NCBI GenBank assembly: GCA_018302705.1
Contig: JAGVZI010000006.1
Coordinates: forward strand, 1-44,263
Length of the DNA stretch: 44,263 nucleotides
Direction: 5' to 3'
DNA from: Candidatus Woesearchaeota archaeon
Lineage (GTDB): Archaea > Nanobdellota > Nanobdellia > SCGC-AAA011-G17 > ARS1403
The translations under genes and the position numbers were made by a program. Under the pieces are notes generated by a model that saw nothing but the letters and a program-made list of their open reading frames with translations, was not told the origin of the DNA and searched no databases. Of the stretch, positions 1-44,263 are shown in pieces (position 1 is the stretch's first letter; each line of letters begins with the position of its first letter).

Positions 1-96
1 TTGGAAAGCCCTTTTAATTAGGAATATAATTAGGAGAGTTAAAATTATTGCAAAAGCTATTAAGAATCTTTTGAAAGGAAGTTTTTCATTTGCCAT
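1..96 (-). CDS. N-terminal part of a small membrane protein, truncated by window edge (MANEKLPFKRFLIAFAIILTLLIIFLIKRAFQ...)
   Basis: ATG on minus strand at 96 with open frame and hydrophobic segment to the window edge. Confidence 0.45.
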   Translation of the reverse strand, partial: MANEKLPFKRFLIAFAIILTLLIIFLIKRAFQ

Positions 97-138
97 GCTA
101 TTTTCGATTGTTCTTTATGTTTAAATGTTTTCGCTGAT

Positions 139-294
139 TTTGACATTTGGAAAATCTAAAGTGATTATGAAAGGTTATGAGATTTATTATAACTTCCTAA
201 GAAAGCATCAGGCAATAAATATCCTTATGAGTTAACTACTGATTTGGAATTGGATAAAAATAAATTGTTGGATTTGATTAGATTAAGCTGTTAA
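139..294 (+). pseudogene. Degenerate C-terminal remnant of a DDE transposase, frameshifted
   Basis: Two overlapping frames read ...KVIMKGYEIYYNFLRKHQAIN then NKYPYELTTDLELDKNKLLDLIRLSC*, resembling the YYNF-RPH-x-x-LnG-TP-E C-terminal motif of DDE transposases. Confidence 0.5.
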
Positions 295-509
295 ACCTTT
301 TTTATTTCTATAATCTTTTCAACATCTATTTCTTTACGTGCGGTTGTTCCATTTATTATTATTTTTTGTGGAGTTGCTTTAATAAGAATACCTTCGTCTG
401 TTCTTGCTTTATTATCATTGTTTTTATCATAATATTTCACACTAATTCTGTCTCCAGGATTTATTAAATTCGCTCCACTTATCTCCCCTATTCTTTGTTT
501 TATATCCAT
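291..509 (-). CDS. Hypothetical protein (72 aa)
   Basis: Complete ORF with plausible composition. Confidence 0.5.
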   Translation of the reverse strand: MDIKQRIGEISGANLINPGDRISVKYYDKNNDNKARTDEGILIKATPQKIIINGTTARKEIDVEKIIEIKKV

Positions 510-510
510 T

Positions 511-774
511 TTATTCTTTATTATTTAGCCTAATATAAAAAGTAAATAAGGCTTGCCATAACCCTCCATATAAAAGAGTTTCATTCTTTGTATTAGCAAA
601 AGCCCCCGCTAGTACACCTCCAATTATAATATAAATAATAGTCATAAAGAGTGCAAAGTAATTAAAGTTTGCGGTATTTACCTTGCTTCCTCCTATTGAT
701 ATTACTTCAGTAAAAATTTTATTTTTACGTATGAACCTTGTAAATTCCATAATAAAAGCACCAAGCATTCCCAT
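511..774 (-). CDS. Small membrane protein (87 aa)
   Basis: ORF with hydrophobic segments; directly upstream of the 72-aa ORF on the same strand. Confidence 0.5.
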   Translation of the reverse strand: MGMLGAFIMEFTRFIRKNKIFTEVISIGGSKVNTANFNYFALFMTIIYIIIGGVLAGAFANTKNETLLYGGLWQALFTFYIRLNNKE

Positions 775-936
775 TAAAAATCCTGTCCAATCCCATCCTA
801 TAAGTATAAAAATCCTAATTAAGCAGACTTTTAAAATGTATTGGGCCTACACAACAAATCTTTTGTAGATAGTTTTTTAAACCCTTAATTTCAGATAAAG
901 TTATTCCGTTATACTACTTAATGTAGGAGGAAATAA

Positions 937-1611
937 ATGAATAAAGAAAATTTTTTAGCTGCTTTAAGAAAATTAAGAGAGAATTCTAAGAAAAGAAAAT
1001 TTGACCAGACAGTTGACATTATAATTAATTTGAAAGACGTTGACAAGAAAAATTCTTTTGACACTTATTTGACTCTGCCGCATAGTATAGGGAAAACTGT
1101 GAAGATCTGCGCCCTTGTTGATTCTGAATATGAGAAGCAGGCCAAATCGCTGGCTGATAAAGTTATTACTAAGGAGATGCTTGGTAAATTAGAGGCTAAA
1201 GAAATTTCCAAACTTGCCAGCGAGTATGACATCTTTATTGCCCAGTCGAGCCTGATGGGACAGACTGCAACTGTATTTGGAAAAATTTTAGGGTCGCTTG
1301 GGAAGATGCCGAATCCTAAGACGGGAGGGGTTTTGATGCCCGGGGTTGAGATGAAGGATAGTGTTGATAAATTCAGGAAAAATATGAGGGTTAGGAATAG
1401 GAACGAGACTATTATAAAAGTTTCATTCGGGAAAGAAAGCTTTGATGATAATATGCTGGCTGAGAATGCAAATGCTGTTTATGAAAACATTTTGAATGTG
1501 CTGCCTAATGGGGAGGGGAGTATAAAAAATATTATTATTAAATTTACTATGAGCAAGCCTGTGAAAATCGGGAAAGGCGGAGGGGAAGATGCTGAGAGAA
1601 AGCAAGGCTAG
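937..1611 (+). CDS. rpl1: Ribosomal protein L1 (uL1)
   Basis: L1-like sequence (GKMPNPKTGGVLMPG), GGAGG SD upstream, followed by L10 and L12. Confidence 0.95.
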   Translation: MNKENFLAALRKLRENSKKRKFDQTVDIIINLKDVDKKNSFDTYLTLPHSIGKTVKICALVDSEYEKQAKSLADKVITKEMLGKLEAKEISKLASEYDIFIAQSSLMGQTATVFGKILGSLGKMPNPKTGGVLMPGVEMKDSVDKFRKNMRVRNRNETIIKVSFGKESFDDNMLAENANAVYENILNVLPNGEGSIKNIIIKFTMSKPVKIGKGGGEDAERKQG

Positions 1612-2467
1612 TGAAGCCAAGAAGAAGGAAGTTGAACTGATAAAGAAGCTGATACGAGAATATAAGACAACTGGGATTTTGGATCTGGTGAATCTGCCAA
1701 GCCCGCAGCTGCAGGGTGCTAGAAGAAAGTCTGATGTTAATATAAGGGTTGTTAAGAAAAGATTGCTGAGAATTGCATTAAAGGAAATTGATGAAGGCGT
1801 TGAGAAACTTGATGAAAGCTTGAATAATGTAACTCCTGCTTTGATTTTGACAAATAATTCTTCTTTTAAACTAGCTAGGGATTTGAGGAGGGGAAAAAGC
1901 TTTGTTGCTGCGAAAGCAGGACAATTAGCGCCTAATGACCTTATTGTAAAAGCCGGACCTACTAGCCTGCCTCCTGGCCCAATAATAGGAGAGCTTGGGA
2001 GCGCGGGGATTAGGGCGAGTGTTGAGCAGGGGAAAGTAACTGTGAAGGAAGATGCTGTTGTTGTTAAATCAGGAGGGGTGATAAGCAGGAAGGTTGCCGA
2101 TGTATTAACTAAGCTGGGAATTAAGCCAATGGAGCTTGGATTGAACCTGGTTGCGACTTATGAAAATGGTTACTTGTTTAAAAAAGAAGTTTTGGACGTG
2201 GATGAAAAATTTTATTTGGATACTTTGAAACTTGCTGTTAGCGAGGGGCTGAACTTGAGTGTAAATATCGGCTATGTTACAGAAGAAAATATTGAGCTGC
2301 TGATTAGAAAAGCTGAAAGCGAAGCCAAGTCTCTTGAGAATGTTTTGTATGCTGAAAGGGATAAGATTATAAATGCTATTTCAAGTGGTGAAAAAGAAGC
2401 TGAAAAAATATCTGATATTATTCAAACTATTCAAATTGAAAATCAAAATCAAGAAGGAGGAAACTAA
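1589..2467 (+). CDS. rpl10: Ribosomal protein L10/P0 (uL10)
   Basis: Archaeal P0-like sequence ([19 protein letters not shown]), overlaps L1 end, precedes L12. Confidence 0.95.
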
Positions 2468-2469
2468 AA

Positions 2470-2766
2470 ATGAGTTTAGAAGTATATGCAAGCTTACTCT
2501 TATTCAAGGCGGGCAAGGACATTAATGAAAACAATGTAAAAAAAGTTCTTGAATCTGCTGGAGTTAAGGTAGATGATGCGAAAGTCAAGGCTTTGGTGGC
2601 AAACTTGGAAGGCGTTAATATTGAAGATGCTATCAAGCAAGCTGCTGTTGCGCCTGTTGCTGCTCCTGCTGCTGCAAGTGCTCATCCAAAGAAGGAAGAG
2701 AAGAAGGAAGAAGAGAAAAAGCCAACTGAAGAGGCTGCCGCAGGTCTTGGGGCATTATTCGGATAA
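2470..2766 (+). CDS. rpl12: Ribosomal protein L12/P1, archaeal acidic stalk protein
   Basis: Ala-rich hinge and charged tail, ends GLGALFG as in archaeal P1. Confidence 0.95.
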
Positions 2767-2800
2767 ACTATTTGGCGCAATTTACCAATGATGTTAAAAA

Positions 2801-3676
2801 ATGTCTGATGAGAGAAAAAGAATTAATGAGAGATTTAACGAGGTTGAGGGGGAGATAGCGGAGCTGAGAAAAAAATTAAATAAAACTAATAATGAAAAAG
2901 AGGTGTGGTTCAGGAGGAAAGAGGAGCTGAAAAAAGAGATTGCTAATTCTATCAAAGAAGCTAGAGAATTAAGGGAAGAAAAAAATAAGGTAAATATTCA
3001 AGTCAAGGAACTTAAGGAAAAAAGAGAGAAGCAGAATTCTATAACCAAGGAAAAGATAAATCAGTTTAATGAGTTAAGGAGGGGGATTAATTTTAGAGAG
3101 AGGGAAAGAAAGAGGCCTGCAGATGTAATAAAAAATGATATAGATAAAATAGAGGAGAGAATTGAGACAGAGGCTCTGAAATTTTCCGAGGAAAAAAGGC
3201 TGATGAAGAAAATCGGAAAGCTGAAGCAGGAATATGAGGGCGCTAAAAAAGAAGCGAGTGCTCTTGATGAGATTGGAAAAATAGAAAATGAGATTATTGA
3301 AAGCAAGAAGGCTGCCGAGGAGCTTCATAAAAAAGTGCAGGAGCTAGCTCAGGAAAGCAAGAACAAACACAATGTTTATCTGGAGATTTCTAAGAAGATA
3401 AAAGAGGTTAATAACGAGCAAGAGAAAGCGTTTAATAATTTCTTAAAATTCAAGGAAGAGTTCAATAAGATAGGCAAGGAAGTGGATGAAAAATTAGAAG
3501 CGCTGAGGGATGCTAAGAACAAGCTTGATGGGTTCAGACGGGCTGATAAAAAGGACAAGGACGAGGCTGAAGAGAGAACCCTTAAAAAGAAAGCGAATGA
3601 CGTGGAGGAAAAATTAAAAAGGGGCGAAAAGATAACTAAAGAGGACTTGATAAAGTTTCAGGGTGGCAAGGATTAA
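2801..3676 (+). CDS. Archaeal coiled-coil protein (COG1340-like)
   Basis: Long Lys/Glu-rich coiled coil with C-terminal GEKITKEDLIKFQ segment. Confidence 0.7.
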   Translation: MSDERKRINERFNEVEGEIAELRKKLNKTNNEKEVWFRRKEELKKEIANSIKEARELREEKNKVNIQVKELKEKREKQNSITKEKINQFNELRRGINFRERERKRPADVIKNDIDKIEERIETEALKFSEEKRLMKKIGKLKQEYEGAKKEASALDEIGKIENEIIESKKAAEELHKKVQELAQESKNKHNVYLEISKKIKEVNNEQEKAFNNFLKFKEEFNKIGKEVDEKLEALRDAKNKLDGFRRADKKDKDEAEERTLKKKANDVEEKLKRGEKITKEDLIKFQGGKD

Positions 3677-4248
3677 TGGGAGCTGTAACCGGGTTTGTGA
3701 GCTATGTTGACAAGGTATTTTTGCCTCTTGGCTGGGCTGGTTTATTTGGGTATTCTTTTATCGAGGCTAGTATAAGCCCTTTTCCTGTTGAAGCTTTGCT
3801 GCTGCCTTTGATGATTGCTGATCCTGCAAAAGCTTTGTGGTTTGCTTTTATTGCCACTGCCGGAAGCGTTTTTGGAGCTATGTTCGGATACTATATTGGC
3901 TACGTTGGAAAGATTGCAGTCCTTGAAAAATTTTTTTCAAAAGATAAAATAGCTAAAGTGCACACCTTATATAATAAATATGAATCATGGGCTGTTTTCA
4001 TTGCTGGCTTTACTCCGATACCGTTTAAATTAGTGACTATAAGCGGAGGGGTTTTTTATATCAACTTCAAGAAATTTATTTTGTTTTCGATATTAAGCAG
4101 GGGCTTGAGATTTTTTTTGGAAGCCGGCTTTGTGATATTGTACGGAAACGAGGTGCTTGGATTCTTGGACAGGAATTTTGAACTGCTTACAATAATTGTT
4201 GTAGTCTTGCTTATTGCCGGATACTATCTTTATAAACAGTTTAAATAA
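3676..4248 (+). CDS. VTT/DedA (YqaA-like) membrane protein
   Basis: EASISPFPVEALLLPL and GFTPIPFKLVTISGG motifs typical of the SNARE-associated/VTT family. Confidence 0.8.
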   Translation: MGAVTGFVSYVDKVFLPLGWAGLFGYSFIEASISPFPVEALLLPLMIADPAKALWFAFIATAGSVFGAMFGYYIGYVGKIAVLEKFFSKDKIAKVHTLYNKYESWAVFIAGFTPIPFKLVTISGGVFYINFKKFILFSILSRGLRFFLEAGFVILYGNEVLGFLDRNFELLTIIVVVLLIAGYYLYKQFK

Positions 4249-4324
4249 ACATATGCTGTTCTATTCTTCGAGCTTTGCGAGGATGGGGATTTAGTGCAAC
4301 GTTCCCGAAGGGAAAAATTTTGAG

Positions 4325-4716
4325 TTGTAGGGTTAGGATTTTGCAGTATTAAGGGTTTCCACTAAATGTCCCTTTACATTTATTTTCAATACACTCACAT
4401 CCATCAATTGATGGGAATCCGCAAACAGAAGCACTACCAGATAGACCGCAAGTAAATCTGACAAAATCTGGATTAGGTTTGGAATTTTTGTTGGCACAAA
4501 TAGGATAATATCCACAACAATTATGTCTATCAACAATTATACAATCAGAATCAACTTCACAAGAATAATTGATTTTTGGAACATTTATCCAATAAACAAA
4601 AATTCCAGTAAAAATAACTGCGGCAATCACGATTAAAACAATATATAATTTTCTCATAAACTTATTATGGTGCTTCGATTATAAAAATCTTTGCAAAATC
4701 CGTTAAGACCCTACAA
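4325..4716. repeat. Imperfect inverted repeat flanking the 102-aa Cys-rich ORF
   Basis: Left arm TTGTAGGG(tta)GGATTTTGCA at 4325-4345; right arm TGCAAAATCC(gttaaga)CCCTACAA at 4692-4716 is its reverse complement apart from spacer length. Confidence 0.5.
4349..4657 (-). CDS. Small secreted/membrane-anchored Cys-rich protein (102 aa)
   Basis: N-terminal TM/signal segment then CEVDSDC...NCCGYYPIC...CGFPSIDGCECIENKC. Confidence 0.65.
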   Translation of the reverse strand: MRKLYIVLIVIAAVIFTGIFVYWINVPKINYSCEVDSDCIIVDRHNCCGYYPICANKNSKPNPDFVRFTCGLSGSASVCGFPSIDGCECIENKCKGTFSGNP

Positions 4717-4836
4717 TTGAGACGGATGTTAATGTAAAACACCAAATTTTAAGGTTATAAAGCTTGTAATATTAAAATTTAATAGCCCATAAATGGGTTT
4801 TCTGTAGTCATTCTTGGGTTGAGATTAACAAGCAGG

Positions 4837-5607
4837 TTAAATAGAGCCTTCTCTTTGCAGCTCTGAAACTAGGTTCCTTGTTTCTTGCTCTGAGATGTTT
4901 TTCCAGCGCGCTTTGTTGACGATTTCTGACATTTGAATTGGCTGGTTGGGTTTTTGATTCCGCAAAAATGTTACTATATCCCTTACAGATGACTTATTGT
5001 TTGTTCTTGGCTCAAAACCCCTTGGCTCCATTCCGCTTGATGACTGAGAGCTAGTTGATGGCTGGAAGCTGGAGAAAGATGAGGTTGGAGATGAAGATTG
5101 TGCTGGTGATGAAGATGAGTTAGAAGTTTTATTTAAGTCATTCATTTTCCTGCCTTCTTTTGACTCTCCGTAACTGGACATTGAAAGTGCTGAAATATCT
5201 ACTTCTTGGGCAGTTCCTCTTTCCTCCATTCTCGAGGGCATTGGCGCTGGTCTTTGTGTCCGATTCTCTTGCTGTACTTGAGAATAAGACATTGGATGGG
5301 GAATCCTGAGTTCAAACTGCTGCAACTGTAGCTTTGGTTCTTCCACACTCGTCGGGCTGGGTTTTTCAACTGCTAATTTTTCCGGCTCTGCTGCTGGCTG
5401 TACTTGCGGTACTTGCTGTACGGTTGGTTGCGTTGCTAATTGCTGCGGCTCCTTTTTTTCCTGCTCTTTTACTTCTGCCTTTTCCTCTGTTTTTTCCTCC
5501 TCGTATAAATCAGGATTCTCTCTTCTTTTTATTGCGTCTTCTATTATTGCTACTGCATGCCTTAATTCTGCAATTTCCTCTGTTTCCGTGTTTATAGAAA
5601 TTTTCAT
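4837..5607 (-). CDS. Hypothetical protein: Pro/Gln/Ser-rich linker with C-terminal helical (wHTH-like) domain
   Basis: Low-complexity central region, C-terminal SSVRDIVTFLRNQKPNQPIQMSEIVNKARW... Confidence 0.6.
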   Translation of the reverse strand: MKISINTETEEIAELRHAVAIIEDAIKRRENPDLYEEEKTEEKAEVKEQEKKEPQQLATQPTVQQVPQVQPAAEPEKLAVEKPSPTSVEEPKLQLQQFELRIPHPMSYSQVQQENRTQRPAPMPSRMEERGTAQEVDISALSMSSYGESKEGRKMNDLNKTSNSSSSPAQSSSPTSSFSSFQPSTSSQSSSGMEPRGFEPRTNNKSSVRDIVTFLRNQKPNQPIQMSEIVNKARWKNISEQETRNLVSELQREGSI

Positions 5608-5631
5608 TTTTAGTCATGCTGGGGGGTGTAG

Positions 5632-6150
5632 TTAGAATTTAAATAGTTTTGTTTGCTTAAGTAAATATTTCAAATCTGAGTAAATCGGGATTGAGCTTAT
5701 CTTATAATGCTTTATCAGGGAGATCCATGTTAGTGCTACCAGCAAAGATCCGAAAATAATCCAGATGATGTCATGGGCTTGCTGGAATGCATTAAAGCCC
5801 TGTTTTTCCAGCACCGCTATTAGCGTTAGAATTCTTATTAAATTTACAGAGAAAATTATTATTGAGCCTAGGAGGAACATTTTAATCCTGGTTTTCAGCT
5901 TTATATCCTTTGTTAATAGGATTAGCAATAATAATAGAAAATAAGCGGAGATTGCTGCGCATGCCTGGCTGAAGCGGATGTAGTTGCCCGCTGTTATTAT
6001 ATACGGCTGGATTATGAAGGCTTGATAATTTATTAGCCTTAATATAAAATAAGATGAGTATATTGTTGCCGGGTAAATGAGCTTATCCAATAAATTTATT
6101 GTGATTATAAAAGGGATTAATAGCCTTGCAATCAATGATAAATAATACAT
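5632..6150 (-). CDS. Archaeosortase/exosortase-family protein
   Basis: Multi-TM protein with Cys (FSQACAAIS), Arg (NLIRI) and His (QQAHDIIW) in exosortase-family order. Confidence 0.8.
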   Translation of the reverse strand: MYYLSLIARLLIPFIITINLLDKLIYPATIYSSYFILRLINYQAFIIQPYIITAGNYIRFSQACAAISAYFLLLLLILLTKDIKLKTRIKMFLLGSIIIFSVNLIRILTLIAVLEKQGFNAFQQAHDIIWIIFGSLLVALTWISLIKHYKISSIPIYSDLKYLLKQTKLFKF

Positions 6151-6200
6151 AGAAAGGTTCTACCAGTATTTATTTAAATACCTAGCTGTTCTTTATTACG

Positions 6201-6731
6201 ATGAAAAAATGGATTTTGTTTGCAGCATTTTTTGTTTTGATGCTTATAAGCTTTATTTTTGACCGGGAAATTTTAAAATTTTTTAATGCATTACCGGACA
6301 AACTTTTTCCATTTATGTATGCTGCAAGCCATTATGCTTTTTTTATTGCCGTGGTTTTAATAAGCAGCTATCTGCTCTGGGATAAAAGGAAAATTGTTTA
6401 TCTTTGGGCAGGGATCAGCTTTACTTATGTTGCTAGCATAGTTTTGAAATTATTAGTTCAAAGGGTAAGGCCACTGGGTTCTGGCTTGACTTCTACCGGA
6501 TTAGAGGCTTTCAGTTTTCCAAGCAGCCATGCTACAGTGTATTTTTTTATTTTTGCTTTTATGGCGGGGTACTATGAGAAATATGAATATAGATTAGCCT
6601 TCTTACTGCTTGCTGTTTTAGTTTCCTTATCAAGAGTTTATCTTGGACTGCATTATTTAACCGACGTAATTGGAGGGGGGCTATTGGGTGCTGGGCTGTA
6701 TTTATTTTTGAGAAAATGGATAAAGGGGTAG
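6201..6731 (+). CDS. PAP2-family phosphatase
   Basis: KLLVQRVRP, PSSHA and SRVYLGLHYLTDV motifs. Confidence 0.92.
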   Translation: MKKWILFAAFFVLMLISFIFDREILKFFNALPDKLFPFMYAASHYAFFIAVVLISSYLLWDKRKIVYLWAGISFTYVASIVLKLLVQRVRPLGSGLTSTGLEAFSFPSSHATVYFFIFAFMAGYYEKYEYRLAFLLLAVLVSLSRVYLGLHYLTDVIGGGLLGAGLYLFLRKWIKG

Positions 6732-7282
6732 AATTCAAAAGGCAGGTATTTCATCTAGTACTAGGAATTATCCTAGTTTACCTATTATATATAGATGTTT
6801 TGAACTTGCAGGCCATGTTTGTTTTGCTCTTAGCCGGGATTGCTATTTCTCTAGCTTCCAGAAAACGCGATTTAATCTTCATAAACTGGTTTCTGAGGAA
6901 TTTTGACAGGAAAGGAGAGAGCCTGCCCGGGTATGGGGCCTTGACTTATTTTTTGGGAAGCATTATTTCTCTTGGCTTATTTAGGAGAGAGATTGCTTTG
7001 GCCAGCATATTCGTGCTTGGGTTCGGGGACAGCTTTTGCCATCTTGGAAGATTTGGGAGGATTAAGAACCCGCTTAGCAGAACTAAATTCCTCGAGGGAA
7101 CTATTCTAGGTGTTATTGCCGGGGCTTTAGGAGCCTCATTATTTGTTTCCTGGCAGGCTGCTTTTTTTGGAAGCCTGGTTGCGATGAGTGTTGAAGGACT
7201 GGAGCTAGCAATTTTTAAGAAGAAGATAGATGATAATTTGCTGATACCTGTAGTTGCTGGATTTATAATGAGTATGTTTTAG
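6716..7282 (+). CDS. Dolichol kinase / polyprenol or diacylglycerol kinase-like CTP transferase (SEC59/COG0170-like)
   Basis: RQVFHLVLGI N-terminus, LGFGDSFCHLGRFGRI and FLEGTILGVIAG motifs; 16-nt overlap with the PAP2 gene. Confidence 0.75.
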   Translation: MDKGVEFKRQVFHLVLGIILVYLLYIDVLNLQAMFVLLLAGIAISLASRKRDLIFINWFLRNFDRKGESLPGYGALTYFLGSIISLGLFRREIALASIFVLGFGDSFCHLGRFGRIKNPLSRTKFLEGTILGVIAGALGASLFVSWQAAFFGSLVAMSVEGLELAIFKKKIDDNLLIPVVAGFIMSMF

Positions 7283-7307
7283 TGTTGTTATTTTAGAGTG
7301 GATATAA

Positions 7308-7323
7308 GCGAAAGCTTTATAAA
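7308..7323 (+). promoter_or_regulatory. Strong archaeal BRE/TATA promoter for putative S-layer gene
   Basis: gcgaaagCTTTATAAATg about 55-60 nt upstream of the ATG, with G-rich SD (gagggggtga ... aaggggg) between. Confidence 0.7.
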
Positions 7324-7376
7324 TGTAATATTTCTGCAATTATTTAGTTTGAGGGGGTGATTCAAGGGGGTTAAAA

Positions 7377-9410
7377 ATGTACAAAAATCTAAGCAATAAT
7401 ATATATAATAAAATAGGTTTTATAGGAATAATTTTAGCTTTATTTTTGCTGACTTTAAATAGCGCTTTTGCTACTTTGAATGCAACGAATACAAATCCTG
7501 CTACTGATGCTCCAGGAAGAACTGTAACTGGCAGCTTTGTTTTAGGCGATGCTGATGCTGTTGCTGATTCAAATGCTGTTACTGGAATTAACTTCGTTCT
7601 TGGAAGTTTAATTGGGGTTAGCGATAATACGAAAAACATAGCTGTATCTGCTGTGACTTTTAATCCAGCTTCGATTTCTACTTTGAGCGATGATTCAAGC
7701 CAGACAGTAGCTACAAGCGTTGTGATTCCTGTTAATCAAGCTGCTCAAACTTATCAAGGAACTGTGACTATCAGCGGGACAGAAGGGGGAAGTGCTGTAT
7801 CTACTAGCTTTACCTTGAGCGTTGTTGTTAATCCTCTTACTGCATTGGATGTCTTAACTTATGACAATGTCTCTGCTTTAGAGATAATTGGAGAGGAAGG
7901 CGATACTGGGTTGACTGGGACATTCCAGGTTAAGAATGCTGGAAATACTGTCTTGTCTGGGTTGGTTTTCGATACTACTGCTTTGGACTTGACCGATGCT
8001 GATAATAATGCTATTACTTTAGTATTTTCTGATCCTGGAATAATAAATGCAGGCGAGATTAAAACAATAACTGTTACTGCAAGCTATGCGAATAGCATTG
8101 AGCTGGATACTTATGGTGGCGTTGTCAATGTTAAAAGCGGAGCTACTGTTCTGGATTCCTTTAAACTGGATTTGAAGGTGCATCCTGAAATCTGCGAGGA
8201 TGGAATCGTGAAAGACGGAGATGCTGCTTCAAGAACAACTGCTTTCCTGCAATTGAATATCAAGGAGCCAGACAATGGAGATGACTTCAAGCCTGGAGAG
8301 GAGATAAAAGTAGAGGTTGATGTTGAAAACAATAATGACGAGGATCTAGACGTTATTGTTGAGGCTGTATTATATAACCTCGACGAGGATGAAGAGATTG
8401 CCACATTTGAAAGCGATTCTCAAGAGATAAAAGACGGGAACGAAGAAACTTTCGAGTTTGAATTTGAAGTTCCAAGAGACTTTGACGGCGACGAGGACGA
8501 CAGATATGTGCTATTTATAAAAGCTGTTGAAGACGGCGACGAAGATCAGAACTGTAATGTTGACAGCAAGAATCTGGACTTCAGCAGGGAGAAGAATGAT
8601 ATCATTGTAAAGAAAGCTACACTCGCTCCGAATACTGCAAGGGCTGGAGACTTAGTTGAACTAACAGTTGAGGCTGAAAACATAGGGAAGAATGATCAGA
8701 GGGATGCCTATATCCAAGTAACTAATAGTGAGCTTGGAATCAGCTTAAAATCTAATGAGTTTGATCTGGACAAATCCGGAGGATCTGATGACAGATTAAC
8801 AAGAAGGTTTAGCTTAAATATTCCTGCTGGCGTGGCTGAAAAAGAATATACAATAGATGTTGCTGTTGTTGACAAGGATGACGATACTTATGAAAATGGA
8901 CAGGGGTTTGTTACATTAACTGTAAGCGAAGGGACTAAAATAACTGCGGTTACTGGAAAGGCTGTTGGCTTGAATGTTGTCAGCCAGACGAAAGAGATAG
9001 ATGCTTCAAAAGAAACTGCGAATTTACACTTGCTATTTACAAATGCTGAAGCCAATGACTTGACTGCTGTCGTCGATATCAATGCTATAGGGGACTGGGC
9101 CGAACCTGTTTCTGCTCAGACAGTTAACCTGCATCCCGGAGACAATAATCTGTACTTTAATTTGAAATTGAAGGGATTAGAGGAAGGGACTTATTCAGCT
9201 ACTGTTGCAGTAAAGCCTGCTGCAGGAAGCGGTTTTGAAGCCAAGACATTTTCATTGAACTTTGATGTTAAAGAACTGGAAAAGGCATTCGATCTTGGTG
9301 GTTTGTTCAATGGAAACGGGTCAACAACGGTGTTCTGGATAATCGGGGATATTGTGTTGATCTTGATAGCTTTGCTAATTGTTAAAGCTATATTCCTTGG
9401 GAAGAAATAA
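7377..9410 (+). CDS. Putative S-layer / surface protein with Ig-like repeats and C-terminal TM anchor
   Basis: Signal peptide, CARDB/Ig-like repeats, acidic middle, C-terminal TM followed by GKK. Confidence 0.75.
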   Translation: MYKNLSNNIYNKIGFIGIILALFLLTLNSAFATLNATNTNPATDAPGRTVTGSFVLGDADAVADSNAVTGINFVLGSLIGVSDNTKNIAVSAVTFNPASISTLSDDSSQTVATSVVIPVNQAAQTYQGTVTISGTEGGSAVSTSFTLSVVVNPLTALDVLTYDNVSALEIIGEEGDTGLTGTFQVKNAGNTVLSGLVFDTTALDLTDADNNAITLVFSDPGIINAGEIKTITVTASYANSIELDTYGGVVNVKSGATVLDSFKLDLKVHPEICEDGIVKDGDAASRTTAFLQLNIKEPDNGDDFKPGEEIKVEVDVENNNDEDLDVIVEAVLYNLDEDEEIATFESDSQEIKDGNEETFEFEFEVPRDFDGDEDDRYVLFIKAVEDGDEDQNCNVDSKNLDFSREKNDIIVKKATLAPNTARAGDLVELTVEAENIGKNDQRDAYIQVTNSELGISLKSNEFDLDKSGGSDDRLTRRFSLNIPAGVAEKEYTIDVAVVDKDDDTYENGQGFVTLTVSEGTKITAVTGKAVGLNVVSQTKEIDASKETANLHLLFTNAEANDLTAVVDINAIGDWAEPVSAQTVNLHPGDNNLYFNLKLKGLEEGTYSATVAVKPAAGSGFEAKTFSLNFDVKELEKAFDLGGLFNGNGSTTVFWIIGDIVLILIALLIVKAIFLGKK

Positions 9411-9431
9411 AACAGGCGTGAAAAAATAGAG

Positions 9432-9462
9432 GCGATATTTCTTTTTTCTTTTTTCTTTTTGT
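9432..9462 (+). terminator. T-rich archaeal terminator downstream of S-layer gene
   Basis: tttcttttttcttttttctttttgtt directly after the stop region. Confidence 0.6.
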
Positions 9463-9550
9463 TAAATTTTATAGATTATAGAAAGCTTAATAAATTAGAA
9501 GCGCTTTAATACATGCATAAATAATAAAATAAAAAAAGAGGTGGGTGGCC

Positions 9551-9574
9551 ATGGCTAAAAAGAGAAAGAAATAA
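9551..9574 (+). CDS. Candidate micro-ORF MAKKRKK
   Basis: ATG GCT AAA AAG AGA AAG AAA TAA behind gaggtgggtgg, followed by T-rich tract. Confidence 0.3.
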   Translation: MAKKRKK

Positions 9575-9656
9575 ATTCTAAATTCTGATCTTTAATTAAT
9601 AATTTTTCTTTTTCTTTTTCTTTGAAATTTTTTGTTCTTAACTTATTATTTTTGAG

Positions 9657-9759
9657 AGGGCAGAGAGGGATTCGAATTCGAGAGTTTAAGATTTTTCTTA
9701 AAACTTCCCCCGAACAACCGCTCTGCAGGCGGTGCCGTTAACCGCTTCGGTATCTGCCC
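9657..9759 (-). tRNA. tRNA-Cys(GCA) with a 30-nt intron in the T arm (53/54; intron 9677-9706)
   Basis: GGGCAGA/TCTGCCC acceptor, ACCGC-CTGCAGA-GCGGT anticodon arm, GGGGG-TTCGAAT-CCCTC T arm after intron removal, U73 discriminator. Confidence 0.88.
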
Positions 9760-9886
9760 TTGATACAATCTTCATTTATTAACTTTAAAAAGTTTTGTTT
9801 TTATTTATAGCAGAATGTATTCGCTTATTTTATGATTGTCAAAACCTATATCTTTTCAAAAGTAAATTTATTTCTATCAATCTGAG

Positions 9887-10009
9887 CGGGCCCGACGCGA
9901 TTCGAACGCGCGACCCTCAGCTTACTTCTTTTTGAATAGAAGGTTCACCTTTGCATAAGCTTTTCTAAAGCTTGAATCTGATGCTCTATCCAAACTGAGC
10001 TACGGGCCC
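9887..10009 (-). tRNA. tRNA-Arg(TCT) with two introns (9944-9977, 34 nt at 30/31; 9923-9936, 14 nt at 37/38)
   Basis: GGGCCCG/CGGGCCC acceptor, intact D and T arms; spliced anticodon arm TCAGC-CTTCTAA-GCTGA; G73; BHB helices CTTC:GAAG and CATC:GGTG. Confidence 0.85.
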
Positions 10010-10141
10010 ATAGTAGATTTGGAACATTTTTTGTTTAAAAAGCTTTATATATCCATATTATTTATATTTTTAGATGGGAAAATATCAAAAACATAGCAAT
10101 TTTGATTTGGTTTTTCCTAGATTGGCTCTTCTTATTTTATT

Positions 10142-10489
10142 GTGATAGCGCGAGATGAACTAATTTTGTCTCGCATTTTTGATAAGATAGAAGTGCCTAT
10201 AAATCATTGGGAGATAAGAATGGACAACTATAGAAATAAGGAAGGAGGAAGTAGGAGGGGGAATGGAAATGCAACTATCCTTGTAGGAAGATCTAGGGGA
10301 AGAGAGGGATGGGATTGGACTAAATATTGGTCTAGTGGCAGTCGTAGAGGAAATTTCCCTAATGTGGAAAGACTGGAATCTTTTTTGGAGGATGAATCTT
10401 CTAAATCGGGCATTATAATAATAGCAGCGAAGGGTAGCAGTGAAAAGACTTATACCTTAGTGGAAAAATGGAATCGGATGTATGGTTAA
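10142..10489 (+). CDS. Hypothetical protein (115 aa)
   Basis: Open ORF with a GTG start; TATA-like sequence upstream. Confidence 0.4.
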   Translation: MIARDELILSRIFDKIEVPINHWEIRMDNYRNKEGGSRRGNGNATILVGRSRGREGWDWTKYWSSGSRRGNFPNVERLESFLEDESSKSGIIIIAAKGSSEKTYTLVEKWNRMYG

Positions 10490-10524
10490 CAACCTTTTTA
10501 AATTATAAATAGTTTGTGATTAGA

Positions 10525-12993
10525 ATGAAAGAATTTAGAGACATTGAATTAAAATGGCAGAAGAAGTGGGAGAAAGATAAAATTTTTGAGGCTAAAGATA
10601 AGGGAAAGAAGTGCTATATACTTGAGATGTTTCCGTATCCCTCGGGGTTTGGACTGCATTTAGGGCATACCTTCAATTATTCTATCGGGGATGCTTGCGC
10701 GAGATTTAAACGAGCTAAAGGATTTAATGTTTTTTATCCAATGGGATATGATGCTTTTGGTCTGCCTGCTGAAAATGCTGCGATAAAAGAAAAAATTCAT
10801 CCTAAAAAATATACTGAGCAGAGCATAAAAAATTTTATTTTCCAGCAGAAAAGACTCGGGCTTAGCTATGACTGGAATAGACTGATTAAAACCTGCGATC
10901 CTTCTTATTATAAATGGAATCAGTGGCTGTTCCTGAAATTTTTGGAGAAAAACCTTGCATATAGAGCAAAGGCTCCTGTTAACTGGTGCGATAATTGCGG
11001 CACTGTTCTTGCTAATGAACAAGTTGAAGACGGGGAATGCTGGAGATGCCACAATAAAGTTAGTGTTAAACAGTTAGAGCAATGGTTCTTGAGAATTACC
11101 AAATATGCCGACGAGCTCCTTAAAGACGTTAATAAATTAAATTGGGATGAGAGGATAAAAATTATGCAGAGGAATTGGATTGGAAGAAGCGAAGGGGTTG
11201 AGATTGATTTCAAATTAAAAAACAGCGACGAGAAATTAAAGGTTTTTACGACCAGACCGGATACCTTATGGGGCGTTACTTTTGTGGTAATGGCTCCTGA
11301 AAACCCAAAAGTAGCTGAGCTTGTTAAAGGAACTAAATATGAAAAGGAACTAAAGTATTTTATTGACAAGGTTGTTATTGAGGAGAAATATGAGCGGGCT
11401 GCGGAGGAAAAAGAAAAAGAGGGTTTGTTTACTGGGAGATATGCTGTGAATCCTGTTAATGGCGATGTTGTTCCCATATATATTGCAAATTTTGTTCTGC
11501 TTGAGTATGGAACGGGGGCGGTGATGGCTGTCCCTGCGCATGACCAGAGAGACTTTGAGTTTGCCAGGAAATATAAAATCCCTATTAAGGTCGTTATAAA
11601 ACCCAAAGAATATGAGCTTGACGGGGAGAAGATGATGAGGGCTTATGTTGATCCCGGGATTGTGGTAAATTCTGATAAGCTGTTTAATGGAATGAATAAT
11701 TTGGAAGCGATAAAAGAAATAATCAAGTATCTGGAAAAAAATAAAACAGGAAAGAGGGCTGTGCATTATAAATTGAGAGACTGGCTAATTTCAAGACAGA
11801 GATACTGGGGAACCCCCATTCCAATTGTTTATTGCGATAAATGCGGGATTGTTCCTGCTGATATTCCTGTTCTACTTCCTGAGGATGCTGAGTTCTCTGG
11901 CAAGGGAAACCCCCTGGCTAAAAACGAGAAATTTGTCCATGTTAAATGCCCTGAATGCGATGGAAATGCGAAAAGAGAGACGGACACTATGGATACTTTC
12001 TTTGATTCGAGCTGGTATTTTTTGAGATACTGCGACAATAAAAATGAGAAGAAAATTTTTGATGCCAGGAAAATTGAAAAATGGATGCCGGTTGACCAAT
12101 ACATTGGGGGGGCTGAGCATGCTGTCCTTCATTTACTTTATGCAAGATTCTTTGTAAAAGCGATGAGAGACATGGGGATGCTGAAAATCGACGAGCCCTT
12201 CACCAGTCTATTTAATCAAGGGATGATAAATAAAAATGGAGCTAGGATGAGCAAATCTAAAGGGAATATCGTTGACCCGATGGAAACAATCGAAAAATAC
12301 GGCGCCGATACTCTGAGGACCTACCTCTTGTTCATGGGCGATCCTGGAAAGACGAGAGAATGGGATGATGAGGGCATTGAGGGCGTTTACAGATTCTTGA
12401 AGAAGATTTATTCATTTAGGAATAAAACAAAATCCAAGTCGAACATCAGGGATAAAATATTTGAAAGCAAATTAAACAAAAATATCAAGGAGATTACTTC
12501 TGATATTGAAGAGTTTAAATTTAACTTGGCTATCAGCAAATTAATGCAGCTGGTTAATTTTATTTACAACAATAAGGAAAATATTTCATTGGGAGTTTTT
12601 GAAAATAGTTTCAGGAAAATTTTAGTTGTGCTTAGCTGCTTTGCTCCGCACATTTCCGAGGAATTATACGAGGGAGGATATGTTTCTCTCTCAAAATGGC
12701 CTGAAGTTGAGGAGGATAAGATCGATAAAAACCTTGAGAAAGAGGAGGAACAAATTGAGAAATTGATCGAGGATATAAATCACGTTGCTAAACTAGTTAA
12801 AAAAGAAATCAAGAAATGCTTTGTTTATGTTTTGCCTAAGGAAGAAAAAATTTACGAGGATAATATTGAAGATATTTCCAGAAGAACTGGCTTTGAAATG
12901 AAAATATTTTCTGTTGCTGACAAAGAAAAATATGATCCTGAAGGAAAAAGTAAAAAAACTAAGGCTGGAAAGCCTGCTTTGTATTTGGAATGA
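10525..12993 (+). CDS. leuS: Leucyl-tRNA synthetase, bacterial-type
   Basis: FPYPSGFGLHLGH, GYDAFGLPAENAAI, MSKSKGN and FMGDPGKTREWDDEGIEG; about 820 aa. Confidence 0.95.
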   Translation: MKEFRDIELKWQKKWEKDKIFEAKDKGKKCYILEMFPYPSGFGLHLGHTFNYSIGDACARFKRAKGFNVFYPMGYDAFGLPAENAAIKEKIHPKKYTEQSIKNFIFQQKRLGLSYDWNRLIKTCDPSYYKWNQWLFLKFLEKNLAYRAKAPVNWCDNCGTVLANEQVEDGECWRCHNKVSVKQLEQWFLRITKYADELLKDVNKLNWDERIKIMQRNWIGRSEGVEIDFKLKNSDEKLKVFTTRPDTLWGVTFVVMAPENPKVAELVKGTKYEKELKYFIDKVVIEEKYERAAEEKEKEGLFTGRYAVNPVNGDVVPIYIANFVLLEYGTGAVMAVPAHDQRDFEFARKYKIPIKVVIKPKEYELDGEKMMRAYVDPGIVVNSDKLFNGMNNLEAIKEIIKYLEKNKTGKRAVHYKLRDWLISRQRYWGTPIPIVYCDKCGIVPADIPVLLPEDAEFSGKGNPLAKNEKFVHVKCPECDGNAKRETDTMDTFFDSSWYFLRYCDNKNEKKIFDARKIEKWMPVDQYIGGAEHAVLHLLYARFFVKAMRDMGMLKIDEPFTSLFNQGMINKNGARMSKSKGNIVDPMETIEKYGADTLRTYLLFMGDPGKTREWDDEGIEGVYRFLKKIYSFRNKTKSKSNIRDKIFESKLNKNIKEITSDIEEFKFNLAISKLMQLVNFIYNNKENISLGVFENSFRKILVVLSCFAPHISEELYEGGYVSLSKWPEVEEDKIDKNLEKEEEQIEKLIEDINHVAKLVKKEIKKCFVYVLPKEEKIYEDNIEDISRRTGFEMKIFSVADKEKYDPEGKSKKTKAGKPALYLE

Positions 12994-13075
12994 TTTATTG
13001 TAGAATGATGAAAATGTTTGACTTAAAGATTTAAAATTCTTTTTTGTTTATTCAGTCTATTTATGAGGAGAATAA

Positions 13076-13450
13076 CTATTTTACCTTCTTCATAATATAA
13101 GGTTTCATTTCATTTATGTTTTCCTTAATATTTCCTATATCTGTTTTTATCGAAGATATATCTTTTTCTGTTGTGATAACTCGTTCTTTTAAAGGATTAA
13201 GATAAACTTTGTATATTGCAAACGAACCGCTTAAAGCAGTTATCATGAATTGCCAGAAGGCGGGAATTGCGGTAATTATTTCTTCTATTGGGTCATTGGT
13301 GGTTAGGGATAATACAAAGAAAAATATCATTAGTAAAATGAAAAAGATTGACAGGTTATAAAAAAACTCCTTTTTATTATGCTTAAATAGATAATAAAAT
13401 ATAAGCGATACTATAAGTGCAATAATATACAAAAACAGATATAGGCCCAT
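13076..13450 (-). CDS. Membrane protein with C-terminal coiled coil (124 aa)
   Basis: Three hydrophobic segments then EKDISSIKTDIGNIKENINEMKP. Confidence 0.55.
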   Translation of the reverse strand: MGLYLFLYIIALIVSLIFYYLFKHNKKEFFYNLSIFFILLMIFFFVLSLTTNDPIEEIITAIPAFWQFMITALSGSFAIYKVYLNPLKERVITTEKDISSIKTDIGNIKENINEMKPYIMKKVK

Positions 13451-13587
13451 AAGATTGAGATGCCTCTTTTTATATATAAATATACTTTACCACCCACTAG
13501 ACTCAACAGCTGAAACAAAATTTATTATTTAATCTATTAGCAAAGCATTCATAGAAAGATATTTATACGTTATCTTTTCTCTCTTAG

Positions 13588-14157
13588 ATGATGGAGAGAA
13601 ATCATATTGTTTTAATTGTTATTGCTGTACTTGTTCTTGTTGTTAGTCTTTCTGGAAATTTTTTTAATGCTTCTACTGGAAGAGCAACTGACAACATACT
13701 AGATTGCGAGGACACTGATTCCGGCATTGATGATAAAGTCGGCGGCAATGTCATAGGCAGTTTTGATCCAACTAAACCCAGAACGGATTTTTGCGTTAAC
13801 TCTACTACCCTTGGAGAATATTATTGCGATAAGGCGAGAAGTGATGGCGCTGTGAAAGAAATTTTTTGCGAAATTGGATGCACTTCTGAAGGAGGATTTG
13901 GTGTTTGTAAAGTTGCTGGAGCTGAGAGTGTGAGATGCGAGTCTGGATGCAGCTATAATGGAGAATGTCTGCCTGTCGGCACAAGAGTTGCTGGAAGGTA
14001 CTGTGACTTTACTCAGGCTTTAAGAGTGCAGAAAGAAGATGCTTGCGATAATAATTATGAGTGTAAAAGCAACCTATGTATTTCTGGGAGCTGCTTGAGT
14101 GAAGAGGGCGGCGTGAACTTCTTGAATGATGTTGAGAAGACTTATTTTTGGGAATAA
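13588..14157 (+). CDS. Secreted/membrane-anchored Cys-rich protein
   Basis: N-terminal TM/signal, many Cys residues; TATA-like element upstream. Confidence 0.65.
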   Translation: MMERNHIVLIVIAVLVLVVSLSGNFFNASTGRATDNILDCEDTDSGIDDKVGGNVIGSFDPTKPRTDFCVNSTTLGEYYCDKARSDGAVKEIFCEIGCTSEGGFGVCKVAGAESVRCESGCSYNGECLPVGTRVAGRYCDFTQALRVQKEDACDNNYECKSNLCISGSCLSEEGGVNFLNDVEKTYFWE

Positions 14158-14215
14158 TTAAAATTCATAATCCCTTTGCATAATGTTTTTAAACTTCTTT
14201 TATAATCCGTTTGCT

Positions 14216-16087
14216 ATGAAATCAAGCGAGCTTAAGAAAAAATACATTGAATTTTTCAAGAAGAAAGGGCATAAAGAAATTATTAATGCGCCCCTTGTTC
14301 CTGAGAATGATCCTACTGTCTTGTTTACAACTGCAGGGATGCATCCTCTTGTTCCTTTTTTGCTTGGAGAGAAACATCCTGCTGGAAAAAGATTAGTTAA
14401 TGTGCAGAAATGCATAAGGACTGGAGACATTGATGAAGTTGGGGATGAAGTGCATCTAACTTTTTTTGAGATGCTCGGGAATTGGAGCCTGGGAGATTAT
14501 TTCAAGGAAGGTGCTATAAAGATGAGCTATGAATTCTTAACTGAAGTTTTAGGGCTGGATAAAAACAGAATTGGAGTTAGCTGCTTTTTGGGGGACGAAG
14601 ATGCTGAAAGAGATAATACTTCTGCTAATGCTTGGGAGAAACTAGGTATTCCTAAAGAAAGAATAGTCTTCCTGGGCAAGGAGGATAACTGGTGGGGACC
14701 TGCTGGGAATACCGGACCGTGCGGGCCTGATACTGAAATATTTTACTATGCTGGAAAAAATATTCCCAAGAAATTTAATCCCAGAGATAAAAAGTGGGTT
14801 GAAATCTGGAATGATGTGTTCATGGAGTATAATAAGATAAAAGGAGGGGGGGTTGAATTATTAGAGCAGAAGAATGTTGATACTGGGATGGGTATTGAAA
14901 GGACTGTTGCTGTTTTGAACGGATTTTCTGACGTTTATGAAATTGATGTGCTGAAATCTTTGATGGAAAAAGTGAGCAAAATTGCGAGGGGTGAGGATGT
15001 TAGAAGCAAGAGGATAATTGTGGATCATCTAAGGGCTGCAGCATTTATTTTGAATGAAGGGATTGCTCCCAGCAACTTGGAAAGGGGATATGTATTAAGG
15101 CGATTAATAAGAAGAGCAATAAGGCATGGAAGATTACTGGGGATCCAGGATAGGTTCTGCAAAGAGATAGTTAAAGAGGTCTTTATCGTATATAAATGGA
15201 ATTATTTTTTTAGAGAGCAATTTATTTTAGATGAGGTCGGGAAAGAGGAAGAGAAATTTGCGAGCACTTTAGAGCAAGGATTGAAAATCACAGAGAAAAT
15301 TTTTAGCAAAAAAACTCCGATTAAAAAAGAGAAATATCTAAAGTTGATGCAGTTGCCTAATCATGTGGAGATTTTGAAAGATTTGTGGAATAAAAAACAA
15401 GCTGGGAAGGATTATTCAATAAAAGAAGCGAAAATATCCAAGAAAGAAATCGACAAGGCGATTATAACTGGGAAAGAAGGATTTTTGCTGTATCAATCTT
15501 ACGGCTTTCCTGCGGAGATGATTATAGAATTAGCGATGGAAAAAAATCTGCTTTTCCATAGGGGCGGGTTTAGAATGGAGCTTGAAAAACATCAGGAATT
15601 AAGCAGAACTGCCATGGCTGGAAGATTTAAATCCGGGCTGGTTGATCATTCTGAAAAAACTACCAGGCTGCATACAGCAACCCACCTGTTATTGCAGGCC
15701 TTGAGGAATATCTTAGGGGATAAAAATATAATCCAGAAAGGAAGCAATATTACTGCAGATAGATTAAGATTTGATTTTAACTTTCCTAGAAAACTAACTG
15801 ATGATGAGATCAAGAAAATAGAGGGGGAGGTTAATGAGCAGATTATAAAAGGCTTGGAAGTAAATTGGAAGGAGGTGAAATTAATCGACGCTAAAAAAAT
15901 CGGGATCACCGGGGTGTTTGAGCACAAGTATGGAGACAGAGTGAAAGCTTACTTCATTGGAGACTACAGCAAGGAATTATGCTCCGGGCCCCATGTGACT
16001 AATACCAATGAACTGAGAAAATTTAAAATCATTAAGGAAGAAAGTAGCAGCGCGGGAGTGAGAAGAATAAAGGCTGTGCTGGAATGA
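14216..16087 (+). CDS. alaS: Alanyl-tRNA synthetase, bacterial-type, lacking C-terminal DHHA1/C-Ala region
   Basis: AlaRS aminoacylation core, HTATHLL and CSGPHV editing motifs, ends just after the SAD domain; TTTTATAAT box suggests ATG at 14216. Confidence 0.95.
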   Translation: MKSSELKKKYIEFFKKKGHKEIINAPLVPENDPTVLFTTAGMHPLVPFLLGEKHPAGKRLVNVQKCIRTGDIDEVGDEVHLTFFEMLGNWSLGDYFKEGAIKMSYEFLTEVLGLDKNRIGVSCFLGDEDAERDNTSANAWEKLGIPKERIVFLGKEDNWWGPAGNTGPCGPDTEIFYYAGKNIPKKFNPRDKKWVEIWNDVFMEYNKIKGGGVELLEQKNVDTGMGIERTVAVLNGFSDVYEIDVLKSLMEKVSKIARGEDVRSKRIIVDHLRAAAFILNEGIAPSNLERGYVLRRLIRRAIRHGRLLGIQDRFCKEIVKEVFIVYKWNYFFREQFILDEVGKEEEKFASTLEQGLKITEKIFSKKTPIKKEKYLKLMQLPNHVEILKDLWNKKQAGKDYSIKEAKISKKEIDKAIITGKEGFLLYQSYGFPAEMIIELAMEKNLLFHRGGFRMELEKHQELSRTAMAGRFKSGLVDHSEKTTRLHTATHLLLQALRNILGDKNIIQKGSNITADRLRFDFNFPRKLTDDEIKKIEGEVNEQIIKGLEVNWKEVKLIDAKKIGITGVFEHKYGDRVKAYFIGDYSKELCSGPHVTNTNELRKFKIIKEESSSAGVRRIKAVLE

Positions 16088-16090
16088 TTT

Positions 16091-16174
16091 ATGTTATTGG
16101 TAACATATTTAATGTGATTTGTAACGTAAAGTAAGTGACGAGTAACATATATTATGTGATTTATCACAGAAAGA
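16091..16174. repeat. Four tandem 21-bp units, each with a 12-bp dyad GTKA-N4-TMAC (operator-like array)
   Basis: GTTATTGGTAAC (16093), GTGATTTGTAAC (16114), GTGACGAGTAAC (16135), GTGATTTATCAC (16156); exact 21-bp phase. Confidence 0.88.
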
Positions 16175-16203
16175 TATTTATATTTGTATTTAGTATTAAT
16201 ATT

Positions 16204-16623
16204 ATGACAACTGTTGAAGAGCATGAAAAAATAATCAAAGAATTTTTGGATGATATAAATGAAAAAATAAGAGCTAATCTTCTTATAGAAAGACAGAAAA
16301 TCATCGGCTTTGCTGCATCTGAAGCTGCTGTTAATTTATTTGCTCTCTTACTTCGTAAAAAGGCTCTTGTTGAACCTGGTTTTAATGCTAATCATAGATT
16401 TTTTGCTTCTCAAAGAATTGCTGAAAAGAGATTCATGAAGCTTGATATTCCTAAGAAAGGAGAGTTAATAAACCTCTTGATTGATCAGGAGAGTTATAGG
16501 AATAAATTATGTTATGGGAAGGATAAGAAGGCTAATCTTGTTAATTTTGCGATAGAAAATTTGTTTAAAATAAAAAACCTTATTGACTCTGTTTTGGAGG
16601 AAAAAAATGACAGAACCGGCTGA
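16204..16623 (+). CDS. HEPN-like protein, partner of downstream MNT nucleotidyltransferase
   Basis: All-helical ~139-aa protein, overlaps MNT gene by 17 nt; YRNKLCYG resembles the HEPN R-x4-6-H region. Confidence 0.6.
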   Translation: MTTVEEHEKIIKEFLDDINEKIRANLLIERQKIIGFAASEAAVNLFALLLRKKALVEPGFNANHRFFASQRIAEKRFMKLDIPKKGELINLLIDQESYRNKLCYGKDKKANLVNFAIENLFKIKNLIDSVLEEKNDRTG

Positions 16624-17254
16624 TAAACTTCTTTCTTATGTGTATGATTTCTTATCGATGGTTTTTGAAGATTTAAGTATAAAGGGCAGGATTAGAAACG
16701 TTATCCTATTTGGATCAGTAGCTAAAGGAACTTATGATAAAGAAAGCGATATAGATTTATTTTTTGACGTTAAAGATAGATTGGGCATTAAAAACGTTGA
16801 AAAAAATTTGAGATCGATTTTGAACTCTTTTGAAGTGAAAGCCGAAAGGACTTGGAATTTGAAAGGAATTAGATTGCCTGTAAATTTTATTGTTGGCTCC
16901 CTAGAGGATGAAACTTGGAAAAATTTAAAGGATGAAATTATTAGTTCTGGTGTTGTACTATATGGTTCTTACAAAGAAATTCCGGATAATCTTAAATATT
17001 GTTATGTATTCTATTATTCTTTAAGGAACTTAAATAGGAAAGATAAAATGAAATTCATAAGGAGGATTTTTGGTTACAGTTTAAAGAGAGGTAAAAAAGA
17101 GTATAAACAAATGGGATTGTTGGACGAAATTAGGGGCTTTAAACTGAGCTCTAATGCCATTTTAATTTCTGGCGATGATATTTTAAAGGTAAAAAATTTA
17201 TTTAATGAGTTTAGAATAAAATATCGTGTAAAGGAAACCTGGGTAAGAGAATAA
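16607..17254 (+). CDS. MNT-type nucleotidyltransferase with C-terminal extension
   Basis: NVILFGSVAKGTYDKESDIDLFF motif; GGAGG SD in front of ATG 16607. Confidence 0.85.
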   Translation: MTEPADKLLSYVYDFLSMVFEDLSIKGRIRNVILFGSVAKGTYDKESDIDLFFDVKDRLGIKNVEKNLRSILNSFEVKAERTWNLKGIRLPVNFIVGSLEDETWKNLKDEIISSGVVLYGSYKEIPDNLKYCYVFYYSLRNLNRKDKMKFIRRIFGYSLKRGKKEYKQMGLLDEIRGFKLSSNAILISGDDILKVKNLFNEFRIKYRVKETWVRE

Positions 17255-17336
17255 AAATTTGACTCCTGAATGAAATTTAGCTAGAACATATCCTACAAGA
17301 GAGATGGATAGGTTGAATTATCAAAGGGCTTTTGGA

Positions 17337-17726
17337 TTATAGGTTTCTTATCTTTTCTCTTAGCCTGTCGATCTCCAAATCCAATCCTGATTTTTCTGTT
17401 TCTTTTCCCAAGATTGTTTCCTGCTTCCTCTGCTTCTTTATTTCTTCCTTTATCAGAACCTTTTTAGAAACATCTTCTTTTATTTTTTCGTGCTTGATTT
17501 CTGTTAAACGAGGTAGCTCTTCTTCCTCCAGCTTTGTCCTTAAAATTTTTACTTCTTCGAATAGCCTTCTTAATTCAGCCTTTTTTCTGCCCTCAAGACT
17601 TTTTAATTTTTTAAATTCGTGCATTGATTTTAGAGCTTCTGCAGTCGAGATGGCTGATTCAAGCAGGGTTTTTCTAACGAGAATAGGGTTCTTTATCTGC
17701 GCGTGGAGTAATTTGCCTTTTTGCAT
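17337..17726 (-). CDS. Coiled-coil protein
   Basis: Heptad-rich Lys/Glu/Leu sequence; next to second coiled-coil gene. Confidence 0.6.
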   Translation of the reverse strand: MQKGKLLHAQIKNPILVRKTLLESAISTAEALKSMHEFKKLKSLEGRKKAELRRLFEEVKILRTKLEEEELPRLTEIKHEKIKEDVSKKVLIKEEIKKQRKQETILGKETEKSGLDLEIDRLREKIRNL

Positions 17727-17739
17727 TGTACATCATGTT

Positions 17740-18138
17740 TCAAATTTCAAACAGGTTGTTGTCGACTAATGTCAGCTTTTCCTTTATGTCGTTAATTGTG
17801 TTCTGCCATTCTTCAATCTCTGCTTCCTCTTTCTTTTTTAACTCCCTTAATTCATTCAGAACTGCCTGTGCTGTTCTTAGCTTTTCCTTGATTACTTCTA
17901 AAGTGTCTATTGCCTCTTTATATTTTTCAACCTTGACGAAAATAGCTTTTTCTTCAGGAACTGCCAGTGGCCTTTCTCCATGGCTAAAGTCTTGGTCTTG
18001 AACTGCCCTTTTTATATTATCTAGAGATGAAGGGAAAGCTGGCTCGTATGTTGGAAAGTTATGCTCTGGTAATCCTGGAAAAACAGGGGGCCTTATTTTT
18101 TGTTTTGTTTCGTCTTTTTTCTTTTTGAATAATGCCAT
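17740..18138 (-). CDS. Coiled-coil protein with Pro-rich N-terminus
   Basis: MALFKKKKDETKQKIRPPVFPGLPEHNFPTYEP then long coiled coil. Confidence 0.6.
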   Translation of the reverse strand: MALFKKKKDETKQKIRPPVFPGLPEHNFPTYEPAFPSSLDNIKRAVQDQDFSHGERPLAVPEEKAIFVKVEKYKEAIDTLEVIKEKLRTAQAVLNELRELKKKEEAEIEEWQNTINDIKEKLTLVDNNLFEI

Positions 18139-18285
18139 TACTATAACCTCTTAATGAGGACTAAAAATCTCATTCTTTATTAACTTTTTCTTATTATTTA
18201 TATGTAGTGAACAATACCGGGAACCTGCACAGACAATAAGACATAGAAAATTATATAAAGCATTATCTGGAATTTATACTGATTT

Positions 18286-18990
18286 ATGAACCCTTTAGAT
18301 AAATTAGTTGACGACTTTATTTCAGAGGCGATAGGGAAAGATGTTCTTGAACTTGTCCAGTACCTGAAAAAAAGGGAAAACGTGAGCGAATTTAAACTGG
18401 CTGAGCATTTTAACCTGACAGTAAACCAGATAAGGAATATGCTGTATAGGTTGTATGCCCATAGCCTAGTTGATTTTACTAGAAAGAAAGATAAGAAAAA
18501 AGGGTGGTATATCTATTACTGGGATTTTTATCTGAAAAGAGCCTTGGATGCTGCCCTGGCGCATAAGGAGAAAAGGCTTGGCATTTTAAAGGAGTTGCTG
18601 AAGAGAGAGGAAACCGGGCAGTATTTTAGCTGCCCTGATAACGATGTTAGGTTGGGGTTTGAGCAGGCAATTGAGCATGGATTTAAATGCCCTGAATGCG
18701 ATAAAATTTTAGTGCAGGACAATAACTCCAGGAAGATACAGAGACTAATGAAGAGCATTGAAGAACTGGAAGGAGAAATAAAAACAGGGAAAGAGGCTGC
18801 GATTAAAAGAGCTGAGGAAATTAAGATTAAAGAAGCTAGAAGACCGATAAGAAAAATTAAAACCAAAAGAAAAAAAGTTAGTCAAAGGAAAAAAGCAAAA
18901 ACTTGGGCTGCGAAAAAATCAGAAGCGAGGAAGAAGAAAAGTACAGCTAAGGGAAAATCCAGCAAATCTAAAAAAGCAAAAAAGAGATGA
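18286..18990 (+). CDS. tfe: Transcription factor E (TFE alpha) with long Lys-rich C-terminal tail
   Basis: TFE winged helix (VSEFKLAEHFNLTVNQIRNMLYRLYAHSLVDFTRKKDKKKGWYIYYW), zinc-ribbon-like CPDNDVRLGFEQAIEHGFKCPEC. Confidence 0.88.
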   Translation: MNPLDKLVDDFISEAIGKDVLELVQYLKKRENVSEFKLAEHFNLTVNQIRNMLYRLYAHSLVDFTRKKDKKKGWYIYYWDFYLKRALDAALAHKEKRLGILKELLKREETGQYFSCPDNDVRLGFEQAIEHGFKCPECDKILVQDNNSRKIQRLMKSIEELEGEIKTGKEAAIKRAEEIKIKEARRPIRKIKTKRKKVSQRKKAKTWAAKKSEARKKKSTAKGKSSKSKKAKKR

Positions 18991-18994
18991 TTGA

Positions 18995-19102
18995 TTAATT
19001 CTGGGATCTAAATTTGCCGCCCTTTTTATAAACTCTGTAGCGCCTTTTTGCCTTCCTGTCACTTTTGCTTTTTCTTCTTTCGTAATGAGGTTCTTGCACC
19101 AT
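18995..19102 (-). CDS. Small basic protein (35 aa; MVQEPHYERRKSKSDRKAKRRYRVYKKGGKFRSQN)
   Basis: ORF read by eye, overlaps end of neighbouring membrane-protein ORF. Confidence 0.35.
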   Translation of the reverse strand: MVQEPHYERRKSKSDRKAKRRYRVYKKGGKFRSQN

Positions 19103-19475
19103 TTTTTGTGTATACGGATATTAAATGAGAGGCTATGATATTTAAATCTAAGGTGTAGGTTGAGATTGCCTTCGAGGTTATGCCTATTATTACAAAGCTT
19201 ATTGTCGAGCCTATGATTGAGGCTATTTTTACCAAGTTGTTTGTTATTATTTCCGAGCCTGGAATAAATGAGCCAAATGCAGAGACTACGGAGGAATATA
19301 AAAGTATGAAAAAAATTATTCTTGTTATCTCCAAAGAGCGGAGCTTTAATCCAGTGTGCTTTAATCTTTCCTTTAATTCCTGAACCTGCTTGAAATCCTT
19401 GATGCCTATGTTTGATGCATCTTCTAGCGAGTTTATGTAGTGCAGCGCTCTGTGATATTTTCCTAGACCAAGCAT
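19059..19475 (-). CDS. Membrane protein (138 aa)
   Basis: Two hydrophobic segments, basic C-terminus. Confidence 0.6.
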   Translation of the reverse strand: MLGLGKYHRALHYINSLEDASNIGIKDFKQVQELKERLKHTGLKLRSLEITRIIFFILLYSSVVSAFGSFIPGSEIITNNLVKIASIIGSTISFVIIGITSKAISTYTLDLNIIASHLISVYTKNGARTSLRKKKKQK

Positions 19476-19670
19476 ATTATTATATTTTTTATTTACTATA
19501 AATAGTTTTTTGTTTTGATAGCATTATTTCTAAATATTTTTTAATTTTAATAGCGTTAAAATCAATGATAGAATTTCTTAATCTTAAGCCATTGAATATC
19601 TATGAAAGAATTTAGTTAGCTACAAAAAGCATGGATAGTTTTTTATAGTTTTGAATGCTTTTATTCCTGC

Positions 19671-22600
19671 ATGTATCTGAAAAGAGGCTTGATTTTAGTA
19701 GTTGTTTTTTTACTGATTCCGGTTGTTAGTTCTGAGCTTAATTTTCAATGCGAAGACGGGACTTTGTTCGGGGATTGCAATGATAAAGGGGAGATTTGCG
19801 CCGGGAGCAGGAATTTAATTATAGATAACAGAGCAAGTTTAGAGAAACAGAGAAGATATGTGTTTTTTGGCTATCCAGAAGAAAGCTGCTACGAAGGGGC
19901 TTATAACTTATTTATTGGAGGTAAATTAATTCCATTAGCACGCAGTAGCTCAGAAAAGGGAAGAGCTGTTGCTGATTTTATTACGGAGGAGAATATTAAT
20001 GGAGAGGCTAATGTTAGGTGTGCTTTTGATAATAAAAATATTAAAATTGATAAAAGGTATTTGGGAGAAGTTAGTGAAGATGTGGGATTATATGAAGATT
20101 GTGATTTTTGCGGGAAATGTGCTGGAGGTGCTGGAATAAATGCTGAAATAAGTATTGCTACTACAAAGGATTATTATTGGGAAAAGGAAATGATAGAATT
20201 GACTGATCCTCCGTCACAACATGAAGATTTGAAAAAGATAACAGGAGATATTGTGCTGGATTATAATCCTGCTTCAAATGTTCCTGATGATCTTAATGCT
20301 ATAAACTCTGATGAGGAGGCTGGAATTGGGAGCGTTCATGAAAATGAAGTTGCTGAAGATGAGATTGTTGAGCCAAATGGATATATAATAGAGTTTGAAG
20401 ATGATCCTGTCTTAGTCAAAAAGGTTGAACTTGAAAGCGAAGCTAAAGAAAACCAGGATTACATCGATACTCATTATACTTATAATCCGCTTGTACGGTT
20501 TAAGATGGTCTTTGGTGTATCTCTTGAAGACGTTGATGACAGGTTAGAGAGATATAAAGTTGGTTTGAATAGGAAAAATGCAAATATTAAGGAACAAGTA
20601 TTGAGAAGATTAGATAAGAGGGATTATGTAACTGTAACTGGATATGCAATTAAGGGTAGTTTAAGCGAGGAAGAATTAGGTATTTTTTACGAGTACCAAA
20701 ATGTATTTAATGGCATTGCTCTGGATATAAGTAGCGGAGAGGCAGAAGAAATTAGAAGCGTGAGAGGTGTTAAGAGAGTTCATCCAAATTATCCTATTAG
20801 AGCACTTTTACAGGAATCTGTGCCTTTAATCAATGCTGATGATGTATGGAATCTTAGAGACAGTAATGGAGAATTTTTAACAGGGAGGGGGGTTGATATT
20901 GCTGTTATTGATACTGGCGTTGATTATACTCATTCTGATTTGGGCGGGTGCTCTAGAGACCAATTTTTAGGTGGGAGCTGCGGGAAAGTTGTTGGCGGTT
21001 ATGATTTTTTTGATGGAGATAATGATCCAATGGATTGCATGGGACATGGAACTCATGTTGCTGCAACTGCTGCTGGCAATGGTGCTTTAAAAGGAGTTGC
21101 TCCGGATGCTGATATCTACGCTTACAGAGTTTTGGACTGTAGAGGTTCTGGTTATTCTGCTATGCTTATTGCATCTGTTGAACGAGTTATGGATCCTAAT
21201 GAAGATGGTGATTTCTCTGACCATCATGAGGTTATAAGCATGAGTTTAGGATGGCCCCCTTTTTATGAAGATGATACTGAAGAGCTTAAGGCTCAAATAG
21301 TGAATAATGCTGTCAGTGCGGGTGTTGTTGCTGTTATAGCTGCGGGGAATTCTGGACCTGAGGGAAATTGGTTCTGTTGGGGACTTGATGGGGGAAGCAC
21401 AAACTCAATATGCTCGCCAGGCATTGCTAAAAATGCCATCACTGTTGGCGCTGTCGATAAACAACTTCAAATTGCTGGATTCAGCTCTAGAGGTCCTGCT
21501 ATGGATTTGGATGGGGTAACTGAGATAAATAAGCCTGATATCGTTGCTCCTGGTGTTGATATATGCGCTGCTCAATGGGATGATGCTTTTTATGGCAGTT
21601 GTAATAATGATGATGAGCATGTTGCCATCTCTGGAACTTCTATGGCTACACCGCATGTTGCAGGCGCTGCAGCCTTGCTAATACAAAAAAACCCTGACTG
21701 GACTTCATTTGAAATTAAAGAGGCTTTGAAAAGCAGCGCTACAGATCTTGGTTTAGAAGTTAATACTCAAGGAACTGGGTTTCTAGATATTCTAAGAGCT
21801 GTGTCTTTGGAAAAACCCCCTGCTGTTATATATATAGACTCTGTTAACAGAGACAGGACAAATGTTATTATTAGAGGGACTGTTACTCATGATGATTTTG
21901 ATAAATATGAAATATATACCAGAAAAGGAGACAATGAGTTTAATGAGATCTATGAAAGTCCTTATCCGGTTAGCAATGGAGTTATAGTTGTTTTCAGTCA
22001 TGCTTCTTTAGACGTAGGAAGATACGAGCTTGAATTAAGAGTATATGATAGAGAAGGAAATTTAATCGGAAATAAAATAATTTCCTTTAATGTTCCTAAT
22101 GTTGAAATACTGAATATTGCTAATGATGGGGGCGTTGACAATGATGGAGATGGGGATTATGATGCCCTTGCTGTTGAGCTTGATGCTTATGCAAGAGCTT
22201 ATGGAAGTGGCGAGATGCAAGCAGAATTGGAAATTGAAGGAGAACAACTAGCTTTCCCATTAAGTTTTGGGATGTCTGCTTACCCGTATTCTGTTATTGA
22301 AGGGGAAAATATTATCAGATTTGAATTTGATGGAGACAATATTAGAAGAGAACTATTTAATAATGAATTTGATGCTGATGAAGAAGTAATGTTTAAATTG
22401 AAGGTACTTCCTTTGGAAGGAGAGAGAAAAAGAGTTTTTGAGCTTATTAATAGATACAGCATTGATGATTTTGACAAGACTGTTGACCTTGCTGCTGGAG
22501 ATATTCTTGCTGAAGGTGTTTCTGGAGGACCGGTTTTCTTAGACTCTCAAAACCGACTGTCTGGATTAATATTTAATAATGGAAATGCTCCTTTTGTGGG

Positions 22601-24440
22601 AAAAGTTTATGTCTATGAAATAAAACCAGATGATGAATTAGATTTAATCTACTATGCTCAGATATTTGAAGAAAGATTTTACACGACTAATTCTTTCTCT
22701 TTTGATTACATTCCTGATGTTGAAGGAAAGCGTGAGCTTAGACTCATTGTTGAAGCTGAAGATGATATAACCCCCGATGATAATATGAGAGACATTGAAA
22801 TAGTTGTTTTTCCTAGGAAACCAGATCTCATAGGAATTTTTAGAGGGGTGAATAGAGCCATTGTTAATGAATCAACTAGCATTTCTGTTAGGATATGGAA
22901 TGGTGGCAGGGCAAATGCAAAAGATGTTAATGCCTCTCTGTACTATATAAATCCTGAAAATGCTGATGAAAAGATCTTGATTGGAGAAAAAAATAATCTT
23001 GATATTCGTTCAGGTACTTTTGATGAAGTGAGTTTCGAATGGACTCCAGAGAGGAAAGGGGATATTATTTTAAGACTTGAAATTGAAGCTGAAGACGATC
23101 TAAATTTGGAGAATAATATTATAGAGATAAATTATTATGTTTTTTCAAATGCTCCTGATATTGAAGTCTGGATTGATGTTGAGCGAAGACTTCGCGTTAA
23201 TGAGAGAACCGAGATTAGAATTATATTATCTAACAATGGCCCTAAAGATGCGGAAAATGTAAGCGTTGTTGTTTCTAGCGTGAAAGATGGAACGATATCT
23301 GAAATAAATAAAAGCTATGTGGAAAAAGCAAATGGGTATTGGTCTCTTGACTACTTTATTGAATGGACTCCTGTGGAAGTCGGTGAATATATATTGGAAG
23401 CTGTTGCCGAGGTGGAAGGTGATGACAACTTAAATAATAATAGAGGAGACAGATTTGTAAATGTGCTGCCTGATGCACCTGATGTTACTGGGCATTATAA
23501 TTGGGAGCCAACACTTGTCATTATTAACCAACCTTCTAACTTAAGCTTTAAGATTTTTAATCAGGGATTTAGAGTTGCTGAAAATATAAATGTAAGCCTT
23601 TTTGAAATCATTAACAATGATGAACTGATTGGCTCTAGCATTATTGATTCTTTGCTTCCTGAAGAGATAAGAAAGATTCTTTTTGAATGGACCCCTATAA
23701 GCCCCGGTTATAAACAACTAAAGCTTGTTGTTGAAACCAAGAATGATGCCGATCCTGCGAATGATATTTATCCGTTCAGTTTGGGCGTATTAAGTGATAA
23801 TGTAGATATAATTATAAATCCTTTTTTAACTGGGTCTAATCTTATTATTAACAAGGATAATTTAATTGAGTTCGGTATGCATAATTCGGGAGGCAGGACC
23901 TCTGATGAAATCTTTGTTTCATTGTCCTTTGTTCATATTGAAGGGGAGGAGACATTGCTTTACAACAGAAGCCATGGGTTTTTGAATGGAGATAGTGGTG
24001 CTGGTTCGGGGATAAGTTATACTCCTGACGAGGTTGGTATTAAGGAGTTTAAGATAAGAGCAATTACAGAAAATGATTATGATCTTAGCAATAATGAAGG
24101 GGAATTTTTAATGAAGGTAGTCCCTCAGTCTAAGTTGATAAACCTGGGAAGCAATGCTTTATCCGGCTATTTATCCTTAGAGATCCAGAGGGAAAATCTT
24201 GGAAAATGGGAACCTTATGCTGTGCTTATTGATGATCAAAGCAAAGGAACTATAAGAACATTAAATGGGGGGGAAAGCCTAGCTTTGGATGAATTATTTA
24301 ATGAGCTTGAATATAGCATTAGCATTTCAGACAAAGGCAGTTTTAGGGTTTATGTCGCCTTCCTTGATGAAAATAGAAGCATTATTGAGACTTATGACGG
24401 GAAAAAATTGGAGGCTAGTTATCAGTTCATTGAAAGGTAG
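19671..24440 (+). CDS. Secreted subtilisin-like (S8) protease with propeptide and C-terminal CARDB-like repeats (1589 aa)
   Basis: Catalytic D (AVIDTGVDYTHSDLGG), H (GHGTHVAATAAG), S (GTSMATPHVAGAAALL); repeated F-x-WTP...NN units. Confidence 0.95.
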   Translation: MYLKRGLILVVVFLLIPVVSSELNFQCEDGTLFGDCNDKGEICAGSRNLIIDNRASLEKQRRYVFFGYPEESCYEGAYNLFIGGKLIPLARSSSEKGRAVADFITEENINGEANVRCAFDNKNIKIDKRYLGEVSEDVGLYEDCDFCGKCAGGAGINAEISIATTKDYYWEKEMIELTDPPSQHEDLKKITGDIVLDYNPASNVPDDLNAINSDEEAGIGSVHENEVAEDEIVEPNGYIIEFEDDPVLVKKVELESEAKENQDYIDTHYTYNPLVRFKMVFGVSLEDVDDRLERYKVGLNRKNANIKEQVLRRLDKRDYVTVTGYAIKGSLSEEELGIFYEYQNVFNGIALDISSGEAEEIRSVRGVKRVHPNYPIRALLQESVPLINADDVWNLRDSNGEFLTGRGVDIAVIDTGVDYTHSDLGGCSRDQFLGGSCGKVVGGYDFFDGDNDPMDCMGHGTHVAATAAGNGALKGVAPDADIYAYRVLDCRGSGYSAMLIASVERVMDPNEDGDFSDHHEVISMSLGWPPFYEDDTEELKAQIVNNAVSAGVVAVIAAGNSGPEGNWFCWGLDGGSTNSICSPGIAKNAITVGAVDKQLQIAGFSSRGPAMDLDGVTEINKPDIVAPGVDICAAQWDDAFYGSCNNDDEHVAISGTSMATPHVAGAAALLIQKNPDWTSFEIKEALKSSATDLGLEVNTQGTGFLDILRAVSLEKPPAVIYIDSVNRDRTNVIIRGTVTHDDFDKYEIYTRKGDNEFNEIYESPYPVSNGVIVVFSHASLDVGRYELELRVYDREGNLIGNKIISFNVPNVEILNIANDGGVDNDGDGDYDALAVELDAYARAYGSGEMQAELEIEGEQLAFPLSFGMSAYPYSVIEGENIIRFEFDGDNIRRELFNNEFDADEEVMFKLKVLPLEGERKRVFELINRYSIDDFDKTVDLAAGDILAEGVSGGPVFLDSQNRLSGLIFNNGNAPFVGKVYVYEIKPDDELDLIYYAQIFEERFYTTNSFSFDYIPDVEGKRELRLIVEAEDDITPDDNMRDIEIVVFPRKPDLIGIFRGVNRAIVNESTSISVRIWNGGRANAKDVNASLYYINPENADEKILIGEKNNLDIRSGTFDEVSFEWTPERKGDIILRLEIEAEDDLNLENNIIEINYYVFSNAPDIEVWIDVERRLRVNERTEIRIILSNNGPKDAENVSVVVSSVKDGTISEINKSYVEKANGYWSLDYFIEWTPVEVGEYILEAVAEVEGDDNLNNNRGDRFVNVLPDAPDVTGHYNWEPTLVIINQPSNLSFKIFNQGFRVAENINVSLFEIINNDELIGSSIIDSLLPEEIRKILFEWTPISPGYKQLKLVVETKNDADPANDIYPFSLGVLSDNVDIIINPFLTGSNLIINKDNLIEFGMHNSGGRTSDEIFVSLSFVHIEGEETLLYNRSHGFLNGDSGAGSGISYTPDEVGIKEFKIRAITENDYDLSNNEGEFLMKVVPQSKLINLGSNALSGYLSLEIQRENLGKWEPYAVLIDDQSKGTIRTLNGGESLALDELFNELEYSISISDKGSFRVYVAFLDENRSIIETYDGKKLEASYQFIER

Positions 24441-24441
24441 A

Positions 24442-25038
24442 ATGAGACTTCATAAAATAATTTATAGGAGCTTGAAAGCGCGCAATCCTCTAATTTTTAT
24501 TCTTTTTATTATTTTTTATACAATCTTCGCTGTGCCTAATGTTTTTTCACAAGACTTTTCACAGGGATATATCGAAAGCAGAATTGACAGCTTGTTTTTG
24601 GCTGATGAGAAGATTAGCTTCAATATCCGGGTAAGAAATCCAACACGAGAGATCCTTGACGTAAGATTGTTTGTGGAGATTGTCGGACCCGACTACAACG
24701 AAGAGATTTTTAAGGAGAGATTATACTTGTATCCTGGAGATTTGTATTTGAAGAGCCTCGATGACAGGCTTGCCAGCGGAGACTACAAGATAAGGATAGG
24801 ATTAAAGGACAAATTCTTTGAAACTGTTTATGATCAAAAGATCTTGGAGTTTAAAGTTGTTAGAAGCTGCAATATTGACAATATTTGCAGTTATGAAAAA
24901 GCTTATGAAAAATGCGAGAGGTGCGTATCCAAAGCCGATCCATTTGATAGTTTTGTTCCTGTGTTTTTTGGAATTATTATTTTTGGGATAATCTTGGTTA
25001 TCTATTTTGAAACTAAAAGGAGGAATGCTCTGGGATGA
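24442..25038 (+). CDS. Secreted protein with C-terminal TM anchor
   Basis: Signal peptide, beta-rich domain, CxxC..CxxC, C-terminal TM; ATG 24442 follows protease stop. Confidence 0.7.
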   Translation: MRLHKIIYRSLKARNPLIFILFIIFYTIFAVPNVFSQDFSQGYIESRIDSLFLADEKISFNIRVRNPTREILDVRLFVEIVGPDYNEEIFKERLYLYPGDLYLKSLDDRLASGDYKIRIGLKDKFFETVYDQKILEFKVVRSCNIDNICSYEKAYEKCERCVSKADPFDSFVPVFFGIIIFGIILVIYFETKRRNALG

Positions 25039-25172
25039 ATGTAAATACTGGCTTGATTTTTGCTCTCCTATTGTATCCGGCCAGAGAGTTGACATTGAAC
25101 TGAATTATTTTTTTAGATGACATAAGACATGTAGCCGCAAAGGATATATAATCTGCTTTCTTCATTGTTAAT

Positions 25173-26393
25173 ATGCTTGTTTCAAGGCCTAAGTGGAGGG
25201 ATGTTGAACTTCAGCTGAAAGTTAAAAGCGCTTTTAATTCTGTCTTGGAGCTCGGCAAGGATAACTTTTTTGGCAGCAGCCCGCCGGGTGTTTTTGTCGG
25301 TTCAAAATTGAGATATCCTAATGTCAATGTCGGGATTTTAAGCCCTGCTGTGCATGACGAGAATTCTTGGATACTGGATAATCCTAGATACTGGGCTAAT
25401 TCTGAAACCACGATAAAAGACGTTGTTTCTTATCGAGGAAGCTTGATTAATTCCAGATTTAAAAGCAGCGTTAAGGATGCCAGAAGGGAGAATAAATTTT
25501 TGGATGTTGCCAAGGAAATTGCTCTCGGGTATAAGCCTGTTGATGTCGAGATTTATTTTAAGAAAAAACTTAATTTTGGAATTGATAAAGATAAAATTAC
25601 TACCCCTATTGGCCCCGCTATTTCTTTGAAGAGCGTAAAGATTGCTGACAATGTTAAAGTGCTAAACTCTGTTGAGAAAGTTTTTGAAGACACAGATTTG
25701 AAAGCTAATGATGCAGTGAATTATCTGTATGGAAAAAACATTGACGAGAACTTTTTGACTAAATTGCTGAGCATTGGCGTGATGGGGCTGAAGAAAAACA
25801 GGAGATTAGTTCCCACGAGATGGAGCATAACCGCTGTCGATGACACAATCGGGAAAAGATTCATTGAAGAGATAAAATCCTTCCCTAGCATTGATAAATT
25901 CTTACTGTTCACCGGCAACTTTTTTGGAAACTATTATTATGTAATGCTGTTTCCCGAGGTTTGGAGCTATGAATTATTTGAGGGCTACCTGCCTGGGGCT
26001 GTCTGGAATTTTTCAGGGAAAATCGAATTTGCAACTGATCATGAATGGTATGATGGAAGGAAGAGTTATGCGGAAAAAACGGCCGGAGGGTATTATGCTT
26101 CTCGTATAGGTGTGCTCGAATATCTGAACAAAATAAAAAGGCAGGCTTCCGTACTAGTAATAAGGTTTGAAACTCCTGAATACACTGACAGCTTGGGGGT
26201 GTGGGTTGTGAGATCGGCTGCAAGGAAAGCGTTGGAAAATAAATTTGCTGAATTTGAAACAAGAGAGCAAATGCTGGAATGCGTCAAGCAATTAATTGTC
26301 AGGAAATTTAATTTCAATATTGAGAGGGTTTATAACCAAAGTGCTTTGCTTAGAAAATTAAGAACTCAAAGGAAACTAAATGAGTTTATTTGA
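25173..26393 (+). CDS. nreA: Nre-family DNA repair protein
   Basis: FGSSPPGVFVGSKLRYPNVNVG N-terminus and family-like core; C-terminal QRKLNEFI PIP-like motif. Confidence 0.88.
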   Translation: MLVSRPKWRDVELQLKVKSAFNSVLELGKDNFFGSSPPGVFVGSKLRYPNVNVGILSPAVHDENSWILDNPRYWANSETTIKDVVSYRGSLINSRFKSSVKDARRENKFLDVAKEIALGYKPVDVEIYFKKKLNFGIDKDKITTPIGPAISLKSVKIADNVKVLNSVEKVFEDTDLKANDAVNYLYGKNIDENFLTKLLSIGVMGLKKNRRLVPTRWSITAVDDTIGKRFIEEIKSFPSIDKFLLFTGNFFGNYYYVMLFPEVWSYELFEGYLPGAVWNFSGKIEFATDHEWYDGRKSYAEKTAGGYYASRIGVLEYLNKIKRQASVLVIRFETPEYTDSLGVWVVRSAARKALENKFAEFETREQMLECVKQLIVRKFNFNIERVYNQSALLRKLRTQRKLNEFI

Positions 26394-26614
26394 AGATATT
26401 TATTCCTAAAAATGTCCTCGATAATAGGTTATCCATTGATACTAATCCTGCAATTATTCCAATTGTTTTTATACTTTCTTCATCAAAAAGATTTAATGTT
26501 TTAAGTATCTGGATGAATTCATTAAAAAAGATAATTGTAGCTATGATGAACAACAATGAACAATAGGGCTTCTAGGAAAAATTTTGCTAATGCATTTGTA
26601 GTAATTAATCTCAT
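26386..26614 (-). pseudogene. Small membrane protein ORF frameshifted by a 10-bp tandem duplication
   Basis: Removing one copy of the ~10-bp repeat at 26546-26563 restores MRLITTNALAKFFLEALLFIIATIIFFNEFIQILKTLNLFDEESIKTIGIIAGLVSMDNLLSRTFLGINIFK. Confidence 0.5.
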
Positions 26615-26706
26615 ATTATTTTAAATATTTTAAGAATTAGGAAAAATACTAGCAGGTATATTATTACCCTTATTATTTTATCTACTTCTGTTAACTTTTC
26701 TGCCAT
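26611..26706 (-). CDS. Small single-TM protein (31 aa)
   Basis: MAEKLTEVDKIIRVIIYLLVFFLILKIFKII; ATGA overlap with next frame. Confidence 0.4.
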   Translation of the reverse strand: MAEKLTEVDKIIRVIIYLLVFFLILKIFKII

Positions 26707-26737
26707 ACTTTATACCTTGTTTTTGATTTTATTTAAA

Positions 26738-26911
26738 CTATTCGGTGAAACCAATCAAAACAAACATCAATCCTATGAAAATTACTAGCAAACCGAAAGA
26801 TCCCTTAATTATTGTCCATAATGCTGCTAAGTTTCCCGGCCATTGTAAATAAGTCCAGGCTCCGGCGAGCATAATCAACAAACCCAAGATTATTTTTATT
26901 GACTTGTTCAT
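26738..26911 (-). CDS. Small two-TM membrane protein (57 aa)
   Basis: MNKSIKIILGLLIMLAGAWTYLQWPGNLAALWTIIKGSFGLLVIFIGLMFVLIGFTE; below ORF-track length cutoff. Confidence 0.6.
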   Translation of the reverse strand: MNKSIKIILGLLIMLAGAWTYLQWPGNLAALWTIIKGSFGLLVIFIGLMFVLIGFTE

Positions 26912-26965
26912 GCTTATATTAGAAGTAGATAAAGTTTAAATATCTTATAGTTGTTACTTAGAGTG

Positions 26966-27799
26966 ATGATAATTGCAGGTATGAGCAACAGCAAAGATTT
27001 GGCTGAAAAAATTGCAAGAAGATTAAATGTTGACTACGATGATTTGATTTTAAGAGATTTTTCTGATGGAGAGCTGCATGTCAAGTTTAACTGCGACGTG
27101 AAAGGAAAGAAGGTTGCGCTTGTCCAGAGCTTGTATCCTTATCCGAATCATTCTTTTTTTGAAGTTATGTATGCTGCTTCTGCTGCAAGGGACTTGGGGG
27201 CAAAGGAAATAATTTATGTTGCTCCGTATATTGCTTTTTTTAGAGAAGATAACCGGAAAGTTGGAGGGGAGTGCGTGCAACAGAATATTGTTGCTGATCT
27301 GCTGAATAGGAATGTGGATGCTGTGCTGAGCGTCGAGCCGCATCTTCACCAGCATAACCTTCCTGGGAAATTTTCCATTCCTTTTTATAGATTAGAATGC
27401 AATGAGGCCTTGAGAAAATATGCGAGGGATAATTTTTCCGGATGCAAGATTGTCGGGTTTGGCGAGAGAGCTTGGAAACTGGCTAAGCATGTTGATAAAA
27501 ATGCTGCTCTGTATGAAAAAGGAAATCATGGAAATGTGAATGAAGATAAGATTGAATACGGCGATAATGTATTAATAGTAGATGATATAATTGCAAGCGG
27601 CAACAGCATGATGGCAAATATTGCGAATTTGAAATGCAAAAAAATTAATGTGCTGGCTGTGCACGGGCTGTTTAATGGGGATTCTTTTTTAAGATTAAAA
27701 GGGATTGCTGAAAGGATTGTTAGCTGCAATACTGTCCGGCACGAAAGCAACAAGATAGATGTTAGTGGCTTGATTGCCGGGAAGTTGATGGAGATATGA
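26966..27799 (+). CDS. prs: Ribose-phosphate pyrophosphokinase
   Basis: FSDGELHVKF, VEPHLHQHNLPG, NVLIVDDIIASGNSM PRPP loop; divergent TTTAAATA box upstream. Confidence 0.92.
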   Translation: MIIAGMSNSKDLAEKIARRLNVDYDDLILRDFSDGELHVKFNCDVKGKKVALVQSLYPYPNHSFFEVMYAASAARDLGAKEIIYVAPYIAFFREDNRKVGGECVQQNIVADLLNRNVDAVLSVEPHLHQHNLPGKFSIPFYRLECNEALRKYARDNFSGCKIVGFGERAWKLAKHVDKNAALYEKGNHGNVNEDKIEYGDNVLIVDDIIASGNSMMANIANLKCKKINVLAVHGLFNGDSFLRLKGIAERIVSCNTVRHESNKIDVSGLIAGKLMEI

Positions 27800-27800
27800 T

Positions 27801-28865
27801 ATGCTAGAGCATCCAATCAATTATATAAGATTTATTCTGAAAAGTGAATTGAATGCACTTTATGCTTCTGTTGTTTTGAGAGATTTAGCTTTTAGCATGG
27901 TGGGGATTTTTGTACCGCTTTACCTCTTTGTAGAACTGAAATACAACCTAAGCTTTGTAATCCTGTTTTACCTGATTTACAGTCTTTCGTATATGCTGTT
28001 CATTTTTCCAAGTTCCAAACTCGTTGATATCTTTTCTTTTAAATACATTGTATTAATCTCTTCCCCTTTGTATATATCTTATTTTATCCTTTTGGACCTT
28101 ATACCCTTGTATTCATGGCTGTTCTATCTTGTTCCATTCTTGCTCGGCATTGTAGATTCTTTTTTCTGGCTGGGATTTCATTTTGAGTTTTCAGAAGCAA
28201 GTGACTATAAGGAGAGAGGCAAGGAAGTGGGTAATTGGTTTAATTTTAGCCTGTTTTCAGGATTAGTCGGGCCGCTGGTAGGCGGGAGCCTTTTGCTGGC
28301 TTCCGGATTTGAACTGCTATTTTTCATCGTTGCTGCTTTAATATTTGGAAGCGCTGTACCTGTGTTCTTCTGCAGATATAAAAATAAAAGAATGGAGGTT
28401 GAATTTAAAAAAATTTTTAGCGTCAAATTCTTAAAAGACGGGGTCGCGTTTTTCGGGAATGGTGGCACTGGCATTGTCGGAGGGATTTTCTGGCCGATTT
28501 TTGTATTTTCTTTTTTGCAAGGCTATCTTAAATTAGGAAGCTTGGCGACGATAGTATCTTTATTTACATTAAAAATAGGGAGCATCTTTAACTGCCTGTC
28601 CTGGCTGCTGAGGATATTTGCAAAAAATACCTTGCAGTTAATCGGGTTGTACTTCTTTGGCGGATTTAGCTCAATGGCTGCAGAGCTTCCTTTTTCCGCG
28701 CTGATGTACGACAAGTCAAAAAACAGGGGAGAATATTTTATAATGAGAGGGATTTATTTCTCGCTTGGAAGGATTGGAATTTTACTTCTTGTGCTGTGGG
28801 CCGGCAGCTTGAAAAGCAGCTTCTTCTTCGCTGGCTTGTTCAGCTTGCTTTATATGTTCTTATAG
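27801..28865 (+). CDS. MFS-like multi-TM transporter
   Basis: About ten hydrophobic segments, MFS-like N-terminal pattern. Confidence 0.65.
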   Translation: MLEHPINYIRFILKSELNALYASVVLRDLAFSMVGIFVPLYLFVELKYNLSFVILFYLIYSLSYMLFIFPSSKLVDIFSFKYIVLISSPLYISYFILLDLIPLYSWLFYLVPFLLGIVDSFFWLGFHFEFSEASDYKERGKEVGNWFNFSLFSGLVGPLVGGSLLLASGFELLFFIVAALIFGSAVPVFFCRYKNKRMEVEFKKIFSVKFLKDGVAFFGNGGTGIVGGIFWPIFVFSFLQGYLKLGSLATIVSLFTLKIGSIFNCLSWLLRIFAKNTLQLIGLYFFGGFSSMAAELPFSALMYDKSKNRGEYFIMRGIYFSLGRIGILLLVLWAGSLKSSFFFAGLFSLLYMFL

Positions 28866-28984
28866 AAAGGCTTTTTTATAATACATACTAAGTAATTACA
28901 ATTTTAATAAATATTTAAATATACTTGTTTGTTTTGCGACGAATATAGAAAACTTTAAAAGTTGAGATTTTGGAAATAAATGTT

Positions 28985-29548
28985 ATGTTTTATCAGAGAA
29001 TTAAAGAAAGCTGGAAGAACTTAAGCAAAGAGCTTAGGCAGGAAAGACTTATTGAATGGAGGAGGTCTAATGCTGTTGTTAGGGTTGAGAAACCTATGAG
29101 ACTTGATAGGGCTAGAGCTTTGGGCTATAGAGCTAAACAAGGTGTTTTTGTTGTTAGAGTGAGAGTTAAAAGGGGAGGGAGGCAGAGGGAGAGGCCTTTG
29201 AAGCACGGGAGAAGAAGCAAGAGAGCAACTTCTAGAAAAATTGTGAAGATGAATTATTTGTGGATCTGCGAGCAGAGGGCTAATAGAAGATATAAGAACT
29301 GCGAGGTTTTAGGAAGCTATCCCCTCTTAAAAGATGGAAAATATTTCTGGGCCGAGGTAATGCTGGTCGATAGAAACCATCCTGTGATTGTTAATGACCC
29401 AATTTTAAGGAGTATTGCAAGGCAAAGAGGAAGAACTTTTAGAGGGTTGACGAGCAGCGGGAGAAAATCAAGAGGGTTAAGGGGAAAAGGTGCTGGTTAT
29501 GAAAAGATAAGGCCCAGCATAAGGGCGCATTTTGGAAGAGGGAAGTAA
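28985..29548 (+). CDS. rpl15e: Ribosomal protein L15e (eL15)
   Basis: RVEKPMRLDRARALGYRAKQGVFVVRVRVKRGGR and GLTSSGRKSRGLRGKG. Confidence 0.96.
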   Translation: MFYQRIKESWKNLSKELRQERLIEWRRSNAVVRVEKPMRLDRARALGYRAKQGVFVVRVRVKRGGRQRERPLKHGRRSKRATSRKIVKMNYLWICEQRANRRYKNCEVLGSYPLLKDGKYFWAEVMLVDRNHPVIVNDPILRSIARQRGRTFRGLTSSGRKSRGLRGKGAGYEKIRPSIRAHFGRGK

Positions 29549-29594
29549 ACAATAAATAGGTAATTTTATATAGAAATTTTCTTTAGTACTATGC

Positions 29595-30749
29595 ATGAGA
29601 AGAGGTTTGGCTTGCTTAGTTTTTTTATTTTTGCTGTTTTTTTATAGTGCGTCTATCTATGCACAGCAAAATACTGTTACTTTTAACGGGACGATTCCAG
29701 AATTGAATATTGTAACCGGGATGAACCGAGGCGTTGTTGATTTGAGCGCATATTTTAACAGCAGCAACTCCCTGACTTACAAATATAAAGCTGGAAGCAA
29801 TGGGATTGATGGATTAATCATCGAGGCAAATAGCAATGGAGTTACTAATATCGAGGCCAGCGATCTTGGAACCAGATCTGTTATTTTCATTGCAGATGAC
29901 GACATTGATGTTGTTGAAAGCAATGAGGTGAGGATAGTAATAACTAGGGGCGCCGGCGGCGCTGTGGAGAAAATAAGCTTCTCTCCAAATACAGACAGTA
30001 TTTCATTGGAGGAAGGTGATGGGCAGGCATTTGCCGTTTCAGGAAACAAAAGCGTTGAATGGTATGTTGATGACGTCAAAATAAATAATACTGAGAAAAC
30101 ATATAATTTCGACGGCGATGCCGGGCTGCATACTGTCCGTGCTGTCGTCGACGGTAGCGAGAAAAATTGGAATGTTTCTGTTTTAGCTACCTCTGCTCCT
30201 CCAGCTGCTCAACAAGAAGCTGAAGCAGAAGAAAAAAGCCCTGTTTGCGGGAATGATATAAGGGAGGCGGGGGAGAACTGCAGTAATTGCCCAAGCGATG
30301 TTAAATGCAGCTCAAATACCGAATGCATAAATGGTGTTTGCGCTCCTGTTAAACAACAAGGAAGATTAATTTTATGGCTTGTGCTGCTCGCAGCTGTTAT
30401 AGTATTTGTTGTAATGGGCATTATATTAATCAGAAAGAAAGGAGTTGGCGCCGGATTCTTTGAGAGAATTAAAGCGCTGTTTAAAGGAAAGAAAAAAGAA
30501 TTAACTGGAGTGACTGGCAGAATAGAAGAGGAGAGGATAGAGAAAATAGACGAGGTTGATTTGAACCCGCTTGTTATATATTTCAGGGACAATCTTGGCA
30601 AGTATGAAAAAGAAGCGCTGATAAATCAGACTCTGCAGCAAGGGTGGACTAGAGAGCAGATCGATACTGCCTTAAGCAGGATAGAGGGTTTGGGAGGAGG
30701 GAATGACGAAGCTGGAAACGATAAAAACCCTGTTGAAAAAAAGCCATAA
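29595..30749 (+). CDS. Single-pass membrane protein with extracellular beta-domains and cytosolic tail
   Basis: Signal peptide, Ig-like region, Cys-rich CGNDIREAGENCSNCP motif, TM, cytosolic tail. Confidence 0.7.
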   Translation: MRRGLACLVFLFLLFFYSASIYAQQNTVTFNGTIPELNIVTGMNRGVVDLSAYFNSSNSLTYKYKAGSNGIDGLIIEANSNGVTNIEASDLGTRSVIFIADDDIDVVESNEVRIVITRGAGGAVEKISFSPNTDSISLEEGDGQAFAVSGNKSVEWYVDDVKINNTEKTYNFDGDAGLHTVRAVVDGSEKNWNVSVLATSAPPAAQQEAEAEEKSPVCGNDIREAGENCSNCPSDVKCSSNTECINGVCAPVKQQGRLILWLVLLAAVIVFVVMGIILIRKKGVGAGFFERIKALFKGKKKELTGVTGRIEEERIEKIDEVDLNPLVIYFRDNLGKYEKEALINQTLQQGWTREQIDTALSRIEGLGGGNDEAGNDKNPVEKKP

Positions 30750-31749
30750 TCCATTGTACTTTTACGATGACGATGCTGATGGGTTAGTCAGCTATCTGTT
30801 ATTGAAAAGAAAGTTTGAGAAAGGAATTGGAGTGATAGTAAGAGTCAGAGGAATGTCTCTAAATGAAGAAGGATTATACCTGAAAAAAATCGATGAGCAC
30901 AATCCAGACTTGGTTGTATTCCTTGACAAGCCTAATTTGAACCAAGATGTATTTGATAAAATAAATGTCAAGAAAATTTGGATCGATCACCATAATATCG
31001 TTAATGTCAAAGGGGTTAATTATTATAATCCTAGAATGAGGAATAGAAAAGACAACAAGCCGACTAGCTATATTTGCTATAAAATAACAGGAAAAGATTT
31101 GTGGCTTGCTGCTATCGGAAGCGTTGCCGACTGGAGCTTGGTTTTATTTAATGACTTTAAAAAAGATTATGGGGACCTGGTTGAGGGCGTTAGTTCATTG
31201 AATAACATCAAGGCTGATGATGTGTTGTATAATACTAAACTTGGCGAGCTGATCAGGATTTTCTCCTTTTCATTAAAAGGCAAAATAAATGAAGTTAGCA
31301 GGAATATCGAGATGATCTTGAAGATTAATGACCCTTATGAAATCCTGTTTAAGAAAAGCGAAAATGGGAAGAGGCTTTTTGAAAGTGCAGAGAGGATAAG
31401 CAAGAAATACGACGATTTATTGAAAAAAGCGCTGGATGAGAGCAAAAAATCTAAGGGGAGGGTTATTGCTTTCAGGTATGTATCTGATCAGGTAAGCTTT
31501 ACAAGCGATCTGGCGAATGAATTGGTGCATAGAAATCCCGGGAGGATTATTGCTGTCGGCAGGATCAAGGACGAGCAGATGAGAATAAGCTTGAGGAGCT
31601 CTGTTGACGATGTCGAGCTTCCTGGTGTTATTCACAGGATTTTTAGCGAGATTAAAGGGAGCGGTGGCGGTCATGAGCATGCTGTTGCCGTTGAGATTCA
31701 TAAGGATGACTATGAAAGATTTATCAAACTGCTGAGGGAATATGTTTAA
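30703..31749 (+). CDS. DHH-family phosphoesterase (RecJ-like/nanoRNase-like)
   Basis: YDDDADGLVSYLLL, IWIDHHN, C-terminal GSGGGHEHA. Confidence 0.88.
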   Translation: MTKLETIKTLLKKSHNPLYFYDDDADGLVSYLLLKRKFEKGIGVIVRVRGMSLNEEGLYLKKIDEHNPDLVVFLDKPNLNQDVFDKINVKKIWIDHHNIVNVKGVNYYNPRMRNRKDNKPTSYICYKITGKDLWLAAIGSVADWSLVLFNDFKKDYGDLVEGVSSLNNIKADDVLYNTKLGELIRIFSFSLKGKINEVSRNIEMILKINDPYEILFKKSENGKRLFESAERISKKYDDLLKKALDESKKSKGRVIAFRYVSDQVSFTSDLANELVHRNPGRIIAVGRIKDEQMRISLRSSVDDVELPGVIHRIFSEIKGSGGGHEHAVAVEIHKDDYERFIKLLREYV

Positions 31750-33223
31750 GAGATTTAAAGAAAAACTTATTTTTATCCTGCCGGCAATAATTTTGCTAGT
31801 TGTTTTACCTGCAGCAAGTGTTAGTGCTCAAAGCGAACTTGATTTTCAGATAATTAAGGTCAGCTTAGACGGGAGTGTTGGGCTAGATTTTCAAACTCCC
31901 CAATCCAGACTGGATTATTTTGCTGCTGACCTGAGGATATTTCCCAAGGATTCTTATAGAGAAGATATTCTCGAGTTTAACCTGAAACACCGGCCTAGTG
32001 CAAGCGTCATTATGAAGAATAGCATTGAATATAACTGGGACGACGACGTTGACGAGGTAAGTTTTGGCTACGATGCCAAGGTAAAAGTTTGGAATAGGAT
32101 ATTTCAAATTCCTGCTGATATTCCCCTGTCTAGCCTTACTTTAGCGAAGGAGCATATTAAATACGTTAAGGAAACTGAACTGGTGGACATTGACAATGAA
32201 ATAAGGGAGAAGGCTTTTGAAATCACTGAGGGAAGTAGCACATTGTATGAAACTGTTTTTAGACTTGCTGAATGGGTAAGGACGAATGTTAAGTATGATC
32301 TGAACACTCTGACTGAAGAGGCGACGCAGAAAAGCAGCTGGGTTTTGGAAAATAAATACGGAGTTTGCGACGAGATAACCAACTTGTTTGTTAGTTTTTT
32401 GAGGAGCTTGAATATTCCTGTCAGATACATTGTCGGGATTGCTTATAGCGACGCTGTTCCTGATGGTTGGGCTCCGCATGCATGGGCTGAAGTTTATTTT
32501 CAAGGATACGGGTGGATCCCGTGGGATGTTACCTTCGGCCAATATGGGTGGGTTGATACAGGGCATGTTAAATTAAGCGAGAGCGTTGACGCCAAGGACC
32601 CTAGTGTCGAATATACTTGGAGGGCTGTAAAAGTCGGATTGAAAGAGAAGAATTTGGAATTGAATACGAGCATTATAAAAAAAGGAGAGAAGATTTTTCC
32701 TTTGATTGATATTAAAGCCGATGTTTTACTGGATGAGGTTAAAGGAGGGAGCTTTATTCCTTTGGAAGTTACTGTCAGGAATTTGCAAGGCTACTATTTA
32801 TCAACTTTGGTCTTTGTCAAATCTGCCCCTGGAATTTTGGGAGACAATACCAAAGCTGTTCTCTTGGGGCCGCGCGAGGAGAAGAAAATTAGCTGGATTT
32901 TGAGCGTGCCTGAATTAAACGGGGATTTTACATACAAGTCTAAAGTTGAAGTAGGAGAGAGTTTTGGGAACTCAGCTGGAGATGAACTGCTTATCGGCGA
33001 TAAATTTAGCTTTTACAGCAAGGGAGACGCCGAGAACCTATCGGATGGATTTAAACCTGAATCTATCTCGACTGAAGACGGCATTGAGGATGAGTTTGAA
33101 ACAGAAGTTTCTTATGTAGTTGTTAAAAATGGAAATGAAAACAATGAGATTAAAGAAAAAAGCATATTCAAAAGAATTTTAATATTTTTTGATAATCTAT
33201 TTTCATATGGAATTGGAAGATAA
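31742..33223 (+). CDS. Secreted transglutaminase-like domain protein
   Basis: GVCDEITNLFVSFLRSLNIPVRYIVG...HAWAEVYFQGYGWIPWDVT (Cys-His-Asp core). Confidence 0.88.
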   Translation: MFKRFKEKLIFILPAIILLVVLPAASVSAQSELDFQIIKVSLDGSVGLDFQTPQSRLDYFAADLRIFPKDSYREDILEFNLKHRPSASVIMKNSIEYNWDDDVDEVSFGYDAKVKVWNRIFQIPADIPLSSLTLAKEHIKYVKETELVDIDNEIREKAFEITEGSSTLYETVFRLAEWVRTNVKYDLNTLTEEATQKSSWVLENKYGVCDEITNLFVSFLRSLNIPVRYIVGIAYSDAVPDGWAPHAWAEVYFQGYGWIPWDVTFGQYGWVDTGHVKLSESVDAKDPSVEYTWRAVKVGLKEKNLELNTSIIKKGEKIFPLIDIKADVLLDEVKGGSFIPLEVTVRNLQGYYLSTLVFVKSAPGILGDNTKAVLLGPREEKKISWILSVPELNGDFTYKSKVEVGESFGNSAGDELLIGDKFSFYSKGDAENLSDGFKPESISTEDGIEDEFETEVSYVVVKNGNENNEIKEKSIFKRILIFFDNLFSYGIGR

Positions 33224-33920
33224 TTACGAGGACATAATAAAAAAAGCTGAAAGAGGCTTGAATAAAAAAATTTCTAGCAATAATCTTTCTGAAGTTGCAA
33301 AATATTTAAACTTGAATTTTAAATCCCTGAGAAATATAAAGGAAGGAAAATATAAACCAGAGAAATTTGACTATGGCAAAGTTTATGATGGATTAAAAAT
33401 TAAGAAAATTTTCTCCTCTTTTATGGATGGAGAAGTTAATTCCTACATTGTTATTGATGAAGATAATAATTGCGTCATTATTGATACTGCTCAAGCTCCT
33501 GAGAAGATAATTGATTTTGTTAAGAAAGAAGACCTTCATCTTGAATGGTTTTTGAAAACTCATGAACATCAAGATCACGTTGAAGGGGAGTGGGATATCT
33601 GGGAAGAATTGGGGACAAATAATTTAGATTTTGAAGATTTAGAAAGTGAGCCGGTTCTTAACTTTGAAAAAAGAAAAATTAGGGTTTTTAGAACTCCTGG
33701 ACACAGCGAAGAATCTCTGACATATCAAATTGGAAAATTTTTATTCGTTGGTGATTTGATTTTTGCTGGTTCTTTGGGAGGAGGAAACTATTCATATAAA
33801 AAGTTGTTGGAGAGCGCTAAAATGATTTTAAGTCTTGATGAAGGTTTATTTATTTTTCCTGGGCATGGTCCTGCTACGACGGTAAAGGAAGAGAAAGAGA
33901 ATAATGCGTTCATTGTTTAA
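33207..33920 (+). CDS. MBL-fold hydrolase (glyoxalase II-like)
   Basis: THEHQDHVEG, TPGHSEESLTY, FVGDLIFAG, FPGHGPATT motifs. Confidence 0.9.
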   Translation: MELEDNYEDIIKKAERGLNKKISSNNLSEVAKYLNLNFKSLRNIKEGKYKPEKFDYGKVYDGLKIKKIFSSFMDGEVNSYIVIDEDNNCVIIDTAQAPEKIIDFVKKEDLHLEWFLKTHEHQDHVEGEWDIWEELGTNNLDFEDLESEPVLNFEKRKIRVFRTPGHSEESLTYQIGKFLFVGDLIFAGSLGGGNYSYKKLLESAKMILSLDEGLFIFPGHGPATTVKEEKENNAFIV

Positions 33921-33931
33921 TTTTAAGTAAT

Positions 33932-35404
33932 CTAGTAAGTTTTAGCGAGGTATACTAGATGGTTTGCTGGTTTTTTGCAGACTATGCAATTTTCCCTCGA
34001 TTTTGGCTTTTCTGCATTTGGGAATAAAGTGCCGCAGACAACCGCGCCTTCTGTTTTTTCCTTTAATACATCCGCGCAATTTTTCCCTTCATTGCTTACA
34101 GAACAAAAGGGAGCCCTAACAAATCCCCGATAACTATCGATTATCTTTTTAACTTCAGCCAAAGAGAAAGCGTTTCTTATTTTGCCTTTGAAATATTTTT
34201 CTGCGGCTTTTTCAATTTGGGCATCGATTTCATGGGCTTGTTTTTTTATTTCGCTATTTATCTTTTTTAGAGATACGGTTATCCCGGCCCTGTCTGTCCT
34301 TCTTTTTATTGTTATTTTTTTATTTTTTAACTCTCTAGGCCCTATTTCTATTCTTAATGGCACGCCTTTTAATTCCCATTTGTTATATTTAAATCCCGGC
34401 GAATTTTCAGATAAGTCAATCTCAACTTTAAATTTGCTTAATGAGCTTTTTATTTTTTGGCAGTATTTGATCAGCTTTTTTGATTCCTTTTCATCCTTAG
34501 CTGAAATTATCGGGATTATTATTATCTGTATCGGCGCAATTTCAAACGGCAGGATTAAACCTTTGTCATCTCCATGAATTGCTATTAAAGCTGCAAGTTG
34601 CCTCCATATTCCTGGGCCGAAACATGTTTGAAAAGCGAATTTTTCTTTTTCATCTTTGTCAATGAATTTTATGCTGTATGCTCTGGAGAAGTTTGTTCCC
34701 AAGTCGTGAGTTGAAGCCAACTGGTTTCTTTTTCCGTCGGGCATTAACGTGTCTGGCGTGAAGGTATCGTCTGCTCCCAGGAATTTGTCCCACTGCGGCC
34801 TCTTGAAAAATAAGAAAGGGATCTTTAATTTTTCAGTCATTATTCTTTTTGCCATCTGCAAATCTTTTTCCACCTGTTTTATTGCTTCGTCATGCGTTGC
34901 GAATACGTCATGCGTTTCGAAGAACATGAATTCCCTCCCGCGAATAAAAGGCCTTGTAACTTTTTCATTTCTGAATACGGTTATCCTTGATTGGTATCCC
35001 TTATATGGGAGGTCCTTATGGCTGCGAATCCAAAGAGAATACATCGGATATATCTGCGCTTCTCCTGTCGGCCTTAATGCAAATCTTTCTTCTATTGTTT
35101 CTAATCCTGCTTCTGTTACCCAAAAAACTTCCGGCGTGAAACCTGCATGCTCTTTCTCTTTTGTCAGATTCTTTTCTTTGACTGCTATTGGAAATAAGAA
35201 AGGCTCGTGACTGTCTTTTTCAACTTCGTCTTCAAAGTACTCGTAGATTTTCCTTGCTATTTTGAACGACCAAGGCCGGTGCACAATAAACCCTTGGATT
35301 CCGAATCTTATATCTGCTAATTCTGCTTTTTGAACTACCTGTGAATACCACTCTGAAAAGTTTTCTTCTTTTCTTACTGTTACTCCCTCTTGTCTTTCTT
35401 TCAT
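33932..35404 (-). CDS. proS: Prolyl-tRNA synthetase, archaeal/eukaryotic type
   Basis: FSEWYSQVVQKAELAD start, RPTGEAQIYPMYSLWI, long C-terminal extension with Cys residues. Confidence 0.95.
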   Translation of the reverse strand: MKERQEGVTVRKEENFSEWYSQVVQKAELADIRFGIQGFIVHRPWSFKIARKIYEYFEDEVEKDSHEPFLFPIAVKEKNLTKEKEHAGFTPEVFWVTEAGLETIEERFALRPTGEAQIYPMYSLWIRSHKDLPYKGYQSRITVFRNEKVTRPFIRGREFMFFETHDVFATHDEAIKQVEKDLQMAKRIMTEKLKIPFLFFKRPQWDKFLGADDTFTPDTLMPDGKRNQLASTHDLGTNFSRAYSIKFIDKDEKEKFAFQTCFGPGIWRQLAALIAIHGDDKGLILPFEIAPIQIIIIPIISAKDEKESKKLIKYCQKIKSSLSKFKVEIDLSENSPGFKYNKWELKGVPLRIEIGPRELKNKKITIKRRTDRAGITVSLKKINSEIKKQAHEIDAQIEKAAEKYFKGKIRNAFSLAEVKKIIDSYRGFVRAPFCSVSNEGKNCADVLKEKTEGAVVCGTLFPNAEKPKSRENCIVCKKPANHLVYLAKTY

Positions 35405-35413
35405 TTGAACCCC

Positions 35414-35506
35414 TTAGAATTTTAATCTCGACATCAAGAAGAACAATATTATCAATACCAGGATAATTTGCCAATTTTCTTGTATCCAGTTCATCACTTT
35501 ATTCAT
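35414..35506 (-). CDS. Small single-TM protein (30 aa; MNKVMNWIQENWQIILVLIILFFLMSRLKF)
   Basis: GGAGG SD, hydrophobic ORF; below ORF-track cutoff. Confidence 0.45.
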   Translation of the reverse strand: MNKVMNWIQENWQIILVLIILFFLMSRLKF

Positions 35507-35525
35507 TTTTTATTTTCCTCCTTAA

Positions 35526-35696
35526 CTACATAATAAAGACCCATAACATGAATATAAATAATAATTCCGATATGGTTATAGTTAATGTCTCGGCAGCTGA
35601 TGTCTTTAGATTATAATAAAATCCAACCATTAAACCAATAACACTTCCAAAAGCTATCACTGCTGTTGAAAATGCGGTTATCCTTTCTGATTGCAT
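35526..35696 (-). CDS. Small two-TM protein (56 aa)
   Basis: MQSERITAFSTAVIAFGSVIGLMVGFYYNLKTSAAETLTITISELLFIFMLWVFIM. Confidence 0.5.
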   Translation of the reverse strand: MQSERITAFSTAVIAFGSVIGLMVGFYYNLKTSAAETLTITISELLFIFMLWVFIM

Positions 35697-35743
35697 GTTA
35701 TTTCCATTATCTTTTCTGTATAAAAATATATCGCGATTTAAAT

Positions 35744-35818
35744 CGGGCCTGCTAGGATTCGAACCCAGGATCTTCCGGTCCGAAGCCGGATGTTTTATCC
35801 AGACTAAACTACAGACCC
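35744..35818 (-). tRNA. tRNA-Arg(TCG), no intron
   Basis: GGGTCTG/CAGGCCC acceptor (with a G-U), TCCGG-CTTCGGA-CCGGA anticodon arm, CTGGG-TTCGAAT-CCTAG T arm, G73. Confidence 0.93.
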
Positions 35819-35858
35819 TTGGAAAATTATTTAAGTTATGGACTTTTAAAGTTTTGGT

Positions 35859-36380
35859 ATGAAAAGAGGCGTTTCCCCATTAATTGCTGCTGTTTTGCTT
35901 ATTGTTTTTGTTGTAACCCTCTTGATTGTCATTTTTAATTTAACTAGGGAAACTGTTGAATCTGGGTTTGAAAAAGGGGAGGAGATTTTCGAGGGATTTT
36001 CTAATTGCGACGAGGTTAAGTTCTTTGTTGAAAATGCTGAATGCGGAAGATCTGATCATGAGAATGAAAGAAGGAGAAATACTGACTTGTTGTACATGAA
36101 TATAAAGAATGAAAAGAATGTTGACTTTAAGGATGCATTTGTCGTGAAGTTTTTTTATTCTGGCGGTGGAGGGGAAGAAGTTAGCAGCGTATTGGATGAT
36201 ACAAGAGTGAATGCTTATGAAGTTAAAACTATGGGGATTTACAGGCCTTATGTCGAAGGCGACTTTGGAAAAGATTACAAGGAAATAAACTCAATTGAAA
36301 TAGTACCGAGGGTAAAAGCCGGGGATGAATTCAAATTCTGCACTGATAAGAAAAGGGAGATAGAGGTGAGGAATTGCTGA
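35859..36380 (+). CDS. Archaeal type IV pilin/archaellin-like protein
   Basis: Class III signal-like N-terminus MKRGVSPLIAAVLLIVFVVTLLIVIF. Confidence 0.8.
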   Translation: MKRGVSPLIAAVLLIVFVVTLLIVIFNLTRETVESGFEKGEEIFEGFSNCDEVKFFVENAECGRSDHENERRRNTDLLYMNIKNEKNVDFKDAFVVKFFYSGGGGEEVSSVLDDTRVNAYEVKTMGIYRPYVEGDFGKDYKEINSIEIVPRVKAGDEFKFCTDKKREIEVRNC

Positions 36381-36389
36381 ACTAATAAC

Positions 36390-37742
36390 CTAGAGTAATT
36401 TTTTTAGCAGCTTTTCTGTTATTTTTGGATTTGCCTTCCCCCCGGATAAGCGCATGACTTGGCCCATTAAATAATGCAACGCTTCCTGTTTTCCAGATTT
36501 GTAGTCTTCTACAACTGCTTTGTTGTTTTTAATCGCTTCCTTGCATAATCTTTCTAATTCCCCTTCTGATGCGATCATTCCTAACTTTTGTCTTTCAACA
36601 TGCCCCTTTGGAGAGAATGGTTTTTCTATCAACTTAATCAGAAGATCTTTTGCCGTTGCATCATTAATTTTGTTTTCTTTTAGCAGCGTTAATAATTCGA
36701 TAATGTGCTCGGCTTCAATTTTTATTTCTTTTAATTCCTTTTTGTTGTAATGCAAAACTTTCATCAAATCCCGCCTAAGCCATTTTGCTGCCAGTATCGG
36801 GTCTATTTCTTCAGCTACCTGTTCAAATAATTCTGCCAGTTCTTTTTCTGCTGCCAGTGTCTCAGCATCCTCTGGCTGCAGCTTGTACTGCTTCTTGAAT
36901 CTTGACGCCTTTTCCAAGCTTAGTTCTGGAATCTGCTTTTTTATCTCGTCAAGCATTTGTTTTGTAATTTCTATCTTTGGGAGATCACTTTCAAAGATGT
37001 AACCATAATCTGATTCTCCCTCCTTTATTCTCTGCAGAAATGTGATTCCTTTTTCTGAATCCCAACCGCGGGTTTCTTGCTGCCTGGCAGGCTCTTTTTC
37101 TTGACGAGCAGCTTCGTAGTCCAAAGCGCGCTCAATTTCTTTTAATCCGGTTATATTTTTTATTTCTATTCTTTCTCCTACTGTGGAAATATTTGCATCT
37201 GCTTTCATTGTTGCCTCTGACCTTCTTGTGTAGATGCCTAAGTATTCTAAAATTGTAATTAATTTCCTTAAAAATAGACGGGCTTCATTAGGAGATTTGA
37301 AATCAGGCTCTGTTACTATCTCTATTAATGGGATTCCTGATCTGTTATAGTCGATTAGACAAGTATTCTCTTTGTGTATTAATGCCCCAGGATCTTCTTC
37401 TAAGTGGACTCTTCTGATCCTTATACCATCCAAATTTCCATTTGTTCCAATAGGGATTTCATATTGAGAAATTTGATAATCTTTTGCTAGATCTGGATAG
37501 AAATAATTCTTTCTGGAGAAGAATGTTTCTTTGGAAATCGTGCAGTCTAAAGCCAATGCTACTTTTATTGCTTGTGTGATTGCCTCTTTGTTTAAGACGG
37601 GTTTGCTTCCTGGAAGACCGATACAAGTTGGACAGACTAATGTATTCGGATTTTCGCTTCCTGAAGTTGGACAAGAACAAAAGGTTTTACTGCGGGTTGA
37701 GAGCTGAATATGTGCTTCTATCCCACAGCGAAATTTACTCAT
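36390..37742 (-). CDS. gatB: Asp/Glu-tRNA amidotransferase subunit B
   Basis: CGIEAHIQLSTRSKTFCSCP, CPTCIGLPGSKPVLN, IPLIEIVTEPD motifs. Confidence 0.96.
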   Translation of the reverse strand: MSKFRCGIEAHIQLSTRSKTFCSCPTSGSENPNTLVCPTCIGLPGSKPVLNKEAITQAIKVALALDCTISKETFFSRKNYFYPDLAKDYQISQYEIPIGTNGNLDGIRIRRVHLEEDPGALIHKENTCLIDYNRSGIPLIEIVTEPDFKSPNEARLFLRKLITILEYLGIYTRRSEATMKADANISTVGERIEIKNITGLKEIERALDYEAARQEKEPARQQETRGWDSEKGITFLQRIKEGESDYGYIFESDLPKIEITKQMLDEIKKQIPELSLEKASRFKKQYKLQPEDAETLAAEKELAELFEQVAEEIDPILAAKWLRRDLMKVLHYNKKELKEIKIEAEHIIELLTLLKENKINDATAKDLLIKLIEKPFSPKGHVERQKLGMIASEGELERLCKEAIKNNKAVVEDYKSGKQEALHYLMGQVMRLSGGKANPKITEKLLKKLL

Positions 37743-39591
37743 TTAATATTCCCCCAATATCGATATCTAAAGGTCTAGGTAAGTGTTCTTTACCAACTAT
37801 CCAATGCCTTATTGTTGGTTGGGAGACATTCAACTCTCTGGATATTTCACTATAATTCATGCCTTCTTTGAATAATTTTTTTGCCTTTTCAAACTTAATC
37901 TTTTGTTTGTTGAATCTTCTCAACTTTAAATTTGCTTCTTCTACTGTAATTTCTAAGGATTTCTTCTTTTCAGTATTGAATTTATATTTGATTATCTTCG
38001 AGAAATTTATGACATCTAGAATTGATGTGTAAATAGGAAATCTTGAGAAATATGTTATTTTTCCATCTCTTTTTCTTATATTGCTTGGCTTGGGGGTTTC
38101 TACTTCTCCACACCTTATGTTGAATCCTTCTAGTAATCCCTTTATTGAATTTAAAAATTCTATTAGATTGTCTTGGTATCCTCTATCTTTACACATTCCG
38201 AAACTAACAACCGGTATCTCTATCTTATTTTTTAATTTATTTAATTTGACGCTGTGTTTCTGATTTTCACATTCTAATAATCCTTCTAGAAATTCAAGTT
38301 TTATTTCATCATCACCTTTTGTTATCCATAATGGAATTGTGATTCTCTGTAATACTTTCTCTCCTTTAGGTAACCCTTTTCCATATAGAAATCTAACGAA
38401 TGTACTATTTTTAATGTATAATATCCAAGATTTATTTCCTATAATTTTTCTTGGTATTTTGTTTTTTATCTTTGTTATTTCTCCTGTACTCTTATTCTCT
38501 TCAATTCGTATTTTTATCTTTGGGATTTTTTTACTAATATATCTCTTAATTTTTTCTAAATCCTTTTTATTTCCACATAGGAAATAGTAGCTTAGTCTGT
38601 TACTTATTCCTCCATCTCCAAAACCCCATCCTATTATTCTTGACAATGTTTTCTTATCCATTTTATGTAAGCCATACTTATGAATATTTAATAAGGTTCT
38701 AATCCCGTCTGGATAACTTCCTTTTTGCCAGGAATAAAATTCGTGACGATTTATCCCTTTATCGAATGTAGACCACTGTTTTTTGTAACCTTTTAATAAT
38801 TCTAAATAACCTTTTGTGTTTCCTCTGTTATACGTATCTATTATTTTTTTTATTTCTTCCATCCTTAGGTATCTTTCCAGTTCTTTAATTATTTTGCTTG
38901 TTCTTTCTAAATGCTCATTGAACTTTTTTATTCTTAGTTTATACGAGTATCTTGTTTTGTATGTCTGCTCTAAGGGTTTATTTTTTGAGACTAGAATAAG
39001 ATTTTCCATAATTTTTGGTGGTTTCTCCCTCCATTTGCATGGATCTGATTCTACTCTGTTGCATAAATACATTATCCACCTATTCTTTACTTTAAACCCT
39101 TTTTTTATTTCTTTTAGAATTAGGAAATCTCTGACTCTTTTGAGATCATTATTAGACAAATTTCTTAATACTTCTATTATTTTCTCTTTATTATTTATTT
39201 CAAAATGTTTCTTTAATAGTTCATATATTCCTTCTTCATTGGACAATTCTCCCTTTAATTTTGTAAATTTCTCGAAGAAATTATGGTGTCTATTAAATAA
39301 TAAACAAGGAAATCCTTCTTTTTCCCATAATCTTCTTGTTGAAGGAGGAATTTTTAGAAATTTTTCCAGATTCTTTTTTTGTGAATACTTTTCTTTTAAA
39401 GTAAGCCACAGAAAACTTTTGTTAATTCCAAGTTTTCTCTTTTCATCTAATTTTCCATAAAGAGTATACATACTTTGTCTTGTTAATTCATCTGTTTTTT
39501 TCACCCTAATTCTATCTATTAAAATGCTAAAATCCCCATAATCCAATTTTGTTTTTGGATTTTTCAAGATTGTTTCTTTTATCGATTTCAT
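37735..39591 (-). CDS. Free-standing LAGLIDADG-type protein with C-terminal HTH
   Basis: LAGLIDADG-like LSRIIGWGFGDGGI and FLEGLLECEN; C-terminal HTH GMNYSEISRELNVSQPTIRHWIVGK; 8-nt overlap with gatB start. Confidence 0.75.
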   Translation of the reverse strand: MKSIKETILKNPKTKLDYGDFSILIDRIRVKKTDELTRQSMYTLYGKLDEKRKLGINKSFLWLTLKEKYSQKKNLEKFLKIPPSTRRLWEKEGFPCLLFNRHHNFFEKFTKLKGELSNEEGIYELLKKHFEINNKEKIIEVLRNLSNNDLKRVRDFLILKEIKKGFKVKNRWIMYLCNRVESDPCKWREKPPKIMENLILVSKNKPLEQTYKTRYSYKLRIKKFNEHLERTSKIIKELERYLRMEEIKKIIDTYNRGNTKGYLELLKGYKKQWSTFDKGINRHEFYSWQKGSYPDGIRTLLNIHKYGLHKMDKKTLSRIIGWGFGDGGISNRLSYYFLCGNKKDLEKIKRYISKKIPKIKIRIEENKSTGEITKIKNKIPRKIIGNKSWILYIKNSTFVRFLYGKGLPKGEKVLQRITIPLWITKGDDEIKLEFLEGLLECENQKHSVKLNKLKNKIEIPVVSFGMCKDRGYQDNLIEFLNSIKGLLEGFNIRCGEVETPKPSNIRKRDGKITYFSRFPIYTSILDVINFSKIIKYKFNTEKKKSLEITVEEANLKLRRFNKQKIKFEKAKKLFKEGMNYSEISRELNVSQPTIRHWIVGKEHLPRPLDIDIGGILNE

Positions 39592-39647
39592 ACTAATTTT
39601 TGATTGTTTTTTATTTATAAATGCTGTGCGGATGTATGGCAGGTATG

Positions 39648-40097
39648 TCAGTTGAAATTCTGTGAATTTATTTTTAACCTCTCAATATTATCTACGCATA
39701 ACCATGATGACATTAATCCAAAACCTTTCTTATTTATTTCAAAAGGGATTATCTTTTCTGGGGTTCTTAAATATATTAGAATGCAATATTTTTTATCTTT
39801 GAATAAACTAAGAAATCTTTGAATCTTTTCTTTTTTAATTCCAACTTCCGCTCCATACTTCTCTAGTATTTCTTTGACTTTGTTCTTGTTTAAATCTGAA
39901 AATTGTAAAACTTTCCCTACTTTAGTCTTTATTGTAACTGGTTCTCCAGAATTTTTAAAATAAATTGCCTCTCCAGGTTTGATTTTATTCCAAGGGGGAT
40001 ACTTGTTTTTATACCATCTCGATTCTATGGTTTTTTCTCTTGTTAGTATTTTTTCTGTTAAATTCCATCCTTTTTTCATTATTGCTAGATGTTCCAT
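39648..40097 (-). CDS. ASCH-domain protein
   Basis: MEHLAIMKKGWNLTEKILTREKTIESRWYKNKYPPWNKIKPGEAIYFKNSGEPV; ATG 1 nt after the gatA stop. Confidence 0.72.
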   Translation of the reverse strand: MEHLAIMKKGWNLTEKILTREKTIESRWYKNKYPPWNKIKPGEAIYFKNSGEPVTIKTKVGKVLQFSDLNKNKVKEILEKYGAEVGIKKEKIQRFLSLFKDKKYCILIYLRTPEKIIPFEINKKGFGLMSSWLCVDNIERLKINSQNFN

Positions 40098-40098
40098 G

Positions 40099-41445
40099 TT
40101 AACTTCTTTCAATTTCTTCACCTAGTGTTCTTAATTTTTCTTCTTCTAAATGATTAGCTATTAACATAATACCGACGGGCATTTTTTCTTTGAAGCCAGC
40201 GTTAATTGATAAATGCGGAAGACCTGCGAGATTTGGACCGACTGTTAAAATATCCATCATGTAATTTTCTAATGGACTTAGCTTTTTTATCTCGTCAAAC
40301 TTTGGAGCTATTATCGGCATCGTTGGAGAAATTAAGACATCATACTTCTTAAAGGCTTTTTTATACTCGTTGAGGATTAATGTTCTAACTTTCAATGCCT
40401 TGAGATAATATGCATCTCTGAAGCCAGACATTCTTGCGAAAGTGCCTAAGATTATCCTGCGCTTTGCTTCTTTTGAGAAAAACTTGCTGCGGACCTCAGT
40501 GAAGAATTCATTAAAATTTCCTTTTAATGGAAGTGTTTGGCCGTATCTTAAACCGCAGTATTTTGCAAGATTTGTAGATGCTTCTGATAAAGCTATTAAA
40601 TAATAAGCAGGAATTGAGTATTTTTTTATTAATGGGAGGGAGATGATATCGTAATTTTTTATCTTACTTAGGATTACATCTTTTATTTCTTTATCTACTT
40701 CTAATGACTCTTTGATAACTGCTATTTTTTTTATTTTTTTCTCAGGCAGGATTTTTTGGGGCAATGATGTGGAGTCTTTTTCATCATAGCCGGCTATGTG
40801 ATACAAACCTAGGAATGCTTCTGAAACTTTTTTTCCAATCGTTCCTATTTTATCCAATGAGTTTGCATAATCAATCAAACCATATCTCGAAACTAAGCCA
40901 TAAGTCGGGGTTAAACCTGCTACTCCGCAGAAAGATGCCGGGTTTGCTATACTGCCGCCTGTTGATTCTCCCAATGCTAAATGCGGTTGCGTTGTGAATG
41001 CTGTAAATCCCGCTGCTCCACCAGAACTGCCGCCACACGACCTTGTTATGTCATGTGGGTTCCTTGGAATCTTTTTTGTGTTTACTGAGAATCCTCCAAA
41101 TCCAAATTCGTCTTGAGAAGTTTTTCCTATAATAATCGCCCCTTCTTTTTCTAGCTTATTAATTACTGTTGCTGAAAACGGCGGCCTATATTCTTTTAAT
41201 ATTTCTGAGCCTGCTGCTGACTCTATGCCCCTTACACAAATCCCATCTTTAACTGAAACCGGCAGACCGGCTAGTTTTCCCATTGGATCTTTTTCTATTT
41301 TTTCAGCTTGCTCCAATGCATATGATTTTGAGATTGCTGTGAAATGGTTCGGGGAGTTTTTTGCTTCCTGGAGAATTTTTTCTACTGTTTTTACTACTGA
41401 AACTTCTTTTGATTTTACTTTTTCTAAATATTCTTTAGTGTTCAT
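40099..41445 (-). CDS. gatA: Asp/Glu-tRNA amidotransferase subunit A
   Basis: Amidase signature VSVKDGICVRG, SCGGSSGGAAGFTA, GESTGGSIANPASFCG. Confidence 0.96.
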   Translation of the reverse strand: MNTKEYLEKVKSKEVSVVKTVEKILQEAKNSPNHFTAISKSYALEQAEKIEKDPMGKLAGLPVSVKDGICVRGIESAAGSEILKEYRPPFSATVINKLEKEGAIIIGKTSQDEFGFGGFSVNTKKIPRNPHDITRSCGGSSGGAAGFTAFTTQPHLALGESTGGSIANPASFCGVAGLTPTYGLVSRYGLIDYANSLDKIGTIGKKVSEAFLGLYHIAGYDEKDSTSLPQKILPEKKIKKIAVIKESLEVDKEIKDVILSKIKNYDIISLPLIKKYSIPAYYLIALSEASTNLAKYCGLRYGQTLPLKGNFNEFFTEVRSKFFSKEAKRRIILGTFARMSGFRDAYYLKALKVRTLILNEYKKAFKKYDVLISPTMPIIAPKFDEIKKLSPLENYMMDILTVGPNLAGLPHLSINAGFKEKMPVGIMLIANHLEEEKLRTLGEEIERS

Positions 41446-41840
41446 TTTTTGTATTTGTTAATTAAAAATATTGAGATTATTATTAATAGCGTAGTTGAGA
41501 TTAGATTATAAGGAGACCAGGAATACCAAAATGAATAAGGGGCTAGAGGTTTGTTAATCAAATCTGCTATATAAAAGGGAGTTGCTGTAATTTGATCGAC
41601 TATTAATCCTAATGCTATTGCTAGAAGATAAAAGGAGTATTTTTGATTTTTAATTGGGAAGTAGATTATTAATAAGATTATCCCTAGAAAGGCATGATGG
41701 AATTTGTCTCCCCATATTATACTGCTTGGTGGAATGAACTTAGGAACAGAGTAAATGAGAAATCGTATTATTAGAATCGTAGCTAGAAAGACTATTATGA
41801 ATTTCTTTTTAGATTGTTTTTGGACCTTTGAAGTAACCAT
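41442..41840 (-). CDS. VanZ-like small membrane protein
   Basis: Four hydrophobic segments, DKFHHAFLG motif; overlaps both gatC end and gatA start. Confidence 0.6.
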   Translation of the reverse strand: MVTSKVQKQSKKKFIIVFLATILIIRFLIYSVPKFIPPSSIIWGDKFHHAFLGIILLIIYFPIKNQKYSFYLLAIALGLIVDQITATPFYIADLINKPLAPYSFWYSWSPYNLISTTLLIIISIFLINKYKK

Positions 41841-42093
41841 CTTGTTTGTGTTTTGTATTTTGTAATGCTTCTTGTTGCGTCAAACCTTTTTCTGTTACAT
41901 CTTCTCTTGTGATATTTTTTATTTCTATAGGATGAAATGTCGGCGGCAAATTGGCTGTTGGGGCTTTTTCTATTTCTGAGAAATATCCCAGGATCTCTTT
42001 TAACTGCGGAAGGAATTCTTTTATTTCTGATTCTCCTAATTCCAACCTTGCATTTCTTGCTACCCTTTCAATCAATGCCTTATCTATTTTCAT
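41809..42093 (-). CDS. gatC: Asp/Glu-tRNA amidotransferase subunit C
   Basis: IDKALIERVARNARLELGESEIKEFLPQLKEIL typical of GatC; next to aspS. Confidence 0.92.
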   Translation of the reverse strand: MKIDKALIERVARNARLELGESEIKEFLPQLKEILGYFSEIEKAPTANLPPTFHPIEIKNITREDVTEKGLTQQEALQNTKHKQDGYFKGPKTI

Positions 42094-43878
42094 TTATTCC
42101 CTCTTCTTTGCGACATCGACTTTTATATGCAGGTCTGATAATTGTTGAGCTGTTGCACCTGATGGCGAGCCATCCATAGGGTTCTGGGCCGCCTTGTTTT
42201 TTGGAAATGCTATTACCTCCCTAATATCACTAATTCCGAGCAGCATTGCAACTATCCTGTCAAAGCCTAATCCCATGCCACCATGCTTCGGACCTCCTGC
42301 TAATGAATACGCATTCAATAAAAATCCGAACTTTTGCTCAGCCTCTTCTTTTTCTATGCCTATAACCTTAAACACTTTTTGCTGCAGATGCGGGTCTGAG
42401 ATGCGAATTGAGCCTGAGCCGATTTCAGTCCCGTTTAATACTATATCAAATAAATTCCCATAGACTTTTGAAGGATCCTTTTCTATGAATTTTTCTGTGT
42501 CTTTGGTTGGGTGAGAGAATATATGGTGTGTTGCATCCCATTTATTTTCTTCTTCATTCCACTCGAATAATGGAAAGCGCGTTACCCAACAGAATTTCAG
42601 CTCATCCTTGTTTATTAAACCCTGTCTTTTTGCCAATTCGATTCTTAAGGATGAGAGGATTTCATTTGCTCTTTTTTGCTTATCTGCTATGAAGAAAACT
42701 GTAGAATCTTTTTCTAATTTTAATCTGCTTATCAATTCTTTTTGAATTTTTTCCGGGAAATATTTTACTATTGACGATTCCAGGATTTTTCCGTCGTATT
42801 TCATATAAGCCAATCCTTTAGCTCCGAGCTCTTTTTGAGAGAAGTCTATCAGGGAATCAATTTCTTTTCTTCCAACTGCTTTTTCAGCCACTAAAACCTT
42901 TACACTTTCTGCTTTTTTGAATATTTCAAAATCTGATTTCTTTGCTATGTCCGTTATTGTTGCCAATTCTAATTCATATCTCAGATCTGGCTTGTCATTT
43001 CCATATCTTTCTATTGACTCTTCGTAATTTAAAACTATGAATTTTTCTTTTATATCCTTGTTGAGAACTTTTTTTACTATGCGCTTCATCAAACTCCCGA
43101 CTAAATTCATAATGTCCTCTTCATTTACAAAAGACATTTCGAAATCCAACTGAGAATGCTCTGGCTGCCTGTCACTTCTTAAATCTTCATCGCGCATGCA
43201 AATTGCCGGTAGCTGGAAATAGCGGTCAATACCAGATATCATTAGAATTTGTTTATACAATTGTGGCGATTGGGGGAGGGCATAAAACTTTCCAGGATTT
43301 ACCCTACTTGGAACAAGATAATCTCGAGCCCCTTCTGGCGTTGGCTTTACAAACATCGGGGTTTGGACCTCTAGGAAATGCTCCTGCTCCATGAACTCCC
43401 GAGCAGCCTGCAAACACCTTTGCCTGAACATTAAATTTTTCTGCATGATCGGCCTGCGCAAGTCTAGGAATCGATATTTCAACCTCAGCTCTTCGCTTGG
43501 GGTAATGCGGTCATCGATTTCAAAAGGGGGCGTGTTTGCTTTAGCAATGGAGGTTAATTTTGAAATAAAAACTTCTATTTCCCCCGTTGATAGATTAGGA
43601 TTTGTCATCCCTTTCTTTCTCTCCTTCACTTTTCCCGTTACCTGAATGCAGTCCTCCCTTCTTAAAGAATCAGCTGCCTTGTGGATATCTTTATTAAATT
43701 CCGGATCAAAGATAATTTGAGTGAAGCCATATCTGTCCCTTAAATCTATGAAGATAATCCCGCCATGGTCTCGTCGAGAATTTACCCAGCCACACAATGT
43801 CACTTCTTCTCCTACATGTTTTTTGGTTAATTCTCCATTTGTATGCGTTCTCATTGAAGTTTTGAGTGTCATTAACAT
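42094..43878 (-). CDS. aspS: Aspartyl-tRNA synthetase, bacterial-type with GAD insertion (start at 43878 or 43854)
   Basis: CGWVNSRRDHGGIIFIDLRDRYG, RQPEHSQLDFEMSF, IREVIAFPKNKAAQNPMDGSPS; ~590 aa. Confidence 0.95.
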   Translation of the reverse strand: MLMTLKTSMRTHTNGELTKKHVGEEVTLCGWVNSRRDHGGIIFIDLRDRYGFTQIIFDPEFNKDIHKAADSLRREDCIQVTGKVKERKKGMTNPNLSTGEIEVFISKLTSIAKANTPPFEIDDRITPSEELRLKYRFLDLRRPIMQKNLMFRQRCLQAAREFMEQEHFLEVQTPMFVKPTPEGARDYLVPSRVNPGKFYALPQSPQLYKQILMISGIDRYFQLPAICMRDEDLRSDRQPEHSQLDFEMSFVNEEDIMNLVGSLMKRIVKKVLNKDIKEKFIVLNYEESIERYGNDKPDLRYELELATITDIAKKSDFEIFKKAESVKVLVAEKAVGRKEIDSLIDFSQKELGAKGLAYMKYDGKILESSIVKYFPEKIQKELISRLKLEKDSTVFFIADKQKRANEILSSLRIELAKRQGLINKDELKFCWVTRFPLFEWNEEENKWDATHHIFSHPTKDTEKFIEKDPSKVYGNLFDIVLNGTEIGSGSIRISDPHLQQKVFKVIGIEKEEAEQKFGFLLNAYSLAGGPKHGGMGLGFDRIVAMLLGISDIREVIAFPKNKAAQNPMDGSPSGATAQQLSDLHIKVDVAKKRE

Positions 43879-43932
43879 ATTGAATAAAAGAGGACTTTTA
43901 AATGTTTTTACTCTGCGGTTTTCCATAAAGTA

Positions 43933-44263
43933 TTATTTATACTTCTCCCATAATAAATGAAAGAAACTTCTGTATATTTCAGCTAATTGTTTGGAATGAA
44001 TTAAGTAACCTACTGGCTTTTCTCCCCAGGTCAACAAAGTTATTTTATCTTTGAAGATTCCCATATTGGGGGGAAGGGGATCTTCAGTGTATTTCATACT
44101 CATAAAATACCTTTTAGTTCTACCTTCAAAATATTCTTTTAATCTTAAGGGAGCTAATCCTTTGGTCCTTAGTCCTTTTTCTTTTCTAATAGGATCGTAT
44201 TTTCTAAAGAAATCTTGAATTTCCTTGTTCATAAATTCTACATCTGCTGAAAAGAAACAATAT
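43933..44263 (-). CDS. C-terminal part of a TrmB-like transcriptional regulator, truncated by window edge
   Basis: Open frame runs to the edge (...FFSADVEFMNKEIQDFFRKYDPIRKEKG...LTWGEKPVGYLIHSKQLAEIYRSFFHLLWE). Confidence 0.55.
   Translation of the reverse strand, partial: YCFFSADVEFMNKEIQDFFRKYDPIRKEKGLRTKGLAPLRLKEYFEGRTKRYFMSMKYTEDPLPPNMGIFKDKITLLTWGEKPVGYLIHSKQLAEIYRSFFHLLWEKYK

Follow-up and report, generated by a model that had tools for sequence, protein, structure and literature searches.

Antitoxins that bind their own promoters are known, and for HEPN-MNT pairs we found one report, in which the DNA-binding part of the protein was not identified. In Shewanella, the promoter of the MNT antitoxin SO_3165 is bound by the antitoxin itself (PMC4621449), and SO_3165/SO_3166 (MntA-HepT) is the nearest autoregulated toxin-antitoxin operon to the locus described here; SO_3165 has two palindromes unlike each other, and no DNA-binding domain is predicted for it (PMC4621449). 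The present locus lies in a stretch of 44,263 nucleotides, the whole of which was analysed and is referred to as the window. It resembles SO_3165/SO_3166 in that HEPN and MNT genes share one operon, the promoter carries palindromes and an operon product is the proposed repressor. However, it differs in having uniform paired dyads 21–23 bp apart, an extra basic C-terminal domain (CTD) on the MNT protein, a reversed gene order and no HEPN histidine.

Type VII MntA-HepT systems share with this locus the HEPN and MNT folds and adjacent, overlapping genes. The first gene (16204–16623, plus strand) encodes a HEPN-fold protein of 139 aa, assigned through alignment, AF2 and Foldseek; its AF2 model is all-helical (pLDDT 91), the Foldseek similarity to HEPN structures is weak, and no family match was found in Pfam, NCBIfam or PADLOC. 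Instead of RX4-6H it reads RX4Y: Tyr takes the His position, and neither R99 nor Y104 varies across 18 homologues. The second gene (16607–17254, plus strand) encodes an MNT nucleotidyltransferase with a C-terminal extension (215 aa, GS...SDxD), in which G36, S37, D48 and D50 are invariant across 72 aligned rows. No third acid is conserved at aligned positions 92–96 in the same 72 rows, whereas three bona fide MNTs read DIQIF, DIVMF and DVHIF at the aligned strand, where we take the Asp, from general knowledge of the fold, to be the third catalytic acid. Since the HEPN protein carries RX4Y, the third acid is missing, HEPN comes first, in reverse of the type VII order, and the NCBIfam MntA_antitoxin score is 30.8 bits, below the cut-off of 60, the pair is, judged by its sequence, not a canonical type VII toxin-antitoxin and should not be filed there without tests. 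The addition of the CTD is a further difference, and three bona fide MntA-HepT operons from the same archaeal order (L178, L181 and L186), a small control, have neither the CTD nor a pair of dyads. Given the absence of these catalytic residues, a former toxin system may have become a regulator in this HEPN-MNT branch. Among defence models, PADLOC PDC-S09 and PDC-M05A (nucleotidyltransferase; PDC-M05 also with HEPN) match the nucleotidyltransferase part weakly, aligning over only about 50 residues and leaving HEPN unmatched, and an antiviral role is unproven even for PDC-M05 (PMC12988326).

The promoter of the operon had been described in a first-pass annotation as carrying four operator-like dyads in exact 21-bp steps, and this was confirmed. 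The dyads, to which no strand is assigned, are GTTATTGGTAAC (16093–16104), GTGATTTGTAAC (16114–16125), GTGACGAGTAAC (16135–16146) and GTGATTTATCAC (16156–16167), together spanning 16093–16167. The dyad symmetry claimed for their consensus, GTKA-N4-TMAC, was borne out and reaches further, to the 16 bp ATGTKA-N4-TMACAT, with dyad 1 lying inside a perfect 16-bp dyad, ATGTTATTGGTAACAT (16091–16106). The placement given for the array between alaS and the HEPN gene was also correct: it begins 6 bp past the alaS stop, dyad 4 adjoins a BRE/TATA-like element agaaagatatttatatttg (16168–16186, plus strand) containing the TATA-like TTTATATT (16177–16184), and the HEPN ATG is at 16204. The gap from the core of dyad 4 to TTTATATT is 9 bp. 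Two side features adjoin the array. The alanyl-tRNA synthetase (14183–16087) is only 634 aa long with the SAD domain at its end, the usual C-terminal domain apparently missing, and an 86-aa open frame on the minus strand (15964–16224) reads the seven-residue repeat YVTNHIK over the array; this frame is a by-product of the 21-bp period and not a gene candidate.

When the genome was scanned for such arrays, as the annotation had proposed, two copies of GTKA-N4-TMAC separated by 9 bp were found at the array only in 851 kb (three overlapping matches; reversed control, 0), and none of 100 window shuffles equalled the real count. The array stretch is also the window maximum in self-match at lags of 21 and 42 (70, against a mean of 31.5 and sd of 6.0). 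Lone GTKA-N4-TMAC sites are not enriched genome-wide, being if anything rarer than those of a control pattern (26 vs 40), therefore no wider regulon is indicated, a regulon-wide motif was dropped as a reading, and the array stands as a local, dedicated feature.

Of 61 relatives, 12 have a HEPN homologue, as do 57 of 380 genomes sampled from the phylum, and 80 MNT loci were taken from the named genome collection, most of the foreign promoters being analysed through alignments. Looking upstream of these homologous operons, a check the annotation had also called for, showed that the array is conserved in relatives and is not a scattered satellite. The same operator, which we call class A, occurs in 16 operons forming one starred clade of the MNT tree, in records assigned to Nano-, Pace-, Woese-, Aenigm-, Micr- and Undinarchaeota (Undinarchaeales), with some named 'archaeon' only. 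In the 15 operons closest to the window's MNT (L052–L066) the TATA is preceded by approximately TATGTTAYNNRTAACATA in two to four copies, while the sequence farther upstream is unrelated between operons. The constant element in this set is the TATA-adjacent pair, at a step of 21 bp (22 in L058 and L064–L066), and the aligned positions of dyad 4, of dyad 3 (the distal member of this pair) and of the TATA-like element are conserved. Operons with a second pair separate the two by 21 to 30 bp. Just one relative examined (L063) has the exact 21-21-21 spacing; the others have 21-22-21, 21-30-21 or 22-22-22, or the two TATA-proximal dyads alone. In these alignments the conserved unit is thus a pair of dyads 21–22 bp apart (21–23 over all classes), located 5' of the TATA in class A, and the window's four copies are two such units. 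The earlier proposal of phased operators for a dimeric regulator is therefore well supported, but a run of four sites spaced exactly 21 bp apart is not required.

In HEPN-MNT operons farther from the window's, the palindromes differ in sequence but keep this geometry, the pair step being 21–23 bp in every class. Their consensus patterns, drawn up by inspecting the very promoters analysed, are ATTACAAWTGTAAT (class B), TATGTTACTNAGTAACATA (C), GTTTCAAATGAAAC (D), TAAGACAAATGTCTTA (E), GGAACTTTTATTCC (F) and GGTATAWAWTATACC (G); classes B, D, E and G commonly have one pair on either side of the TATA. Changes between classes are symmetrical, e.g., GTTACA..TGTAAC against GTTTCA..TGAAAC, as expected where a dimer reads the sites. 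A significant tandem pair at 20–24 bp was detected in 58 of 80 operons against 1 of 22 control promoters, and the paired-dyad score separated HEPN-MNT promoters from controls (p=1e-11), the orthologues not being independent and the 22 controls all coming from the window, i.e., one genome. One promoter (L079, 960–1120) combines class-C sites at the TATA with a class-B pair farther upstream.

Conserved dyads thus lie at the operon's own promoter, as in an autoregulated operon with promoter-proximal operators, and we consider it probable that the array serves the HEPN-MNT operon as an autoregulatory operator. An MNT dimer, alone or with HEPN, would bind each dyad through the basic CTD; a pair of dyads, spaced by two helical turns, would place its dimers on one face of the helix, where, over or beside the BRE/TATA, they would block TBP/TFB and repress the operon. 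Contact between CTD and DNA, cooperative binding, repression and an effect of HEPN or nucleotide on binding are what we infer here. The comparative observations behind this reading comprise the dyads, their pairing and conservation, their co-diversification with the operon and the promoter dyads of genes that have only the CTD in common.

The MNT CTD (16973–17251, plus strand; approximately 90 aa, net charge +12) is put forward as the operator-binding domain on the grounds of charge, divergence and the genes that carry it alone. Net charge averages +10.9 in the CTD, against −1.8 in the nucleotidyltransferase part and roughly +1 in HEPN. The CTD is the part of MNT diverging most between operator classes, with a ratio of within- to between-class identity of 1.52 against 1.19 for the nucleotidyltransferase part. 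The annotation had seen no obvious HTH in HEPN or MNT, and neither has one; where it had left the binder unnamed, the evidence now points to MNT by way of this domain. The CTD is predicted to be a compact alpha/beta domain (whole MNT model, mean pLDDT 90) whose elements run beta, helix, two hairpins flanking a short helix, helix, beta. Searches of the CTD against Pfam and PDB sequences gave no significant match and no known DNA-binding domain, and Foldseek with the whole MNT was dominated by the nucleotidyltransferase half and did not place the CTD. PaaX_M/Cas2-like PF20803 was reached below the gathering score by 2 of 59 CTDs (best E 0.007); a LAGLIDADG-like or Cas2-like fold, prompted by the predicted order, was supported by no test. 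The open-access literature searched holds no description of the CTD or the operators.

Binding by HEPN, or by a composite HEPN-MNT surface in place of the CTD itself, is an unlikely alternative that gains some credit from HEPN being the first gene in the operons examined and from its divergence, which also tracks operator class. On a small common set, however, the within- to between-class ratio is higher for the CTD (2.27) than for HEPN (1.84) or the MNT N-terminal domain (1.68), and HEPN is near neutral where the CTD carries about +11. Because class tracks HEPN and both MNT parts jointly, the tree by itself does not single out the CTD. What counts further against HEPN is that CTD genes lacking both HEPN and nucleotidyltransferase also have promoter dyads, and the CTD of MNT is the best candidate for operator binding that these comparisons offer.

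Searching 190 genomes of the class with a CTD profile located the domain in 85, as solo proteins of approximately 90–110 aa, in tandem and fused to other parts. Promoters of the solo and tandem genes scored higher than controls in the paired-dyad statistic (p=0.0015), 4 of 19 being individually significant; one (L160) has GTTACGAACGTAAC twice, 22 bp apart, and that of the tandem-CTD gene L137 has the dyad GTTAATGTAGTTAAC. In a family of approximately 163-aa proteins with the CTD at the end (f28: L134, L135 and L143–L159; one per genome), in which no nucleotidyltransferase was detected, 17 of 19 genomes retain a GTTTA-N3-TAAAC dyad immediately ahead of the ATG amid diverging flanks, and nine also have one just upstream of the TATA. 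Shuffle tests of the f28 palindrome were significant in 0 of 8 cases, the test being weak on AT-rich sequence, and alignment across species was therefore used instead. Four of the CTD genes, L137 (G224:C12), L138 (G386:C1), L139 and L132, consist of one or two CTD copies with nothing else recognisable and have palindromes in their own promoters. The window's own genome holds a further nucleotidyltransferase-CTD gene of 186 aa (L133, G000:C18:57750-57968), which is preceded by apparent coding sequence, with no array directly before it.

We lean slightly towards regarding the CTD as the first representative of a hitherto undescribed family of sequence-specific DNA-binding domains in DPANN archaea, occurring solo, in tandem and fused to nucleotidyltransferases, in which each gene would read a paired operator that had co-evolved with it, and paralogous HEPN-MNT operons within a cell would thereby avoid cross-regulation. 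If the CTD binds DNA, it would be a new domain among the poorly known DPANN regulators, and a tractable domain of approximately 90 residues with seven main operator types and matching protein clades makes specificity and co-evolution directly testable.

The relation of operator class to the operon was followed on an MNT tree of 72 rows, built with a short search and with 15 of the 72 labels set by eye, on which the classes change 11 times (minimum 8) compared with a mean of 45.6 for shuffled labels, none of 200 shuffles being as low. The number of changes is nine without two unassigned rows and seven with automatic labels only. Like class A, classes E and F form one starred clade each, and G forms one clade at 93. 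Single genomes combine classes: the window's own genome has class A in the window and class D at L016 (C32), ETNP3_MAG_31 has A and G, nzgw46 has A and D, and C20_maxbin.123 has A and B. Among the operons compared, operator type follows the operon and not the host, and the family of operators changes in step with it. As operator type tracks the MNT tree and genomes hold mixed classes, the array's binder is most likely encoded within the HEPN-MNT operon.

This bears on a second alternative, that an unlinked host regulator, e.g., a general DPANN repressor, occupies the array. Such a protein would account for dyads resembling ordinary transcription-factor operators next to an operon whose products both lack an HTH. 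It is nevertheless improbable, more so than binding by HEPN: operator type follows operon phylogeny across phyla and varies between operons of one genome, the window's genome has one array only, and every operon subtype would need to be accompanied by a separate regulator matched to it, yet among the loci inspected no conserved gene besides HEPN and MNT stood out. A neutral tandem satellite or alaS 3' element unrelated to the HEPN-MNT promoter, as a 21-bp direct repeat starting so close to the alaS stop might suggest, is hardly credible and was rejected, as the array is single-copy in the genome, is conserved relative to the TATA and HEPN at loci whose upstream sequence is unrelated, and keeps its dyad symmetry through the symmetrical changes between classes.

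Autoregulation through MNT is also consistent with a scan in which no locus was chosen beforehand. The class-A pair GTKAYNNRTMAC-N9-GTKAYNNRTMAC is present in 8 of 380 genomes, against 4 matches for the reversed control pattern, and no obvious target gene was seen for the pair in G390:C20. The pair in G104:C23 lies approximately 54 bp 5' of an HTH and nucleotidyltransferase gene (L213, around 1501–2153), in which no CTD was recognised by eye; given the four control matches, the G104 and G390 pairs may be chance, or the former may reflect a swapped DNA-binding domain. In the other six genomes (G000, G148, G235, G257, G384 and G387) the pair is directly upstream of a HEPN gene. A same-genus genome has a class-E HEPN-MNT operon (L020, G001:C24) directly 3' of leuS, and leuS in the window (10516–12993) also lies slightly upstream of the array.
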